A program made the position numbers and the translations under genes. A DNA stretch of 64,000 nucleotides from Anaerolineales bacterium (GTDB lineage Bacteria > Chloroflexota > Anaerolineae > Anaerolineales > UBA11579): assembly GCA_019454165.1 (NCBI GenBank), contig CP075367.1:503971-567970 (forward strand), given 5' to 3'. Positions 1 to 64,000 of the stretch are shown here, in pieces; within the stretch, counting starts at the first letter, position 1; every line of letters begins with the position of its first letter. Below the pieces are notes generated by a model. It was not told the DNA's origin and ran no database searches. It saw nothing but the letters and a program-made list of their open reading frames with translations.

Positions 1-336
1 CTCACGCATGTACTCGTGCACCTGGGCGGCGTACTGCTGGGCCTGCGGCTCATCAAAGCCCAGCGAGAGCAGGCTGCGCACGCCGTAGTTCACCCAGAAT
101 TCCTGCGTGCCTTCTTTGTAAGCGGTGATGTCGGCCTTGAGGTCATCTGAGCTGGCCCAGTACTGGTGCTCCCACAGCTGGCCGGCGCGGCGCTCGGCGG
201 GCGTGAGCGGGCGGCCGCGCAACGTTTCTGCAAAGTCAGAGATGAAGGCGTGGGCATGCGGCTCGTTGTAGCGCAGCGTGTCATCCAGGTCAAAGACGAT
301 CGTTCGGATAGGTTTCGGATCCAGGGGCTTAACCAC
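1..336 (-). CDS. HAD-family hydrolase, N-terminal part (runs off the window)
   Basis: This is the first 112 codons of a haloacid-dehalogenase-like phosphohydrolase; the rest lies before base 1. The frame opens with RTIVFDLDDTL, the HAD motif I that carries the nucleophilic Asp and the acid/base Asp two residues later, at about residues 14-18. A helical cap-like stretch follows (RPLTPAERRAGQLWEHQYW). I chose GTG at 336, which overlaps the end of moaA by a few bases and has GGAG about 12 bases upstream; a TTG one codon earlier is also possible. The gene is probably cotranscribed behind moaA. Substrate is unknown; spacing and cap look like the pyrimidine-nucleotidase/phosphoglycolate-phosphatase type, but the truncation prevents a firmer call. 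Confidence 0.72.
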   Translation of the reverse strand, partial: MVKPLDPKPIRTIVFDLDDTLRYNEPHAHAFISDFAETLRGRPLTPAERRAGQLWEHQYWASSDDLKADITAYKEGTQEFWVNYGVRSLLSLGFDEPQAQQYAAQVHEYMRE

Positions 337-1339
337 CAATGTAAGACATCTCCACTTTCGGCAGGGCTGCGGTGTTGGCTGAGCGCAGCTCAGAATAACG
401 GTCGGTGCGTTTTTGCCACACCGCGGCGATGGCGGCCTGCAGGGCGGCATCATCTGCGCCGCGGCGCAGCAGGCCGCGCAGGTCAGCCCCGCCTACCGCG
501 AACAGGCAGGTGAACAGCCGCCCGTCGGCCGAGATGCGCGCCCGGCTGCAATCTCCGCAGAACGGCTGCGATACGGAAGCGATGATGCCGATCTCGCCGC
601 TGCCGTCCGCGTAGCGGTAACGCTCGGCCACTTCGCCGCGGTAGTTGGCTTCTAATGGCTCCAGCGGCAACTCAGCCTGGATGAGGTCAACCATCTGGCG
701 GGCGGTGAGCACATCGTCCATACGCCAGCCGTTGCTGTGGCCTACGTCCATGTATTCGATCAGGCGCAGGATGTGCCCATGCTGGCGGAAGTAGCGCGCC
801 ATCGGCAGGATGGCATGCTCGTTCACGCCGCGCTTGACCACCATATTGACCTTGACCGGGGCGAAGCCGGCGCGGGCGCTTTCAGCGATCCACTCCAGCA
901 CGCGCTCGACCGGGAAGTCGACATCGTTCATGCGCTTAAAGGTTTCATCGTCCAGCGCGTCCAGGCTGACGGTCATACGCTTCAGGCCGGCCGCCTTCAG
1001 GCTGTGCACGCGCTCCAGTGGGAAGGAGCCATTGGTGGTCAGGGCAATGTCTTGCACGCCAGGCACCGACGCCAGGCGGGCGATCAGGCTCTCCAGGTCC
1101 TTGCGCATGAGCGGCTCGCCACCGGTGAGGCGCACTTTGCGCACGCCCAGCGCCACGAAAGCGCGGGTCACCTGCTCGATCTCGTCAAAGCTGAGCAGCT
1201 GCTCCTGCGGCAGGAACTGGTATTGCTTGCCAAAGACCTCTTTGGGCATGCAGTAGGTGCAGCGGAAATTGCAGCGATCAGTGACTGAGATGCGCAGGTC
1301 GTGCAGCGGGCGGGCGAATGTGTCTACCAGAGTACTCAT
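329..1339 (-). CDS. moaA: GTP 3',8-cyclase MoaA (molybdenum cofactor biosynthesis)
   Basis: Radical SAM enzyme of the first step of molybdopterin synthesis, rearranging GTP to 3',8-cyclo-GTP before MoaC acts. The N-terminal cluster motif CNFRCTYC is at residues 23-30. A second cysteine set (CGDCSRARI, then FTCLF) lies near the C-terminus and binds the auxiliary 4Fe-4S cluster. The protein ends in Gly-Gly, the conserved C-terminal tail of the family, and its 336 residues are a normal length. No other moa/moe gene is in the window. The ATG follows a hairpin plus T-run after only three bases and has no visible Shine-Dalgarno sequence, which suggests controlled expression. Confidence 0.95.
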   Translation of the reverse strand: MSTLVDTFARPLHDLRISVTDRCNFRCTYCMPKEVFGKQYQFLPQEQLLSFDEIEQVTRAFVALGVRKVRLTGGEPLMRKDLESLIARLASVPGVQDIALTTNGSFPLERVHSLKAAGLKRMTVSLDALDDETFKRMNDVDFPVERVLEWIAESARAGFAPVKVNMVVKRGVNEHAILPMARYFRQHGHILRLIEYMDVGHSNGWRMDDVLTARQMVDLIQAELPLEPLEANYRGEVAERYRYADGSGEIGIIASVSQPFCGDCSRARISADGRLFTCLFAVGGADLRGLLRRGADDAALQAAIAAVWQKRTDRYSELRSANTAALPKVEMSYIGG

Positions 1340-1342
1340 AAT

Positions 1343-1373
1343 AAAAAAGAGGCGCAGTGAAGCACTACGCCTC
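1343..1373 (-). terminator. Hairpin plus U-run directly before moaA (attenuator or terminator)
   Basis: On the minus strand GAGGCGTAGTG pairs with CACTGCGCCTC around a three-base loop (one mismatch) and is followed by six T, ending three bases before the moaA ATG. It looks like an intrinsic terminator. It may end the transcript of the gene at 1409-1951, but a TATAAT lies between that gene and the hairpin, so it may also attenuate moaA. Confidence 0.55.
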
Positions 1374-1394
1374 TGGTGATGCTCACTTAATGCG

Positions 1395-1400
1395 ATTATA
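1395..1400 (-). promoter_or_regulatory. Candidate -10 box for moaA
   Basis: Perfect TATAAT on the minus strand, about 56 bases upstream of the moaA ATG and inside the spacer after the preceding gene. No clear -35. A transcript from here would pass the hairpin at 1343-1373. Confidence 0.45.
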
Positions 1401-1408
1401 TCGCGCCG

Positions 1409-1951
1409 CTATTGCTCAATGATGTCTGGCTTGCGGCTGGCGCGCTTCTCCTGAAAGTTGCGCACCAGGATGGAAATGCCCACCGCGATCAGGATCAGCG
1501 GCCACAGGGTCGAAAGCCAGTCCGTGCCGCCCAGAATGCCGCTGAAGAAGATGAACAAGGCCGCGCTGAAAGCGACCGCGGTCAGGCCTTCACGCAGGCC
1601 GGCAAAGAAGCGGCCCTCCAGTAGATTCTTGATGAGCGTGCCCACGCCGATGAAGCCCGGGATCAGCGTCCACATATACGACCAGCTGCCCCAATCGCCC
1701 GATTGGTTCTGGTAGTAGAAGATGCCGCCCAGGCCAGCCAGGATGGCCGCCGGAACGGCGAGGCCGGGTGAGCGGAACAGCACGCTGAGCAGCAGCACCA
1801 GCGCACCCACGCCGACGAGCAGCATGGGCCACTCTACATCGAACTGGATGAGGCTGCCAAGCTCCGGGAAAAAACGCTGCGCCAGGAACCAGCCGCCGGC
1901 CAGCAGCAGCAAAACGCCGATGACGGCGTTGCCATTGCGATTCGTGTCCAT
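1409..1951 (-). CDS. Small multi-pass membrane protein, LiaF/DUF5668-like
   Basis: A 180-residue protein made almost entirely of hydrophobic segments, with about five to six predicted membrane spans. The first block (AVIGVLLLLAGGWFLAQRF followed by a W-P-x-x-L-x-G pattern) and the last (WPLILIAVGISILVRNF) both resemble the LiaI/LiaF-type transmembrane repeat, in which a Trp-Pro starts a helix ending in Gly-rich residues. There is no soluble domain, so no reaction can be proposed; related domains occur in envelope-stress sensing proteins. A good GGAGG precedes the ATG. It is spaced 58 bases from the moaA hairpin. Function is unknown. Confidence 0.7.
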   Translation of the reverse strand: MDTNRNGNAVIGVLLLLAGGWFLAQRFFPELGSLIQFDVEWPMLLVGVGALVLLLSVLFRSPGLAVPAAILAGLGGIFYYQNQSGDWGSWSYMWTLIPGFIGVGTLIKNLLEGRFFAGLREGLTAVAFSAALFIFFSGILGGTDWLSTLWPLILIAVGISILVRNFQEKRASRKPDIIEQ

Positions 1952-2001
1952 AGTGTTACCTCCAGCTTATATACGCAATATGCGCGTGCGCGTTGCGAAC
2001 G

Positions 2002-2919
2002 CTAGCCTTGCCTTTGTTTCGCCAAACGTTCGCGGAACACGCCCGCCACGCCCAGCAGCACCAACAGACTGCCGCCAATGGTGTAGACTGTGATCTCCTC
2101 ACCGAGTACAAAGAAGCCCAGTAGAAGAGCCAGCACGGGGTTGACGTAAGCATACGTCATCACGATGCGGGTGGGCAACAGCTTGAGCGCGATCACGTAT
2201 GAAGTAAACGCCAGCGTGCCGAAGATCACCAGATAGCCCCAGGCCAGCCAGGCTTCCGTGTTGGGGGTCGGCGCCGGTTCCTTGAGCAGCAGCGCCAGGA
2301 TGCCGAAGCCGATCGAGCCGAACAGCATTTGGTAGGCCGAGCTAACCCGCGGTGCAAGATCCAGCTGGTTGCGCGCCTGATACACCGAGCCGCTAGACCA
2401 GGCCATGGCCGCCACCAGCAGCGCCAGCGTGGCGATCGCATCCGCGTGCACCCCGCTGGATAGCGAAGGCAGCGTCAGCACCACGATGCCGCCGAAGCCG
2501 ATTAGCAGCGAAATGAACAACAATGGCGAAGGCAGCTTGCGATCCCACACCGCTTCCACCACCGCCGCCCATATGGGCGATGCGGCCACCAGCAGCGCCG
2601 CCAGGCCGGACTCGGTGCGCTGTTCAGCAAAGGTGACCAGCCCGTTGCCGGCTACCCACAGCAGGATGCCGGAGACCAGCAGGGTCAGCGCTTCCCGCCG
2701 GGTGATGCGGATGCGCTCTTTCTTGAAATAGCTCCAGGTGAACAGGATCAGGCAGCCGAGCGCGGCGCGCATCAGGCCCATGGTGAACGGCGGGAAGCCG
2801 GCGCCCTCGCGCACCGCGATGCGGATGGCCAGGTAGGTGCTGCTCCACACCAGGTAGACGACCAGCAGGTTGGCCAGCCCCGTGCGGTTCAAGCCCTGCG
2901 ATTGTGTATTGGTTTTCAT
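2002..2919 (-). CDS. EamA/DMT-family transporter
   Basis: A 305-residue inner-membrane protein of the drug/metabolite transporter superfamily, with the typical two EamA repeats of about five helices each. The first repeat starts near residue 15 (LLVVYLVWSSTYLAIRIAV), and the second begins near residue 165 and ends with LGEEITVYTIGGSLLVLLGV, the characteristic C-terminal helix pair. Members usually export amino acids, nucleosides or other small metabolites; the substrate cannot be read from sequence. It lies 11 bases after another EamA gene in the same direction, so the two are probably cotranscribed. Confidence 0.88.
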   Translation of the reverse strand: MKTNTQSQGLNRTGLANLLVVYLVWSSTYLAIRIAVREGAGFPPFTMGLMRAALGCLILFTWSYFKKERIRITRREALTLLVSGILLWVAGNGLVTFAEQRTESGLAALLVAASPIWAAVVEAVWDRKLPSPLLFISLLIGFGGIVVLTLPSLSSGVHADAIATLALLVAAMAWSSGSVYQARNQLDLAPRVSSAYQMLFGSIGFGILALLLKEPAPTPNTEAWLAWGYLVIFGTLAFTSYVIALKLLPTRIVMTYAYVNPVLALLLGFFVLGEEITVYTIGGSLLVLLGVAGVFRERLAKQRQG

Positions 2920-2930
2920 CGTTCCTCAGT

Positions 2931-3824
2931 TTACTTCGCCGCGGCCACGCTGTGCACGCGGCTGCGATGCACGATCACAACGCCGAGCAGGACCGCCAGC
3001 GCGCCCAGCCACTCGCCGCGTGACAGCCATTCGCCCAGGATCGGCCCGGCGATGATGGCGGTCAGGATGGGTTGGCTCAGCAGCGTAGGCGACACCATGG
3101 ATGCGGGCAGGTGGCCCTGCGCATAGTTCAGCAGCATCCAGCCGCCGCCTTGCACGAACAGCCCAAGCATGAGCAGGTAAATGTACGTCTGCTGCGAATA
3201 GCCGGTCAGCGGCGCGCCCACAGCCACGCAGAAAATCAGCAACAGCACGCTGCCCACTGCCGCCGTAAGCCAGAAGAACGAGAAGGTGTCGAGCTGCTCG
3301 CGCCCGCGTTGCGCCACCAGCATATAGGCGGCATAGAAGAACGAGCCGATCAGGCCCAGCATGCCGCCGCGGTTGATCTCGAACTCTGCGCCCAGATCGA
3401 GCCCCAGCACGATCAGCGCGCCCAGCATGGCCAGCACCAGCCCCAGCCAGAAGGTCGGCTTTAGCTTCTCACGGAAGATAAAGAACGCGCCCAGCCCTAC
3501 CCACAGCGGGGCGGCATTGCCCAACAGGGTGGGGATGGTGGCGCCACCGTAGTTGACCCCGCTGGACCATACGGCCAGATCGATCGCCAGGAACAGGCCG
3601 GCCAGCCCGCCCAGCCACAGGCCGCGCCGGGTCAGCGGGGGCTGCTTGCGCCGGCTGAGCGCGAAGGGCACGGCCAACGCCACCGCGGCGATGCCCATGC
3701 GGTACAGGCTGGTCACGCTGCCGGGCGTTTCGGCCAGGCGGGTGAAGATGGCTGAAGTGGCAATGATCATCGTGCCCAGGGCCAGCGCCAGGTAGGCTTT
3801 CCAGAGCGATTTGGGTTCAGACAT
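2931..3824 (-). CDS. EamA/DMT-family transporter (second copy)
   Basis: A 297-residue, about ten-helix EamA transporter and the first gene of a pair with the one at 2002-2919. The N-terminal repeat begins LALGTMIIATSAIFTRLAETPG, a common DMT opening in which the second helix faces the exported substrate. The second repeat ends GEWLSRGEWLGALAVLLGVVIV. The two paralogues are clearly diverged, so this is not a recent duplication, and they may act separately or as a heteromer. A TAGAAT sits nine bases upstream of the ATG, implying a very short leader. Substrate unknown. Confidence 0.88.
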   Translation of the reverse strand: MSEPKSLWKAYLALALGTMIIATSAIFTRLAETPGSVTSLYRMGIAAVALAVPFALSRRKQPPLTRRGLWLGGLAGLFLAIDLAVWSSGVNYGGATIPTLLGNAAPLWVGLGAFFIFREKLKPTFWLGLVLAMLGALIVLGLDLGAEFEINRGGMLGLIGSFFYAAYMLVAQRGREQLDTFSFFWLTAAVGSVLLLIFCVAVGAPLTGYSQQTYIYLLMLGLFVQGGGWMLLNYAQGHLPASMVSPTLLSQPILTAIIAGPILGEWLSRGEWLGALAVLLGVVIVHRSRVHSVAAAK

Positions 3825-3833
3825 AAGCCTCGG

Positions 3834-3948
3834 ATTCTAATTGATGAAGCTCTATAGGAACACCGGCACAGGCTGGCGAGTTGCTTCGTTTGCTAATTCA
3901 GTTCTGATATTCGCTCACTAAAATTGAAAATACTCGCACAGGTATAAT
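3834..3948. promoter_or_regulatory. Divergent -10 boxes between the EamA pair and the DUF1232 pair
   Basis: On the minus strand TAGAAT (3839-3834) lies nine bases from the EamA start at 3824. On the plus strand TATAAT (3943-3948) lies about 35 bases before the DUF1232 start at 3983. TTGAAA at 3924-3929 is too close (13 bases) to be a standard -35. Confidence 0.5.
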
Positions 3949-3982
3949 GCCTTAAGTGCGAGTGCCAGGAGGCATCACAAAA

Positions 3983-4285
3983 ATGGAAGACAACAACAAG
4001 CCTGAAATACTGGTGGAGCGTGACCAACGCGGCGCACCCAGCGGCCTGGGTACTCAATTCAAGCTTTTGCTGCGGCTCATGCGTGACCCGCGCGTTAGCC
4101 CGCTGCTCAAAGTCCTGCCGGTCGGCGCGGTGGTCTACCTGTTCTCGCCTGACCTACTGCCCATGATCCTGGACGATGCCGTCGTGCTGGGCGTGGGCTT
4201 CTATGCATTCCTTGAGTTGTGCCCGCCGGATGTTGTGGCCGAGCACCGCGCCGCGCTGGCCGCCGAAGCGGCGAGAGGCAGCTAA
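3983..4285 (+). CDS. DUF1232 (YkvA-like) membrane-associated protein
   Basis: A 100-residue protein with the DUF1232 core at about residues 35-85: SPLLKVLPVGAVVYLFSPDLLP, where the conserved Y-x-x-SP-D pattern marks the turn between two hydrophobic helices, then LDDAVVLGVGFYAFLELCP. A GTG lies 27 bases further upstream in frame, but AGGAGG at 3967-3972 is placed ten bases before this ATG, so I start here. The next gene is a paralogue four bases downstream. Function of the domain is not established; in several bacteria it is linked to membrane stress. Confidence 0.82.
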   Translation: MEDNNKPEILVERDQRGAPSGLGTQFKLLLRLMRDPRVSPLLKVLPVGAVVYLFSPDLLPMILDDAVVLGVGFYAFLELCPPDVVAEHRAALAAEAARGS

Positions 4286-4288
4286 CCC

Positions 4289-4636
4289 ATGCAATATTTG
4301 CAGAGATTCCTTCCCCCGGGCGGCGGTGGCCGCATGGCCGATTTCCTCAACCAGTTCCGCCTGACCTGGCGTCTGATCCGTGACAAGCGGGTCAACACGC
4401 TCTACAAGCTCATCCCCTTTGCTTCGCTGCTGTATCTCATCTCGCCGCTGGATTTTGCCATCCCGCTGCTCGACGATGTGGCTGTATTGTGGGTGGGCAC
4501 TTCCATCTTCACTGAGCTGTGCCCCACCGATGTGGTGGAAGAGCACCGCGCCGCGCTGGCCAAAGGCGGCCGCCGCGCCCAGATCAAAATAGACGAAGGC
4601 GATGTGATGGACGGCGACTACACGGAGAAAGAATAA
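4289..4636 (+). CDS. DUF1232 (YkvA-like) protein, tandem paralogue
   Basis: A 115-residue second copy of the DUF1232 domain with the same features: TLYKLIPFASLLYLISPLDFAIP, then LLDDVAVLWVGTSIFTELCPTDVVEEHRAAL, nearly the same tail as its neighbour (CPPDVVAEHRAAL). An ancient tandem duplication is the simplest explanation. It has an extra hydrophilic C-terminus of about 25 residues rich in Lys, Arg, Glu and Asp. GAGAGG upstream serves as its binding site. Its stop TAA overlaps the apparent AUA start of the sugar-dehydrogenase gene, so the two are probably translationally coupled. Function unknown. Confidence 0.82.
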   Translation: MQYLQRFLPPGGGGRMADFLNQFRLTWRLIRDKRVNTLYKLIPFASLLYLISPLDFAIPLLDDVAVLWVGTSIFTELCPTDVVEEHRAALAKGGRRAQIKIDEGDVMDGDYTEKE

Positions 4637-5886
4637 AAAACCTACTACGCCTGTTGCCCCTGGTCCTCCTGCTGGCGGCCTGCTACAACCGCCCCGCCCC
4701 CAGCACGGCTCCGTCTGAACCGGTGATCTCTACGCCGGTATCGGCCGCCCCCAGTGACACGGAGCCGGCCGAACAAGCCACGCTGGCTATTGATAAGGAC
4801 CAGACCGCCGCGGTGGGCTTTGCCAACCCGGCGGACTACAGCTGGAACCTGGTGAGCCAGGGTTTTGCCCAGCCGCTGCTGGCAACCCACGCGGGCGATG
4901 GCAGCGGGCGCCTGTTCATTGTGGAGCAGCAAGGTGTGATCGCCGTGGTTGAGAACGGCCAGCGTCTGGCCGAACCTTTTCTGGATATTCGTTTCGAGGT
5001 CGGCAGCAATGGCAACGAGCAGGGTCTGCTCGGCTTGGCCTTTCATCCCGATTACGAAAACAATGGCTACTTTTATGTGAACTACACCGGCCTGGGCGGC
5101 AATACGGTCATCTCGCGCTTCCAGGTCTCCGCGGATCGCAACGTTGCGGATGTGGATAGCGAAGCGCCGATCCTGTACATCGCCCAGCCGTACGCCAACC
5201 ACAACAGCGGCCATATTGAGTTTGGCCCGGATGGCTATCTGTACATCGGCAGCGGCGACGGCGGCTCCGGCGGCGACCCGCAGAACAACGGGCAGTCGCT
5301 TGAGACCCTGCTGGGCAAGATCTTGCGCATCGATGTGAATGTGGATGGCCCCTACGGCATCCCGGCCGACAATCCGTTCGTGTCCGGTGGCTTGAACGAG
5401 ATCTGGGCTTATGGTTTGCGCAATCCGTGGCGCTTTAGCTTTGATACCGCCACCGGCGATCTATACATTGCCGATGTCGGCCAGGGCGAGTGGGAAGAAG
5501 TGCACATGCTGCCCGCCGGCACGGGCAACGGCGCCAACCTGGGCTGGAAGTATTACGAAGGCACGCACCCCTACGAAGGCACACCGCCCGATGGGCTGGA
5601 GCTCGATTTCCCGGTCGTGGAATATGACCATGCCTCGCGCTGCTCCATCACCGGCGGCTACGTTTACCGTGGCGCCAATTTGCCAGAATGGAATGGCATC
5701 TACTTCTATGGAGACTTTTGCTCCGGTGAGGTGATGGGCATGTACCAGGGCGCAGACGGTGTGTGGAACTCGCAGGTGCTGTGGGACACTCAGGCACTGA
5801 TCACGTCCTTCGGTCTGGACGAAGCCGGTGAACTGTACCTGGTGGACCGCAACGGCGGTATATACCAACTCCAAGCCAACAACTAA
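4633..5886 (+). CDS. PQQ-dependent glucose/sorbosone dehydrogenase-like lipoprotein (apparent AUA start)
   Basis: A 417-residue beta-propeller protein of the glucose/sorbosone dehydrogenase family (GSDH, YliI-like), expected to oxidise sugars with PQQ on the outside of the cell. The mature domain starts near residue 75 with LVSQGFAQPLLATHAGDGSGRLF; other family blocks are EQGLLGLAFHPDY, NHNSGHIEFGPDGYLYIGSGDGG, AYGLRNPWRFSFD and DVGQGEWEEV. The signal KNLLRLLPLVLLLAAC ends in a lipobox. No ATG, GTG or TTG lies where the signal needs one: AUA at 4633 is preceded by GGAG with five bases between and overlaps the upstream TAA. The next in-frame ATG upstream (4519) is buried in the preceding gene and gives an arginine-rich, non-signal N-terminus. 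Catalytic role is inferred from family. Confidence 0.85.
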   Translation: MKNLLRLLPLVLLLAACYNRPAPSTAPSEPVISTPVSAAPSDTEPAEQATLAIDKDQTAAVGFANPADYSWNLVSQGFAQPLLATHAGDGSGRLFIVEQQGVIAVVENGQRLAEPFLDIRFEVGSNGNEQGLLGLAFHPDYENNGYFYVNYTGLGGNTVISRFQVSADRNVADVDSEAPILYIAQPYANHNSGHIEFGPDGYLYIGSGDGGSGGDPQNNGQSLETLLGKILRIDVNVDGPYGIPADNPFVSGGLNEIWAYGLRNPWRFSFDTATGDLYIADVGQGEWEEVHMLPAGTGNGANLGWKYYEGTHPYEGTPPDGLELDFPVVEYDHASRCSITGGYVYRGANLPEWNGIYFYGDFCSGEVMGMYQGADGVWNSQVLWDTQALITSFGLDEAGELYLVDRNGGIYQLQANN

Positions 5887-5896
5887 ACTCAGCAGC

Positions 5897-6802
5897 ATGG
5901 CGGCATCCAACCCAACTGCTGATATCGTGGTCGTCTACAACCCGCATTCCAGTGCGGCCAACGAGGCGCGCCTGCGCAATACGATCGAGCGCGCCTTCGG
6001 CGCCCGCCCGGTGGACTTTTGCGAATGCAGCCCGCAGGCCGATATGCAGGCCCGCCTGGCCCCCTGGCTGGCGGGCGGCGTGCGCCTGGTGATCGCCGCC
6101 GGCGGCGACGGCACCATCTCGGATGTGGCGGAAGCGCTGGTCGGCACGGAGGTGGTGCTCGGCATCCTGCCGCAGGGCACCAGCAATGTGCTGGCACGTG
6201 AGCTCAAGCTCCCTTTGCAAATGGAGGCGGCTGCCCGCATTCTTGCGGGCGAGTACGCCGTGCGCAAGATCGATGTCTTGCGGGCCGGTGACAGCGTGTG
6301 CGTGCTGGGCGTCAGTGTTGGCCTGAGCGCGCAAGCCATGCAGGACACTGGCCGCGGCCAAAAACGCCTGCTCGGCCCGTGGGCCTACTGGCTCACCTTC
6401 GCTCGTCATTTCTTTGGTTTGCGTTCGCACTTGTTCACCGTGGAGCTGGACGGCTACGCCACCCAATTGCGCTCCACCGACGTGCTGGCCATGAATGTGG
6501 GTACGATCGCCTTCCGCGCCATCCGCTGGGGGCCGGACGTCAAGCCAGACGACGGCCTGCTGGATTTTTGCTTCCTGTGGGCGCGCAATGGTTTGGAATA
6601 TGCGCTCACGATCCTTAGCTTTGCGCTGCGCCTCTATACGCGCAACGAGCGCGTGAACGTGGTGCCGCTGGAGCGCAGCCTGCGCATCGTGCAGCCGGAG
6701 GGGCTGCTGGTTCAGGGGGATGGAGATGTGATCGGCGTGACGCCGATCACGATCACGCTGGAAAAAGAAGCGCTCAATATTGCTGTGCCGCCCAGCGCCT
6801 AA
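5897..6802 (+). CDS. Diacylglycerol/sphingosine kinase-family lipid kinase
   Basis: A 301-residue lipid kinase of the DAGK catalytic family (LCB5/YegS/DgkB-like). Residues 8-16 (DIVVVYNPHSS) and the nucleotide-binding loop AAGGDGTISDVAEAL at about 70-84 are diagnostic, as is ILPQGTSNVLARELKLP just after. The C-terminal half forms the beta-rich lipid-binding domain. It should phosphorylate a membrane lipid such as diacylglycerol or undecaprenol-type substrate at the inner membrane; which one is not visible. ATG at 5897 is 11 bases after the stop of the sugar-dehydrogenase gene, so cotranscription is likely. Its stop overlaps the convergent methyltransferase gene by four bases. Confidence 0.88.
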   Translation: MAASNPTADIVVVYNPHSSAANEARLRNTIERAFGARPVDFCECSPQADMQARLAPWLAGGVRLVIAAGGDGTISDVAEALVGTEVVLGILPQGTSNVLARELKLPLQMEAAARILAGEYAVRKIDVLRAGDSVCVLGVSVGLSAQAMQDTGRGQKRLLGPWAYWLTFARHFFGLRSHLFTVELDGYATQLRSTDVLAMNVGTIAFRAIRWGPDVKPDDGLLDFCFLWARNGLEYALTILSFALRLYTRNERVNVVPLERSLRIVQPEGLLVQGDGDVIGVTPITITLEKEALNIAVPPSA

Positions 6803-7581
6803 GCCTTCGGGCGGCGCTGGCGTACGGCTTCGAACAGCAGCAGGCTGCCGGCGGTAGCCGCGTTCAGTGATTCGATCTGGCCGGGCATGCGGATCTGGAT
6901 CGGCTCTGCGCCCAGGCCGCGCGCCTCCGCGCTGGGGCCATTCGCCTCGCCGCCCACGATGAACGCAAGCTTGCGGGTCAGATCCACTTCGTCAAAGGGG
7001 CGGCCGATGTTGGCCTCGGCCAGCATCGGGTGCAGGCCGTGTTCGGCGAGAAGATCGCGGATGGCGACCCAGTCCAACTCGAGCACCGGCAGGCGCAGTT
7101 GGGCGCCCATGCCGCCGCGCAGCACCTTGGGCGCGAACGGGTCTACGCAGCCAGGCGCCAGCACGGCGGCGTGCGCACCGGCGGCGGCCGCGCTGCGCAG
7201 CAGCGTGCCTACGTTGCCGGGGTCGTTGACGCGATCCAGGATGACCACCAGGTCAAGGGCGGCGGCCAGCGCCACCGGCTGGCGCTGCACTTCCAGCAGC
7301 AGGCCGGCTGGGGTCGTGGTGTCGCTTGCGGCTTCCATCACGCTGCCGGTGACTTCTTCCATCTCTGCGCCGGCGTTCTTGAATGCGGTCACCAGCTCCA
7401 TGCCGCGCGGGTCCAGTTCCGCTGTATAGAAGCCTTGCTTCACCTTCCAACCCGCCGCCAGCACTTCTTCGGCCAGGCGCACGCCCTCCACGACAAAGGC
7501 GTTGGCCTGGCGGCGCTCCTTGGCGCGGCCTTGCAAGGCGCGGATATGCTGCACGCGCGGGTTTTGAGTAGAACTGATCAT
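6799..7581 (-). CDS. TrmH/SpoU-family RNA 2'-O-methyltransferase
   Basis: A 260-residue SPOUT methyltransferase that should transfer a methyl group from SAM to a ribose 2'-OH in rRNA or tRNA. The N-terminal substrate-binding region starts SSTQNPRVQHIRALQGR, typical of the RlmB/TsnR-like YsgA branch. The three SPOUT motifs are DRVNDPGNVGTLLRSAAAAG, FIVGGEANGP and IRMPGQIESLNAATAGSLL, which together form the trefoil knot. ATG at 7581 was chosen because the upstream extension is not conserved-looking and because TACAAT ends six bases before it, so the mRNA is probably leaderless. The exact RNA target is unknown. Confidence 0.9.
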   Translation of the reverse strand: MISSTQNPRVQHIRALQGRAKERRQANAFVVEGVRLAEEVLAAGWKVKQGFYTAELDPRGMELVTAFKNAGAEMEEVTGSVMEAASDTTTPAGLLLEVQRQPVALAAALDLVVILDRVNDPGNVGTLLRSAAAAGAHAAVLAPGCVDPFAPKVLRGGMGAQLRLPVLELDWVAIRDLLAEHGLHPMLAEANIGRPFDEVDLTRKLAFIVGGEANGPSAEARGLGAEPIQIRMPGQIESLNAATAGSLLLFEAVRQRRPKA

Positions 7582-7587
7582 GCGCCT

Positions 7588-7632
7588 ATTGTAGTGCTGC
7601 GTTGTGAAGCAGCGCAAGCATGCATGTAGAAT
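7588..7632. promoter_or_regulatory. Divergent -10 boxes, methyltransferase and M29 peptidase
   Basis: Minus strand TACAAT at 7593-7588 lies six bases from the methyltransferase ATG (leaderless arrangement). Plus strand TAGAAT at 7627-7632 lies 17 bases before the peptidase ATG, which has its own GGAGG. An inverted repeat GCTGC/GCAGC sits between them. Confidence 0.5.
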
Positions 7633-7649
7633 ATCGCTTTGGAGGAACC

Positions 7650-8753
7650 ATGGCCGACCCACGCGTTCAAAAACTTGCCCAAACCCTGGTGGAATATTCC
7701 GTCAAGGTCAAACCCGGGGATTGGGTTGTCGTCTCCGCCCATCCGCTGGCCGAGGAGTTGGCTGCCGAAGTGGTGCGCTATACCTTGCGCTCCGGTGGCA
7801 ATCCCAGCGTCTTGACCGGCCTGGGCTCCACCCAGCGCGTCTTCCTTGAAGAAGCCAGTGAAGATCAGCTGAAATGGCTATCGCCTTTTGAGCGCTTGCC
7901 GTTCGAGCAGGCCGATGTGTTCATCAGCCTGGATGCGAGCGACAACACCCGCAACCTCAGCATGGTGGATAGCCAGAAGCAGCAAACCCGCTCGGTGGCC
8001 CGCCGTGAGATCATGCAAGCCTATATGCGCCGCAGCGCCAGCGGCGAGCTGCGCTGGACGCTGACCCGCGTTCCGTGCCAGGCCTACGCTCAGGAGGCCG
8101 ACATGAGCCTGAGCGATTACGAAGACTTCGTATACCGCGCCTGCAAGGTAGATCAGGCTGACCCGGTGGCCCTGTGGAACCAGATCGAGGCCGACCAGAA
8201 ACGTCTGGTGGATTGGCTCCAGGGCAAGAAGCAGGTGCACCTGCGCGGCGGCAATATCGATATCCAAATGTCGATCGAGGGCCGCACCTTCGTGAACTCC
8301 ACCGCCCACCACAATATGCCCGGCTCCGAGATCTTTACCGGGCCGGTGGAGGATTCAGTACAGGGCTGGGTCAGCTACACCTACCCGGCTATCTATCTGG
8401 GGCGCGAAGTGGACGGCATCCGCTTGGAGTTCAAGGATGGCAAGGTGGTCAACGCCACGGCTGAGAAGAACGAAGAATATCTGCTCAAGATGCTGGATAT
8501 GGATGCTGGAGCGCGCTTCCTGGGGGAGCTGGGCATCGGCACCAACTTCAGCATTGACCGCTTCACCAAGAGCATCTTGTATGACGAGAAGATGGGCGGC
8601 ACGATCCATATGGCGCTGGGCATGAGCTACCCGGAAACCGGCGGCAAGAACCAATCCTCCCTGCACTGGGACATGATCTGCGATATGCGCAACGATAGCG
8701 AGATCCTGGTGGATGGCGAGCTGTTCTACAAGAACGGCGAGTTCCAGGTCTAA
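7650..8753 (+). CDS. M29-family metallo-aminopeptidase
   Basis: A 367-residue cytoplasmic aminopeptidase of family M29 (AmpS/AmpT/PepS type), removing N-terminal residues with a two-metal centre. The family landmarks are NMPGSEIFTGPVEDSVQGW, then GELGIGTNFSIDRFT, YDEKMGGTIHMALGMSYP and GGKNQSSLHWDMI; the Glu, His and Asp in these blocks are metal ligands. The length matches the usual 370-410 residues. ATG at 7650 has GGAGGAACC just upstream, which decides the start over an in-frame ATG at 7620. A strong bidirectional terminator follows the stop. Confidence 0.93.
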   Translation: MADPRVQKLAQTLVEYSVKVKPGDWVVVSAHPLAEELAAEVVRYTLRSGGNPSVLTGLGSTQRVFLEEASEDQLKWLSPFERLPFEQADVFISLDASDNTRNLSMVDSQKQQTRSVARREIMQAYMRRSASGELRWTLTRVPCQAYAQEADMSLSDYEDFVYRACKVDQADPVALWNQIEADQKRLVDWLQGKKQVHLRGGNIDIQMSIEGRTFVNSTAHHNMPGSEIFTGPVEDSVQGWVSYTYPAIYLGREVDGIRLEFKDGKVVNATAEKNEEYLLKMLDMDAGARFLGELGIGTNFSIDRFTKSILYDEKMGGTIHMALGMSYPETGGKNQSSLHWDMICDMRNDSEILVDGELFYKNGEFQV

Positions 8754-8783
8754 GCGACTTGGAGCAATGACGATACAGACAAA

Positions 8784-8811
8784 AAAAGGACGGCCATTGG
8801 CCGTCCTTTTT
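8784..8811. terminator. Bidirectional intrinsic terminator (M29 peptidase / rplT)
   Basis: Stem GGACGGCC-ATT-GGCCGTCC flanked by a run of A on the left and T on the right, so it works for the peptidase on the plus strand and the infC-rpmI-rplT operon on the minus strand. Confidence 0.92.
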
Positions 8812-8828
8812 GTTTTGTGCTTGTGAGC

Positions 8829-9179
8829 CTAGTTGAGCTTGGCTTGGGCGACCACAGCCTTGAAGGCGGCGGCGTCACGCACGGCGATCTCAGACAGCAT
8901 CTTGCGGTTGATCTCAATGTTGGCTTTCTTCAAGCCGTTCATCAACTGGCTGTAGCTCACGCCGTTGAGGCGGGCTGCGGCGTTGATGCGCATGATCCAC
9001 AAACCGCGCAGATCGCGCTTCTTGTTGCGGCGGTCGCGGTAGGCGTAGGCCAGGCTCTTCAGGCGGGCTTCGCTAGCGCGCTTGTACAGCTTGGAGCGCG
9101 TGCCGAACTGGCCCTTGGTCTCCTTCAAAACCTTTTGGTGCCGCTTGCGGCGGGTAATACCGGTCTTTACTCGTGCCAT
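8829..9179 (-). CDS. rplT: 50S ribosomal protein L20
   Basis: A 116-residue basic protein needed early in assembly of the large subunit, binding 23S rRNA. The opening [22 protein letters not shown] and the block [27 protein letters not shown] are standard for L20. It is the last gene of infC-rpmI-rplT, eight bases after rpmI, and ends at the bidirectional terminator. In several bacteria L20 represses this operon by binding its own mRNA; no L20-binding pseudoknot could be confirmed here by eye. Confidence 0.97.
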
Positions 9180-9186
9180 GCTTCCT

Positions 9187-9438
9187 CTACTTCGCCGTGC
9201 GCGTGGCCGGGTTGGCGCGGTACTTGCTCATGTACGGCGCCAGCTGGCGGATGCGCTTCTGCAGGGCTTTGCCCTGCACGGGGATCATCTCGGTGAATTT
9301 TGCCTTGGTGCGCGCCGAGGTGCGGCGGCGCAAGTGGCTCTTGCCGCCCTTGGTGCGCACCAGCTTGCCAGACCCGGTCAAGCGAAAGCGCTTGGCGGTG
9401 GCTTTGTGCGTCTTCATGCGAAATTTCTTAACTGCCAC
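9187..9438 (-). CDS. rpmI: 50S ribosomal protein L35
   Basis: An 83-residue L35, slightly longer than the usual 64-66 because of a longer C-terminal tail ([18 protein letters not shown]). The diagnostic N-terminal region is [22 protein letters not shown]. The start is GTG at 9438 with GAGGAG about six bases upstream. It lies between infC and rplT in the conserved order. Confidence 0.95.
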
Positions 9439-9470
9439 AACTACTCCTCTTGCCGCGTGTCTCGCAGCGG

Positions 9471-10058
9471 CTATTCTTCTGCGCTTTCAGCCGCAGGTTC
9501 TTTCTTTTCTTTCGCTTCGCCCTTGGCGGCAGCGTCCTTGCCGGCGCCTTCGTTGGGGGCCAATACCATCAGCAGGGTGCGCCCCTCGAACTCAGGCGCC
9601 TGCTCAATGATCGAGATGTCCTGCAACTCGGCGGCGATCTCCTTGAGATCCTGCAGAGCGATCTCAGGATAGTCACGCTCGCGGCCGCGGAAGCGGATAC
9701 GAACCTTGACCTTCTTGCCTTCGTTCAGCCAACCGCGCGCCGCCTTGGTCTTGAAGCCGCGGTGATGCTCGGTGGTCTTGGGCCGCAGACGAATTTCCTT
9801 GATCTCGACCTTTTTCTGTGCCTTGCGAGCCTCACGTTCTTTCTTGGTGCGCTCGTAGGTGAATTTACCGTAACTTACCACTCGGCAGACCGGCGGCTTG
9901 GAGTTGGGGGCAACCTCAATAAGGTCCAGGCCCGCCTCGGCGGCGATCCTGAGCGCTTCTTCGATTGGCACAATTCCGCGATTTTCGCCGTCCGCATCGA
10001 TCAGGCGGACTTCCTTAACCCGAATGGCTCTATTTACACGGTACTCAGATGTACTGAT
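9471..10058 (-). CDS. infC: Translation initiation factor IF-3 (apparent AUC start)
   Basis: IF-3 binds the 30S subunit, prevents premature 50S joining and checks the start codon. The protein has the N-domain (VNRAIRVKEVRLIDADGENRGIV), the linker and the C-domain (EIRLRPKTTEHHRGFKTKAARGWLNEG), then an Ala/Glu/Lys-rich tail of about 30 residues that is longer than usual. The start is notable: AGGAG at 10072-10068 is nine bases before an AUC codon at 10058. The only standard start codon in frame nearby is a TTG at 10079, upstream of that ribosome-binding site. Non-AUG starts in infC are known to allow IF-3 autoregulation. First gene of the operon, with its own promoter. Confidence 0.93.
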   Translation of the reverse strand: MSTSEYRVNRAIRVKEVRLIDADGENRGIVPIEEALRIAAEAGLDLIEVAPNSKPPVCRVVSYGKFTYERTKKEREARKAQKKVEIKEIRLRPKTTEHHRGFKTKAARGWLNEGKKVKVRIRFRGRERDYPEIALQDLKEIAAELQDISIIEQAPEFEGRTLLMVLAPNEGAGKDAAAKGEAKEKKEPAAESAEE

Positions 10059-10138
10059 CTGCTTATTCTCCTGGCACAAATTCGCCCCGGCAAGCTATCG
10101 CCAAAGCAATAGAAGCCTTGGGGCGTAAGGCGGGGCGC

Positions 10139-10168
10139 ATAATACCATACGCGCGGATAAAGAGTCAA
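10139..10168 (-). promoter_or_regulatory. Promoter of infC-rpmI-rplT
   Basis: On the minus strand TTGACT (10168-10163), an 18-base spacer and TATTAT (10144-10139). Transcription would start near 10132, leaving a leader of about 75 bases. In that leader CGGGGCG (10131-10137) can pair with CGCCCCG (10083-10089), closing a stem over about 40 bases just upstream of the ribosome-binding site. Confidence 0.65.
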
Positions 10169-10189
10169 CGGGGTCACTGCGCCTGCGGC

Positions 10190-10214
10190 GCAGGAGTTGC
10201 GAAGCAACTCCTGC
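10190..10214. repeat. Perfect hairpin repeat in the 10080-10426 spacer
   Basis: GCAGGAGTTGC, loop GAA, GCAACTCCTGC. The core GAGTTGCGAAGCAACTC resembles the palindrome in each unit of the 52-bp array at 40212. The remaining spacer 10215-10426 has no gene, tRNA or riboswitch that I can recognise. Confidence 0.6.
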
Positions 10215-10426
10215 CGGGGCGATTTTTAGGGCTTGGCGTCAAGGCATTTCTGGGCTTACAGGCGCGTAACTGCGGGGGCGGCCGTTCGTTCGCACCTCGG
10301 AACGGGCAACCTTTGCCCTTTATGAGTGTTATTAGTGTACTGGAGGCTGTGTTCGCAGCAGGCTTCGCCGAGCCATCGCCAGGACTGTGGGCTGTGTGGC
10401 GCCCCCATACAGCTGAGGAGGAGCAT

Positions 10427-10795
10427 ATGAGCGCACCGTATGCATTGGTCGTAGATGATGACCAGGCTGTGGCCGAGATCTTTCAGCGCGCTCTGCAGGA
10501 TTGTGGCTACAGGGCCGATGTGATGGACGGCGGCCACAAGGCCCAGGCTCAACTGGTGTTCACCACGCCTGACCTGGTGCTGCTCGATCTGCATATCCCC
10601 AACCTTTCCGGTGACATCATTCTGCGCCAGTTGCGCGGGCAGCTGCGCTTTGCCAATACCCGCGTGGTCATCACCACCGGGGACGCCAGCGCAGTGGCGC
10701 GCTTCGCCGGCCTGGCTGACCAGGTATTGCTTAAGCCCATCGGCTATGAGCAGATGCGCGAGCTGGCCCAGCACTATCTTTCGGTTTCTGTCTAA
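10427..10795 (+). CDS. Stand-alone response-regulator receiver protein
   Basis: A 122-residue CheY-like receiver domain without an output domain. The acidic pocket is Asp10-Asp12, the phospho-acceptor is Asp54 (LVLLDLHIPNLSG), the conserved Thr is in VVITTGD and the Lys in VLLKPIG. It would be phosphorylated by a histidine kinase and act by protein contact; the GAF kinase at 13606-14841 is the only kinase in the window but is not adjacent. An in-frame extension reaches back to 10118, but GAGGAGG lies five bases before this ATG and the receiver fold starts here. Confidence 0.88.
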   Translation: MSAPYALVVDDDQAVAEIFQRALQDCGYRADVMDGGHKAQAQLVFTTPDLVLLDLHIPNLSGDIILRQLRGQLRFANTRVVITTGDASAVARFAGLADQVLLKPIGYEQMRELAQHYLSVSV

Positions 10796-10800
10796 TTCAA

Positions 10801-11406
10801 CTAGGGATCGAGCCGCGGCAACTGGGAACAGGCGCTGCCGTTGAGGTTGAGCGTTTGGGCGTCCACCCAGCCCGTGCCGCTCAGACCCGTGTTGCCCAAT
10901 TCCAGGTCGGCCTCCGCCCAGCCATCCTCGGTCAGGCCCATCACGGCGGCAAACTGGCCTTGCTACAGGGTGGTGATGACGCGGGCAGACGCGTGGGGCT
11001 GCTCGTATACCAGCACAGCATCCATCGGCATGTTGTAGCAATAGTTGTCGAGCGGCGCCTAAACCTCCGGCAAGGCGGCGCAGTTGCCGCTAAGGCTGAC
11101 ATCGGCATGCCAGAGCCAACGCAGGCGAAAGGGGCCGAGGTTGGCGGCCTGGGCCACGCCCGGGTCAAAGCCCAGCCAGCCGTGCACCGTGCGGGCGGTC
11201 AGCGGCTGCATCAACCCATCCTGCACTTCAGCGAATACATCGGCCTCGGTGTGCGGGCGGCTGTAAATGGTGACGTGGCTTGAGCTGCGCGCTACACATT
11301 CGCCTTCACCATTCGGCAGGACCCAGGCGGTTGGCTGGGCTTCGGCAGGCGTGCAGGCGAGTGTGGTTGCCAGCAGCGCCAGGACTGCATAGAAGGATGG
11401 CTTCAT
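10801..11406 (-). pseudogene. SH3-like repeat lipoprotein gene interrupted by two in-frame TAG codons
   Basis: The frame begins with a lipoprotein signal (KPSFYAVLALLATTLAC) and an SH3-like segment (SSHVTIYSRPHTEADVFAEV), then stops at TAG 11061-11059 after 115 codons. The same frame continues as sensible protein: 32 codons with DNYCYNMPMDAVLVYEQPHASARVITTL, TAG at 10965-10963, then QGQFAAVMGLTEDGWAEADLEL and on to GWVDAQTLNLNGSACSQLP and a final TAG at 10803-10801. Repeated NC/YC-like cysteines and V-Y-E-Q-P-H-A patterns show at least two bacterial-SH3-type modules. Both internal stops are explained by CAG to TAG changes. Either a decayed gene or a truncated secreted lipoprotein of 115 residues. 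Confidence 0.7.
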
Positions 11407-11451
11407 GCAGGCAAGTTTATTGCCGGGGGATTAATTGGCTATGAAGAGCGC

Positions 11452-13401
11452 TCAGTCGCAGTCGGCGCGCTGGCTAATGTCGGCGTAGACCGCCTGCGGC
11501 GCCGGCCAGCCAGCCCACAGGGCGCACAGCATGGCGCCGGCCTGCGGGCCATCCGCCAGCACGCGCTGGCTGGCTTCGGCCGCCAACTGCCATTCACCCA
11601 ACGCGGCGTAGGCGCGTACCAGCGGCAACCACTCGATGCTGAGGGCCGGCTGCAAGCCGGCGCGCTCGGCGGTTTGCAACGCTTGCACGGCAGCTGCGGG
11701 CGCGCCATTCTGATTCGCAAGTTGGGCTTGCTGATAGTAGTAGCACCAGCCGCGCGGCGGCTCTGCCCCAAAGATGCCCGGGTCAGGCGGGCTGCCTTGC
11801 GCCAGAATGCGAGTGGGGTTGGAATACGCGGCGACCTGGCGCTCGTCATCTGTCAGATATGGATTGAATTGATCGTACGCGTCGAGGGCCCACAGGCAGC
11901 TGCCTTCTGGCCCCATGCGCACCAGTAGCAGATCGCCCGGCTCGGCGTGGAAGATGTGGCCGCGATAGTTGATGTCGTAGCCCTCGCCGCGCAGGATGGG
12001 ATCGAGCGTGTGTGAGTAGCGCAGCTCCAGATTCCATAGGTCGGCTGCCGGGGCGACGCTGCGGATGGGGTAGAGCGTGTTGAGCGCCGCGCCCAGCAGC
12101 GGCTCGCCGATCCATTGGGTTTGGCGATCCGGCGTGATGATGGCGGTGCCAGGCGCGATGTCTGGGGCGCGCCAGTGCAGCTGCCAGTACAGGCTGCGCT
12201 GCGCCTGCCAGTCTTGCCGGAAGCCCTGGGCGTTCTCGATGTGGCTGCTGACCGCCAAACCGAGCAAGACCGCCAGGATGATTGAGCGCCCGCGTGCGGA
12301 GCGGATGAGCGTGGTGAGCGCCCAGACCACCAGCAGGGCAGCCCCCATCAGCCCGGCCATCAGGTAGCGACTTTCGTAGCCGGATGTGTTGGCTTGATTG
12401 CCGGTGATCCAGATCGGCAGCAGGCCCAGGAAGAAGGCGGCCACCCCCAGCAGAACGGCCTGGTGCAGCGGCTCAGTGTTCCCCTCTTTAGGATGGCGTG
12501 TCAGTAGCCAGACAAAGCTCAGCGCGCTCACGCCGCCGATGAACCAGGCAGCCCAGTATGTGGCGTGCAGTGTGCGCGCCCAAACCTGCACCAGCGCGTG
12601 CCAAAAATCGCGCAGGGCGCCGGGGGCAAGTTGGGCGATCAGGCGCAGCGGGTTGCGGCTGAGCTGGAGCGGATAGGGCTCTTGCGGCAGCTCCAGCAGC
12701 CAGAAGCGCCACACCAGCCAGGCCGCCAGCATCAGCAGGTACGGCGCCCACTGGATGGCCACGCGTTTGGCGGTGCGCACAAAGCTGTCGCTACTGTGCT
12801 GGCGGCGCAGGATCAACCAGAGGAAGAGCACGCGCAGCAGATCCAGCCCGGCGAAATACTCCATGGTGAACAGGTGCACGACGGCCGCGGCAAGGCCCAG
12901 GGCGGTGTAGCGCCAATAGCGCTGAGGGTGGCTGGCGGCGCGGGCCATAGCGCCCAGCGAGACAAAGAAGGCGATCTGCGCGCCGAGTTGAGTCGCAAAG
13001 GTGACGGATACCGGCTGGGCCAGGTAGCCCGGGTACACGGCGAACAGTAAAGCTACATATAAGATGAAACGCGGCCGGGTTGGCCAGAGCGGCTTGAGCG
13101 ACCAGGCCAGGCCCAGCACGCCCAGCCAGCGCATCAGCAGCGCGCTGATATGCCAGACCAGCGGGTGCGTGCCCAACTGGCCGATGATAAAGAAAGGCCA
13201 GGGGGAAAACGGCCGGTCATAACTAAAGTGAGTGAGCAGCTGCCCCCACTGCTTGTTGTGGATAAAGAGGATGATCGGCCAATCGTCCCAGTAATAGCCA
13301 AGCTGGGGAATGAGCGGCGCGTAGGCCAGCAGGCAGGCTACTAGGTACAGCCAGGGCGCATAGCGGGTCACTGCATCAACGTTGCGTTGCGTGGGGGGCA
13401 T
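11452..13401 (-). CDS. Polytopic membrane protein, GT-C glycosyltransferase-like, with C-terminal soluble helical region
   Basis: A 649-residue protein with about ten or more membrane helices in the first 430 residues and a soluble C-terminal region. Early in the chain LGYYWDDWPIILF places an Asp-Asp after the first helix, the position of the catalytic acidic residues of GT-C glycosyltransferases that use polyprenyl-linked sugars. The C-terminus (AAAVQALQTAERAGLQP, then YAALGEWQLAAEASQRVLAD) reads like TPR-type helical pairs. I start at ATG 13401, because the frame extends further upstream only through the tRNA-Pro gene. Target and donor are unknown; role in cell-surface glycan assembly is an inference. 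Confidence 0.6.
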   Translation of the reverse strand: MPPTQRNVDAVTRYAPWLYLVACLLAYAPLIPQLGYYWDDWPIILFIHNKQWGQLLTHFSYDRPFSPWPFFIIGQLGTHPLVWHISALLMRWLGVLGLAWSLKPLWPTRPRFILYVALLFAVYPGYLAQPVSVTFATQLGAQIAFFVSLGAMARAASHPQRYWRYTALGLAAAVVHLFTMEYFAGLDLLRVLFLWLILRRQHSSDSFVRTAKRVAIQWAPYLLMLAAWLVWRFWLLELPQEPYPLQLSRNPLRLIAQLAPGALRDFWHALVQVWARTLHATYWAAWFIGGVSALSFVWLLTRHPKEGNTEPLHQAVLLGVAAFFLGLLPIWITGNQANTSGYESRYLMAGLMGAALLVVWALTTLIRSARGRSIILAVLLGLAVSSHIENAQGFRQDWQAQRSLYWQLHWRAPDIAPGTAIITPDRQTQWIGEPLLGAALNTLYPIRSVAPAADLWNLELRYSHTLDPILRGEGYDINYRGHIFHAEPGDLLLVRMGPEGSCLWALDAYDQFNPYLTDDERQVAAYSNPTRILAQGSPPDPGIFGAEPPRGWCYYYQQAQLANQNGAPAAAVQALQTAERAGLQPALSIEWLPLVRAYAALGEWQLAAEASQRVLADGPQAGAMLCALWAGWPAPQAVYADISQRADCD

Positions 13402-13420
13402 GCTTGGGCTAAGAATAACC

Positions 13421-13452
13421 AAAAAGCCTGGTCTGTGAAGACCAGGCTTTTT
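13421..13452. terminator. Terminator after tRNA-Pro
   Basis: AAAAAGCCTGGTC, loop TGTGAA, GACCAGGCTTTTT. It lies just downstream of the tRNA on the minus strand and just before the start of the membrane-protein gene, which therefore needs its own promoter. Confidence 0.85.
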
Positions 13453-13457
13453 GTCAG

Positions 13458-13532
13458 TCGGGGCGAAAGGATTTGAACCTTCGACCTCACCGTCCCGAAC
13501 GGTGCGCGCTAGCCGGGCTGCGCCACGCCCCG
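13458..13532 (-). tRNA. tRNA-Pro (anticodon CGG)
   Basis: The minus strand gives a 75-base cloverleaf: acceptor CGGGGCG paired with CGCCCCG plus discriminator A, anticodon stem CACCG/CGGTG with loop TTCGGGA (anticodon CGG, reading CCG), and a T-loop GGTTCAAATCC. CCA is not encoded. A TATAAT at 13598-13593 lies about 60 bases upstream, and the leader contains a stem ATTGCGaATGGC/GCCATCGCAAT (13547-13572). CCG is a frequent Pro codon in this GC-rich DNA. Confidence 0.95.
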
Positions 13533-13605
13533 AGAACTGCTGGAGCATTGCGAATGGCAACGCCATCGCAATAACACCCCGAATGAGCCGTGATTATATC
13601 CGCGT

Positions 13606-14841
13606 TTATTCCGCGCTTGCGCCCCAGGCCTGGCGCGGCAGGCGGATGCTGAAGCGGCTGCCCTTGCCCTCAATGCTCTCGGCGCTGACCATGCCGCCCT
13701 GCAGCTCCACCAGCGTGCGGGTGATGGTGAGCCCCAGACCCATGCCGCCGTGGCGGCGGGTCATGTGGTCCTCCACCTGGAAGAAGCGGTCGAACACGCG
13801 CGGCAGGTCCTGGGCCGGGATGCCAATGCCGCTGTCGGCCACCTGGATCTCGACCCAGGCTTCGTGCTCCAGCAGGCTGAGCTGCACCAGGCCGCCGGCG
13901 TTGGTGAAGCTGATGGCGTTCTTGAGCAAATGGTCCACCGCTACGAACAGCTTGTTGGGATCAGCGGTGATGTAGACGGCGTGCTCCGGGATCTGGCTGC
14001 TGAGCTGAATGCCTGCTTCGTTGGCGGGCGCAGTATGCATGTCCAGCAGGCTATGCAACTGAGCTGACAGGTCGTAGCTCTGGGTGCGCAGGACGGCCGT
14101 GCCGCTTTGGGCCAGCTCGATCTTGGAGAGATCCTCCACGATCTGCTTGAGGCGCAGGGCTGCTTTCTCGATGGTCTCGCTCTGTTGGCGGGCTTCGCCG
14201 TCCTCCAGGATCTCCTTCAGGTAGCTAGCGTGGCCCAGCACCAAGCCGAGCGGGATGCGCAGTTCGTGTGAGGTGATGGCGATGAAGTCGTTGCGCATCT
14301 TGTCGAGCTCGGCCAGGGTGGTGTAGCCCTGGCGGGCCTGGTGCATCATCTCGGCATTTTCCAGGGCGATGGCGGCTTGGGCGGCCAGATGCTCCATGAC
14401 GAGCACGTCTTCTTTGTCGAATTCGTTCTCGCGCTTGTTCACGGCGCACAGCACGCCGAGGGCGGCGCCATCCACCACCAGCGGGACGGCCAGCAGATTG
14501 CGCGCCTTCAGCTCGGGCTGGGCCTCGCCCAGCACCGGCCACAGGCTGCGGTAGGCCTGGCCGATGGGGTTGGTATCCAGTGGCAGGCTGATGGCGCTGC
14601 GGCGCGTATGGGTCAGCCAGGGTGCGATCTCCAGGCGCAGCGTTTCGGTTTCAGGGTCGAAGCGGGCGATCGCGCCCTGCTCGCTGTCGGTCACCTCGGC
14701 TGCGGCGCGCACGATGGCGCGCATCAGCTCCTCTGGCTGTAGCGTGGCGCTGAGGCGGCGGCTGGCCTCCAGCACGCGTTGCAGCCGCTCAAGGCGAATG
14801 CGCAACGCGTGGGTATCCAGCAATTCAGAATTTTTGGCCAC
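13606..14841 (-). CDS. GAF-domain sensor histidine kinase
   Basis: A 411-residue cytoplasmic kinase with no membrane segment. A GAF domain spans about residues 30-170 (LMRAIVRAAAEVTDSEQGAIARFD through GVLCAVNKRENEF), followed by a HisKA dimerisation helix with the phospho-acceptor His192 in FIAITSHELRIPLG. The ATPase domain has the N box (HLLKNAISFTN), G1 (DSGIGIP), F box (FDRFFQ) and G2 (GMGLGLTIT), all intact. No cognate regulator is adjacent; the lone receiver at 10427-10795 is a candidate partner by proximity only. The start is GTG 14841, six bases after TATACT, a leaderless arrangement; an overlapping ATG at 14843 is in another frame. Confidence 0.92.
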   Translation of the reverse strand: MAKNSELLDTHALRIRLERLQRVLEASRRLSATLQPEELMRAIVRAAAEVTDSEQGAIARFDPETETLRLEIAPWLTHTRRSAISLPLDTNPIGQAYRSLWPVLGEAQPELKARNLLAVPLVVDGAALGVLCAVNKRENEFDKEDVLVMEHLAAQAAIALENAEMMHQARQGYTTLAELDKMRNDFIAITSHELRIPLGLVLGHASYLKEILEDGEARQQSETIEKAALRLKQIVEDLSKIELAQSGTAVLRTQSYDLSAQLHSLLDMHTAPANEAGIQLSSQIPEHAVYITADPNKLFVAVDHLLKNAISFTNAGGLVQLSLLEHEAWVEIQVADSGIGIPAQDLPRVFDRFFQVEDHMTRRHGGMGLGLTITRTLVELQGGMVSAESIEGKGSRFSIRLPRQAWGASAE

Positions 14842-14847
14842 ATGGCG

Positions 14848-14853
14848 AGTATA
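14848..14853 (-). promoter_or_regulatory. -10 box of the histidine-kinase gene (leaderless)
   Basis: TATACT on the minus strand, separated by six bases from the GTG start. No ribosome-binding site fits between. The rest of the spacer to 15046 holds short TAATCAGTAA-like fragments in both orientations and nothing I can name. Confidence 0.5.
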
Positions 14854-15021
14854 AAGGAGAGGCGAGTGATTAGTAATGAGTAATCAGTAACCAGGACGCA
14901 GAAAAACAAGAGCAGCCGTCTAAGAGCTATCGGTCTTGTGCATTACTGAACTTTTACTCATCCGCGGCCGCAGTTTTGATTACTGATCCCTGTTCACAGC
15001 TCACTGACGAAATATTTTGCG

Positions 15022-15027
15022 TATAAT
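15022..15027 (+). promoter_or_regulatory. -10 box of the yebC-ruvC operon
   Basis: TATAAT 19 bases before the yebC ATG; no clear -35. A weak ACGAGG sits ahead of the start. Confidence 0.5.
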
Positions 15028-15046
15028 TTTTTCTTACGAGGTATGT

Positions 15047-15796
15047 ATGTCCGGTCATAGTAAATGGTCCACCATTAAACGCAAGAAAGCAGTGACAGAC
15101 GCCAAGCGCGGCGCAGTCTTCACCCGCTTGGCGCGTGAGATCACTATCGCGGCCCGCGAGGGCGGCGGCAGCCCTGAAACCAACTTCACCCTGCGCCTGG
15201 CGATCGACAAAGCCAAGGGCGAGAACATGCCCAGCGACAACATTGACCGCGCCATCAAGCGCGGCACGGGCGAGGACAAAGACGGCGCCACGCTGGAGCA
15301 GGTGACCTATGAGGGCTTTGGCCCGAACGGGGTGGCGGTCATCGTGGAAGCCGTGACGGATAACCGCAACCGCACCGTCTCCGAGCTGCGCCACGCCTTC
15401 AGCCGCCACGGCGGCACCCTGGGCGAGAGCGGCTCGGTCAACTGGCAGTTCGACCGCGTGGCGTTCTTCGCTTTTGCCGCTCAAGGCAAGAGCGAAGAAG
15501 AGCTGTTTGAGCTGGTGGTGGAAGCCGGCGCCGACGACATCTGGTACGAAGACGGCCAGGTGGAAGTGACCGGGCCGGTGGATGCTTTCAAGCGCATCGG
15601 CGATGCGCTGCGCCAAGCCAGCATCGCCATTGACGATGCTGGCCTGCGCATGCAGGCTAAGCAGGAGCTTGAAATGAGCGCCAACGAGAGCTTGCAAGTG
15701 CTGCGCTTCATTGAAAGCCTCGAAGAACTGGACGACGTGCAAGCCACGGCCAGCAATCTGAAGATCAGCGACGAAGCCCTCGCCCAGCTCTCCTAA
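15047..15796 (+). CDS. yebC: YebC/PmpR-family protein
   Basis: A 249-residue YebC/TACO1-family protein, annotated as a DNA-binding regulator and, in more recent work on the family, as a factor that helps ribosomes at difficult sequences such as proline stretches. The start is typical: SGHSKWSTIKRKKAVTDAKRG. Further blocks are PSDNIDRAIKRGTGE and YEGFGPNGVAVIVEAVTDNRNRT. It lies directly upstream of ruvC, a frequent arrangement in bacteria (yebC-ruvC-ruvA-ruvB), and is presumably cotranscribed, with a four-base gap. Confidence 0.95.
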   Translation: MSGHSKWSTIKRKKAVTDAKRGAVFTRLAREITIAAREGGGSPETNFTLRLAIDKAKGENMPSDNIDRAIKRGTGEDKDGATLEQVTYEGFGPNGVAVIVEAVTDNRNRTVSELRHAFSRHGGTLGESGSVNWQFDRVAFFAFAAQGKSEEELFELVVEAGADDIWYEDGQVEVTGPVDAFKRIGDALRQASIAIDDAGLRMQAKQELEMSANESLQVLRFIESLEELDDVQATASNLKISDEALAQLS

Positions 15797-15800
15797 TACT

Positions 15801-16301
15801 ATGCTGGCCATCGGAATCGACCCCGGCACGGCCATCACCGGCTACGGTCTCGTACGCCAGTCCCCATCTGGCAATTTGGAATGTGTGGATTGGGGCGTGA
15901 TCCTGACCCCGGCCAAGATGGAGTTGGCCGAGCGCCTGGCGCATATCCATGCCGGCCTGGTGACGGTGCTCGAGACGCACCGCCCGGCCAGCGCGGCGGT
16001 CGAGTCGCTTTTCTTTCAGCGCAATGTGCGCACTGCTATGAGCGTGGGCCAGGCCCGCGGGGTGGTGCTACTGGCCCTGCAGCAAGCCGGGCTGGCCGTG
16101 GCGGACTATACGCCCAACCAGGTCAAGCAGGCGGTCAGCGGCTACGGCGCGGCCGACAAACAGCAAATGCAAAATATGGTCAAAACATTACTCGGGCTAT
16201 CCGAGCTTCCCAAGCCTGACGACGCCGCCGATGCGCTGGCGATCGCCATCTGCCATCTCAACACCCGCCGCACAGTGGCGGCCATGGAGCGTGCCCAATG
16301 A
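15801..16301 (+). CDS. ruvC: Crossover junction endodeoxyribonuclease RuvC
   Basis: A 166-residue Holliday-junction resolvase with an RNase H-like fold. The acidic active-site residues are visible: Asp7 in GIDPGTAITGYG, the Glu in AAVESLFFQRN and the Asp pair in KPDDAADALAIAICH. It cuts junctions moved by RuvAB; ruvA is two genes downstream, but ruvB is not in the window. The stop overlaps the start of the MgtC-like gene (ATGA), implying translational coupling. Confidence 0.95.
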   Translation: MLAIGIDPGTAITGYGLVRQSPSGNLECVDWGVILTPAKMELAERLAHIHAGLVTVLETHRPASAAVESLFFQRNVRTAMSVGQARGVVLLALQQAGLAVADYTPNQVKQAVSGYGAADKQQMQNMVKTLLGLSELPKPDDAADALAIAICHLNTRRTVAAMERAQ

Positions 16302-17557
16302 TCAGCGAATGGGATCTGTTCCTGCGCTTCGGCGCCGCGCTGGTCATCGGCTTCTCGATCGGCCTGCAGCGCGAGTTCTCGCACGGCGGGCGCGGCAAGA
16401 ACATCCCGGCCGGGGAGCGCACCTTCGCGCTGTTCGCGCTGGCGGGCAGCCTGGCCGCCATGGCGTCTGACCGCTATCACCAGCCGCTGATCTTCTTTGG
16501 TCTGCTGCTGGCCGTGGGCCTCATGTTGGTAGTGGGCTACTACTTCAAGGCCAGCGACCAGCATGTGGGCATGACCACCGAAGCGGCCGTGCTCATCACG
16601 GTGCTGCTGGGCGGCCTGTGCTACTGGGATTTTGTGGGCTTGGCGGTGGCGCTGGGTGTGGCCACCACGCTCATTCTTTCGATCAAGCTGGAAACTGACC
16701 GCCTGGTGACGGCGCTAACGCGTGAGGATATTCAGGCCGCGCTGCAGTTCCTGGTGATCACGGCGGTGGTGCTGCCGGTGCTGCCGAATGAGGCGATCCT
16801 GCCCGCGCCGTTCGATGTGCTTAACCCGTTCAAGATCTGGCTGATGGTCGTGCTCATCTCCGGCATCAGCTTTCTGGCGTACCTGCTCATCAAAGTGCTG
16901 GGTAGCGAGCAAGGCTTGGGACTCTCCGGGCTGCTGGGCGGCCTGGTATCCAGCACGGCGGTGACGCTGAGCTTCTCGGCGCGCAGCAAGAAGCAGGCCC
17001 GCCTGGTGCGCATGCTGGGCTTCGGCATCCTGCTGGCCTGGTCAGTCATGTTCGTGCGCGTCATCGTGCAGATCGCCATCGTCAACATGGATCTGGTGCA
17101 TGTGGTGTGGAAGCCGCTGGCGCTGGCCGCTTTGGCCGGCCTGGGCTACGCCTTCTATTTATATGTAGCCAAGCGCAGCCCGGCCAACAGCCAGGTGGAG
17201 TTCAGCAATCCGTTCGACCTGATGGCTGCGCTACGCTTTGGCTTGTTGTATGCCTTTGTTTTGCTGATCAACCGCGCCGCGCAACTCTATCTGGGTGAGC
17301 AGGGTGTGCTGCTTTCCAGCTTCGTGGCCGGCTTTTCTGACTCCAACGCCATTACGCTCAGTCTGGCCGAGCTGAGCCACAGCGGAGGCCTCAGCCTGGA
17401 TACAGCCGCCCTGGGCATCGTGATCGCCACCATGACCAACACGCTGTTCAAGGGCGGCATCGTGCTGACCTCCGCCTCCGCCGGCCTGCGCCGCGCCATC
17501 TGGCCCGGCATGCTGCTGGTGGTCGTGGTCGGCATTGGCGCGGCTTTCCTGCTCTGA
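16298..17557 (+). CDS. MgtC/DUF4010-family membrane protein
   Basis: A 419-residue membrane protein with about 12 hydrophobic segments. The N-terminal 130 residues match MgtC/SapB (FGAALVIGFSIGLQREF, GERTFALFALAGSLAAM, the Arg-Glu and Glu-Arg-Thr positions being conserved), and the rest matches DUF4010 (LSGLLGGLVSSTAVTLSFSARSK, FVAGFSDSNAITLSLAELS). Fusions of this type are known as COG3174. MgtC proteins affect magnesium and membrane-potential homeostasis; transport has not been proven for the fusion. It sits between ruvC and ruvA, overlapping both by one to four bases, so it is expressed with the recombination genes. Confidence 0.88.
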   Translation: MISEWDLFLRFGAALVIGFSIGLQREFSHGGRGKNIPAGERTFALFALAGSLAAMASDRYHQPLIFFGLLLAVGLMLVVGYYFKASDQHVGMTTEAAVLITVLLGGLCYWDFVGLAVALGVATTLILSIKLETDRLVTALTREDIQAALQFLVITAVVLPVLPNEAILPAPFDVLNPFKIWLMVVLISGISFLAYLLIKVLGSEQGLGLSGLLGGLVSSTAVTLSFSARSKKQARLVRMLGFGILLAWSVMFVRVIVQIAIVNMDLVHVVWKPLALAALAGLGYAFYLYVAKRSPANSQVEFSNPFDLMAALRFGLLYAFVLLINRAAQLYLGEQGVLLSSFVAGFSDSNAITLSLAELSHSGGLSLDTAALGIVIATMTNTLFKGGIVLTSASAGLRRAIWPGMLLVVVVGIGAAFLL

Positions 17558-18141
17558 TGATCGCTTCGCTCAGCGGGCGCGTAGCCCACATCGGTGAGAG
17601 CAGTCTCACGCTGGAACTCTCCGGCGTGGGCTTCAAGGTCAGCGTGCCGCGCGGCGTGCTCGATGAGGCCCAGATCGGCCTGAGCCTGAGCCTGCATACC
17701 TACCTGGTGGTGCGCGAGAACGAGCTGAGCTTGTACGGTTTTCCTTCCCCTGAAGCACGGGATACCTTCACCATGCTGATCGGCGTGGAACGCGTCGGGC
17801 CTAAGCTGGCGCTGGCGATCCTCTCGGCGTTGAGCGTGGGCAGCCTGCGGGCCGCCGTGCTGGGCGGCCAGAGCGCGGTGCTCGGCAAGGTGCCGGGCGT
17901 GGGCAGCAAGACCGCCCAGAAGATCGTGCTGCACCTAGCCGACCGCATCCTGCCCATGGAGGGCGACGCACCGGTGCCGGCAGCCCAGCCCGCCGACGGC
18001 GACTTGCTGGATGCGTTGCTGGCGTTGGGATACAGCGTGGTGGAGGCGCAGGCGGCCTTGCAATCCGTGCCGGTTGACGCGTCTGATGATGTGGAAGAGC
18101 GCTTGAAGTTGGCGCTGCGTTACTTTAAACGGCCCGCCTAG
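17557..18141 (+). CDS. ruvA: Holliday junction DNA helicase subunit RuvA
   Basis: A 194-residue RuvA, which binds four-way junctions as a tetramer and loads RuvB. The OB domain opens MIASLSGRVAHIGESSLTLELSGVGF; two helix-hairpin-helix motifs follow near residues 70-130 (LIGVERVGPKLALAILSAL, VPGVGSKTAQKIVLHLADRI), then an acidic linker and the C-terminal RuvB-contacting domain (LLDALLALGYSVVEAQAAL). The ATG overlaps the stop of the MgtC-like gene by one base. RuvB is not adjacent. Its TAG overlaps the convergent J-domain gene by four bases. Confidence 0.95.
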   Translation: MIASLSGRVAHIGESSLTLELSGVGFKVSVPRGVLDEAQIGLSLSLHTYLVVRENELSLYGFPSPEARDTFTMLIGVERVGPKLALAILSALSVGSLRAAVLGGQSAVLGKVPGVGSKTAQKIVLHLADRILPMEGDAPVPAAQPADGDLLDALLALGYSVVEAQAALQSVPVDASDDVEERLKLALRYFKRPA

Positions 18142-18977
18142 TCTTCATCTGCCGGCTCGGCCTTGCGCTGAGCCTCTTGCAATTCCCCGCCCAATATCAG
18201 CACCTGCTCCTCCAGCGCCGCGATCCGTGAGCGCATTTCGCGCTCCAGGGCTGCCAGGGTATCACGCCCATCCTCCTGGTCGGTGCGCAGCTCCGTGCGC
18301 ATCTGCATCGCCGGCGAGAGATCAAGCTCGCGGATGGTTTGCTCCATATCGAAGATCAGCGTTTCCAGTTGGCGCAGCTCCACTGTCAGGCGGGCCAGTT
18401 CCACCGCTGGGGTGGGGCTGAGTTCCATCTCCAGTTCCATGCGCTTGTCCAGCGCTTCGAGGGCTTGCAGGTTCTTGGCGCTGTAGGCCTGGTTGACCTC
18501 GGCCATGATCTCTTCATGCCATTTGCGCTGCTCATCATCTGGGGCCAGGTCAGGGTGGTAGCGCTTGGCCAGCCGCCGGAACAGATCGCGCACTCGCCGC
18601 TCGTAGTTCACATCTTGAGATGTGGGCGCGGCGTGCTTTTTGAACGGCTGGTCGGTCCCCGACTCCTGGGTTTCTTCACCCTCATGCGTCCAGGCAGCCC
18701 CGCCGCGGCGCGAGCCTCGCGCCCCGCGCCAGGCATTGGAAGGCGGCGCCTGGTCCGCGGTCAGCTCGTCCAGCTGGCGTTGTAGGCGCTGCTGGTGGGC
18801 TTCCAGCGGGCCGATCCGGCGGTTGTACAGGTCGGTGAACTCCTGTAGGGCGCCGCGGGTATTGGTCAGCTCAAGGTCGAGCAGGTCCATGTATTCGCGG
18901 CGCCTGGCCAGCTTGGCCCGCAGGCCTTCGAGTTCGGCCTGCAGGGGAGAGATGAGGCTGCTTGTCGTTTTCGGCAT
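18138..18977 (-). CDS. Coiled-coil protein with central J domain
   Basis: A 279-residue cytoplasmic protein with a DnaJ-type J domain near residues 120-170; the HPD motif is in RRLAKRYHPDLAPDDEQR. Long coiled coils flank it: residues 10-75 (LQAELEGLRAKLARRREYMDLLDLE region) and 190-275 (VELARLTVELRQLETLIFD region). The J domain should stimulate an Hsp70 ATPase; the coiled coils probably give dimerisation or client choice. It lacks the Gly/Phe and zinc regions of DnaJ, so it is not a general DnaJ. ATG at 18977 is preferred; a TTG three codons earlier is closer to a TATAAT at 19003-18998, so the leader is short either way. Confidence 0.82.
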   Translation of the reverse strand: MPKTTSSLISPLQAELEGLRAKLARRREYMDLLDLELTNTRGALQEFTDLYNRRIGPLEAHQQRLQRQLDELTADQAPPSNAWRGARGSRRGGAAWTHEGEETQESGTDQPFKKHAAPTSQDVNYERRVRDLFRRLAKRYHPDLAPDDEQRKWHEEIMAEVNQAYSAKNLQALEALDKRMELEMELSPTPAVELARLTVELRQLETLIFDMEQTIRELDLSPAMQMRTELRTDQEDGRDTLAALEREMRSRIAALEEQVLILGGELQEAQRKAEPADED

Positions 18978-19151
18978 TTTCGGCAAAAGTGCCAGAAATT
19001 ATAACGAGAGCCTGGGGCTGGCTCCAAACCCGGGGCGATGCCTGCGGCAATTGGTTTGTGAAATACTGGACTAATCGGAGCCTATCTGTTATGATTTGCC
19101 CAAATGCCTAAATTGGCTAAATCCCTTTCGCGAAATGCGGAGATTTGACCC

Positions 19152-20795
19152 ATGACTGACATGATCAAAGATATTTCTTCCAGCCTGCAAAAGCAGATCG
19201 ATTCGTTTAAGCCCGAATTTGAGCTGCGCGATGTAGGCACGGTGACCGCCGCAGGTGACGGTATTGCCCGTGCGAGCGGCCTGGCCCAGGTGAAAGCCCA
19301 GGAGCTGGTGCAGTTCGAGAACGGCGTGATGGGCATCGCCTTCAACCTGGAGCGTGACAACGTCGGTATCATCGTCATGGGAGATTTCTCCGGCATTGAC
19401 GAAGGCATGACGGTGCGCTCCACCGGCCGTATTGCGTCCGTGCCGGTTGGCGATGCCATGGTTGGCCGTGTGGTCAACGCCCTCGGCGAACCGGTGGACG
19501 GCAAAGGCCCCATCGCCTTCACGCAGTACCGCCCAATCGAACGTATTGCCCCCGGCGTGATTCGCCGCAAAGATGTAGACACCCCGGTGCAAACCGGCAT
19601 CAAGGGTATTGACGCCCTGACTCCCGTTGGCCGCGGCCAGCGCGAACTGATCATTGGCGATCGCCAGACCGGCAAGACCGCCCTGGCGATCGACACCATC
19701 ATCAACCAGAAGGGCAAGGGCCTGCTGTGCATCTATGTGGCCATCGGCCAGAAGAAAGCCGCCATTGCCCGCACGGTAGCCATCCTTGAAGAGCACGGCG
19801 CCATGGAGCACACCGTGATCGTCGTCGCCTCGGCGGACGAGCCGGCCGCGCTGCAGTACATTGCGCCCTACTCCGGCTGCGCCATCGGTGAAGAGTTCAT
19901 GGAAACCGGGCGCGATGCGCTGATCGTGTATGACGATCTCTCCAAGCACGCCTGGGCCTACCGCCAGGTATCCCTGCTGCTGCGCCGCCCGCCGGGCCGT
20001 GAAGCCTACCCGGGCGACCTGTTCTACCTGCACTCCCGCCTGTTGGAACGCGCTGCCCGCCTGGCCGATGGCTATGTGGTCGTGCCCAACGGCTTCAGCG
20101 GTGATGTAGCCGAAGAGAAAGACGGCCAGGCCTTCAGCGGCCCGCTGGCCAAGCACAATGCCGAGGAAGCGCTGAAAGGCGCCAAGGACAGCAAGATCGT
20201 CCGCCTCAAGGATTCCGGCGGCTCGCTGACTGCGCTGCCCATCATTGAAACCCTGCTGGGTGACGTATCTGCGTACGTGCCCACCAACGTGATCTCCATC
20301 ACTGACGGCCAGATCTATCTGGAAGCCAACCTGTTCTATGCGGGCATCCGCCCGGCCATCAACGCCGGTCTGTCGGTCTCCCGCGTGGGTGGTGACGCCC
20401 AGACCAAGGCCATGAAGCAGGTGGCCGGTGGTTTGCGTCTCGATATGGCTTCCTTCCGTGAGCTGGCGGCCTTCGCCCAGTTTGGTTCCGGTTTGGATAA
20501 GGCCACCCAGGCCCAGCTCAACCGTGGCCGCCGCCTGCAGGAGATCCTGAAGCAGCCCCAGTACGCCCCCGTGGCGCTGGAGCATGAAGTCGCCCTGATC
20601 TACGCCGGCACCAGCGGCCTGGCCGACAACATTGACATTGAGCGCATGAACGAATGGGAAGCATCGCTCGTCCGCTTCCTGGACTCGTCGCATGGCGATC
20701 TGCTCAAGGAGATCCGCGAGAAGAAGGCCCTCAGCGACGAACTCAAGGCTCGCCTCAAGAGCGCCATCGAGACCTTCAACAGCACCTGGTCCTAG
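19152..20795 (+). CDS. atpA: F-type ATP synthase subunit alpha
   Basis: A 547-residue alpha subunit of the F1 catalytic head, slightly longer than the usual 500-515. The nucleotide-binding loop GDRQTGKT is at about residues 169-176, and the signature region [27 protein letters not shown] is intact. CGGAG precedes the ATG, and a TATGAT about 60 bases upstream may be its -10. It is the first gene of atpAGDC. The usual upstream genes for F0 (a, c, b) and delta are absent: the preceding gene is a J-domain protein on the other strand, so those subunits must be encoded elsewhere. Confidence 0.97.
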
Positions 20796-20818
20796 CCAAG
20801 AACGACCAGTAAGCATTT

Positions 20819-21718
20819 ATGGCTAATACACGCGAAATTCGCCTACGCATCAAGAGCATCAAGAACATCTCCCAGGTGACGCGCGCCCTGCAGGCGGTAT
20901 CCGCCAGCCGCGTGCGCAAAGCCATGGATATGGTGCAGGCCACGCGCCCGTATGCCACGAAGGCCTGGCAGGTGCTGACCCACATTGCCAAGCAGCCCGG
21001 CCGCAGCAACCTGCACCCGCTGCTGCTGGAGCGCCCCGAAAGCAAGGGCGCCCTGGTGGTGATGGTCAGCGGTGACCGCGGCCTGGCCGGCCCCTACAAC
21101 ACCAACGTGCTGCGCTTTACGCTCAGCCACTTTCAGAACTACCCCGTGCCGGTGCGCTTCATCCCGGTGGGCCGCAAGGGCGCCGAGCTGCTGTTCCGCC
21201 GCGGCGTGAATGTGATGGCCCAGTTCACCGATGTGCCGGCTGAGCCCAAATTCTCCGACGTTTCGGCCATCGGCCGCATTCTGGTGGATGAATTTCTGGC
21301 TGGCACCGCGGATGAGGTCTACCTGGTCTATACCGACTTTGTCAACATGATCCGCCAGGTGCCGGTCATCAAGAAGCTGCTGCCCCTGGAGTTCGAACAC
21401 ACCGAGGGTCTGGTGCAGTCTGACAACCAGGCCCACAGTGATCTTTCGGCCTCGTACATTTACGAGCCGGGCCAATACGAAATTTTGGAAGAGATCGTGC
21501 CGCGCTTCACTGCGCTGCAGGTGTACCAGGCGGTGCTGGAATCGTTTGCCAGCGAGCATGCCGCCCGCATGGTGGCGATGAAGAACGCCACTGACAACGC
21601 CAGTGAACTGGGCAAAGGTCTCACCCTTGAATACAACAAAGTGCGCCAGCAGGGCATTACCAACGAAATGTTGGATATTGCCGGCGGCGCAGAAGCGCTG
21701 GCACAACAGGCCAGCTAA
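20819..21718 (+). CDS. atpG: F-type ATP synthase subunit gamma
   Basis: A 299-residue gamma subunit, the central rotor stalk. It opens MANTREIRLRIKSIKNISQVTRAL, the first coiled-coil helix, and ends with the second (EHAARMVAMKNATDNASELGKGLTLEYNKVRQQGITNEMLDI), both highly conserved. It follows atpA by 23 bases and precedes atpD by 12. Length is normal. Confidence 0.96.
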   Translation: MANTREIRLRIKSIKNISQVTRALQAVSASRVRKAMDMVQATRPYATKAWQVLTHIAKQPGRSNLHPLLLERPESKGALVVMVSGDRGLAGPYNTNVLRFTLSHFQNYPVPVRFIPVGRKGAELLFRRGVNVMAQFTDVPAEPKFSDVSAIGRILVDEFLAGTADEVYLVYTDFVNMIRQVPVIKKLLPLEFEHTEGLVQSDNQAHSDLSASYIYEPGQYEILEEIVPRFTALQVYQAVLESFASEHAARMVAMKNATDNASELGKGLTLEYNKVRQQGITNEMLDIAGGAEALAQQAS

Positions 21719-23128
<1,410 letters not shown>

Positions 23129-23140
23129 CAACGAATCAAA

Positions 23141-23180
23141 TCTCCGTTCCCTATCCCATGCATGGGATAGGGAACGGAGA
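23141..23180. repeat. Perfect 40-bp palindrome between atpD and atpC
   Basis: TCTCCGTTCCCTATCCCATG (23141-23160) is followed without a gap by its exact reverse complement (23161-23180). In RNA it would make a very stable hairpin. No T-run follows, so it is not an ordinary terminator. The atpC ribosome-binding site (GGAG, 23184-23187) begins three bases after it. Confidence 0.95.
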
Positions 23181-23197
23181 GTAGGAGATCGGCTTTT

Positions 23198-23650
23198 ATG
23201 ACCATCCGTTGCGAAATTGTTTCCCAGGACCGCAGCGTCTTTGAAGGCGACGCCGACATCGTGACCATCCCCGGCCACGACGGCGAAATGGGCGTGCTGC
23301 CTAACCACGCGCCCCTGCTCTCCACCCTTCGCCCCGGTGTCGTCAAAGTCAAGCAAGGTGCGCAGGAGAGCCTGTTCACCGTAACCGGCGGCCTGGCCGA
23401 GATCCAGCCTGACATCATCACCATCCTGGCCGATGCGGCCGAGAACATCGAAGAGATCGATGTGGCTCGCGCCGAACGCGCCAAGCGTGAGGCTGAGCAG
23501 CGCCTGGCCGAAGGCCTGCCGCCCGGAACCGAAGCCTTCCTGGCCGCCGAGGCCGCCCTGGCGCGCTCCAACCTGCGCCTGGACATTGCCCGCCGCTTCG
23601 GCCGCGCCAACCGCCATTCCCGCTTCCCAACTCAAAGCTCCGGCGAGTAG
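23198..23650 (+). CDS. atpC: F-type ATP synthase subunit epsilon
   Basis: A 150-residue epsilon subunit. The N-terminal beta-sandwich is standard (TIRCEIVSQDRSVFEGDADIV, then GHDGEMGVLPNHAPLLSTLRPG), and the C-terminal helical part begins near residue 88 (DVARAERAKREAEQRLAEG). It is a little longer than the common 130-140 because of a basic and polar tail. It is separated from atpD by 69 bases that hold the 40-bp palindrome, whereas the other atp gaps are 12-23 bases. Epsilon is needed at one copy per three beta, so a structure lowering its expression would make sense (inference). Confidence 0.95.
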   Translation: MTIRCEIVSQDRSVFEGDADIVTIPGHDGEMGVLPNHAPLLSTLRPGVVKVKQGAQESLFTVTGGLAEIQPDIITILADAAENIEEIDVARAERAKREAEQRLAEGLPPGTEAFLAAEAALARSNLRLDIARRFGRANRHSRFPTQSSGE

Positions 23651-23776
23651 AATAATCGCACGCTCAGCGCCCATAAAGCAAACTGCCTGCTGGCAGTGTG
23701 GCAATCTATCTGCATGCGTCATGGCATCCGCCCACCGGGACATGCCATTGCCTCATCGGCGAACTAAGAGAACCCT

Positions 23777-24775
23777 ATGGCTGTTTTAGCACGCGAACTT
23801 GGTATCGATCTGGGGACAATGTTCATCCGCATTGTCCAGGGCGGCGAGATCACCTTGCAGGAGCCCACGGTGGTTGCCGTGGACCTGCAGGAGCAGAAAA
23901 TGGTGGCCGTGGGCGAAGAAGCCCAGGGCATGATCGGCCGCGTCTCGGATGAGACCCTTGAAGTTGTGCGCCCACTGCAAAAAGGCGTGGTCGCTTATTA
24001 CGAACTGACCGAGCTGCTGCTCGAGACCCTGGTGCGCCGCGTCGGCGGCTCTGTGCGCCTGTTCAAGCCGCGCATGATGATCACCCATCCCTACGGCATC
24101 ACCAGCGTGGAGCGCCGCGCCGTGCATGAGGCCGCCCTCGCCAGCGGCGAGGCCGCCCTCATTTCGCAGCCGCTGGCGGCCGCCCTGGGCATTGACCTGC
24201 CGGTGGGCACGCCCACCGGCAACATGGTGGTGTGCCTGGGCGGCGGCTGCACGCAGGCTGCCGTGCTGGCCATGAACGACGTTGTCTCCGGCGAGAACCT
24301 GCGCCAGGGCGGTCTGGACCTGGACGATGCCATCGCCAGCTATGTGCGCCGCAAGTACGGCCTGCACATAGGCCAGCGCACGGCTGAGATGGTCAAGCTG
24401 CGTATCGGCGCGGCCGTGCCGCAGGACGAAGAGCAGAGCATCGAGCTGCAGGGGCAGGACCAGGTGACCGGCCTGCCGCGCCCGCTCACCATCACCACCT
24501 CTGAAGTGGTGGAGGCTGTGCAGCCCGCCCTGGATGAAGTCTTTGAAATGATCCGCCGCGTGCTGGAGAAGACCCCACCTGAGCTGGCCTCTGACATCAT
24601 TGACCGTGGGGTGGCCCTGTGCGGCGGCGGCGCGTTGCTGCGCGGCATGGACCGCCTGATGACCCAGAAGCTGGGCGTGCCCGCCTACCTGGTGGATGAC
24701 CCGGTCAACTGTGTAGCCTTGGGCGCCCAGCGCGCCCTCGACGAATACAAAACCCTGGCCCGCTACCTGGGCTAG
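23777..24775 (+). CDS. Divergent MreB/actin-like protein
   Basis: A 332-residue actin-fold ATPase of the MreB family, which forms filaments under the membrane to guide cell-wall synthesis. Phosphate-1 loop GIDLGT is at residues 9-14 and the adenosine motif LCGGGALLRGMDRLM is kept. Other regions differ: after GIDLGT comes MFIRI instead of the usual ANT/NT, and the phosphate-2 block reads MVVCLGGGCTQAAV where MreB normally has an Asp (VDIGGGTTE). Basic sequence such as RPLQKGVVAYYE and RQGGLDLDDAI remains MreB-like. No mreC, mreD or rodA follows; a terminator does. It may be a specialised paralogue with altered nucleotide turnover. Confidence 0.82.
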   Translation: MAVLARELGIDLGTMFIRIVQGGEITLQEPTVVAVDLQEQKMVAVGEEAQGMIGRVSDETLEVVRPLQKGVVAYYELTELLLETLVRRVGGSVRLFKPRMMITHPYGITSVERRAVHEAALASGEAALISQPLAAALGIDLPVGTPTGNMVVCLGGGCTQAAVLAMNDVVSGENLRQGGLDLDDAIASYVRRKYGLHIGQRTAEMVKLRIGAAVPQDEEQSIELQGQDQVTGLPRPLTITTSEVVEAVQPALDEVFEMIRRVLEKTPPELASDIIDRGVALCGGGALLRGMDRLMTQKLGVPAYLVDDPVNCVALGAQRALDEYKTLARYLG

Positions 24776-24789
24776 CCAATCGCGCAAAC

Positions 24790-24818
24790 AAAAAAGCGGC
24801 CCAGCGGGCCGCTTTTTT
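24790..24818. terminator. Bidirectional terminator (mreB-like / GT-C gene)
   Basis: AAAAAAGCGGCCC, loop AGC, GGGCCGCTTTTTT between two convergent genes. Confidence 0.92.
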
Positions 24819-24823
24819 GTTTT

Positions 24824-26383
24824 TTATTCCGGGTAGGTCAGGATGCTGCCATCCGCCCCATCGTAGAGTGGATTCAGGCCCCGCGTCAGATTATCGAAGT
24901 GCGGCACGGCCCATTCGCCGAGGGAGGCTTTGATCTGCAATGGGTACAGCAGCAATATCGCGCTATCTTCTCGCATCATCCGGTCAAACTCTGTATCGCC
25001 TTCCCCAAATGGCGGATTATTGTCCACAAGAATGCTTGGGTAGATCACGCGCAGATCGTAGGCGGTCTTGTTGAGATACAGCAGAAACAGCGCCGGCTCG
25101 TTGGAGATCCACGGCACGTCCTGCGGCAGTTGGCGCGCCGCCTGCAGCAGCAGCGAGCCGCGGTAGTAGCTGGCGGTGTAGCCGTGCCCCATCTCGTAGC
25201 GCTCGCTCACCAGCTTCTCGGTCACCGGCGCCCAGGCCAGCAGCGCCAGGGCGGTCAAAGCCGCCAGCGCAGCGCTGGCGGCTTTGGGCCAGCGAGTCAG
25301 CAAGCCCAGCAGCCCGCTGCCGGCCAGCAGCAGGAGCAGCGGGAACAGCGGCAGCATGGTGCGGTCGTTAATATCCGGCGTGACGTTGGAGAGGGCGAAG
25401 GCCGCCAGGCACACCAGCGCGTAGGCAATGGCTTGCACACCGGCGGTGAGCGCCAGCCGCGCCCAGGTGGCGGGCGGCCGGGCGCGCAGGGCATGCCAGG
25501 CGGCCGCGATTAGGCTGGCGGCCAGCAGCAGCGCCACCACGGCGGCAAAGCCTTTGTTGACGATGCCGGGCAATCCCCAGGCCGCCCGCAGCGGCAGCCA
25601 GCTGCCCAGCACGCTCACAAGTGAGTGCCAGAACTCGGCTACGCGCAGCCACAGGTCCGCGGGCAGCTCGAAGCTGCGCCCGGCCAGCGCCGGCAGGCTG
25701 AGCTGCCAGGCGAGTGTGGGCAATAGGCCGATGGCGGCGAACAGGGCCGCATCCTTGACGCGCTCTCGCAAGCCAACGGGCGACAGTGCCAGCAGCGCCA
25801 CGGCGCCGGCAGCCACGTTGGCCGCGCCCACCAGGCGCGCCAGCACGGTTAGCCCGGCGCAGGCCGCGGCGGCGTACAGCGCCCAGCGCCGCGGCACGCG
25901 GGCGATGTAGAGTTGCAGCAGCATGAAGCCGGCCAGCATCAGGGCCAGGTACAGCGGCTCGCTCATGGCGCCGCCCAGGTTATCCATCATGGGTGGGAAG
26001 CTGGCCAGCCCGAACGCCAGCAGCAGCGCCAGGGCGCGTGAACGGGTCAGCGCGTACACGCCGGCGCTCAGCGCGAACAAGGCGGCGAACGCGCTCAGTA
26101 CATTGATCGCCAGGGTGGATGTGAACGGATGGATGCCAATCAGTAGGAAGGCAGCCATCACGAACGGGTACAGCGGCTGGTGGAGGGTCAGTGGGGTGTA
26201 GCCGCCACTCGGCTCGAGCACGCTCAGGCCATGGCCGTCCACCAGGTTGCGCGCCGCCGAGATATACGCGGCCGAATCGCTGAACGCCCACGGCCCCCAG
26301 TGCATCTGGCGCAGGGTCAGCAGGGCGGCCGCGACCCCGATCGCTGCCAGCAGCCAGTAAAAGCGATCTTTCAAAAAGGCCAT
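24824..26383 (-). CDS. GT-C/PMT-like membrane glycosyltransferase
   Basis: A 519-residue protein with about twelve membrane helices, resembling ArnT/PMT-like GT39 and GT83 enzymes. After the first helix comes WAFSDSAAYISAARNLVDGHGLSV, where the Asp of the first periplasmic loop is the usual catalytic position, and LHQPLYPFVMAAFLLIG follows, as in the family (Y/P-P-x-Y-P). Such enzymes move a sugar from a polyprenyl-phosphate carrier to protein, lipid or glycan outside the membrane. ATG at 26383 lies just after the stop of the upstream membrane gene, so the two form an operon. Acceptor unknown. Confidence 0.72.
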   Translation of the reverse strand: MAFLKDRFYWLLAAIGVAAALLTLRQMHWGPWAFSDSAAYISAARNLVDGHGLSVLEPSGGYTPLTLHQPLYPFVMAAFLLIGIHPFTSTLAINVLSAFAALFALSAGVYALTRSRALALLLAFGLASFPPMMDNLGGAMSEPLYLALMLAGFMLLQLYIARVPRRWALYAAAACAGLTVLARLVGAANVAAGAVALLALSPVGLRERVKDAALFAAIGLLPTLAWQLSLPALAGRSFELPADLWLRVAEFWHSLVSVLGSWLPLRAAWGLPGIVNKGFAAVVALLLAASLIAAAWHALRARPPATWARLALTAGVQAIAYALVCLAAFALSNVTPDINDRTMLPLFPLLLLLAGSGLLGLLTRWPKAASAALAALTALALLAWAPVTEKLVSERYEMGHGYTASYYRGSLLLQAARQLPQDVPWISNEPALFLLYLNKTAYDLRVIYPSILVDNNPPFGEGDTEFDRMMREDSAILLLYPLQIKASLGEWAVPHFDNLTRGLNPLYDGADGSILTYPE

Positions 26384-26384
26384 G

Positions 26385-28088
26385 CTATTCGCTGAAGGTG
26401 TATACCCACAGGCCACCCTGCTGGGTCAGCGGCTCGAGGTCCAGGCTGATCAGTAGGTCTTGCATGGCGGCAAAGTCAGGATAGTCCGCCGGGTCGATCA
26501 CAATGTATTCGACCTTGTACTCGCGCAGGGTGTTCACGCTGTGCTCGTCCGGAAAGCGTTCCAGGATCGGCGCCAGGTAATGGAACTGCGATGTTTGATT
26601 GGCATTGAAGAAGCCGCCGGTGAAGGGCTTCTTATGGGTCAGGGCGTAGTAGACCTGCTCCTGGTCGACCGAGCGGCTGAACGGCAACTGCACCACCGCG
26701 CCCTGGCCGGCTTGCTCGGCCAGCCAATAGTCCACCGGGCGCGCCTCCACCGGCTTGATGCTGCCGTAGAAAGTGCCCGGATAGAACTCGAACAACGCCA
26801 GGGCGATCAGGCCGGCTGCGGCCCAGCCGCGCCATTGCAACCGAATGCGCTTGAGCAGCAGATCAGCCCCCAGGCCGGCCACGAAGGCCGCGAACAGCAG
26901 CGTGAACAAGCCCATGCGCATGATGGCGCGCATCTTGGCGAAGAAGGGCACATAGTTGTACAGCAGCAAGCTGGGCAGCGGCACACGCTCCCCGTTGATG
27001 AGCACCAGCTCGCGGTCCCAGTGTAAGTGCGGCCCCATGGCGATCACCAGGGCGCCCAGCATCGCCAGCGCCGAGATATACAGCAGCGGCTTGTTGGCCA
27101 GCTGCTTCTTCCACATGAAAGCGAGGACGACCAACGCCAGCGTTACCATGCCAACGTACAGCGAGCCCTCGATCCATTGCGAGCGGTCAAATATGTCGCT
27201 GATCCAGCCGCCCAACAGAAAATGGCTGGAGGCCGGCGCCAGAAAATCGGTGATATTGGCGGCGAACTCGTTCATGTAATCCACGCTGCGGTCAGCCAGC
27301 CCGCCCTGGCCCGCCAGGGACAGGAACGGGCGCAGCGCCATGTACAAGAAGGGCGCGCTGAGCGCCACGGTGGCCGCGCCGCGCAGCCAGTTGGCCGGCT
27401 GGGCCAGCAGGCGGCGCGCCTCGGCGCGGCCCTCGAACAATACATACCCGGCCAGGAAAATTACGGTGATCAGCAGCGTGAACAGCAAGTAGTACATCGA
27501 AGTGAAGGCGATCAACCCCAGCGAAACCGCGCACAGCGCCATCCAGCCCCAGTTGAACTTCTCCTTTGCGCGCAGCACTTCGTATAGGCCCATGAAGAAT
27601 AGCGGGAACCAGGCCGTGGCCGAGAGGTTAAGATGCCCGGCGGTGTAGTGGGCGATGCGGTTGGGGAAGAAGGCGTAGATCGTGCCGGCCAGCAGGCTGG
27701 CGGCGTGCGAGCGGGTGTGGCGGTACACCCAGGCGTACATGGCCAGCCCGGAGAACACGAAGCTGAGCCACATGCCAATGTTGTAGCCCGCTACCGGCCC
27801 CAGCGCCATGCTGAACGGAATGCTGGGCGCCAGGGCGGCCAGGCTGGTATCCGTGGTCGAGAGGTTCCAGCCTTGCGGGTAGTTCATCATTGGATTGAAG
27901 AAGATGTGGGCGTTCTCGCCAGTGAAGAAGCCCTGGTACCAGCGCACCAGCCATACAAAATAGATGCCATCGCCCTGGGTGCCGCCTACGATGGAATCGG
28001 TGAAATCAAGGATCAGGGGATAGGTGAACAACAGGGCCAGCAGCAGAAAGAAGGCCCCGGCCAGGGCAAAGTGCTTGAGCTTGGGCAT
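26385..28088 (-). CDS. Large polytopic membrane protein, GT-C/YfhO-like
   Basis: A 567-residue protein with about 11-13 membrane helices and a C-terminal soluble part. The N-terminal loop carries GGTQGDGIYFVWLVRWYQ, with an acidic residue after the first helix as in GT-C enzymes; AFFPNRIAHYTAGHLNLSATAWFPLFF is a second landmark seen in bacterial YfhO-like membrane proteins. The C-terminus (LLLKRIRLQWRGWAAAGLIAL, then VEARPVDYWLAEQAGQGAVVQLP) is the usual soluble end. It begins the operon with the GT-C gene at 24824, and TATAAT (28104-28099) lies ten bases before its ATG. A glycosyltransferase role is an inference. Confidence 0.65.
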   Translation of the reverse strand: MPKLKHFALAGAFFLLLALLFTYPLILDFTDSIVGGTQGDGIYFVWLVRWYQGFFTGENAHIFFNPMMNYPQGWNLSTTDTSLAALAPSIPFSMALGPVAGYNIGMWLSFVFSGLAMYAWVYRHTRSHAASLLAGTIYAFFPNRIAHYTAGHLNLSATAWFPLFFMGLYEVLRAKEKFNWGWMALCAVSLGLIAFTSMYYLLFTLLITVIFLAGYVLFEGRAEARRLLAQPANWLRGAATVALSAPFLYMALRPFLSLAGQGGLADRSVDYMNEFAANITDFLAPASSHFLLGGWISDIFDRSQWIEGSLYVGMVTLALVVLAFMWKKQLANKPLLYISALAMLGALVIAMGPHLHWDRELVLINGERVPLPSLLLYNYVPFFAKMRAIMRMGLFTLLFAAFVAGLGADLLLKRIRLQWRGWAAAGLIALALFEFYPGTFYGSIKPVEARPVDYWLAEQAGQGAVVQLPFSRSVDQEQVYYALTHKKPFTGGFFNANQTSQFHYLAPILERFPDEHSVNTLREYKVEYIVIDPADYPDFAAMQDLLISLDLEPLTQQGGLWVYTFSE

Positions 28089-28115
28089 GATGAGGCCAAT
28101 TATAGTTTCTGGCGT

Positions 28116-28144
28116 TAAAAAGCGAGCCGAGCAATTGCTCGGCT
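28116..28144 (-). terminator. Terminator after the NucS-like gene
   Basis: On the minus strand AGCCGAGCAATTGCTCGGCT (a perfect 20-base palindrome, 28144-28125) is followed by CGC and TTTTT. It should end transcription of the nuclease gene before the GT-C operon. Confidence 0.75.
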
Positions 28145-28201
28145 ATTGGCTACTGACGCCTTTAGGCTAACCCAATTCACATGTTTACGACTAAGGCTGG
28201 T

Positions 28202-29317
28202 TTATCTACTCTCAAGAGAGAATTTAACTTTGTAAACAAAAAAATCTATGCCAGACATGGCTTTCAAAGCGTATTTCAACCGCTCGTCTTCCCGCCGTGC
28301 AATGACAATCCCTTTGACGGGTTTACCATTGCTTAAGTTTTCTTTTACCCACCCAACATACCGAGCAAGTTGTCCAATAGTGTCGTCGCTAGTCTGCCCT
28401 CTCTTTAGCTCAATAACAACAAAGTTTCCCGCTCTGTCTTTCACAAGCAAATCTATTCTGCCTATGGGTGTCGGATATTGCTGACTAACTAGCTCGCCGT
28501 CTTCCTCGATTAGCTCGTACTGCCCTCCTAATTCAGTGCGCTCCCAATTAGCAATCAAAAAGTCTTCTAGGTGTTTCTCTAAAGCAAATTCATTCTCTTC
28601 TGTTTCCAGATGCACATCGGGAAGAGCTATAACCTCACCTTCGTCCTGAAAAGGCTTCCATATCGGCAAACCAAATTCGCTGTATAAGAAGATGGATAGC
28701 AGGCGGGGCCAAGCATCGATTCCATAGATTGCCCGGAATCCCTGAAGAATATCTTTAGTGGATAGAACGATCTTTTCTCCATACGATGCATAAGGGCCGG
28801 AATTGGGCAGATTAAATTTATCAATGACTTGAAGGCGATCAGTAAGGGAAACACAAGACAGGTGGTTGTGTGGATCGTTCAGGAATATCAGCGCGTTTAG
28901 TGCGGCTGCCTTTTCACCGGTTAATCCGTTTTTATTTCTCTGGTTAATTTCTTCGAGCTTATTTATGAGTTCAATTTGCTCGGCTTCTTCCTGGCTTTTG
29001 AATATCTTGTCCAAGGTGGTGCGCAACTCTTTATTACTTTTTAAGTCATTGAAAATGCGATACCAGGTTCCCTGTGGAAGATTAACTCTGGCAATGGCTT
29101 CATCTTCTGCAGCATTGAACCCCCGTGCTTTTACGTCGATCAACTTGATTATTGGATCGTAGTCAGCTTCTGCTATGACCTCTTCGTTACCAAGAATCTT
29201 TTCTTCCCAAAATAAGTGGAAAGCGTGACTCTGTTTTGTCCATACTTGGCTGTGCAACTCAGTGTCGTAGGTCGACCTTAAGTCATTAAAAAGTTTGACA
29301 ACTTCATCGCGCTGCAT
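28202..29317 (-). CDS. NucS/DUF91-like PD-(D/E)XK nuclease protein
   Basis: A 371-residue protein whose C-terminal 100 residues match the NucS/EndoMS nuclease core: PIGRIDLLVKDRAGNFVVIELKRGQTSDDTIGQLARYVGW, with Asp289, Glu303 and Lys305 as the expected D-ExK active site. The first 230 residues are mostly helical (SQEEAEQIELINKLEEINQRN), and I recognise no domain there. NucS enzymes cut mismatched or branched DNA, and related nucleases occur in defence genes. Base composition is clearly more AT-rich than in all neighbours, with codons such as AAA, TTA and ATA, so recent transfer is likely. AGAGGG precedes the ATG. It stands alone between rex and a terminator. Confidence 0.78.
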   Translation of the reverse strand: MQRDEVVKLFNDLRSTYDTELHSQVWTKQSHAFHLFWEEKILGNEEVIAEADYDPIIKLIDVKARGFNAAEDEAIARVNLPQGTWYRIFNDLKSNKELRTTLDKIFKSQEEAEQIELINKLEEINQRNKNGLTGEKAAALNALIFLNDPHNHLSCVSLTDRLQVIDKFNLPNSGPYASYGEKIVLSTKDILQGFRAIYGIDAWPRLLSIFLYSEFGLPIWKPFQDEGEVIALPDVHLETEENEFALEKHLEDFLIANWERTELGGQYELIEEDGELVSQQYPTPIGRIDLLVKDRAGNFVVIELKRGQTSDDTIGQLARYVGWVKENLSNGKPVKGIVIARREDERLKYALKAMSGIDFFVYKVKFSLESR

Positions 29318-29342
29318 TTTCCCTCTGTTAACTGAAATGAAC

Positions 29343-29960
29343 TCAGTCCAGATAATACGTCATGCGCTGCAGGTGGATGGACGGGTCGATGTTCTGTACC
29401 CGCACACCCGGCGGCACATTCAGGTTCACCGGGGCATAGCTCAAGATGGCCTGGATGCCGGCGTCCACCAGTACATCGGCCACATCCTGGGCGGCATTGG
29501 CCGGCACGGCGATCATCGCCATCTTGATGCCGGCGGCATGCGCCTCGCTTTTCAGCGTGGCAATGTCCTTGATCACGAATTCGCCATGCTGCTCGCCGAT
29601 CCGCTCGGCTGAATTGTCAAAAATGTCACGGATCTTGAAGCCGCGCTCGCTGAACCCGCTGTAGCCGGCCAGCGCCCGGCCAATATCGCCGGCGCCAACG
29701 ATCACAACTTCCCAGGTCTTATTGACCTTCAGGATCTCGCGCACCTGGTTGGCCAGGTATTCGATGTTGTAGCCTGTGCCTTGCTTGCCGAACTCACCAA
29801 ACTGCGAAAGATCTTTGCGGATCTGGGCCGCTGAAATACCCAGGCGTTCGCCCAGCTCCTGCGAGCTGGTCACCTGGCGGCCTTCCGCCAGCATTTGTTG
29901 CAGCGCCCGCAGGTACACCGGCAGGCGCCCGATCACAATATCGGGGATCTGTTTTGCCAT
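29343..29960 (-). CDS. rex: Redox-sensing transcriptional repressor Rex
   Basis: A 205-residue Rex. The winged-helix DNA-binding part is residues 1-80 (IPDIVIGRLPVYLRALQQM, ISAAQIRKDLSQFGEFGKQGTGY), followed by a Rossmann domain with VIVGAGDIGRALAGY that binds NADH/NAD+, and the C-terminal swapped helix ending IDPSIHLQRMTYYLD. Rex leaves DNA when the NADH/NAD+ ratio rises and controls respiratory and fermentative genes. GGGAG precedes the ATG. A good Rex operator lies 43 bases upstream, so it probably regulates itself and perhaps obg. Confidence 0.96.
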   Translation of the reverse strand: MAKQIPDIVIGRLPVYLRALQQMLAEGRQVTSSQELGERLGISAAQIRKDLSQFGEFGKQGTGYNIEYLANQVREILKVNKTWEVVIVGAGDIGRALAGYSGFSERGFKIRDIFDNSAERIGEQHGEFVIKDIATLKSEAHAAGIKMAMIAVPANAAQDVADVLVDAGIQAILSYAPVNLNVPPGVRVQNIDPSIHLQRMTYYLD

Positions 29961-30002
29961 TGGTCATGTCTCCCGCCCAAAACTGTAGCATTAAAAGTCT
30001 CA

Positions 30003-30020
30003 TTGTGCAATTGCCCACAA
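30003..30020. promoter_or_regulatory. Candidate Rex operator
   Basis: TTGTGCAATTGCCCACAA matches the 18-base Rex consensus TTGTGAAnnnnTTCACAA in both outer half-sites (TTGTG, eight bases, CACAA); the symmetry extends to CATTGTG/CACAATG. It lies between the divergent rex and obg starts. Confidence 0.75.
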
Positions 30021-30121
30021 TGAGTGTACAAGCAGGGTGCAAAGTGTTCCATCGGCCAGTGCGGATTGGTTGTAAGTCTGTAGCAGATTTTGCCCCCTCG
30101 CCGAGTATCATTCGCACCTGT

Positions 30122-31390
30122 ATGGATGGACATTTCATTGATGAAGTAGAGATCAGTCTGCGCTCTGGCAAGGGAGGGGACGGCATGATGCACTTCCGCC
30201 GCGAGCGCTTTGTGCCGCGCGGCGGGCCGGATGGCGGCGATGGCGGCCGCGGCGGCTCGGTAGTGCTTGCGGTCGAGAGCTCGATGCGCACCCTGTACAA
30301 CTTCCGCCGCCAGAAGAAGTTCGAGGCCGATGAAGGCCGCCCCGGCGGCCCCAATAACCGCAGCGGCCGCGGCGCCAAGGACCTGGTGCTGAAGGTGCCG
30401 GCCGGCACTCTGGTCTATGACGCCAAGACCGGCAACCTGCTTGCCGACCTGGTGAAGGACGGCGACACTTATGAGGCGGTGCGCGGCGGCCGCGGCGGCC
30501 GCGGCAACCAGCACTTCGCCAACTCACGCAACCAGGCCCCGCGCATTGCCGAAAAGGGCGCCCCGGGCGAGGAGAAGACCTTGCGCCTGGAGCTCAAGCT
30601 CATCGCCGATATTGGCATCGTGGGCGTGCCCAACGCGGGCAAATCCACCCTGCTGTCGGCGCTCACCAACGCCAAGCCGCGCATCGCCAACTATCCCTTC
30701 ACCACCCTGGAGCCCAACCTGGGCGTCGCCGCTCTGGATGAGGAAACCAGCCTGGTGCTGGCCGATATCCCCGGCCTGATCGAAGGCGCCCACACCGGCA
30801 AGGGCCTCGGGCATGATTTTCTGCGCCATATTCAGCGCACGCGCGTGCTCATCCATCTACTGGATGGCATGGCCGAGGACCCGCTGGCCGACTTCACCCA
30901 GATCAATAGCGAGCTGGCATTGTTCGACACGCAGCTGGCCGCCAAGCCGCAGGTGGTGGCGGTCAACAAGCTTGACCTGCCGGATGTGCAGGCCCGCTGG
31001 CCGGAGTTGCAGGCCGGCTTGCACAAGCTGGGCGTGAAAGACCCGCTGGCAATCTCAGCGGTCAGCGGGCAAGATGTGCGCCGCCTGCTGGGCCGCGCTG
31101 CAGATGAGCTGCTGGCTCTGCCGGAACCTGCCGCCGAAGCGCTGCCGATCTACCGCCCCGAAACCGATCCGTCCGAGTTCGAGATCCGCCGCGAGGGCGA
31201 CGGCTGGCGCCTGAGCGGCCCGGCGCTGGAGCGCGCCGCGGCGATGACGTATTGGGAGCACGACCAATCCGTGCGGCGCTTCCAGCGCATTCTGCGCCAG
31301 TTGCAAGTTGACGTTGCCATGCGCGAGAAGGGCGTGCGCGATGGCGATACGGTCTACATTGGCGAATACGAGCTGGAGTGGAAAGAATAG
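30122..31390 (+). CDS. obgE: Obg-family GTPase
   Basis: A 422-residue GTPase linked to 50S ribosome maturation and stress control. The Gly-rich Obg domain covers residues 1-158 (FIDEVEISLRSGKGGDGMMHF, GPDGGDGGRGGSV, GGRGGRGN). The G domain has GVPNAGKST at about residues 168-176, the switch I YPFTTLEPNLG, DIPGLIEGA and NKLDL. A C-terminal OCT domain follows (SEFEIRREGDGWRLSGPALERAA to the end). The ATG at 30122 begins the conserved domain; no ribosome-binding site is clear, and a longer start at 30020 would be needed otherwise. Its stop is ten bases from the convergent peptidase gene. Confidence 0.95.
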   Translation: MDGHFIDEVEISLRSGKGGDGMMHFRRERFVPRGGPDGGDGGRGGSVVLAVESSMRTLYNFRRQKKFEADEGRPGGPNNRSGRGAKDLVLKVPAGTLVYDAKTGNLLADLVKDGDTYEAVRGGRGGRGNQHFANSRNQAPRIAEKGAPGEEKTLRLELKLIADIGIVGVPNAGKSTLLSALTNAKPRIANYPFTTLEPNLGVAALDEETSLVLADIPGLIEGAHTGKGLGHDFLRHIQRTRVLIHLLDGMAEDPLADFTQINSELALFDTQLAAKPQVVAVNKLDLPDVQARWPELQAGLHKLGVKDPLAISAVSGQDVRRLLGRAADELLALPEPAAEALPIYRPETDPSEFEIRREGDGWRLSGPALERAAAMTYWEHDQSVRRFQRILRQLQVDVAMREKGVRDGDTVYIGEYELEWKE

Positions 31391-31399
31391 CTCTGCCCG

Positions 31400-32851
31400 T
31401 TATTCAAAGTCGGCAAAGTATTCTGCAATAATCTCGCTCAGATCTTGCCCGGTCGATAACTGCAACAGGGCGAAGAAGTCTGCCGTGTGGGCGACTTGCT
31501 GATCGTACGCGGCGTAGTAATCCTTCAGGAACGTATAAAAAGCCTGGTCGCCTACCTGCTGGCGCACCGCATGCAGGAACTGCGCCCCGCGCAGGTAGAC
31601 CGCGTTGACGTACGGGCGGAAGTTGGGCAGCTCGTAGGCGGTGCTGTCCACCGTGCCGTCTGGCTGCCACTGCTCGATGCGGAACTCCCGCCACCAGTCC
31701 AGATCGAAGGGATGGGCCTGCTCGTAGTACAGCAGCTCAGCGTAGGTGGCCATGGCTTCGTCGAGCCAGGGCTCCTGGCCGGCGTCGTTGCCGACCGCGC
31801 CGAACCACCAGCTGTGCGCCACTTCGTGGGCGGTGAGCATGGTCAGCAGGTTGCGCGGCGTGCCGTCGTAGCGGCGGAAGTAGCCCATGTCGAGGAAGAA
31901 GATGCCGTCTGACTCCATGCCGTCGGGGAATATGCACTCCACGATGGCGAGGCTCTCGTACGGGTATGGGCCGAACAGGTTCTCGTACAGCTCCAGCGAG
32001 GCGACCGCGGTGCGCAGGGCGGCCTGGGCGGCGGCGCGTTCCTCCTCGAAGTAGTAGATCGTGACCGGGATGCGCTGCTCGCCGGCCAGTTGCGTCTCGG
32101 CCTGGTAGTGCCCGCTGGCCGCCCACACGAAGCGGCGCGCGCCGTGGAGCTGGTAGTGATAGGCGCGGTCGCGTTGCTCGGCCGGCGCCGGCGCAGCGAT
32201 CTGCAGCAGGGCCGGCGCGTTGACGGTGTAGATGGACACGTCAAAGTCGGCGCTCTCGTAGACCAGGTATTCGCCCTGCTGGGTCGGCTCGTTGACCAGC
32301 CAGCCGGCCGCGGCCTCGTAGGGCGGGATGAACGGATACCAGTCGATCAGGGTCATCTGGCGGGCTGACCAGCCCAGCAGCACCGGCCGCTCCGGGATGG
32401 CGATGGCGAACTCCAGCTCAACCTGCAGCTCGTCGCCCGGCAGCAGCGGGCGGGCGAGGAACAGCTCGATCAGGCCGCCGCTTGCATCCATGTGGCTGCC
32501 CCACTCCAGGCCGCGGTCGTAGCGCAGCGAAGTCAGCGTCAGCAGCTCATCTGAGATGGGCACGACGATCGGGATCAGTTCCAGAGCGTGGGCGCTGTTG
32601 TTGGTATAGGTAATGTATTGGCTAACGGCCAGGTAATGAGCGGCAAAGTCCAGCGTGGCGACCAGGCGGTACTGGCTGGGGGTGAAGGTGTCTGGGGCGG
32701 TGTAGGCGGGTGTGGGGGTCAGGGCAGCGGCGGTGGAAACGGGCAGGGTAGCGGAGGTGGCTTCGGGAGTGAGCGGTGGCGGGCCGGTGTAAGGCAGGCT
32801 GCAGGCTGCCAGGCCGCAGGCCAGCAAGCAGGCTGCGAGAAAGCGCTGGAT
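31400..32851 (-). CDS. M1-family metallopeptidase lipoprotein
   Basis: About 483 residues of a gluzincin peptidase. The zinc motif is HEVAHSWWFG with the downstream Glu in EPWLDEAMATYAELLY, as in family M1; the N-terminal beta-domain, before it, is typical. An exported lipoprotein is likely: a short hydrophobic segment ends LLACGLAAC and is followed by a Thr/Pro-rich linker. Start is uncertain: the only common start codon downstream of the frame's stop is TTG at 32827, which cuts the signal to nine residues. AUC at 32851 would give a complete signal (QRFLAACLLACGLAAC). Neither has a good ribosome-binding site. An aminopeptidase role on imported peptides is inferred. Confidence 0.82.
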   Translation of the reverse strand: MQRFLAACLLACGLAACSLPYTGPPPLTPEATSATLPVSTAAALTPTPAYTAPDTFTPSQYRLVATLDFAAHYLAVSQYITYTNNSAHALELIPIVVPISDELLTLTSLRYDRGLEWGSHMDASGGLIELFLARPLLPGDELQVELEFAIAIPERPVLLGWSARQMTLIDWYPFIPPYEAAAGWLVNEPTQQGEYLVYESADFDVSIYTVNAPALLQIAAPAPAEQRDRAYHYQLHGARRFVWAASGHYQAETQLAGEQRIPVTIYYFEEERAAAQAALRTAVASLELYENLFGPYPYESLAIVECIFPDGMESDGIFFLDMGYFRRYDGTPRNLLTMLTAHEVAHSWWFGAVGNDAGQEPWLDEAMATYAELLYYEQAHPFDLDWWREFRIEQWQPDGTVDSTAYELPNFRPYVNAVYLRGAQFLHAVRQQVGDQAFYTFLKDYYAAYDQQVAHTADFFALLQLSTGQDLSEIIAEYFADFE

Positions 32852-32889
32852 CCCAAAGTTATTATTGCGCGGATTGAGGTGGGTGTTGC

Positions 32890-32947
32890 GTGGCTACGCC
32901 ACGCGTTGGAGTTTCTGCCGGGCAAGCCCGGCAACGAAACTCCGCGT
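32890..32947. repeat. Nested palindrome between the peptidase gene and rnhB
   Basis: GTGGC-TAC-GCCAC (32890-32902) is followed by GGAGTTTC (32908-32915) pairing with GAAACTCC (32936-32943), enclosing GCCGGGC/GCCCGGC. The GGAGTTT...AAACTCC arms match those of the hairpins at 10190 and 40212. Nothing else is visible in 32852-33000. Confidence 0.65.
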
Positions 32948-33000
32948 GTTCTGGTGAAAGAGAAGGTAAGAATTTCTTAGCAATAACTTTGTCAAGCGGT

Positions 33001-33654
33001 TCATACGGCACGCATAGGGGCGAAGCTGCGGCGATGATGCACACAAGGCCCGTGGGCGGCGATGGCTTCTCGGTGGGCGGGGGTGGCGTAGCCCTTGTGC
33101 TCGGCGAAGCCATAGTGGGGGAATTCGGCATCGAGGCGGCACAGTTCCGCATCCCGGGCGGTCTTGGCCAGCACCGAGGCGGCCGAGATGGTGAGGCAGC
33201 GGGCATCGCCGCCCACCAGCGGGGTCTGCGGCAGGTCCACGGCGGTCAGGTGCACGGCATCCAGCAGCAGATGCTGCGGTGGGATGCTGAGCGCCTCCAA
33301 GGCGCGGCGGGTGGCCAGGTGGCTGGCCTGCAGGATATTGATCTCTTCGATCTCCTCCACACTGGCGCTGGCGACGGCCCAGGCCAGAGCGTACTGCTTG
33401 ATGCGCGGGGCCAGTTCCTCACGCTCGGCGGCGGTCATCTGCTTGGAATCACGAACCCCTTTGAGCTGGCGGGCGATGCTGCTGGGCAGGATGACCGCGG
33501 CGGCATAGACCGGGCCGGCCAGTGCGCCGCGGCCAGCCTCATCCGCCCCGGCGATGTGCGCAACCCCTTGCTGCCACAGCCTGCGCTCATAGCGCAGGGT
33601 CGGCCAGCGCTGGGCCACTTTGCGGGCCTTGGGCGCGGCGGCCACTCTAGGCAT
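33001..33654 (-). CDS. rnhB: Ribonuclease HII
   Basis: A 217-residue RNase HII, which nicks DNA at single ribonucleotides and degrades RNA in hybrids. The active-site region HIAGADEAGRGALAGPVYAAAV carries the Asp-Glu pair; later Asp residues are in LLLDAVHL and SAASVLAKTARDAEL. The C-terminal YGFAEHKGYATPAHREAI is standard. ATG at 33654 overlaps the stop of the GT2 gene by eight bases, so the two are cotranscribed. Further upstream sequence in this frame is only the GT2 gene read out of frame. Confidence 0.95.
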   Translation of the reverse strand: MPRVAAAPKARKVAQRWPTLRYERRLWQQGVAHIAGADEAGRGALAGPVYAAAVILPSSIARQLKGVRDSKQMTAAEREELAPRIKQYALAWAVASASVEEIEEINILQASHLATRRALEALSIPPQHLLLDAVHLTAVDLPQTPLVGGDARCLTISAASVLAKTARDAELCRLDAEFPHYGFAEHKGYATPAHREAIAAHGPCVHHRRSFAPMRAV

Positions 33655-34381
33655 AGCGCCCCAGCAGATCATTCTTGCGGATGCGCAGAATTTCGCTAAG
33701 CATGGCCAGCGTATCCGCCAGCGGGCGCACATGACTGTGCTCGTTGTAATACCAGGGGATGGGTAGCTCGGTGATATTGAAGCCGCGTTTGCGCGCCAGG
33801 TAGAGGATCTCCACATCAAAGGCCCAGCCGTCAATGAGCTGACGGGTAAAGAGTTCGTGGGCGGCGCGGGCACTGAAGCATTTGAAGCCGCACTGGGTAT
33901 CGTGCAGGCCGGGCAGCGCCAGCAGGCGGATCATGGCGTTGATGACGCGCCCGCCGACATGGCGCACCTCAGGCTCGTTGTAGCGCACCGCGCCGGGCGC
34001 CTCACGCGAGGCGATGATGACCTGGCTGCCTTGCATGGCGGGCGGCAGGAAGTTGGGGATCTGGCTGGCCGGCATGGAAAGGTCTGCGTCCAGCATCATG
34101 CGCCATTCGCCTTGGGCGGCCAGCATGCCGTGGCGCACGGCCAGGCCCTTGCCGCGCCCGTTGGCTTGCAGGGCCTGGAAGCCAGGGTGCTGCCCCGCAA
34201 AATCCTGGGCGATGCGCAGTGTATTGTCGGTGCTGCCGTTCTCCACGACCAGAACTTCCCAGGCATAGGCTTGCTGGCTGACGAAGGCGTGCACGCTCTC
34301 CAGGCTGGCGGGCAGGCGCTGCTCTTCGTTGTAGGTAGGGATGATCAGCGAGAGGAACGGAGCGGATGGGGTGGACGGCAC
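33647..34381 (-). CDS. GT2 glycosyltransferase, DPG/DPM-synthase-like
   Basis: A 244-residue family-2 glycosyltransferase of the dolichyl-phosphate glucose/mannose synthase type. It starts [21 protein letters not shown], has the acidic MLDADLSMP (DXD-like) and [17 protein letters not shown], which is the typical ALG5-like block, with the QCGFK motif. Such enzymes load a sugar from a nucleotide onto a polyprenyl phosphate; the GT-C enzymes in this window could use the product (inference). GTG at 34381 is seven bases after TATAAT (34393-34388), and TTG at 34384 four bases after, so transcript and reading frame start together. Overlaps rnhB. Confidence 0.9.
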
Positions 34382-34387
34382 CAAGCG

Positions 34388-34419
34388 ATTATACGCACTG
34401 CGGCGGCTGTGGTTATACT
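34388..34419. promoter_or_regulatory. Divergent leaderless promoters of GT2-rnhB and dtd
   Basis: TATAAT on the minus strand (34393-34388) is six bases from GTG 34381. TATACT on the plus strand (34414-34419) is six bases from the dtd ATG 34426. The two starts are only 44 bases apart. Confidence 0.6.
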
Positions 34420-34425
34420 GCCCGC

Positions 34426-34863
34426 ATGCGAGCTTTGCTGCAACGAGTGCGGGCCGGCGCGGTGCGCGTGGGCGAGGAAGAGCTGGCGCGGATCGAGCGC
34501 GGGCTGGTGATCCTTCTGGGCGTTGGCCCGCAGGACGGCGAGGCCCAGGCGCAGTATCTGGCGGAGAAGATCGCCAATTTGCGTATCTTTGAGGACGGCG
34601 AAGGCAAGATGAACCTCTCGCTGCTGGATGTGGGCGGAGCGGCGATCGTGGTCTCGCAGTTCACGCTGTACGCGGATACTGAGCGCGGGCGGCGGCCCTC
34701 GTTCGTGAGCGCCGCCCCGCCGCAGCAGGCCGAGCCGTTGGTGGAGCGCTTTGCGGCCCTGCTGGCGTCACAGGGCGTGACGGTGCAGACCGGCCGCTTC
34801 GGGGCGGAGATGCAGGTGGAGATCCACAATGATGGGCCGGTGACGATCTGGTTGGAGCGGTAA
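34426..34863 (+). CDS. dtd: D-aminoacyl-tRNA deacylase
   Basis: A 145-residue Dtd, which removes D-amino acids wrongly attached to tRNA. It opens [32 protein letters not shown]; the active-site threonine block [17 protein letters not shown] and the C-terminal [10 protein letters not shown] with the conserved Gly-Pro (cross-subunit) motif are both present. Full length for the family. Start at ATG 34426 is six bases after TATACT, leaderless type. Confidence 0.95.
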
Positions 34864-34869
34864 AGGCTG

Positions 34870-35015
34870 AACCACAAAGACACAAAGAACACGAAGACAG
34901 ACACCATACACAAAGAAAAATAGACCTGCATGGCCCACAGGCCGAATGTTGTCTCAATTGTTTGATGTAGAAAATAAAAAACTTTGTGCCTTTTTTTGTG
35001 ACTTTGTGGTGAATA
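34870..35015. repeat. Imperfect inverted repeat (ACCACAAAG type), MITE-like
   Basis: ACCACAAAGACACAAAG at the left end is matched by CTTTGTG...GTGACTTTGTGGT at the right end, about 145 bases apart, with an AT-rich middle. No gene is inside. The ACCACAAAG/CTTTGTGGT ends have the look of a small non-autonomous repeat; no transposase is near. Confidence 0.6.
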
Positions 35016-35016
35016 G

Positions 35017-35757
35017 CTACTTCCACAACCCAATATCAAACTGAACGGCCAGCGCCCCGGCCGCTAATGCGGCGGCGGCCTGCGTTTCGCTCTCGATGCC
35101 GCCGGCGGCGATGAGGGGTACTTGGGTGCGGGCGAAGGCCTGCGTGACCGCCAGCATTAGTGGATAGATGGCCGCGCCATACAGCCGCCCCTTGAGCAGG
35201 CGGCCCTCGGCGCCAGGAAGGCTGCCGCGCGGCGCGCCCAGGCTGATGGCGCTGGCGCCGCCCGCCAGGCAAGGCGCGGCCAGCTCTTCGGCGCGGGGCA
35301 GGCTGAGTTGGGCGATGACCGGCAGCTTGCCGGCTGCCGCAGCGCACAGTTCGGCGGCGAGCTGGGGCGAGGCGTCCGCCGGAATGTTGAGTTCGATCCC
35401 TATAAGATTGTCGAGCGCTTCGATGTTGGGCATAACCTTGCGAAGCGCGGTGGGCTCGTCCACCAATAGATTGAGGATGATGGGCAGCGCGGCGTGAGCC
35501 CAGGCCATGCCGTACTCCTGGATGCTGCGGCGCAGCCCGGGATTGGGCAGCCCGGTATGCAGCAACACGCCGCCCGGGAACGGCAGCATGCGCTCGCCCT
35601 GGCTGGGGCGGCGGGCTTGCAGGCTGATGGGGTTGGTGGTGAACGCGCCAGGCGCCAGGCCGCCGGGCAGGCTGGTGTCTTTGGGCGCGAAGCCCAGGCT
35701 GCCGGCCGCGTTGAGGTACGGCGTGCGCAGATCCAGCGGGGGCGCGTCAGGAACCAT
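35017..35757 (-). CDS. Dihydroorotate-dehydrogenase-like FMN oxidoreductase
   Basis: A 246-residue TIM-barrel protein of the PyrD type. Recognisable parts: an N-terminal region with TPYLNAAGSLGFAPKD and PGAFTTNPISLQ, which match the FMN-binding NAAGS/TKT blocks; IGIELNIP; and the C-terminal PLIAAGGIESETQAAAALAAGALAVQFD, the phosphate-binding GGI. It is 50-60 residues shorter than a standard PyrD, with a compact central part, and the active-site Cys/Ser region is not clear, so the substrate is uncertain. Start is ATG 35757, six bases after TATAAT; the open frame extends upstream only through the promoter and DsbA gene. Confidence 0.72.
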   Translation of the reverse strand: MVPDAPPLDLRTPYLNAAGSLGFAPKDTSLPGGLAPGAFTTNPISLQARRPSQGERMLPFPGGVLLHTGLPNPGLRRSIQEYGMAWAHAALPIILNLLVDEPTALRKVMPNIEALDNLIGIELNIPADASPQLAAELCAAAAGKLPVIAQLSLPRAEELAAPCLAGGASAISLGAPRGSLPGAEGRLLKGRLYGAAIYPLMLAVTQAFARTQVPLIAAGGIESETQAAAALAAGALAVQFDIGLWK

Positions 35758-35763
35758 GCTGGC

Positions 35764-35815
35764 ATTATACGGGCGTGTGCTGCTGCGCCGTTTCTGCGCG
35801 GCGCGTAGATATAAT
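35764..35815. promoter_or_regulatory. Divergent leaderless promoters of the DHOD-like gene and dsbA-like gene
   Basis: Minus strand TATAAT (35769-35764) ends six bases from ATG 35757. Plus strand TATAAT (35810-35815) ends seven bases from ATG 35823. No ribosome-binding site or -35 is seen on either side. Confidence 0.65.
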
Positions 35816-35822
35816 GCCCCGC

Positions 35823-36605
35823 ATGGCAACGACAAAACGACCCCGCAAGGCTGCAAAGAAAACCGTATCCCCCATCGAGCGCACAAGATCAGGCCAGGAC
35901 ATCTTGCGCTTTGAGATCAAGCGCAGCCACTTTTGGGCGCTGGTGGCGCCGCTGGCCTTTGTGTTGGGCCTGGCGGCGGGATTCTTGCTGTGGGGTCGCG
36001 CGCCAGCCGCGGTAAATACCGGGCTGGGCCAAAGCCAGACGCAGGCCGGCACGCAGCTGGAAGATATCCAGCGCTACGACATCCCCATCGACGCGAATGA
36101 TCCGGTCTTCGGCCCGGCGGATGCACCGGTGACGATCGTGGAGTTTGCCGACTTCCAGTGCCCGTACTGTGTGCGCCATTTTGAGCAGACCCATCCGCTG
36201 ATCGTGGAGCAATACGGCGACCAGGTGCGCTTTGTGTTCAAGAACTACCCGTTGCGCTCGATCCATCCGGATGCGGACGCGGCCGCCCAGGCAGCCGAGT
36301 GCGCTCAAGAGCAGGGCAAGTTCTGGGAGTATCACGACTTGCTGTTCGGCGGCACACTAGGCCTGAGCCGCGAGGCGTATGCCGGCTATGCCGATCAGCT
36401 GGGCCTGGACGCGGACGCGCTGCTGACCTGCCTGGACGAAGGCCGCTATGCCGAATCGGTGCAGCGTGATTACGAGTTGGCGCAGCAGCTTGGCGTTTCG
36501 TCCACGCCGACGTTCTTCATCAACGGGATCGCGATGGTGGGGGCGTACCCGATCAGCGCGTTCCAGACCGTGATCGATTTTGAATTGGGAAACAGCGGGC
36601 AGTAG
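35823..36605 (+). CDS. Membrane-anchored DsbA/thioredoxin-like oxidoreductase
   Basis: A 260-residue protein with a basic N-terminus, one membrane anchor at about residues 39-58 (WALVAPLAFVLGLAAGFLLW) and a DsbA-type thioredoxin domain outside. The active site is CPYC at residues 113-116 (FADFQCPYCVRHF), and the cis-Pro loop is SSTPTFFING. It belongs to the Bdb/DsbA-like group that folds secreted proteins by making or shuffling disulfides. A second ATG (35814) falls in the -10 box, so ATG 35823 is preferred. No DsbB or VKOR gene is adjacent. Confidence 0.9.
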   Translation: MATTKRPRKAAKKTVSPIERTRSGQDILRFEIKRSHFWALVAPLAFVLGLAAGFLLWGRAPAAVNTGLGQSQTQAGTQLEDIQRYDIPIDANDPVFGPADAPVTIVEFADFQCPYCVRHFEQTHPLIVEQYGDQVRFVFKNYPLRSIHPDADAAAQAAECAQEQGKFWEYHDLLFGGTLGLSREAYAGYADQLGLDADALLTCLDEGRYAESVQRDYELAQQLGVSSTPTFFINGIAMVGAYPISAFQTVIDFELGNSGQ

Positions 36606-36611
36606 ATTATT

Positions 36612-37022
36612 CCGTGTGATTCTGACCGGGTTTGAGAAACCACACCGGATCGCCGATGCCAGACCAGGGAAGAATCCTTGCTGGCACGTCTTCTATTCAG
36701 TGACTGTTTGTGACTTCACGCGCTGCGTGGATGAGGGTAAAAAAACCAAATTGCTTCGTCAGCGCTGCGTAGCAGCGCAATCCTCGCAATGACAAAGGGT
36801 GTTAAAGAGGGCGCAGCATGCTGCGCCCCTATATAAACCGTGTCATTCTGACCGGGTTTGAGAAACTACGCCAGGATCGCCGAAGCCGGATCAGGGAAGA
36901 AGACATGCTGGCATGTCTTCTATGCAGTGTTGATTTTTTGGCTTACCAAGATGCCTTTGTGGGAAAGCACCAGATTGCTTCGTCAGCGCTGCATAGCAGC
37001 GCAATCCTCGCAATGACGGGTA
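36612..37022. repeat. Two diverged copies of a ~180-bp dispersed repeat with palindromes
   Basis: Copies begin at 36612 and 36838 (226 bases apart) with CCGTGT(G/C)ATTCTGACCGGGTTTGAGAAAC and end near 36792 and 37022 with CAGCGC, then AATCCTCGCAATGAC. The ends GTCATTC and GCAATGAC make inverted termini. A perfect 20-bp palindrome GGGCGCAGCATGCTGCGCCC (36809-36828) lies between them, and GAAGACATGC/GCATGTCTTC (36899-36920) inside copy two. No gene is in 36606-37084. Confidence 0.75.
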
Positions 37023-37084
37023 ATGGGGGATTGACTCGCTCGCAATGACGCAGCAACACTCCCCTGATTACTACTCCCTGCTCC

Positions 37085-37993
37085 CTACTCAGCTGGCTTC
37101 TTAAAATTCCAGATGCCGCGGGTCCGGCCCCAGCGGAGGCCGCAGCTGCATTGCAGCAGGGCCGTTTTGGGTTCCCCGGCCAGGGGCGCGCCGCATTCCG
37201 GGCACTTGAAGAACGCACCGGGGGCAGCCGCGGCCGCATCCGCGGCCAGGCGTGAGCGTACAAAGATGCTGGGGGTGAACTTCCAGAACGCGCCCAGGGG
37301 CTGAAACAAACCATCCAGCCAGACCAGCAAGCGGGTGGGCACGTTGCGCTTGAGCCAGCCGAGGCGGAAGTGCGAGACGGCCAACTGGCGTTCGATCCTG
37401 AAGCCCAGCTCCCGCAGCCAGCGGGTGATGGCCGCCGGGTGAAAGTCAAAGTTGAGTTCGATGTATTCCACCGGCTCGTGGTTGAAGGGGCTCCACTTTT
37501 GGCGGCCCAGCAGCCAGCGCAGGATGGATTTCAGGTTGCGCTTGTTGGCGTATTCGAGGATGAAGGTCGCCTTGGGCTGCAAAGTCTGGCGGATCTGGGC
37601 CAGCGCGGCCGGCGCATCCGCCATGTGGTGCAGGACGCGGATCATGGTTGCGCCGTCGAACAAGCCATCCACAAAGGGCAGCTTGTACACATCCGCGGCG
37701 ACGTAGACATAGCGATCGCTCTCCCCGAGGTATTGCTGGGCTTGTTCGAGCTGGGTGGTGGAGTAATCCATCACCACGATGCGCTCGTAGCCGGCGTAGC
37801 GCGGCGTGTTGCGGCCGGCGCCGGCGCCCACTTCGAGCATCAGCTTGCCGTGCTTGGGCAGCAGGCGGCGCAGGGCGATCTCTTCGGCGCCATCTTCATA
37901 GGCACGGCCACCCTGCTCCCAGAAGCGGGTTTGGTAGTCTGACCCCTCGTAATCGCAGATCGGTGGGTGCTGGGGATCAGTTGCCATTGACAT
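37085..37993 (-). CDS. SAM-dependent methyltransferase with C-terminal zinc ribbon
   Basis: A 302-residue class I methyltransferase. The SAM-binding loop is [19 protein letters not shown], followed by [17 protein letters not shown] and the acidic D-V-Y-K-L-P-F block; the class usually methylates small molecules or lipids. A large extra C-terminal part ends in [10 protein letters not shown] and [14 protein letters not shown], four cysteines of a probable zinc ribbon, an unusual addition. The start at ATG 37993 (or ATG 37987) overlaps the end of the UDP-glucose dehydrogenase gene, so it is in that operon. Substrate unknown. Confidence 0.82.
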
Positions 37994-39320
37994 GGGCTCT
38001 GATCTTGGTCTTGGCGCCTTCTGCGTTGCCGCGGCCCACACCGTAATAGGTGAAGCCCAGGTTGCGCATGATGTCTGGCTGGTAGATGTTGCGGCCATCC
38101 AGTAAAACCGGCTGCTTCATGCTGTCACGCACGCGGGCCAGGTCCAAATTCTTGAATTCGTTCCATTCGGTGGCCACCAACACCGCGTCCACGCCTTCGG
38201 CCAGGGCATAGGCGTCTTTGGCCATCGCCACGCCGGGCAGCACGCTGCGGGCCACATCCATGGCTACCGGGTCGTAGCCGCGCACGGTGGCGCCGGCCGC
38301 TTGCAGTGTGGCGGCGATATCAATGGACGGCGCATCGCGCATATCGTCTGTGTTGGCTTTGAAGGCCAGGCCCAGCAGGCCGATGGTCTTGCCCTGCAGG
38401 CCGCCCAACATCTCATCCAGCTTTTGGACGATGGCGTTGCGGCGGGCTGTGTTGACTTCCATCACGGAGTTGAGGATACGCGTGTCCACACCCATTTCAT
38501 CCCCCATGAAGGCGAGGGCTTTCACGTCTTTGGGGAAGCACGAGCCGCCGTAGCCAAGCCCGGCTTCGAGGAACTGCTTGCCGATACGGGCATCGAAGCC
38601 CATCCCGGCGGCGACCTCTTTGACGTCGGCGCCGAGGCGCTCGCAGATGTCGGCGATCTCGTTAATGAAAGAGATCTTGGTGGCTAGGAAGGCGTTGGAG
38701 GCGTACTTGATCATCTCGGCCGTGCGCAGGTCCGTGATCACGATGGGGGCGCGCAGGGTCAGGTGCAGCTGGGCCACTTTGTCGGCGGCCTCGCGGCTGG
38801 TGGAGCCCAGCACTGTGCGGTGCGGGTTCATGAAATCGGCGATAGCAACGCCCTCACGCAGGAATTCGGGGCAGGAGACCACCCAGAACTCGATCGGGGT
38901 CGGCTGGGCCTCGCGCACGATCTCGGCCACCCAGTCGCCCGTGCCCACGGGCACGGTCGACTTGTTGATCACGACCAACGGGGCGGTCATGTTCTGGGCG
39001 ATGCTGCGGGCGGCCGCGGCCACGTACTTGAGGTCAGCCTCGCCGTCCGAGCCGGAGGGCGTGCCCACGCAAATGAACACGAATTCGCTGTCTTGCAGGG
39101 CGTCTTTGTAGGAGGTGGTGAAGCTCAGGCGGCCGGCGGCCACATTGCGCTTAACCAGCTCCTCCAGGCCGGGCTCATAGATGGGCATTTCGCCGCGCTT
39201 CAGGCCGGCGACGCGGTTCTCATCCACATCCAGGGCGATGACCTGGTTGCCCAGGTCGCTAAAGCAGGCTGCGGTCACCAGACCCACATAGCCTACGCCG
39301 ATAACAGTGATCTTTCGCAT
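37977..39320 (-). CDS. UDP-glucose/GDP-mannose dehydrogenase family protein (UDP-glucose 6-dehydrogenase)
   Basis: A 447-residue dehydrogenase that makes UDP-glucuronate or a similar sugar acid from an NDP-sugar with two NAD+. The N-terminal Rossmann fold is [20 protein letters not shown], and the catalytic Cys261 lies in [12 protein letters not shown]. Other blocks are [36 protein letters not shown] and the C-terminal UDP-binding domain. ATG at 39320 has GGAGG upstream. UDP-glucuronate would feed surface polysaccharides. The methyltransferase gene follows in the same operon. Confidence 0.93.
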
Positions 39321-39387
39321 TCGGGGTGTGCCTCCAAAGTTACGGGTGAATAATAACACCCGCCTCACTTCGCCGTTTGCCGCCGCG

Positions 39388-40200
39388 ATGAGCATGCAGA
39401 AAGGGTACGATCTTCGCCAAGTGAGGCGGCAATACTACCTGATAGCAGGGTTGATTGCTGTACTCCTCCTGGGGGCATGCGGGGGGCGTAGTCCTGAGCC
39501 CGCGCCTACGCTTGAGGTGGTGCCTACGGCTACCGCCGTGCCTGCGCCCACCAGCGAACCGCAGCCCACGCCTACAGAAACCGCCATCGCCCTGAGCCCG
39601 ATCTGCTCGCCGCTGGCCGAGCATGAGATCGCCACACTGCTGAGCCTGTACCTGACCCAGCCGTTCATCCCGCCCCAGGGCGCCAACAAGGAGACCGGCC
39701 ACCACGGGCTCGACTTTGCCTATTACAGCGGCGGCCCCACCGGCGGGCACATCAACGGCACGCCGATCCAATCCATGCTGGATGGGGTCGTGGCCGGCAT
39801 GGGCTACAACGCCGTGTATGGCTATTACTTGATCACTGAGACGCCGTTCGCACTGTTGCCTGCGGAGCTGGCCGAGCATTACGAAGCAGGCGCGGACGAG
39901 TCGTTGTATATGCTGTACGGGCATATGCAGCAACCTGCGCCGCTGGCGCAGGGGGATACGGTGACCTGCGGCCAGGTGGTCAGCTATGTAGGCAATTCGG
40001 GCAGCCAGCAATTTTCCTCTGACCCTCATCTGCATATCGAAACGCGAGTGGGCGCGGCGGGCCAACGCCTGGCGGAGACGGCCTACTACACAGCGGATGC
40101 CACCGAAGCGCAGAAGGCGGAGTATTTGCGCTGGCGCACCAGCGATGAGTTTAGGCTGATGGATCCCACAATTCTGTTGGTCTACACACTGAGGGAGTAG
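39388..40200 (+). CDS. M23-family peptidoglycan hydrolase lipoprotein
   Basis: A 270-residue lipoprotein. The signal [13 protein letters not shown] ends in a lipobox, then a Pro/Thr-rich linker of about 40 residues. The zinc peptidase domain (LytM type) starts about residue 95: HHGLDFAYY carries the first His and Asp ligands and [11 protein letters not shown] the last His-x-His. Such enzymes cut peptide crosslinks in peptidoglycan or are inactive activators of amidases; the metal residues here are intact. I use ATG 39388 (ATG 39394 is equally possible); an open stretch before it runs into the divergent gene. Confidence 0.85.
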
Positions 40201-40211
40201 CCTGCCTCTTT

Positions 40212-40524
40212 CATATCCGTGCGGGAGAGTTTGCGAAGCAAACTCCAAGCGCTTAGCTGTTTGCATATCCGTGCGGGAGAGTTTGCGAAGCAAGCTCCAA
40301 GCGCTCGGCTGCTTGCATACCCGCGCGGGAGCGTTTGCAAAGAAAGCTCCAAACGCTTAGCTGTTTGCATATCCGTGTGGGAGAGTTTGCGAAGCAAGCT
40401 CCAAGCGCTTAGCTGTTTGCATATCCGTGCGGGAGAGTTTGCGAAGCAAACTCCAAGCGCTCGGCTGTTTTGCATATCCGTGCGGGAGAGTTTGCGAAGC
40501 AAACTCCAAACGCTCGGCTGCTTT
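40212..40524. repeat. Six-copy tandem array of a 52-bp hairpin repeat
   Basis: Units start at 40212, 40264, 40316, 40368, 40420 and 40473. Each is CATATCCGTG, CGGGAGAGTTTGCGAAGC, AAACTCC, AAGCGCTTAGCTGTTTG or a near variant; unit three is the most diverged. Each contains the palindrome GAGTTTGCGAAGCAAACTC. There are no spacers, so it is not a CRISPR. Two open frames exist only because the unit lacks stops in two directions. It fills most of the 369-base gap before hutU. Confidence 0.93.
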
Positions 40525-40534
40525 TGCCGAGCGT
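40510..40534. terminator. Hairpin at the end of the 52-bp array
   Basis: ACGCTCGGC, loop TGCTTTT, GCCGAGCGT. A stable stem at the array end, without a T-run; it may end or protect transcripts from the M23 gene or the array. Confidence 0.45.
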
Positions 40535-40569
40535 AGTAAACTGGCCTTATCCCACGGTAAGGACCCGGC

Positions 40570-42225
40570 ATGAGCTCACCCCGAGTACTCCGCGCCCCGC
40601 GCGGCCCCCAGCTGACTTGCAAGAACTGGCAGATCGAAGCGGTCTACCGCATGCTGCACAACAACCTGGACCCCGAGGTGGCCGAGCGCCCCGAAGACCT
40701 GGTGGTGTACGGCGGCCGCGGCCAGGCGGCCCGCAGTTGGGAAGCGTTCGACGCGATTTTGGAAACGCTGCGCACGCTGGAGCCGGATGAGACCCTGCTG
40801 GTGCAGTCGGGCAAGCCGGTGGCCGTGTTCCGCTCGCACACGGATGCGCCACGCGTGCTGATCGCCAACTCCAACCTGGTGCCGTACTGGGCTACCCAGC
40901 ATCACTTTGATGAGCTGGCCGCCAAGGGGCTGATGATGTACGGCCAGATGACAGCCGGCTCGTGGATCTATATTGGCACGCAAGGCATCTTGCAAGGCAC
41001 CTATGAGACGCTGGGCGCGCTGGCGCGCCAGCGTGGCTGGGGCTCGCTCAAGGGCAAGTTCGTGCTCACTGCCGGCCTGGGCGGCATGGGCGGCGCCCAG
41101 CCGCTGGCCGTCACCATGAACGAAGGCGTTGGCCTGGTGGTGGAGGTGGACCCGGCCCGCGCCAAGCGCCGCCAGGAGATCGGCTATGTGGATGATGTGG
41201 TCGATACGCTGGAAGAGGCCATGACCCTGGTGGAGGAGCATGTCGCCAAGGGGCAGCCGCGCTCGATCGGGCTGATCGGCAATGCGGCCGAGATCTTTCC
41301 GGAATTGTTGCAGCGTGGCGTGGTACCGGATGTGGTCACCGACCAGACCCCGGCCCACGACCTGCTGGCCTATATCCCCGCCGGCATGAGCCTGGCGGAG
41401 GCGGAGGCGCTGCGCAGCAGCGACCCCGCCGAGTTCGAGCGGCGCTCACAGGCCAGCATGGCCGCCCATGTGGAGGCCATGCTGGGCTTTCAGCATAAAG
41501 GCAGCGAGGTGTTCGACTACGGCAACAACCTGCGCCAACGGGCGCTGGAGTACGGCGTCAAGAACGCCTTCGACTTCCCCGGGTTCGTGCCTGCCTATAT
41601 CCGCCCGCTATTCAGTGAGGGCAAGGGCCCGTTCCGCTGGGTGGCGCTGAGCGGCGACCCTGAAGATATCTACAAGACTGACGCAGCCATCAAGCAGCTC
41701 TTCCCCGAAGATGCGCATTTGCACCGCTGGCTGGATATGGCCCGCGAGCGCATTCCCTTTCAGGGCTTGCCGGCGCGCATTTGCTGGCTGGGCTACGGCG
41801 AGCGCGCCAAGGCCGGTCTGCGCTTCAACGAGATGGTAGCCAATGGCGAGCTGAGCGCGCCGCTGGCGATCGGGCGGGATCATTTGGATTCCGGCTCGGT
41901 GGCCTCGCCCAACCGCGAGACCGAGGCGATGAAGGACGGCACCGACGCGGTCAGCGATTGGCCGATCCTCAACGCGCTCATCAACGCTGTCAACGGCGCC
42001 ACCTGGGTCTCGTTCCATCACGGCGGCGGGGTGGGCATCGGCTACAGCCAGCATGCCGGCCAGGTGATCGTGGCGGACGGCACGCCGGAGGCGGCCGCCC
42101 GCCTGGAACGCGTGCTGACCAGCGACCCCGGCATGGGCGTGGTGCGCCACGCCGATGCCGGCTACGACGAGGCGTTGGCCGCGGCTAAGCGCCACGGCAT
42201 CAAGATGCCGATGCTGGGCCGCTAG
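40570..42225 (+). CDS. hutU: Urocanate hydratase
   Basis: A 551-residue urocanase, which adds water to urocanate in histidine breakdown with a tightly bound NAD+. Strong family blocks include [50 protein letters not shown] and [15 protein letters not shown]. The catalytic Cys405 sits in [18 protein letters not shown] precedes the ATG. No hutH, hutI or hutG is near, so the pathway is split. An MFS transporter gene follows after nine bases and may be cotranscribed. Confidence 0.97.
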
Positions 42226-42233
42226 AACTACAC

Positions 42234-43406
42234 ATGAACGCGCGTAGAAATTCCCTGCGAGTGCAACTCGTGCTCTTTACATTCATTCGGATGCTGATCA
42301 GCATCGCGTTCCGCATGGTGTATCCCTTCCTGCCCGTGTTTCGGGATGCACTCAACGTGCCGCTGGAGACGCTGACCCGCGCCGTGGGCCTGCGCTCGCT
42401 GGTCTCAGCCTTCGTTGCGCCGTTCCTGGCCACCGTGGGGGACAGCCGCGGCCGCCGGGCTGGCTTGATATTGGGCATGAGCGTCTTCGTCAGCGGCGCG
42501 GCGGTGGTGAGCCTATGGCCTACCTTCGGCGGCTTTGTGACCGCCATGGTGCTGATGCTGATCGGCAAAGCCACCTTCGACCCCTCGCTGCAGGCCTACA
42601 TCGGCGACCGTGTGCCGTACGCGCAACGCAGCGCGGCCATCACCGTGACCGAGTTCAGCTGGTCTGGCGCGTTCATCCTGGGCGTGCCGGCTATGGGCTG
42701 GGTGATCGGGCGGGCGGGGTGGCTGGCGCCCTTTCAGCTCTTGGGCGTGCTGGTGCTGGCCTGCATCGGCGTGGTGCTGTTCACGCTGCCCAAGCAAAGC
42801 GCCCCGCACGCGGCGGCCAGCGGCGCGTTGGGCAATTTCAAAGTGATCGTGCAGTCGCCAGCGGCGCGCATGGTGCTGCTGTTCACGCTGTTCACCTGTC
42901 TGGCGAACGAGCTGGTGGCGCTGACCTTTGGCGTGTGGCTGGAGATGAGCTTCGGCCTGCAGCTGGCCGCCCTGGGCGCGGCGGCGGCCGTGCTGGGCAT
43001 CGCCGAGCTGAGCGGCGAGGGCCTGGTGGCGCTGGTGACCGACCGGCTGGGCAAGCGCCGCGCCATCACGCTGGGCCTGCTGGTGAACTGCCTGGCTGGG
43101 GCGGCCATGCCTATATTCGGCGGCAGCTATGCTGGCGCGCTGGTGACGTTGTTTCTCTTCTATGTGAGCTTTGAGTTCATTATTGTGAGCAGCATCCCGC
43201 TGATGACCGAGGTCATGCCGGCGGCGCGCGCCACGATGATGTCTGGCTTCGTCACCTTTGCTTCCATCGGCCGGGCGCTGGCCAGCTGGTTCACGCCGTT
43301 GCTGTTCGCCCACGGCTTTGAGTTCAACACCGGCGCGGCGATCACCTTCAACCTGCTGGCGTTCGTGTGCCTGCGCGGTCTGCGGGTTGGCCCCGAGCAC
43401 GGCTAG
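42234..43406 (+). CDS. MFS transporter
   Basis: A 390-residue membrane protein with about 12 helices. The loop between helices 2 and 3 has PFLATVGDSRGRRAGLILG, the MFS G-D-x-x-G-R-R-x signature, and a second copy is in the C-terminal half (ALVTDRLGKRRAITLGL). It lies nine bases after hutU. It is likely a secondary carrier; a link to histidine or urocanate uptake is only a guess from position. Confidence 0.85.
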   Translation: MNARRNSLRVQLVLFTFIRMLISIAFRMVYPFLPVFRDALNVPLETLTRAVGLRSLVSAFVAPFLATVGDSRGRRAGLILGMSVFVSGAAVVSLWPTFGGFVTAMVLMLIGKATFDPSLQAYIGDRVPYAQRSAAITVTEFSWSGAFILGVPAMGWVIGRAGWLAPFQLLGVLVLACIGVVLFTLPKQSAPHAAASGALGNFKVIVQSPAARMVLLFTLFTCLANELVALTFGVWLEMSFGLQLAALGAAAAVLGIAELSGEGLVALVTDRLGKRRAITLGLLVNCLAGAAMPIFGGSYAGALVTLFLFYVSFEFIIVSSIPLMTEVMPAARATMMSGFVTFASIGRALASWFTPLLFAHGFEFNTGAAITFNLLAFVCLRGLRVGPEHG

Positions 43407-43460
43407 ACAAGACCAATCCTCCCTTAAGCTGGCTGGGCCGCGCCAACAGGGCCGCGCCGA

Positions 43461-43466
43461 TATAAT
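43461..43466 (+). promoter_or_regulatory. -10 box of the L,D-transpeptidase gene
   Basis: TATAAT nine bases before ATG 43476; the leader would be about two or three bases, nearly leaderless. Confidence 0.5.
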
Positions 43467-43475
43467 TTCCCCAAT

Positions 43476-44675
43476 ATGCGCACCCTGAACGCTGCCCTCC
43501 TGCTTGCTTTCATCCTGACCCTGGTCCCGACCCCCGCGTTGGCGGCGCCCACCCCGGTGCCGGCTGCCGGCGACCCGCTGTGCCTGCCGCCCGCCTTCAG
43601 CTCCTCGGCTGATTGCCAACCGTTGGGCTCATTTGGCTACTTCAAGCGCCTGGCCGACATGGGCATGTCGCTGCCGCTGCGCCCGCTGGATGCCAAGCTG
43701 ATCGACCCGGCCTTGGCCGAGCTGCCGATCAGCTATGCGATCATCAACACGGTCGACAGCACGGGCATCTTGCAGCGCCCGGTGTTTGCCACGCTGGATG
43801 ATGCGGTGGCGTACACGAACCCGCGCTCCTACATCAAATACGGCGACAGCCCGCACTATGTGACCTATACCGGCATCCAGCAAGTGGATGGCACTAGCTA
43901 TTACCTGACCAACCTGGGCTGGATGCGCCGCAGCGACCTCTCCCCGGTGGAGGTGCGCCGCTTCGGCATGGGCATGCTCTTTGACACCGCGCCGACGCGC
44001 TCGTTCGGCTGGGTGCTGGAATATTCGGGCGGCGAGATGGCGCCCTTCCAGACCTACAGCAGCCCCAGCCTGCAGGCGCCGCGCTCCCCTGGCAGTTTGG
44101 CTGCCTACAGCGTGATCGAAGTCTTCGAGATCCAGCAGGTCAATGATCTGCACTGGTACCTGGTGGGGCCGGACCAATGGCTGAATTCGCTGCAGATGCG
44201 TTTGGTGGAGCCGATGAAGGAAGCGCCGGCCGGTGTGGACACCGGGCGTTGGATCGAGATCAATCTGCAGCAGCAATCCCTGGCAGTGTACGAGGACAAC
44301 AAGCTCATTTTTGCCACGCTGATCGCGACTGGCCTGGACAATCTGTGGACGCGGCCGGGCCTGTTCCAGGTATACGAAAAGCACGACACCACTGCGATGA
44401 GCGGTGATTTCTCCGGCGGCACGGGCGGCTACTACTATCTGGCCGATGTGCCCTGGACGATGTATTACGACCAGGCCCGCGCCATCCACGGCGCCTACTG
44501 GCGCCAGAAGCAGTTCTTCGGCTACCAGGGCTCGCACGGCTGCGTGAACCTGGCCATTGGCGATGCGCGCTGGGTCTACGAATGGGCCAATGTTGGCGAT
44601 TGGGTGTATGTGCACGACCCGTCTGGCCGTACCCCGACTGACGATGAGTTCCAGTACAGCGAGGGTGGGGCGTAG
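43476..44675 (+). CDS. L,D-transpeptidase (YkuD domain), exported
   Basis: A 399-residue exported enzyme. Signal MRTLNAALLLAFILTLVPTPALAA; a middle region of about 220 residues without named domain but with a possible SH3-like block at YSSPSLQAPRSPGSLAAYSVIEVF; then a YkuD domain from residue 255 (GRWIEINLQQQSLAVYEDNK). Active site: HGAYW followed by GSHGCVNL with the catalytic Cys. These enzymes form 3-3 crosslinks or attach proteins to peptidoglycan, and intact catalytic residues suggest activity. The protein implies a peptidoglycan or similar wall. Starts ATG 43476 in a near-leaderless setting. Confidence 0.92.
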   Translation: MRTLNAALLLAFILTLVPTPALAAPTPVPAAGDPLCLPPAFSSSADCQPLGSFGYFKRLADMGMSLPLRPLDAKLIDPALAELPISYAIINTVDSTGILQRPVFATLDDAVAYTNPRSYIKYGDSPHYVTYTGIQQVDGTSYYLTNLGWMRRSDLSPVEVRRFGMGMLFDTAPTRSFGWVLEYSGGEMAPFQTYSSPSLQAPRSPGSLAAYSVIEVFEIQQVNDLHWYLVGPDQWLNSLQMRLVEPMKEAPAGVDTGRWIEINLQQQSLAVYEDNKLIFATLIATGLDNLWTRPGLFQVYEKHDTTAMSGDFSGGTGGYYYLADVPWTMYYDQARAIHGAYWRQKQFFGYQGSHGCVNLAIGDARWVYEWANVGDWVYVHDPSGRTPTDDEFQYSEGGA

Positions 44676-44991
44676 GGAGGGCTGTAAGCCATAAGCTGTA
44701 AGCTGTAAAGCGGTCAGCTTCAGTGGTCAGTGCCTGGGCTATTTAGAACCAGATTGCTTCGTGCGCCGCTACGCGGCGCCTCGCAAGGGCAAGTCGGCTT
44801 CCCGTGTCATCCTGAGCGGGTGCTAAAAGACGCCACCAGATCGCCGGCCTGCTCCAGCGAAGGATCCCTATTGGCACATCTTCTATGCAGCGCGCGTTTG
44901 TCAGCGTATTTGCTTTTAGCTGACGGCTGATAGCTGATAGCTGATAGCTGACAGCTATCAGCCAAGAGCTCTATGCTAGAATTTTTATCCC
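44676..44991. repeat. Mosaic of dispersed-repeat fragments and a GCTGATA microsatellite
   Basis: The gap has AAGCTGTAAGCTGTAAAG (44690s), a fragment ACCAGATTGCTTCG...CCTCGCAAGGG (44749-44790) shared with the 36612 repeats, then GTGTCATCCTGAGCGGGTGCTAAAAG...GCACATCTTCTATGCAGCGCG (44804-44897), matching the 47071 elements, and four GCTGATA/GCTGACA units ending in a hairpin. No gene is visible. TAGAAT at 44977-44982 is nine bases before the next ATG. Confidence 0.7.
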
Positions 44992-46995
<2,004 letters not shown>

Positions 46996-47040
46996 CGGAC
47001 GGCATTCAGCTGTCAGCCATCAGCTTTGAGCAGAATCAAA

Positions 47041-47063
47041 CAGCGCAGCCATTGGCTGCGCTG
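47041..47063 (+). terminator. Hairpin after the Fe-S oxidoreductase gene
   Basis: CAGCGCAGCC, loop ATT, GGCTGCGCTG, followed by TTGTCTTC. A likely rho-independent terminator with a weak T-run. Confidence 0.6.
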
Positions 47064-47070
47064 TTGTCTT

Positions 47071-47544
47071 CTCCGTGTCATCCTGAGCGGGTCATTACAG
47101 CATCACCAGCCTACGAGACTGCATCAGCGAAGGATCCTTATAGGCACATCTTCTATGTAGCGCGCATTTGTAAGTCAAGTCAGCGAGGAATCCGTATTCA
47201 GCTGGTTTGTGCGCCGACATATATGTCCCAAGCTCAAATTGGCTCATAACGGATCCCTCCTCGGCCTGCGGCCTCGTTCGGGATGACAAACACTCCGTGT
47301 CATCCTGAGCGGGTCATTACAGCAGCACCAGCCTACGAGGCTGCATCAGCGAAGGATCCTTATTGGCACATCTTCTATGTAGCGCGCATTTGTAAGTCAA
47401 GTCAGCGAGGAATCCGTATTCAGCTGGTTTGTGCGCCGACATATATGTCCAGGTTCAAATTGGCTCATAGCGGATCCCTCCTCGGCCTGCGGCCTCGTTC
47501 GGGATGACAAACACTCCGTGTCATCCTGAGCGGGTGCTAAATGC
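47071..47544. repeat. Tandem 221-bp elements with inverted ends (two full, one partial copy)
   Basis: Copies start at 47071 and 47293 (CTCCGTGTCATCCTGAGCGGGTCATTACAGCA...) and are about 97% alike by eye; a third begins at 47514 and breaks off. Each starts TGTCATCC and ends GGGATGACA, so the ends are inverted. The inside has GGATCC motifs and CCTCGGCCTGCGGCCTCG. No protein gene is found in 46996-47573. Confidence 0.85.
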
Positions 47545-47573
47545 ACCACCGGAATCGCCCCATCGATTAATTC

Positions 47574-48602
47574 CTATGCCAACCCGCGCGCATCCTCCAG
47601 AAATTCGTGCACGGCCTGCTCCTCGGTGGCCCATGACGTCACCAGGCGTATCGCTGACATGCCATCGCCCGCCGGCGCCCATATGTAGAACCCGTACTCG
47701 TGCTGCAACTGCTCGATCAACGCATCCGGCAGGATCGGAAAGATCTGGTTGGATTGCGGCGGAGTCAGGAACCCGAAGCCCATCGCCTGCAGGCCATCCG
47801 CCAACTGCTCGGCCATGTGGTTGGCGTGCTGGGCCAGCTCGAAAAACAATTCATCCGCGAACAACTCCAGAAACTGCGCGCCGATCACGCGGCCCTTAGC
47901 GAGCAGCGCCCCGCGCTGCTTGATGTGCCAGCGGAACTCGGGCTGCAACGCCGGATTCGTGATCACGATCGCCTCGCCCAGCAGCGCCCCGTTCTTGGTG
48001 CCGCCGATGTAGAACATATCCGTCAGCGTAGCGATCTCAGCCAGGCTGAGATCGCTATCGCGCGCCGTCAGCGCCGAGCCGATGCGCGCCCCGTCCAGAT
48101 ATAAGTACAAGCCGTGCTGCAGGCAGTAGGCGCGCAAGGCTTCCAGCTCTGCCTTGGAATACAACGTGCCTACTTCGCTGGCATGGGATACGAACACCAC
48201 CTTGGGCTTGGTCATGTGCTCGTCGCGCGGCGTGCTGAGCAGCGCGCCCAGCTTGCGCGGGTCCAGCTTGCCGTCTTCGCTGGCGATGATCTCGATCTTG
48301 TGGCCGGTGGCCTCGACCGCGCCGGCCTCGTGCACATGGATGTGCCCGCTGGCCGCGGCGATGACCGACTCGTGCGGGCGCAGCATGGAAGCCAGGCATA
48401 TCAAGTTGGCCTGCGTGCCGCCGGAGACGAAATGGACGGCCGCGGCCGGGTTGCCTATTGCTTCTTGAATTAGCGCCTGAGCCTGCAGGGATATCTCGTC
48501 TTCGCCGTAGCCAGTCATCTGCTTGCGGTTGCTGGCGGCCAGGCGCTCCAGGATCTTGGGATGGGCGCCCTCGGAGTAATCGTTGAAGAACTGGTACTTC
48601 AT
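47574..48602 (-). CDS. Threonine aldolase-family PLP enzyme
   Basis: A 342-residue fold-type I PLP enzyme of the low-specificity L-threonine aldolase/beta-eliminating lyase family, cleaving threonine or allo-threonine to glycine and acetaldehyde. It starts FNDYSEGAHPKILERLAASN; PLP-binding blocks are FVSGGTQANL, YLDGARIGSAL and the Schiff-base Lys203 in YIGGTKNGALLGEA. Full length. ATG at 48602 lies six bases after TATAAT (48614-48609). Tandem 221-bp elements follow its stop. Substrate choice is not certain. Confidence 0.9.
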   Translation of the reverse strand: MKYQFFNDYSEGAHPKILERLAASNRKQMTGYGEDEISLQAQALIQEAIGNPAAAVHFVSGGTQANLICLASMLRPHESVIAAASGHIHVHEAGAVEATGHKIEIIASEDGKLDPRKLGALLSTPRDEHMTKPKVVFVSHASEVGTLYSKAELEALRAYCLQHGLYLYLDGARIGSALTARDSDLSLAEIATLTDMFYIGGTKNGALLGEAIVITNPALQPEFRWHIKQRGALLAKGRVIGAQFLELFADELFFELAQHANHMAEQLADGLQAMGFGFLTPPQSNQIFPILPDALIEQLQHEYGFYIWAPAGDGMSAIRLVTSWATEEQAVHEFLEDARGLA

Positions 48603-48608
48603 TGCGTG

Positions 48609-48670
48609 ATTATAGTATTGGCGGCTGTCAACCTATTGCGCGGCAGGCACGGATGTTCCTCAGTTAGAAT
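48609..48670. promoter_or_regulatory. Divergent leaderless promoters of the aldolase-like gene and the E2 gene
   Basis: Minus strand TATAAT (48614-48609) ends six bases from ATG 48602. Plus strand TAGAAT (48665-48670) ends seven bases from ATG 48678. Neither start has a ribosome-binding site. Confidence 0.65.
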
Positions 48671-48677
48671 TAACGCT

Positions 48678-50204
48678 ATGGCTGTAAAAGTCACCCTCCC
48701 ACAGATGGGCGAGGGCGTCACTGACGCCACCGTCACCAAATGGATCAAAAAAGAAGGCGAACAGGTCAAGGAATACGACCCTCTGGTTGAAGTCAACACC
48801 GACAAGGTCGATACCGAGATCCCCAGCCCGGCCAGCGGCACAATATTGAAGATCCTGCAGGCCGAGGGCGCCGTGGTGCCCGTGAACGCGACCCTGGTGT
48901 GGATCGGCGAGCCTGGCGAAAGCGTGCCGGAGGATGACGGCGCGCCTGCCGCCCCGGCAGCCGCGGCCAAGGCCAAGGCAGCCCAACCCACGCCGGTTGC
49001 GGTACAACCCACGCCGGCACCGGCCAGTCAAGTTGTATCGAATACCCCCCCAGTGCAACCACAATTACAACCCGCGCCAGCCGCCAGCCAGCACTCAGCT
49101 GCCCCTGCAGGCGGCCCCGTGTCTGCGCTGGCGGCCAAGATCGCCGCGGAGCATGGCGTCAATCTGGCCGTGGTGCACGGCAGCGGCCCCGGCGGCCGTA
49201 TCACCAAGGAAGATGTGCTGGCTGCGGCCCAGGCAGGCACTGCCCGCTTTGCGCCCGGCGGCCAGCCGCCGGCTGCCAGCGGTCCGGTCAACCTACCCAG
49301 CTTTGATGGGCACAACATGGCCACCTTCCTCTCGCCGGTCGTGCGCAAGCTGGCCGCCGAGCACAACATCGACGTCAGCCGCATCCGCGGCACGGGCCAG
49401 GGCGGCCGCGTGACCAAGGCGGATGTGGAAGCCGCGCTGGCGAACGGCAACGCGCTGCAGGTTGCCCCTGCACAGCAGGGGCAACAACGCAGCGCACAGT
49501 TCCCGCCCGCGTTCCCTGAGGCCATCCCGGGCACGGTCATGAAGCTCAACCCGGTGCGCCGCGCCATTGCGGAGCACATGGTGCGCAGCAAGCACACCTC
49601 GCCGCATGTCACCACCGTCATGGAAGTCGACATGAGCGCCATCAGCAAACACCGCGCCGCCAACAAAGCCGCTTTCGGTCAGCAGGGCGTCAACCTCACA
49701 TTCACGGCCTACTTCGTCGCTGCCATTGTGGCGGCCTGCAACGCCTATCCTATCGTCAACTCCTCGTGGAGCGATGAGGGCGTGGCGGTGCACGGCGCCA
49801 TCAACATCGGCGTCGCCACCGCGCTGGAGCCGGACGGCCTGATCGTGCCGGTGGTCAAGAACGCCGGAGCGATGAGTTTGCTCGACATGGCGCGGGCGGT
49901 CAACGATCTCTCGGGCCGGGCGCGCGGCAAGCAGCTCAAGACGGATGAGGTGCAGGGCGGCACGATCACGCTCACCAACCACGGCACCAGCGGCTCGCTA
50001 TTCGCCACGCCGATCATCAACCAGCCGCAGTGCGCGATCATCGGCACCGGCGCCATCCAAAAACGCGCCGTGGTCATTGACGACGCCATCGCCATCCGGC
50101 CGATGGCTTACATCACCCTCACCTTTGACCACCGTATCCTTGACGGCGCGGTGGCAGACTATTTCCTCGGCACCATCAAATTCACACTGGAGAATTGGGC
50201 CTAG
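48678..50204 (+). CDS. 2-oxoacid dehydrogenase complex E2 (dihydrolipoamide acyltransferase) with two peripheral-subunit-binding domains
   Basis: A 508-residue acyltransferase core subunit. One lipoyl domain is at residues 1-80, with the lipoylated Lys43 in EVNTDKVDTEIPSP. A long Ala/Pro/Gln-rich linker follows. Two similar subunit-binding domains then occur: about 147-184 (LAAKIAAEHGVNLAVVHGSGPGGRITKEDV) and 218-255 (VVRKLAAEHNIDVSRIRGTGQGGRVTKADV); usual E2 proteins have one. The catalytic domain ends with TFDHRILDGAVADYF, with the His of the HxxxDG motif. It should pass acetyl or another acyl group to CoA. E3 follows after 19 bases; no E1 gene is in the window, so the substrate is unknown. 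Confidence 0.93.
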   Translation: MAVKVTLPQMGEGVTDATVTKWIKKEGEQVKEYDPLVEVNTDKVDTEIPSPASGTILKILQAEGAVVPVNATLVWIGEPGESVPEDDGAPAAPAAAAKAKAAQPTPVAVQPTPAPASQVVSNTPPVQPQLQPAPAASQHSAAPAGGPVSALAAKIAAEHGVNLAVVHGSGPGGRITKEDVLAAAQAGTARFAPGGQPPAASGPVNLPSFDGHNMATFLSPVVRKLAAEHNIDVSRIRGTGQGGRVTKADVEAALANGNALQVAPAQQGQQRSAQFPPAFPEAIPGTVMKLNPVRRAIAEHMVRSKHTSPHVTTVMEVDMSAISKHRAANKAAFGQQGVNLTFTAYFVAAIVAACNAYPIVNSSWSDEGVAVHGAINIGVATALEPDGLIVPVVKNAGAMSLLDMARAVNDLSGRARGKQLKTDEVQGGTITLTNHGTSGSLFATPIINQPQCAIIGTGAIQKRAVVIDDAIAIRPMAYITLTFDHRILDGAVADYFLGTIKFTLENWA

Positions 50205-50223
50205 GCCCGCATTGGAGTAGAGC

Positions 50224-51624
50224 ATGGCAAATTATGACGTTTTCGTGATCGGCGCCGGCCCGGGCGGCTATGTCGCCGCCATTCGTGCTGCGCAGTTGGG
50301 CAACAAAGTTGCGATTGTGGATCGCGCCTTCCTCGGCGGCGTGTGTCTCAACATTGGCTGCATCCCTTCCAAGGCGTTGCTCAAGAACGCCGAGGTGGCG
50401 CACACCCTGCGCCACCGCAGCGAGGAGTTCGGCTTCAGCTTCGACAACCTCAAGCTGGATTATGGCTCGGCGGTCAAGCGCAGCCGCCAGGTATCTGAGC
50501 GCCTGGTCAAGGGCGTCGAGTTCCTGATGAAGAAGAACAAGATCGATGTCATCTGGGGCACCGCCAAGCTGACCGCCAAGGACACCGTATCGGTCACGCC
50601 CAATGACGGCGGCAAGCCGACCGAGCACAAAGCCAAGCACATTGTCATCGCCACCGGCGCCAGCCCCATCGCAGTGCCCGGCGTCGAAGTGGATGGCAAG
50701 CAGGTGCTCACTTACAAAGAAGCCATCCTGCAGGAGACCCTGCCCAAGTCCGCAGTCATCGTGGGCGGCGGCGCTATTGGCTTGGAATTTGCCACGGTGT
50801 GGAGCGCTTACGGGGTCGAAGTCACCCTGGTGGAGATGCTCGACCGCATCGCGCCGCTGGAAGATGAAGAGGTCAGCAAAGAGCTGGCCAAGCAGATGGG
50901 CAAGAACGGCATCAGCGTCAAGACCGGCACCAAGCTGGAGAAGGTCGCTGCCGGCAAAGGTGGTGTGAAAGTCACCGTGTCGGGCAAGGACGGGCAGGAG
51001 ACGATCGAGGCTGAGCAGGTACTAATGGCGATCGGCTTCCGCCCCAATACGAAGGATATGGGCCTCGAGGCGGCTGGCGTGAAGCTGGGCCAGCGCGGCG
51101 AGATCGAGATCGATGACCGCATGGCCACCAACGTGCCCGGCATCTGGGCCGTGGGCGATGTGACCGCCAAGCTGATGCTGGCGCATGTTGGCTCAGCGCA
51201 GGGCATTGTCTGCGCTGAGAACATTGCCGGCGTTGAGACCGTGAAGCTGGATTACCGCATGATGCCGCGGGCGACGTATTGCTACCCGCAAATGGCCTCG
51301 TTCGGCCATACTGAAGCGCAAGCCAAGGAAGCTGGTTTCCAGGTCAAGGTGAGCCGCTTCAACTTCCAGGTCAACGGCAAAGCCCTGGGCCTGGGTGACT
51401 ATGCCGGCTGGGTCAAGCTGATCACGGATGAGCGCTATGGCGAGATCCTGGGTGCCCATATGATCGGCCCGGAAGTGACCGAGCTGCTGCCTGAGCTGAC
51501 CATCGCCCAGATGGCCGAGTTGACCGCAGGCGAGGTGGCCCGCAACGTACATGCCCACCCCAGCCTGAGCGAAGTGCTGATGGAAGTGGCCCACGCCGCC
51601 GAAGGCCAGGCCATTCATATGTAA
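50224..51624 (+). CDS. lpdA: Dihydrolipoyl dehydrogenase (E3)
   Basis: A 466-residue FAD enzyme that reoxidises dihydrolipoamide with NAD+. FAD-binding start VFVIGAGPGGYVAAIRAAQLG; redox disulfide Cys41-Cys46 in GGVCLNIGCIPSK; NAD region IVGGGAIGLEFATVWSAYG; and the C-terminal active-site region HAHPSLSEVLMEVAHAAEG with the catalytic His-Glu. GGAGTAGAGC precedes the ATG. It is in an operon with the E2 gene and ends at a strong terminator. Confidence 0.96.
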   Translation: MANYDVFVIGAGPGGYVAAIRAAQLGNKVAIVDRAFLGGVCLNIGCIPSKALLKNAEVAHTLRHRSEEFGFSFDNLKLDYGSAVKRSRQVSERLVKGVEFLMKKNKIDVIWGTAKLTAKDTVSVTPNDGGKPTEHKAKHIVIATGASPIAVPGVEVDGKQVLTYKEAILQETLPKSAVIVGGGAIGLEFATVWSAYGVEVTLVEMLDRIAPLEDEEVSKELAKQMGKNGISVKTGTKLEKVAAGKGGVKVTVSGKDGQETIEAEQVLMAIGFRPNTKDMGLEAAGVKLGQRGEIEIDDRMATNVPGIWAVGDVTAKLMLAHVGSAQGIVCAENIAGVETVKLDYRMMPRATYCYPQMASFGHTEAQAKEAGFQVKVSRFNFQVNGKALGLGDYAGWVKLITDERYGEILGAHMIGPEVTELLPELTIAQMAELTAGEVARNVHAHPSLSEVLMEVAHAAEGQAIHM

Positions 51625-51629
51625 GAAAC

Positions 51630-51655
51630 AAAAAGAGGCCGCAAGGCCTCTTTTT
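51630..51655. terminator. Bidirectional terminator after lpdA
   Basis: AAAAAGAGGCC, loop GCAA, GGCCTCTTTTT, between lpdA and the convergent gene at 51677. Confidence 0.92.
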
Positions 51656-51676
51656 AGTTGTGGGGGATACATACGC

Positions 51677-52198
51677 TTAGCGGATGCTTAAGCCTGAATT
51701 GGGCGCACCCAGCCCGTACTGGCTGGGCTGCTCGAAATTGCTCTGACGCAGATCAGCTAGCAGCGCATCGGGCGGCACACGCCGCCCGATGCGCTCATCA
51801 TGCGCGGCGCGCGGCGTAGCCACCGCCTTGGCGCGGTAGATCTCGACCGCCGGGGCGGCCTGCTGGATGGCGGCGCGGCACACCGCGCGCATGTAATAGC
51901 GGTTGAACTCGCCGGCGGCCAGTGAGAGCGCGTAGTTGGCGGGCAGCCTGGCGGTCACCGCGCGGCCCTGGCGGGTGTAGGTATGCTGCGCTTGCAACAG
52001 CTGAGCTGCAGCAAGCGCCTCGGCAAAGCTTTCCGGGCTGCCCGCTTCCAGCGCGGCCAGCAAGAGCGGCAGGTAGGCTGCGGCGCCCTCCGGCTTCAGG
52101 AGCGGATTGATGTACAGCGCATTGTGCTCAGCGTCATATTGCAGCTCGTCCAGCATCAGCTTGCGGAGATCTGCGGGCACGGGCTCGTAGTCGTACAT
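51677..52198 (-). CDS. Hypothetical protein
   Basis: A 173-residue soluble protein I cannot assign. The first 60% is mostly helical with many Ala and Leu (YLPLLLAALEAGSPESFAEALAAAQLLQ), and Tyr-rich segments (FNRYYMRAVCRAAI) follow. No signal or membrane segment is seen. It lies four bases after the GT4 gene at 52203 and is the last gene of the surface-glycan operon, though a link with glycans is only positional. A possible role as a small helical regulator or structural protein cannot be tested here. Confidence 0.6.
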   Translation of the reverse strand: MYDYEPVPADLRKLMLDELQYDAEHNALYINPLLKPEGAAAYLPLLLAALEAGSPESFAEALAAAQLLQAQHTYTRQGRAVTARLPANYALSLAAGEFNRYYMRAVCRAAIQQAAPAVEIYRAKAVATPRAAHDERIGRRVPPDALLADLRQSNFEQPSQYGLGAPNSGLSIR

Positions 52199-52202
52199 GA
52201 GG

Positions 52203-53354
52203 TCAGCGGCTGAGGATGGCCTGGTAGAAGGCTTCGGCGCGGCGCATGCCGGTGTAATAGTCGGCCCGCTCGGCGATCAGGGTGCTATTTTGTGATGAAG
52301 CTTTGCTGCGCAAATCCGCATCACTGAGCCCACGCAGGATGGCAGCGGCCAGCGCGTCCGCATCGTTGGGGTTCACGAGCAGGCCGTTCTCGCCGGGCGT
52401 GATCCATTCACGAATGGAGTCCAGATCGCCGGCCACCGGCAGCAGGCCACAGGCCATCGCCTCCAGTAGGGTGTTGGGCGTGCCGTCATGCGTGCTGGGC
52501 GAGACCATCAGTTGGGCGCGGCGGTAGACTTCGGCCAGATCGGGCGGAGCCAGTTTGGGCAGCAGGGTCACATGGGCCTGCAGGCCATGCTGGCGCACCC
52601 AGGCCTCGGCCTGGGGTTCGTTTTGCATCGCGGGGCAATCCACTTGCAGCTCCGGCACTTGTTTCACCACCTGGGCCAGCGCGCGGAAGAAGACATCGTT
52701 GCGCACATAGGCGCGCAGGCCGCGCGGATTGATGAGGCGCGGGGCGGTGGCGGGTTGTTTGGGCGGGTGGAACAGCTCGCGCCGCACGCCGCCGTTGCCC
52801 GGCACGGCCAGGGTGGGCGTGGCGGCGGGCATGGCCCAGCGCTGGGCCAGTTGTAGGTCGCGCTGGGTATCGGCCAGCAGGCCGTTGGCACGCCGCAGGG
52901 CGCGGCGGGTGGCGGAGGCCATCAGCGGCATGCTGCGGGCGTGTAGGGTGAAGTCATTGCCCCACACGGACACGAGCAGTGGCAGTGGGCTTGTTTGCAT
53001 GGCAGTGGACGCCAGCATGCCCTCGTAGGGGATGCGCAGGGCGTGCACCAGTTGGGGTTGCACCTGCTCGATGACGGCGTGCAGCGCGGCGGCCGCGCCG
53101 GGAAGCGTGAGCGGGCCACCCAGGTTGCGCAGGGCGGTGCGCAGACCGGCGGGCAGGAAACTGCGGGCTGTGCCCGCAGTTGACGTGGCCGTGCCGCTGA
53201 AGGCGACCGGCGTGTGATGCCAAGAAGCCAGCCCGGCCTGCGGCGGGCTGGCGAAGGTGCTGGCCAGGTGCACGGCGTGGCCCTGCTCGATGAAGTATTG
53301 CAGCCATTGCTGGGTGATGGGCGAGCGGCCGTCGGCCACGAAGAGGATACGCAT
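52203..53354 (-). CDS. GT4-family glycosyltransferase
   Basis: A 383-residue GT-B glycosyltransferase. N-terminal domain ILFVADGRSPITQQWLQYFIEQGHAVHL; donor-binding C-terminal domain with SPSTHDGTPNTLLEAMACGLLPVAGDLDSIREWI, where the E-x7-E pattern holds the NDP-sugar. An acceptor in glycan or glycolipid assembly is likely. Its start overlaps the stop of the GT4 gene upstream by one base (TGATG). Part of an operon of three GT4s and an FkbM-type methyltransferase. Confidence 0.92.
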   Translation of the reverse strand: MRILFVADGRSPITQQWLQYFIEQGHAVHLASTFASPPQAGLASWHHTPVAFSGTATSTAGTARSFLPAGLRTALRNLGGPLTLPGAAAALHAVIEQVQPQLVHALRIPYEGMLASTAMQTSPLPLLVSVWGNDFTLHARSMPLMASATRRALRRANGLLADTQRDLQLAQRWAMPAATPTLAVPGNGGVRRELFHPPKQPATAPRLINPRGLRAYVRNDVFFRALAQVVKQVPELQVDCPAMQNEPQAEAWVRQHGLQAHVTLLPKLAPPDLAEVYRRAQLMVSPSTHDGTPNTLLEAMACGLLPVAGDLDSIREWITPGENGLLVNPNDADALAAAILRGLSDADLRSKASSQNSTLIAERADYYTGMRRAEAFYQAILSR

Positions 53355-54448
53355 CAGCCTTTCACCGTGTTGATGGCGTGGATGAAGGCTTGCACCATCG
53401 CTTCCAAGTTGTGCGCCTCCGCAACGCGCTGGTAAGAAGCTGCGCCTTTGGCCTGCAAAGCGGCACGGTCCACCAGCGCGGCGGCCAGGGCCGAGCGCAG
53501 GGCGGCATCATCGTTGGGGGGCAGCAGCCAGCCGTTGTGGCTGTCCACCAGATCGGCTTGGCTGCCGTCACCCTCGGCGACGATAATCGGCAGGCCGTGC
53601 GCCATGGCTTCCTGCACGGCCAGGCCGCCCGTGCCGGGCAGAACGAAGAGATCGGCCTGGTGGAAGCGTTGCGCCAGCGCTTCGCCTTGCAGGTGGCCGG
53701 TGAATTCGGTGTTGGGGTAGATTTGGGCGGCCAGTTGTTGGAGCGCGGCGCGGGCCGGGCCGTCGCCCACCAGCACCAGCTTGGGCTGGTGCTGGGCGGG
53801 CAGAGCGGCACAGGCGCGTAATAGCGCATCCAGGCGCTTGCGCGCCTGCAGGCGGCCGACGTAGAGCAGAGTAAGCGGGCCATCGAATGTGCGGGCAGGC
53901 GGCGCGGCGCTGGGCCGTGGCGCTACCGCGTTGGGGGCGACAAAGATGCGCTCGGCGGGCAAGCCGAGGGCGCGGTACTGCGCCGCGCCCTGCTGGCTAT
54001 AGGCGATCAGGCCATCGAATTGCTGCAGGAACTTGAGGCGGCGAGCGGCGCGGGCGGCCGCCAGCGGGCCGCCTACCGGCGGCGCACCCAGGCCCCAGCC
54101 CAGCACCGGGCGTTTATGTGTCTTCATCCAACGCAGGGCTTGCGGAGTGCTGAGATAGCGCGGGTTGGCCTCGACTACCAGCGCGTGCGGCTGGATGCGT
54201 TCGAGCCACTCCAGCACGCCACGCTGATAGCACAGATACAGCGGGCCGGAGAATAAGTGCAGGTTGAAGGCGGTCTCCCAGTCGGCCACGTCCAGGTGCA
54301 TGGCCGAGCGGATGGCTTCACCGGGGCGGGGCTGCCCGGCGAAGACGCTCAGCCCGTCCGTGTGTTGAGCCAGTAGATCGAAGAAGGGGGCGCGGTAGCT
54401 GGGCAGCACGCGCTGCATGATGCCGAGCTTGCCACTAAAGTGACTCAT
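53354..54448 (-). CDS. GT4-family glycosyltransferase
   Basis: A 364-residue GT-B enzyme. It begins GKLGIMQRVLPSYRAPFFDLLAQ, a start typical of galactosyl/mannosyl GT4s, and its donor site is LLYVGRLQARKRLDALL with PGTGGLAVQEAMAHGLPIIVAEGDG containing the E-x7-E-like region. The ATG overlaps the stop of the FkbM gene by four bases (ATGA). The acceptor is unknown; position indicates sequential sugar addition with the neighbouring GT4 genes. Confidence 0.9.
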   Translation of the reverse strand: MSHFSGKLGIMQRVLPSYRAPFFDLLAQHTDGLSVFAGQPRPGEAIRSAMHLDVADWETAFNLHLFSGPLYLCYQRGVLEWLERIQPHALVVEANPRYLSTPQALRWMKTHKRPVLGWGLGAPPVGGPLAAARAARRLKFLQQFDGLIAYSQQGAAQYRALGLPAERIFVAPNAVAPRPSAAPPARTFDGPLTLLYVGRLQARKRLDALLRACAALPAQHQPKLVLVGDGPARAALQQLAAQIYPNTEFTGHLQGEALAQRFHQADLFVLPGTGGLAVQEAMAHGLPIIVAEGDGSQADLVDSHNGWLLPPNDDAALRSALAAALVDRAALQAKGAASYQRVAEAHNLEAMVQAFIHAINTVKG

Positions 54449-55281
54449 GCCGGCCTCGCAATGATGTAGCTCTTCTTTTTAAGTTCACCAACCGTTGGGA
54501 TGGGTGCATGCGGCGCTTGCATCCAGTGCGCCTTGTAGTTGGCGGCGGCGAGCAGATCCCAGCAAGCGCGGCCGGCTTCGTAGCCGTGCAGTTCGATGAA
54601 CAGGGTGGGCTGGTGCGTGCGCAATGTTTGCAGCATGCCCTGCAGCGCCTGGGCTTCGGCGCCTTCGACATCGATCTTGATCACGTTGGGCGCTGGATGC
54701 GTGCTGGCGAAATCATCCACGGCAATGGTCTCAACTTCGATGGTGTCGGCCGCCGGGCTGCTGCCGGCGTGCAGGCGGCCCATATCGTCCGAGCCGTGCA
54801 AGGCGAATTGAGCGCGGCCGCTGCGCTCGGCGGCCGCGGCGGGTACCAGCTCGACAGGCAAGCTGGGGTTGAGCGCGAGGTTGCGTTGCAGGCGTTCTTG
54901 GTTGGCGGGCAGCGGTTCGAAGGCGAAGACGCGGCCCTGCGCGCCCACGGCGCGGGCGAACAGCAGGCTGACGTAGCCCACATTGGCGCCCAGGTCGTAC
55001 ACCACCTGGCCGGCTTTGGCCCAACGCTGGATGGCGTGCTGCAGTTCCATTTCGTAAGTGCCCAGCCAATAGTCTTTCTCTGCGTGCATATCCAGCAGCA
55101 AGGTTGCGCCCTGCAGCCCGCCGCCGGCGATGGTGACTTCGGCCAGCCCCGGCGGAGCGGCCCGGTTGAGAGCGGCGCGCAGGCCCCGGCTGAGCGGGCC
55201 GAGCTTGTACAGCCCGCGCTTCAGCGGCGCGGGCAGCAGGCGGGCGGCCGCGGCGGCCAACCCAAGCAGCGGGTTAGCCAC
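54445..55281 (-). CDS. FkbM-family methyltransferase
   Basis: A 278-residue SAM methyltransferase. The SAM loop is VVYDLGANVGYVSLLFARAVG, then GRVFAFEPLPANQERLQRNL, and NVIKIDVEGAEAQALQGM, the conserved acidic block of FkbM proteins. These O-methylate sugars or polyketides. I start at GTG 55281, which overlaps the upstream GT4 stop (GTGGCTAA) and has GGAGG seven bases before; the open frame further upstream is Arg/Pro-rich and false. Within the glycan operon it probably methylates the growing glycan. Confidence 0.9.
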   Translation of the reverse strand: MANPLLGLAAAAARLLPAPLKRGLYKLGPLSRGLRAALNRAAPPGLAEVTIAGGGLQGATLLLDMHAEKDYWLGTYEMELQHAIQRWAKAGQVVYDLGANVGYVSLLFARAVGAQGRVFAFEPLPANQERLQRNLALNPSLPVELVPAAAAERSGRAQFALHGSDDMGRLHAGSSPAADTIEVETIAVDDFASTHPAPNVIKIDVEGAEAQALQGMLQTLRTHQPTLFIELHGYEAGRACWDLLAAANYKAHWMQAPHAPIPTVGELKKKSYIIARPA

Positions 55282-56296
55282 GCAGCGCCTCCAGATAGGC
55301 GTCCACCATCGCATCCAAACCCAAACGCGCTTCGGCATGCTGGCGGGCGGCCTGGCGCATGGCGGCTTGCTGCGCCGCCGGCGCGGTGAGCAGATCGGCG
55401 GCCGCGGTGGCCAGTGCGCCCGCATCGGGCGCGTCAAGCTGCCACGGATCGCCGCCATACGGGACAAGGCGGCCGGCGGACGCCGGCACCAGTTCGTTCA
55501 GTGCGCCGGTGTCGTAGGCCAGCACGGGCAAGCCGCAGGCCAGCGCCTCGATGACCGAGTTAGGGCAGGCGGCATTGATGTCAGTGGAGTACAGCAGATG
55601 GGCGCCGCGGTTGAGGGCCGGGATCTTGTCGTTGGCCACCACGCCCAGCCAGTGGATGGGGCGCCTGGTGCGCCCGGCGCAGCGCATACGCTGCACTTCG
55701 CTCACCATGCCGGCCACGGCCAGCTCGACATCCAGCTTGTGTTCGCGTTCCAGCGTTTGGGTCAGTTGGATGGCGCTCTCCAGGCCGAGCTCGTAGCCGC
55801 CGCGCAGACTGCCCTCGACCACCAGAATGCGGAAGTGGCCAGCCGGCGGGGACTCTTCGCCCTGGGGCGTGAAAGCGGCCAAGTCCACGCCGTTGTGGAT
55901 GATGCGGAAGTCTGGCCCGGGGCCGAACTGGCGCTGCCACCACTCCTGCACGAAGCGGCTCTGGTAGACGATGCGGGTGGCCAGCCGGCTGCGGATGTAG
56001 GCCAGCACTCGGTTGCCGCGCTCAGCCCGCAGCCAATGCAGCGGGCCAGTGCGCATGCGGCGGTGCAGCCAGTTGATGCCATCCAGCCGCTGCACGATCG
56101 GGATGTTGCGCCCACGCGCCTGGCGCAGCGCGCCAAGATGGCGCGTGCCGCCGATCACCAGCAGGCTGTCGAGCGCGTCGTCAAGCTCGAAGCTGTGCTG
56201 GATGTTGCGGGCGGCCAGGCCGTGAATGAGCTTGGCCTGGAAGGAGACCATACCGCCCACGCCGGAGACTTTGGGAATGATGCCGATGCGTTTCAC
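55274..56296 (-). CDS. GT4-family glycosyltransferase
   Basis: A 340-residue GT-B glycosyltransferase. N-terminal IIPKVSGVGGMVSFQAKLIHGL has the Gly-Gly loop that binds substrate; the donor site is LLYSTDINAACPNSVIEALACGLPVLAYDTGALNELV with the E-x7-E-type pattern. It lies six bases after the gene at 56303 and overlaps the FkbM start. The first of three GT4s in this operon. Confidence 0.92.
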   Translation of the reverse strand: MKRIGIIPKVSGVGGMVSFQAKLIHGLAARNIQHSFELDDALDSLLVIGGTRHLGALRQARGRNIPIVQRLDGINWLHRRMRTGPLHWLRAERGNRVLAYIRSRLATRIVYQSRFVQEWWQRQFGPGPDFRIIHNGVDLAAFTPQGEESPPAGHFRILVVEGSLRGGYELGLESAIQLTQTLEREHKLDVELAVAGMVSEVQRMRCAGRTRRPIHWLGVVANDKIPALNRGAHLLYSTDINAACPNSVIEALACGLPVLAYDTGALNELVPASAGRLVPYGGDPWQLDAPDAGALATAAADLLTAPAAQQAAMRQAARQHAEARLGLDAMVDAYLEALRG

Positions 56297-56302
56297 AATA
56301 GC

Positions 56303-57058
56303 CTACTGTACTTGTAAATCCTTGATCTCTACCCAGCTATCCGGCTGCGGTTCTTCCACGTCGTAGTGCATGCGCCCGCTGGGCAGCCAGGCGGCGAATT
56401 GATTATCGAGCCAGAGCACGAGGCTGAGCGGCGGCTGCGGCGCAATGCGGGTGCGCAACTGGCTGCGGCCATCGATGCGGAAGTCTACGCCATCCGCCTG
56501 CCAGACTAGCTCGTAATTGTGCCATTCGCGCGGGTCGTGCTGCAGGGCGGCCGCCTCTTGCTGCACCAGTGAAGCGGCCAGGCGGCGCAGGCCGCGGGCT
56601 GCCGGCGGCAGCGCCAACAGCGGCAGGGTCAGCAAGCCGGGTGCGAGCAGCAGGCTGGGGATGCGCGGCGAGCGGTACACGGTCGCCAGCGCCCCGCTGC
56701 CGGGTTGTGAGTCGTGCAGGCTCAGATGATTGCGCGGCGAGGCGAAGAAGAACCAAGCCGCGTTGGGCAGGGCGGGCAGCTGGGCGCCGCCGCCCAGGCC
56801 GAGCGCAAAACCGAACGGGTCGTTCCATAGGCCGAAGCCCCAGGTGCCGGGCAACGCGGCGTGCGAGGCGCGGGCGCGCAGGCTGAGCTGCAGCGGCGCA
56901 CCGTGTGTGAAGCGACGACGCGGTACGCCGGCATAGTCGTCGAGTTGGGCCAAATGGTATGCGCCGCCGCGGGCCGCGCCGAGAGTGAGGCGCCAGACGT
57001 CTTCGTCGTGCTCCACGCGCCCGCTGCCGGCGGTGCGCGCAGCCAGTTGCGGCAGCAT
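56303..57058 (-). CDS. Concanavalin-like fold protein (GH16/LamG-like), probable glycan operon leader
   Basis: A 251-residue soluble protein without obvious signal. It has beta-rich blocks with GTWGFGLWNDPFGFALG, EWHNYELVWQADGVDFRIDG and LSLVLWLDNQFAAWLPSG, the layout of a concanavalin-like lectin/glycosidase fold in which W-N-Y-x-x-x-W and the reverse-turn blocks repeat. The catalytic E-x-D-x-E of active GH16 enzymes is not visible, so it may bind rather than cleave carbohydrate. Start ATG 57058 is six bases after TATAAT (57070-57065), leaderless. It heads the operon 57058-51677. Confidence 0.65.
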   Translation of the reverse strand: MLPQLAARTAGSGRVEHDEDVWRLTLGAARGGAYHLAQLDDYAGVPRRRFTHGAPLQLSLRARASHAALPGTWGFGLWNDPFGFALGLGGGAQLPALPNAAWFFFASPRNHLSLHDSQPGSGALATVYRSPRIPSLLLAPGLLTLPLLALPPAARGLRRLAASLVQQEAAALQHDPREWHNYELVWQADGVDFRIDGRSQLRTRIAPQPPLSLVLWLDNQFAAWLPSGRMHYDVEEPQPDSWVEIKDLQVQ

Positions 57059-57064
57059 GCCGCA

Positions 57065-57070
57065 ATTATA
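57065..57070 (-). promoter_or_regulatory. -10 box of the surface-glycan operon (leaderless)
   Basis: TATAAT on the minus strand six bases from ATG 57058. A separate TATAAT on the plus strand near 57135 serves the MBL-fold gene, which has a leader of about 50 bases and AAAGAG. Confidence 0.6.
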
Positions 57071-57196
57071 CGGACTCGTGCCGATGCTCCGCGCAACGCT
57101 ATCCGTGGCCGGAGTACCGCCTGGCCCAAAATGTTATAATCACTTTGTACGCGGCTGTACAGCAGTGGCGTGCTACTTCCCCTGAAAGAGTAATCA

Positions 57197-57823
57197 ATGG
57201 AAATCACCTGGTACGGAAATTCCTGCTTTCGCATTACGGAGCGCAGCATGCCCACCGTAGTGACTGACCCCTACGACCACACCAGTGCGGGCTTCAAGGC
57301 GCTGAAGTTGAAGGCCGACATTGTGACGGTGAGCCATGACGCGCCAGGGCACAACTTTGTCAAAGGCGCTAAGGGCGCCAGTTGGGAGATCCGCGGCGCG
57401 GGCGAGTACGAGATCGGCGGCGTGTTCGTGACCGGTGTGGCGGTCAATGAAGGCAAAGACCCCAATGTGATCTTCACCTATGACTACGACGGCGTGACCG
57501 TTTGCCATCTGGGCGATATGCGCAGCGTGCCGAGCCGCACGCAGGTTGAGGGGCTGGGCACGGTGGATGTGCTGCTGGTGCCAGTGGGCGGCGGCAATGC
57601 GCTGACCGCGGCTAAAGCGGCGGAAGTGATCGCCATGATCGAGCCGGGTCTTGTGGTGCCGATGCACTACAAGGTGGACGGCACGACGCTGAAGCTCAAC
57701 CCGCTCAAGCAGTTCCTGCAGGAGATGGGGCTGAACAAGGAAAAGGCCGAGACTTCGCTCAAGGTGACTTCTTCCAGCGTGCCGAATGAGACCAAGGTCG
57801 TGGTGCTGGAAGCGGCTTCATAG
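57197..57823 (+). CDS. MBL-fold protein with degenerate metal motif
   Basis: A 208-residue metallo-beta-lactamase-fold protein of the UlaG/UPF0173 group. It starts EITWYGNSCFRITERS and has TVVTDPYDH, then VTVSHDAPGHNF, where active members have S-H-x-H-x-D-H; here the second His is absent and the pattern is H-D-A-P-G-H. Later acidic and His residues (HLGDMRSVPS, VVPMHYKV) are kept. It could bind one metal or none. Such proteins are often called hydrolases; activity is uncertain. Promoter near 57135. The following gene starts after one base. Confidence 0.8.
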   Translation: MEITWYGNSCFRITERSMPTVVTDPYDHTSAGFKALKLKADIVTVSHDAPGHNFVKGAKGASWEIRGAGEYEIGGVFVTGVAVNEGKDPNVIFTYDYDGVTVCHLGDMRSVPSRTQVEGLGTVDVLLVPVGGGNALTAAKAAEVIAMIEPGLVVPMHYKVDGTTLKLNPLKQFLQEMGLNKEKAETSLKVTSSSVPNETKVVVLEAAS

Positions 57824-57824
57824 C

Positions 57825-58130
57825 ATGTCTAGCATCAAGCTGTTGATGACCTGGGATATACAGCCCGGGCGTGAAGAAGATTACTTCGAGTTCCATATTC
57901 GCAAGTTCGTGCCGGCGCTCGAAGGTTTGGGCGTGGCATTGAGCGAAGCCTGGCTGACCGTGTACGGCGAGCAGCCGCGCCTGCTGGCCGAGGCCGTCAT
58001 CCCTACGATGGATAAGGCCCGCAGCGTGCTGGAGAGCGGCGCGTGGCAGGACCTCGGTTTGCAGATGCAGGAACTGGTGGATAATTTCGACTACAAGCTG
58101 GTGCCCGCTCGCGGCGGCTTCCAGTTGTGA
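57825..58130 (+). CDS. Small conserved protein, ferredoxin-like fold candidate
   Basis: A 101-residue protein beginning SSIKLLMTWDIQPGREEDYFEFHIRKFVPAL and ending DYKLVPARGGFQL. A short beta-alpha-beta-beta layout with one Trp-Asp start resembles dimeric alpha/beta-barrel (ABM-like) proteins. No catalytic residues are evident. It lies between the MBL-fold gene and mutY, with spacings of one and three bases, so the three are likely in one transcript. Role unknown. Confidence 0.6.
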   Translation: MSSIKLLMTWDIQPGREEDYFEFHIRKFVPALEGLGVALSEAWLTVYGEQPRLLAEAVIPTMDKARSVLESGAWQDLGLQMQELVDNFDYKLVPARGGFQL

Positions 58131-58133
58131 CCG

Positions 58134-59225
58134 GTGGCCGAGCGGCCACACCCCTCCGTTGAACAAGTGAAAGCACACATTGCCAAGCCCCTGCTCCGCT
58201 GGTATCACGCACGCAGGCGCAGCCTGCCCTGGCGTGAGCAGCCCGAGCCGTACGCGGTGTGGGTGGCTGAGATCATGGCCCAGCAGACGCGGCTGGAAAC
58301 CATGCTGCCGTATTACCAACGCTGGATGCGCCGCTTCCCCACTGTGCAGGCGCTGGCAGCGGCCCGCGAACAGCAAGTGCTAAACGCGTGGGAGGGGCTT
58401 GGCTACTACAGCCGCGCCCGCAACTTGCACAAGGCCGCCCGCCAGCTGGTCGCCGAGGCCGGCGGCCATCTGCCGCGCTCGGCGGCGGAGTTGCGTGCGC
58501 TGCCCGGCGTGGGCGCGTATACGGCCGGGGCGATCGCTTCGCTGGCGTTCGGGGAGGATGTGCCCGCCGTGGACGGCAATGCTGTGCGAGTGCTCTCGCG
58601 CCTGTTCGATGTTGAGGAGCCGGTGCAGACCGCCGCCGGCCAGCAGCGCCTGTGGGCGCTGGCGGCCGAGCATCTGCCCGCCGGGCAAGCCGCCGAATAC
58701 AACCAAGCCCTGATGGACCTGGGCGCGACGCTGTGCAGCCCGCGCCCCAAGTGCGCTGAGTGCTCGCTGCGCGCGCAGTGTTTGGCCTATGAGCGCGGCA
58801 CGCAGCTGCTGCGCCCGGTCAAGCAGCGCCCAGCGGAGTTGCCCGTGCGCCAGTATGCGGCGGCGGTGCTGTGGCAGGGCGGCAAGGTGCTGGTGCTGCA
58901 ACGCCCGCCGCGCGGGCTGCTGGCCGGCATGTGGGAGTTCCCCAATGTTTTGCTGCAGGACACAGCGGCCAAAGCGCAGCTCAAGCGTGGTTTGCAGACA
59001 GAACTTGGCGCGCAGGTGAAGGTTGGCCCAGCCTTGGGCGAGTTCGAGCAAACCTATAGCCATTTCCGCGCCGAGTTGCGCGTATACGATTGCCAGCTGA
59101 TGAGCGAGCTCAACAAGCCGGCCCGGCCGCACAAGTGGCTGGCGCCGCGCAGCCTGGGCCGCTTGCCGATGGGCAAGCTGGACCGCAGTGTGGCCGACCG
59201 CCTGCAGGAGCGCCATGCCGGTTAG
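58134..59225 (+). CDS. mutY: A/G-specific adenine glycosylase MutY
   Basis: A 363-residue DNA glycosylase that removes A opposite 8-oxoG. N-terminal catalytic domain: SLPWREQPEPYAVWVAEIMAQQT with the catalytic Glu, the helix-hairpin-helix LPGVGAYTAGAIASLAF and VDGNAVRVLSRLF with the catalytic Asp. The 4Fe-4S cluster cysteines are C-S-P-R-P-K-C-A-E-C-S-L-R-A-Q-C, i.e. CX5CX2CX5C, one residue shorter than the common CX6CX2CX5C. A C-terminal Nudix-like domain begins near residue 235 (AAVLWQGGKVLVLQRP). GTG at 58134 starts three bases after the previous stop. Confidence 0.93.
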   Translation: MAERPHPSVEQVKAHIAKPLLRWYHARRRSLPWREQPEPYAVWVAEIMAQQTRLETMLPYYQRWMRRFPTVQALAAAREQQVLNAWEGLGYYSRARNLHKAARQLVAEAGGHLPRSAAELRALPGVGAYTAGAIASLAFGEDVPAVDGNAVRVLSRLFDVEEPVQTAAGQQRLWALAAEHLPAGQAAEYNQALMDLGATLCSPRPKCAECSLRAQCLAYERGTQLLRPVKQRPAELPVRQYAAAVLWQGGKVLVLQRPPRGLLAGMWEFPNVLLQDTAAKAQLKRGLQTELGAQVKVGPALGEFEQTYSHFRAELRVYDCQLMSELNKPARPHKWLAPRSLGRLPMGKLDRSVADRLQERHAG

Positions 59226-59535
59226 CTTTGTGCGCCGTGTAGAAGACTTCGTGTGCGAGCGCTGCGGCCAGGCGGTGACGGGCGATGGCTACACCAACCA
59301 CTGCCCGGCCTGCCTGTGGAGCAAGCATGTGGATATTGCCCCGGGCGACCGGGCCGCCGGCTGCGGCGACCTGATGGAGCCGGTGGACGTCGAGAGCCGG
59401 GCGGGCGGCTACCGCATCCTGCACCGCTGCGTGCAGTGCGGGGCGGAGAAGTGGAACCAGGCCGCGCCGGGGGATGACTTTGAGCAGATCCTGGCGGTTT
59501 CGCGGGCCAGCGGGAACCGCAAGCTGGGTCTGTAA
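59215..59535 (+). CDS. RNHCP-domain protein
   Basis: A 106-residue zinc-binding-type protein. After an opening FVRRVEDFVCERCGQAV comes a block with YTNHCPACLWSKHVD, and CVQCGAEKWNQ nearer the end; the NHCP motif, His and repeated CxxC are the marks of the RNHCP domain. The domain is of unknown function and often lies near RNA or DNA genes. ATG 59215 overlaps the last bases of mutY, so it is probably cotranscribed. ORF length is normal. Confidence 0.85.
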   Translation: MPVSFVRRVEDFVCERCGQAVTGDGYTNHCPACLWSKHVDIAPGDRAAGCGDLMEPVDVESRAGGYRILHRCVQCGAEKWNQAAPGDDFEQILAVSRASGNRKLGL

Positions 59536-59539
59536 GCGA

Positions 59540-59545
59540 TAAAAT
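59540..59545 (+). promoter_or_regulatory. -10 box of the permease gene (leaderless)
   Basis: TAAAAT seven bases before ATG 59553, with no ribosome-binding site between. Confidence 0.5.
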
Positions 59546-59552
59546 TCCCTAG

Positions 59553-60572
59553 ATGAAACGGGTTTTCAATATCCTGAACATTGTCGGCCTGGCGGTGCTG
59601 GGAGTGGCGTTAGTGCTGTTCTTGCAGAACTGGATGGGTGGGGGCATTGTATTGCCCAGCCAGTTCTATACCTTCACCACGATCTTTCTTGGCATTTTTA
59701 TTGAGGCCGCGCCATTTTTGTTGTTGGGCACGCTGGCTTCCGGCCTGGTAGAAGTCTTCTTCAAGAAAGAAGCCATTCAGCGCATCATGCCGCGCAACCG
59801 CTTCCTGGGCGCGCTGGCCGGCGGCCTGCTGGGCTTCGTGTTCCCGGTGTGCGAGTGCGGCGTGGTGCCGCTGACCCGCCGCCTCTTCCGCAAGGGCATG
59901 GGGCCGGCGATGGGCGTGGCGTTCCTGATGGCCTCACCGGTGCTCAACCCCATCGTCATCCTCAGCACCTACGCCGCCTACGGCTGGGGGCCGGTGCTGT
60001 GGCTGCGCGTAGCGCTCAGCCTGGCGATCGCGGTGGCGACCGGGCTGATCTTCGCGGTCGAGGAGCAGCCTGCCCGCCTGCTGCGGCCGAGCAGCCTGAG
60101 CCTGGCGCCGATCCGCGGCGCCAGCGTGGACGTGGCGCTGCCCATGTACCAGGGCAGCCTGGGCAGCCGGCTGCGGCGCGCCCTGGGCATTGCCGGCGAA
60201 GAATTCTTCGAGATGGGGCGCTACCTCATCATCGGCTCGATGCTGGCGGCGGCGCTGCAGGCAGTGGTGCCGCAAGGCACCCTGCTGGCGCTGGGCAGCG
60301 GGCCGCTGCTCTCGGTGCTGGTAATGATGCTGCTGGCGGTGCTGCTCTCGATCTGCTCCACGGTGGATGCGTTCGTGTCGCTGGCGTTTGTGGGCACATT
60401 CACGACCGGGTCGATCCTCTCGTTTCTGGTGCTGGGGCCGATGGTGGACATCAAGAACATTTTGCTGTACCTGCAGGTCTTCCGCCGCCGCACGGTGCTG
60501 TACATGGTGATCCTGCCGGTGCTGATGGTGATCCTGGCAACCGTGTTCATTAATCTCAACCTGGGGATCTAG
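59553..60572 (+). CDS. DUF318/PF03773-family permease
   Basis: A 339-residue membrane protein with about eight helices. Family blocks are FIEAAPFLLLGTLASGLVEVF, the ICS-type VFPVCECGVVPLTRRLFRKG with its two conserved cysteines, MASPVLNPIVILST and CSTVDAFVSLAFVG. The family is called a predicted permease; some members are linked to metal or organic-arsenic export, but the ligand here is unknown. It is in a pair with the TIGR03943-type gene after two bases, a usual arrangement. The zur and zinc ABC genes lie just downstream. Confidence 0.9.
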   Translation: MKRVFNILNIVGLAVLGVALVLFLQNWMGGGIVLPSQFYTFTTIFLGIFIEAAPFLLLGTLASGLVEVFFKKEAIQRIMPRNRFLGALAGGLLGFVFPVCECGVVPLTRRLFRKGMGPAMGVAFLMASPVLNPIVILSTYAAYGWGPVLWLRVALSLAIAVATGLIFAVEEQPARLLRPSSLSLAPIRGASVDVALPMYQGSLGSRLRRALGIAGEEFFEMGRYLIIGSMLAAALQAVVPQGTLLALGSGPLLSVLVMMLLAVLLSICSTVDAFVSLAFVGTFTTGSILSFLVLGPMVDIKNILLYLQVFRRRTVLYMVILPVLMVILATVFINLNLGI

Positions 60573-60574
60573 GC

Positions 60575-61318
60575 ATGAGCGAACGTACCCACAAAATTCT
60601 GCAAGCAGTGATCTTGTTTGGGCTGAGCGCGTTCCTGTTCTACAAGATCGTCTCTGGCACTTTGTACTTCTACATCAACGCGCGTTTCACCTGGCTGGTT
60701 GTGCTGGGCGGCGCGGTGTTCCTGGGGCTGGCCTTCTTCGCCTGGCCGCGCAAGAGCGCCAGCCACGCGCACGAGCATGAAGACCACGACCACGGCCATG
60801 CCCACAGCCGCAGCGTCTGGCCCCTGACCATCCTCTCCATCCCGCTGGCGCTCGGCTTCCTGGTGCCCTCGCGGCCGCTGGACAGCTCGGCGTTGGATAC
60901 GCGCGGCCTGACCACCAACGCCTTGATGAGCGTTGGCGGACAGACCGCGGTGCAGCTGGACCAGCCGTCTGACCAGCGCAACGTGCTTGACTGGGTGCGC
61001 GCCTTCAACTTTGCCGCTGACCCCGTGATCTACGAAGGCGAGCCCGCCGACGTGATCGGTTTCGTATATCAGGATCCGCGTTTGCCTGAGGGCCAGTTCC
61101 TGGTGGGGCGCTTCGCGGTGAGCTGCTGCGCGGCGGATGCGTTCGCGATCGGCATGATCGTGCAGAGCGACGAGGCCCACCAGTGGGCGGCCAACCAATG
61201 GGTGCATGTCAACGGCACGATCCAGGTGAGCCATCTGGACGGCGTGGCCGTGCCGCTGATCGTGGCCGAGAGCATCAAGGAAGTATCCATTCCGCCGCAG
61301 CCCTATTTGTTCCCATGA
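60575..61318 (+). CDS. TIGR03943-family putative permease subunit, His-rich
   Basis: A 247-residue membrane protein, partner of the preceding permease. Two helices at the N-terminus and one after a His/Asp-rich segment near residues 65-82 (SHAHEHEDHDHGHAHS), a likely metal-binding stretch. The C-terminal extracytoplasmic domain has the family blocks VIGFVYQDPRLPEGQFLVGRFAVSCCAADA with a Cys-Cys pair. The His stretch makes a divalent metal such as zinc a plausible ligand (inference). The next gene overlaps its stop (ATGA). Confidence 0.88.
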   Translation: MSERTHKILQAVILFGLSAFLFYKIVSGTLYFYINARFTWLVVLGGAVFLGLAFFAWPRKSASHAHEHEDHDHGHAHSRSVWPLTILSIPLALGFLVPSRPLDSSALDTRGLTTNALMSVGGQTAVQLDQPSDQRNVLDWVRAFNFAADPVIYEGEPADVIGFVYQDPRLPEGQFLVGRFAVSCCAADAFAIGMIVQSDEAHQWAANQWVHVNGTIQVSHLDGVAVPLIVAESIKEVSIPPQPYLFP

Positions 61319-62673
61319 GCAGCTGGCGTGCACTCGACCGCACGGTTGCCGGGGTGGCGCTGGTTCTGCTGGCGGCGCTGGCTTTGGTGTTGTGGCGCGG
61401 CGACCGGGTGAGCGTGACCATAGTGCGCACCGCGCCGGCTGCCGGCAGCCAGGCGGCGACCACGGCGCCGATCGTGATCGAGTTTGGCCAGCGCATGAAC
61501 GCCGCCAGTGTGGAGCAGAACTTCAGCATCGAGCCGGCAGTGGAGGGCAAGTTCGTGTGGAGCGACAATACCGTCTATTTCATGCCCAGCCAGCTGCTGG
61601 AGCTTGGCGCGCAGTACACGGTCACCTTGGCGCAAGGCGCGCAGGGCCAGATCGCTCATGAACTGCTTGAGGATTTAAGTTTCTCGTTCGAGGTGCGCCC
61701 ACCAGGCGTGGCCTTCCTGCGCCTGGAACCCTCGGGCTATAGTTTGTGGGCCATGCCGGCGCTGGATGATGCGGAGCCCGTCCAACTTTCGCCGGGCGAT
61801 GGTGTCTTCGATTTCACGGTGGCCAGCGACGGTGAGATGCTGATCTTCTCGGTCGTGAACGATGAGGCGGGGATTGACCTGTGGACGGTCGGCCGCGAGG
61901 GCGGGGACGCCCGCATCCTGCTCGACTGCGGGGTCGACCGCTGCTTCGGGCCCAGCGAGCGCGCCGGCCGGCTGGCCTACACCCGCGTGCTGGCGCCAAT
62001 GACCCCGGCCGAGCCGTACGGCCCGCCGCGAGTCTGGCTGTATGATCCCAAGAGCGGCTCGACCGTGCGCCTGCACGCCGATTCGCAAAAGATCGGCTTT
62101 GGGCCAAGCTGGTCGCCGGATGGGCAGCGCTTGGCCTACTTCGACGGCGGCAACGGCCGCCTGGTGGTGCTCGACATGCGCACCGGGGATGAAGTCCACA
62201 TCCCCACCATGGCGGGCGTAGTGGGCAGCTGGGCGCCGAGCGGTGAGTACATGCTGTTCTTTGACACGCTGCTGATCGATGGCCGCCCGGTCAACCAGGT
62301 CTATCGGGCCAACTTTGCCACGCAGGATGTGCTGCCCTTCTTTGACCCGCAGCCCCTGGATGCGGATTACAGCGGGCCGGTCGTTTCCCCCAACGGCGAG
62401 TGGGTGGCGCTGAAGGTGCGCGATCTGGAGAATTTGGCCAGCGAACAGCTGTGGATCCTGCCGGCGGATGGCGCGTATGCGATGGTGGCGGTGGAAGAGA
62501 GCGGCTACCTGTACAGCAAATACTTGTGGCGCAGTGATTCGCAGGCGCTGCTGTACCACCGCCTGACCCTGGGCAGCGCCGAAAGCGCGCCGAGCGTATG
62601 GCTGTGGGAGCGCAGCCGCAACGCCAGCCGCCTGCTGGCCGAGGACGCCAACCAGCCACTCTGGCTCCCCTAA
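61315..62673 (+). CDS. Membrane-anchored Ig-like plus TolB-type beta-propeller protein
   Basis: A 452-residue protein with one N-terminal membrane anchor (TVAGVALVLLAALALVLW), then a bacterial Ig-like (Big_5) domain around residues 38-130 (APIVIEFGQRMNAASVEQNFSI), then TolB/WD40-like propeller repeats (GFGPSWSPDGQRLAYFDGGNGRLVVLD, VVSPNGEWVALKV, WRSDSQALLYH). It is exported and probably binds protein or polysaccharide; no enzyme residues are clear. It overlaps the permease partner by four bases, so the three genes form an operon. Role unknown. Confidence 0.82.
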   Translation: MSSWRALDRTVAGVALVLLAALALVLWRGDRVSVTIVRTAPAAGSQAATTAPIVIEFGQRMNAASVEQNFSIEPAVEGKFVWSDNTVYFMPSQLLELGAQYTVTLAQGAQGQIAHELLEDLSFSFEVRPPGVAFLRLEPSGYSLWAMPALDDAEPVQLSPGDGVFDFTVASDGEMLIFSVVNDEAGIDLWTVGREGGDARILLDCGVDRCFGPSERAGRLAYTRVLAPMTPAEPYGPPRVWLYDPKSGSTVRLHADSQKIGFGPSWSPDGQRLAYFDGGNGRLVVLDMRTGDEVHIPTMAGVVGSWAPSGEYMLFFDTLLIDGRPVNQVYRANFATQDVLPFFDPQPLDADYSGPVVSPNGEWVALKVRDLENLASEQLWILPADGAYAMVAVEESGYLYSKYLWRSDSQALLYHRLTLGSAESAPSVWLWERSRNASRLLAEDANQPLWLP

Positions 62674-62676
62674 GCG

Positions 62677-62682
62677 TATAAT
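62677..62682 (+). promoter_or_regulatory. -10 box of zur (leaderless)
   Basis: TATAAT six bases before ATG 62689. No ribosome-binding site. Confidence 0.6.
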
Positions 62683-62688
62683 CACTGT

Positions 62689-63144
62689 ATGGCCCAGGCC
62701 CATATCAGCAGCGAAAAAGAGATCAAAGAGCGCACCGGCGGCTGGCTGGCGCGCCTGGCCGAGCAGGGCTACCGCATCACCGGCTCGCGCCGGGCGGTGG
62801 TGGACGTGCTGGCCGAAGCCGGCACCTCGCTCTCCCCGGCCGAGATCTACGAGCAGGGCCGGGTGGCCCACAAGCAGTTGGGCCTGGTGACGGTCTATCG
62901 CACGCTCGAGAAGCTCGAGGAGCTGGGATTGGTGCAGCGCGTGCACCGGCCGGATGGCTGCCATGCTTACATCCCAGCCCTGCATGGGCACGAGCATTTG
63001 CTGCTGTGCCAGGAGTGCGGGCGGGTCGAGTACTTCCGCGGCGATGACCTCTCCGAGTTGAGCCGCCGCCTCGAAGGCGAAAGCGGCTACACCATCAACG
63101 ATCACTGGTTGCAATTCTTCGGCGTGTGCGCCGCCTGCCAATAG
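62689..63144 (+). CDS. zur: Fur-family repressor, probably Zur
   Basis: A 151-residue Fur-type metal-dependent repressor. The winged helix contains GYRITGSRRAVVDVLAEAG and LGLVTVYRTLEKLEELGLV; the metal and dimerisation part has HGHEHLLLCQECGRVEYF and ends FGVCAAC. Two CxxC pairs form the structural zinc site. Zur is preferred to Fur or PerR because the next gene is a zinc-type ABC transporter with a Zur-type 15-mer operator, but metal choice is not directly seen. Start ATG 62689 lies six bases after TATAAT. Confidence 0.85.
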   Translation: MAQAHISSEKEIKERTGGWLARLAEQGYRITGSRRAVVDVLAEAGTSLSPAEIYEQGRVAHKQLGLVTVYRTLEKLEELGLVQRVHRPDGCHAYIPALHGHEHLLLCQECGRVEYFRGDDLSELSRRLEGESGYTINDHWLQFFGVCAACQ

Positions 63145-63155
63145 TTTCCCTCTGC

Positions 63156-63201
63156 TATAATTGAAAATGCTTTTCAATTACTGGCGCATGGTTTGCGCCA
63201 G
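63156..63201 (+). promoter_or_regulatory. -10 box overlapped by a Zur-type operator, plus leader hairpin
   Basis: TATAAT (63156-63161) is overlapped by a perfect 23-base palindrome from 63158 to 63180: arms TAATTGAAAA and TTTTCAATTA around TGC. Its core TGAAAATGCTTTTCA is one base from the actinobacterial Zur consensus TGAAAATGATTTTCA. CTGGCGCA-TGGTT-TGCGCCAG (63181-63201) forms a stem in the leader. Confidence 0.8.
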
Positions 63202-63215
63202 TCTTGTAGGTGTAT

Positions 63216-64000
63216 ATGCAAACGTCTGTTAAGGAACAAGCTCACCCGCATGGTGCGCAAGGCCCCGCGATTGAATTGCGCGGGGTCGATGTTCGCTATG
63301 AGCAGCACCTGGCGCTCGACAGCGTCAGCGTAGTGATCGAGTCTGGCTTGCGGGTGGCCGTGGTGGGGCCGAACGGAGCGGGCAAATCCACCTTCTTCAA
63401 CCTCGTGAGCGGCCTGCTGGCGCCGACCCGCGGTGAAGTGCGCGTGCACGGCCATGCGCCCGGCCAGCACTTGTGCCTGGCCTACGTCACGCAGGCCAAC
63501 CAACTCGACCTCAATTTTCCGGTCAGCGTGTGGGATGTGGCCATGATGGGCCGCACCGGCCAGCTTGGCCTGCTGCGCCGCCCGGGGGCGCGGGATCGCG
63601 AGCTGGTGCGCAGTAGCCTGGAGCGCGTCGGCTTGCTGCCGCTGGCAGAGCGCCAGGTGGGCGAGCTGTCTGGCGGGCAGCGCCAGCGCCTATTCATCGC
63701 CCGCGCTCTGGCACAAGAGGCTGACCTGTTGCTGCTCGATGAGCCATTTGCGGGGCTTGACCTGCCTTCGCAGGACAAGATCTTGGAAATATTGGACGAT
63801 GTGCGCGCCCACGGCGTCACCGTGCTGTTCGCCACGCATGATCTGGAGCTGGCCGCGCAAAAATTTGACCGCATTTTGCTGCTCAACCATCGCTGTGTCG
63901 CCTACGGCACTCCGGTAGAAGTATTGACCCAGCCGCACCTGAGCGCGGCCTACGGTGGCCACATGCAACTGCTCAACACGGCCGAAGGCCGCCTGCTGGT
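63216..64000 (+). CDS. znuC: Zinc/manganese-type ABC transporter ATP-binding protein (cut by window end)
   Basis: At least 261 codons of an ABC ATPase, open to the window end. Walker A is VGPNGAGKSTFFNLV, the Q-loop lies in YVTQANQLDLNFPVSVWDVAMMG, the signature is ELSGGQRQRLFIARAL and Walker B is LLLLDEPFAGLD. The Q-loop neighbourhood (N-F-P-V-S-V-x-D-V-x-x-M-G) is typical of the metal-chelate (ZnuC/MntB/TroB) branch. A permease and a binding protein should follow outside. AGGTG precedes the ATG; the promoter carries a Zur box, so it is likely turned on by zinc limitation. Confidence 0.9.
   Translation, partial: MQTSVKEQAHPHGAQGPAIELRGVDVRYEQHLALDSVSVVIESGLRVAVVGPNGAGKSTFFNLVSGLLAPTRGEVRVHGHAPGQHLCLAYVTQANQLDLNFPVSVWDVAMMGRTGQLGLLRRPGARDRELVRSSLERVGLLPLAERQVGELSGGQRQRLFIARALAQEADLLLLDEPFAGLDLPSQDKILEILDDVRAHGVTVLFATHDLELAAQKFDRILLLNHRCVAYGTPVEVLTQPHLSAAYGGHMQLLNTAEGRLL

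What the first reader, a model, noticed from the sequence alone, without database searches (positions are those of the whole stretch)
40212..40524. Six tandem copies of a 52-bp hairpin-forming unit
The array has exact 52-base spacing (one 53), and each unit holds GAGTTTGCGAAGCAAACTC. It has no spacers and no neighbouring transposase. The loss of symmetry is not random: units two and four carry a G in one arm. It could be a protein-binding array, an RNA-processing site, or a recombination hot spot. The same core appears singly at 10190 and 32908.
Basis: partly seen in the sequence, partly recalled or inferred. Interest (0 to 1): 0.6.

Follow-up and report, generated by a model that had tools for sequence, protein, structure and literature searches.

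The report
Small minisatellite grown from one palindrome
A stretch between two genes of an uncultured Anaerolineales bacterium holds six tandem copies of a 52-base unit built around a small DNA hairpin; relatives with one copy or none suggest it grew by tandem duplication and is drifting, so it is most likely an ordinary bacterial minisatellite, although its seed hairpin belongs to a lineage-specific set of small palindromes that deserves its own look.

Summary
The array is real: six contiguous units (52, 52, 52, 52, 53, 52 bp) at 40212-40524, between an M23-peptidase gene and hutU (urocanate hydratase). Only three units carry the exact core; two have a G.U-type change and one is broken. The claim that the core recurs at 10190 and 32908 is not confirmed.

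The full array is unique in its 2.24-Mb genome. A sister species has six units at the same place (87% identity), two others have one, six have none: 0 -> 1 -> 6 on the gene tree. Units diverge at about the rate of silent sites. Pairing is broken in four of six sister-species units with no compensatory change, while the hutU promoter block next to it is nearly unchanged. Best explanation: a minisatellite made by slippage between TTTGC microrepeats around one hairpin, with no array-specific function shown.

The seed palindrome, GAGTTTGC-N3-GCAAACTC, is one of a set of intergenic palindromes. In this genus its three-base loop is GNA on one strand (the very stable DNA mini-hairpin loop) at every exact site found. 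It occurs in 15 of 24 genomes of the family and in none of 77 genomes of sister families. It fails the REP tests made.

The parts
39307..40200 (+). upstream gene: M23-family peptidase with lipoprotein-like N-terminus (true start probably downstream of 39307, since the sister species has stops in the first part of this frame)
   Evidence: Pfam PF01551, E 1.1e-11; orthologues in all 11 genomes of the genus
40212..40263 (+). unit 1 (exact palindrome core at 40227-40245)
40264..40315 (+). unit 2 (core 40279-40297, one G in right arm, T.G pair)
40316..40367 (+). unit 3 (core 40331-40349, two pairs broken; GAAAGCT variant shared with sister species)
40368..40419 (+). unit 4 (core 40383-40401, one G in right arm)
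40420..40472 (+). unit 5, 53 bp (exact core 40435-40453)
40473..40524 (+). unit 6 (exact core 40488-40506); the unit that aligns in place with the single copy of two related species
40510..40534 (+). second inverted repeat ACGCTCGGC-TGCTTTT-GCCGAGCGT; left arm inside unit 6, right arm outside the array; conserved in four species
   Evidence: sequence, relatives, DNA fold -11.5 kcal/mol, z -6.1
40537..40542 (+). inferred -10 box of hutU (TAAACT; TAAACT or TACACT at the same place in relatives)
   Evidence: conservation in G008, G007, G005, G001, G009, G010, G012; not called by the consensus scan
40570..42225 (+). downstream gene hutU, urocanate hydratase
   Evidence: Pfam PF17391, PF01175, PF17392

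Best explanation
The array is a small intergenic minisatellite (VNTR-type locus). One copy of a short, lineage-specific palindrome sat between the M23-peptidase gene and the hutU promoter in an ancestor, as it still does in two related species. In the common ancestor of this species and its sister, a ~52-bp segment holding that palindrome was duplicated and expanded to several units, now six. The likely mechanism is replication slippage or unequal recombination between short TTTGC direct repeats, helped by hairpin formation (inferred). Since then the units have drifted roughly neutrally and in the sister species most hairpins are decaying. Array-specific function is most likely none; at most the locus adds hairpins to the 3' untranslated end of the peptidase transcript or spacing upstream of hutU. 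Shown: array, locus, copy-number history, drift, loss of pairing. Inferred: the slippage mechanism and the lack of function.
For: Copy-number series at the same M23-hutU junction: G000 6, G008 6, G007 1, G005 1, and 0 in G001, G002, G003, G004, G009, G010. On the M23 tree the two six-unit species form a 100/100 clade, with the one-unit G007 next to it (91/93, below the tree's own threshold for a well-supported fork). The whole array is found once in the own genome and in only one of 60 relatives. Divergence from the sister is about 12-13% plus indels in the array, against 10% (hutU) and 22% (M23) at four-fold sites, while the ~55-bp promoter block next to the array has one substitution. Fourteen-unit alignment: no pair with changes on both sides, three pairs broken in some units. 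A variant unit shared by both species shows that an array of several units predates their split. TTTGC lies at the 5' edge in the sister (CTCTTTGCAGAT) and at the 3' edge in both (GCTTTTGCCGAGCG). Other intergenic tandem duplications of hairpin-bearing units occur in the same genome (127 bp x3, 208 bp x2.3, 224 bp x1.8), and the same palindrome sits in tandem duplications elsewhere in G011 (89 bp), G001 (140 bp) and G002 (91 bp).
Against: Copy number is the same (six) in two species that differ at about 7% of bases, which is steadier than expected of an unstable VNTR. The array abuts a conserved inverted repeat at the hutU promoter, and every unit repeats its left arm in recognisable form, so a regulatory role is not excluded. 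The + strand of the whole array folds better than shuffles (z -3.75), although any array of palindromes would. No strain-level or expression data were available.
Confidence: 0.75

Rival explanations
1. A regulatory array: each unit carries a binding half-site (CGCTCGGCTG, the left arm of the inverted repeat at the hutU promoter) and/or the palindrome as a full operator, so that repeats upstream of hutU titrate or concentrate a regulator.
For: The left arm (CGCTCGGC or CGCTTAGC) is present in every unit in recognisable form; the inverted repeat 40510-40534 is conserved in four species just upstream of the inferred -10 box. The dispersed palindrome has constant arms and a free centre in the pattern search, like an operator.
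Against: Six species with the same gene pair have no unit at all. Units drift at a roughly neutral rate. Right arms are changed in half of the sister's units. Many different arm sequences share the loop rule, which points to hairpin form rather than one recognised sequence.
Confidence: 0.12
2. An RNA element: transcribed from the M23 gene, the hairpins form a 3' barrier that stabilises or terminates that mRNA (REP-like role).
For: The array starts 11 bases after the M23 stop codon; + strand RNA fold z -3.75, 0 of 100 shuffles as good; G changes in units 2-4 keep U.G pairing on the + strand. Intergenic GNA palindromes lie more often between convergent (12) than divergent (6) genes, and the GNA strand is the sense strand in 14 of 21 co-oriented cases.
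Against: 14 of 21 is not significant. No terminator-like site was found. There is no covariation, and pairing is broken in four sister units. Six relatives do without. No Rfam match.
Confidence: 0.08
3. A mobile short palindrome (REP/REPIN- or SDR-like element) that inserted repeatedly next to itself.
For: The palindrome is dispersed in the own family (15 of 24 genomes) and absent from 77 genomes of sister families.
Against: Units are contiguous, in one orientation, each with the same 30-odd bp of flank, which is duplication rather than insertion. Only a handful of copies per genome. The only Y1-transposase-like domain of the genome lies inside an unrelated long ORF without flanking palindromes. 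No GTAG/CGTC tag.
Confidence: 0.05

Closest known systems
Bacterial minisatellites / VNTR loci (non-coding satellites with long repeats, surveyed in PMC6749651)
   Same: Short non-coding tandem array, unit over 30 nt, period not a multiple of 3, unique to one place in the genome, units diverged from each other
   Different: Strain-level length variation not shown; six units in both species that have it
REP / REPIN palindromes (GTAG and CGTC superfamilies, PMC3733652; REPINs, PMC3116915)
   Same: Small intergenic palindrome, dispersed in a genome, sometimes reiterated in tandem with flanking DNA (PMC3733652 describes such clusters)
   Different: No GTAG or CGTC tag, a handful instead of many copies, no REP-associated (RAYT) transposase found, array not made of inverted doublets
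d(GCGNAGC) GNA-triloop DNA mini-hairpins (from memory; papers found use GCGAAGC as an extraordinarily stable mini-hairpin)
   Same: Core of the palindrome is GC-GAA-GC; in this genus the loops of dispersed palindromes follow G-N-A on one strand
   Different: Known as a physical-chemistry motif; I know of no report of it as a loop rule for a dispersed palindrome set in Chloroflexota

Membership tests
Bacterial minisatellite / VNTR | head-to-tail copies of a unit of about 10-100 bp | tested here: met
   period 52, 5.8 copies, 89% match
Bacterial minisatellite / VNTR | copy number varies between related genomes | tested here: met
   6, 6, 1, 1 and six genomes with 0 at the orthologous site
Bacterial minisatellite / VNTR | copy number varies between strains of one species | not testable with these tools
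REP / REPIN | GTAG or CGTC tag at one end of the palindrome | tested here: not met
   no consistent tag next to the 43 dispersed palindromes read nor the array units
REP / REPIN | high copy number in the genome | tested here: not met
   own genome: 6 exact-arm sites, of which 3 are in the array
REP / REPIN | associated RAYT (Y1_Tnp) gene with flanking palindromes | tested here: not met
   one PF01797 match inside a long unrelated ORF, no flanking palindrome
CRISPR array | constant repeats separated by unique spacers | tested here: not met
   units contiguous and similar over their whole length
Structured RNA family | match to a known family or covariation in the helix | tested here: not met
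   only a tRNA in the window matches Rfam; no double-sided pair changes among 14 units

The most novel reading that the evidence does not exclude
The array is the amplified form of one member of an undescribed, lineage-specific set of intergenic palindromes in this Anaerolineales family. What is kept is not the arm sequence but a perfect hairpin whose three-base loop is G-N-A on one strand; such hairpins are maintained or spread as single-stranded DNA (or RNA) structures, can flip their loop, and seed tandem arrays.
Probability: 0.25. Interest if true: 0.5.

Novelty: new member of a known kind. Interest (0 to 1): 0.27.

Why it matters
As an array it is an ordinary minisatellite, useful mainly as a clear case of 0 -> 1 -> 6 amplification caught across species of one genus. 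The by-product matters more. Intergenic palindromes of this genus follow a G-N-A triloop rule (25 of 36 in the sampled own genome against about 6 expected), and one arm sequence is confined to this family. That makes it testable whether very stable GNA mini-hairpins are selected, are favoured by mutation, or are moved around in a little-studied phylum.

Tried and rejected
Array in plasmids or phages: no match. Array core in viral contigs: no match. Rfam: nothing but a tRNA in the window. Sigma-70 promoter and terminator scans around the array: nothing. RAYT hypothesis: the only Y1_Tnp match is a domain of another protein. Strand bias of the GNA loop relative to transcription: 14 sense against 7 antisense, not significant. 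The idea that the palindrome is enriched inside tandem duplications: recurrent (three further loci), but not shown to be more frequent than in intergenic DNA at large. Coding reading of the array: a 146-aa reverse ORF crosses it, but the 52-bp period shifts frame each unit; rejected.

Full report
Observation. The array exists as described in outline. Tandem Repeats Finder gives 40212-40514, period 52, 5.8 copies, 89% matches. Reading the units gives six, spaced 52, 52, 52, 52 and 53. The core GAGTTTGC-GAA-GCAAACTC is exact in units 1, 5 and 6, has an A-to-G change in the right arm in units 2 and 4, and is broken at two pairs in unit 3. It never appears in shuffled sequence. The two single copies claimed at 10190 and 32908 are not copies: 10190 is a shorter-armed relative (GGAGTTGC-GAA-GCAACTCC) with the same GCGAAGC centre, and 32908 is a different hairpin.

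Setting. The array lies 11 bases after the stop codon of an M23-family peptidase gene and ends about 45 bases before the start codon of hutU, both on the + strand. The last unit runs into a second inverted repeat, ACGCTCGGC-TGCTTTT-GCCGAGCGT (40510-40534), followed by TAAACT. TAAACT or TACACT is found at a similar distance from hutU in relatives with no array, so I take it as the -10 box. That is inference from conservation; the consensus scan calls nothing. The genome is one contig of 2.24 Mb; named relatives with the same gene pair are Anaerolineales MAGs (ACE_CHL7, DTUCFX4, TGS_CHL6).

History. The complete array occurs once in the genome, and among 60 relatives only G008 has a long match, 308 bp at 87%. 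At the same M23-hutU junction G008 has six units, G007 and G005 have one, and G001, G002, G003, G004, G009 and G010 have none; in G001 another gene stands between the two. On the M23 tree G000 and G008 are sisters (100/100), G007 is next (91/93, just under the tree's threshold for a well-supported fork), and the place of G005, G001 and G002 is unresolved. The single unit in G007 and G005 takes the place of unit 6. The variant GAAAGCT, in unit 3 here and units 3-5 in G008, shows that the array already had several units before the split. Two independent assemblies with six units argue against an assembly artefact.

Mode of growth. In G008 the sequence before unit 1 is CTCTTTGCAGAT, and after the last unit it is GCTTTTGCCGAGCG. 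The duplicated segment is therefore bounded by TTTGC on both sides, as expected for slippage between short direct repeats about 50 bases apart (inference). The palindrome inside folds as DNA at -7.1 kcal/mol (z -3.3), which could help such slippage. Other intergenic tandem duplications of hairpin-bearing units occur in the sampled genome, and the same palindrome is inside tandem duplications at other loci in G011, G001 and G002.

Constraint. Between G000 and G008, 8.8 kb around the locus is 93% identical; four-fold sites differ by 10% in hutU and 22% in M23; the array differs by about 12-13% plus several indels, while the promoter block next to it differs at one base. In an alignment of all 14 units no base pair shows a change on both sides; five units lack pair 24-30, three lack pair 18-36 and one lacks pair 19-35. 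In G008 four of six units have at least one broken pair, one has a one-base deletion and one a wobble. This is what drift looks like, and it speaks against a selected array of binding sites or RNA hairpins, though it cannot exclude a weak or recent role.

The seed palindrome. Searching GAGTTTGC-NNN-GCAAACTC with free loop in 101 genomes gives sites in 15 of 24 genomes of the own family, none in 77 genomes of other families of the order, and none for the reversed control pattern. Nearly all sites read were intergenic. In the own genus all loops at exact sites are G-N-A on one strand, i.e. GAA, GCA, GTA, GGA or their complements; in other genera of the family the loops are more mixed. A second palindrome, TACTCGGC-NNN-GCCGAGTA, confined to the genus, follows the rule at most sites. 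Without reference to arm sequence, intergenic perfect triloop palindromes without A/T-run arms in the sampled own genome have GNA loops in 16 of 22 (first sample, two of them array units) and 9 of 14 (second sample), against one sixth expected; genic ones do not depart from expectation there (9 of 34, 12 of 51). G005 shows the excess both in intergenic (11 of 23) and in genic palindromes (16 of 41). Genes were called by a crude longest-ORF rule. Some stretches of the second samples were chosen to include known sites, so those counts are not fully independent; removing the four known arm types leaves 6 of 11 in the second G000 sample and 8 of 19 in G005. Two-mismatch relatives in the genus are often compensatory (CAG..CTG, GAGTTCGC..GCGAACTC). 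At one orthologous pair (window 10190 against G008) the arms next to the loop are the same and the loop is GAA against TTC, as if flipped.

Comparison. As an array it is a non-coding bacterial minisatellite of the kind surveyed in PMC6749651. As a palindrome it resembles REPs in size, intergenic place and occasional tandem reiteration (PMC3733652, PMC3116915), but it fails three defining tests: no GTAG/CGTC tag, few copies, no RAYT. It is not a CRISPR array or a known RNA. The GNA-loop rule recalls the d(GCGNAGC) mini-hairpin, known to me from the physical-chemistry literature; the papers found here only use it as a stable hairpin.

Verdict. Ordinary in kind, well documented in history: a small minisatellite grown from one palindrome, most likely without its own function. 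The part worth following is the palindrome set and its loop rule, not the array.

Noticed in passing
own genome samples L075-L094, L150-L169 and window; G005 samples L170-L189: Intergenic perfect palindromes with three-base loops have the loop G-N-A on one strand far more often than expected (25 of 36 in the own genome, one sixth expected), with many different arm sequences.
   Followed up: partly
window 10190-10214 against G008 L146 near 15801: Same palindrome arms (GGAGTTGC..GCAACTCC) at the orthologous place, but the loop is GAA here and TTC in the sister species, as if the loop had been inverted.
   Followed up: no
G000:C1:499140, 1250737, 1689121, 2011301, 2011380: A second dispersed palindrome, TACTCGGC-NNN-GCCGAGTA, present in 10 of 11 genomes of the genus and in none of 30 genomes outside it.
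   Followed up: partly
window 36612-37017: Tandem duplication (period about 224 bp) of an intergenic mosaic repeat; related pieces lie at 44747-44901 and in the sister species.
   Followed up: no
L089:7311-7691 (G000:C1:1577311-1577691): Three tandem 127-bp copies that begin inside the 3' end of a gene and repeat its last codons and the following palindrome.
   Followed up: no
L095 (G000:C1:1119045-1119386): A Y1-transposase-like (PF01797) domain match inside a 459-aa open frame that does not look like a transposase gene.
   Followed up: no
L030 and L032, M23-hutU junction of G007 and G005: About 500 bp of extra intergenic DNA with a mosaic repeat (CTGTCATTGCGAGGACGTGAAACGGCGTAGCCGTTGAGCG) that is absent from the six-unit species.
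   Followed up: no
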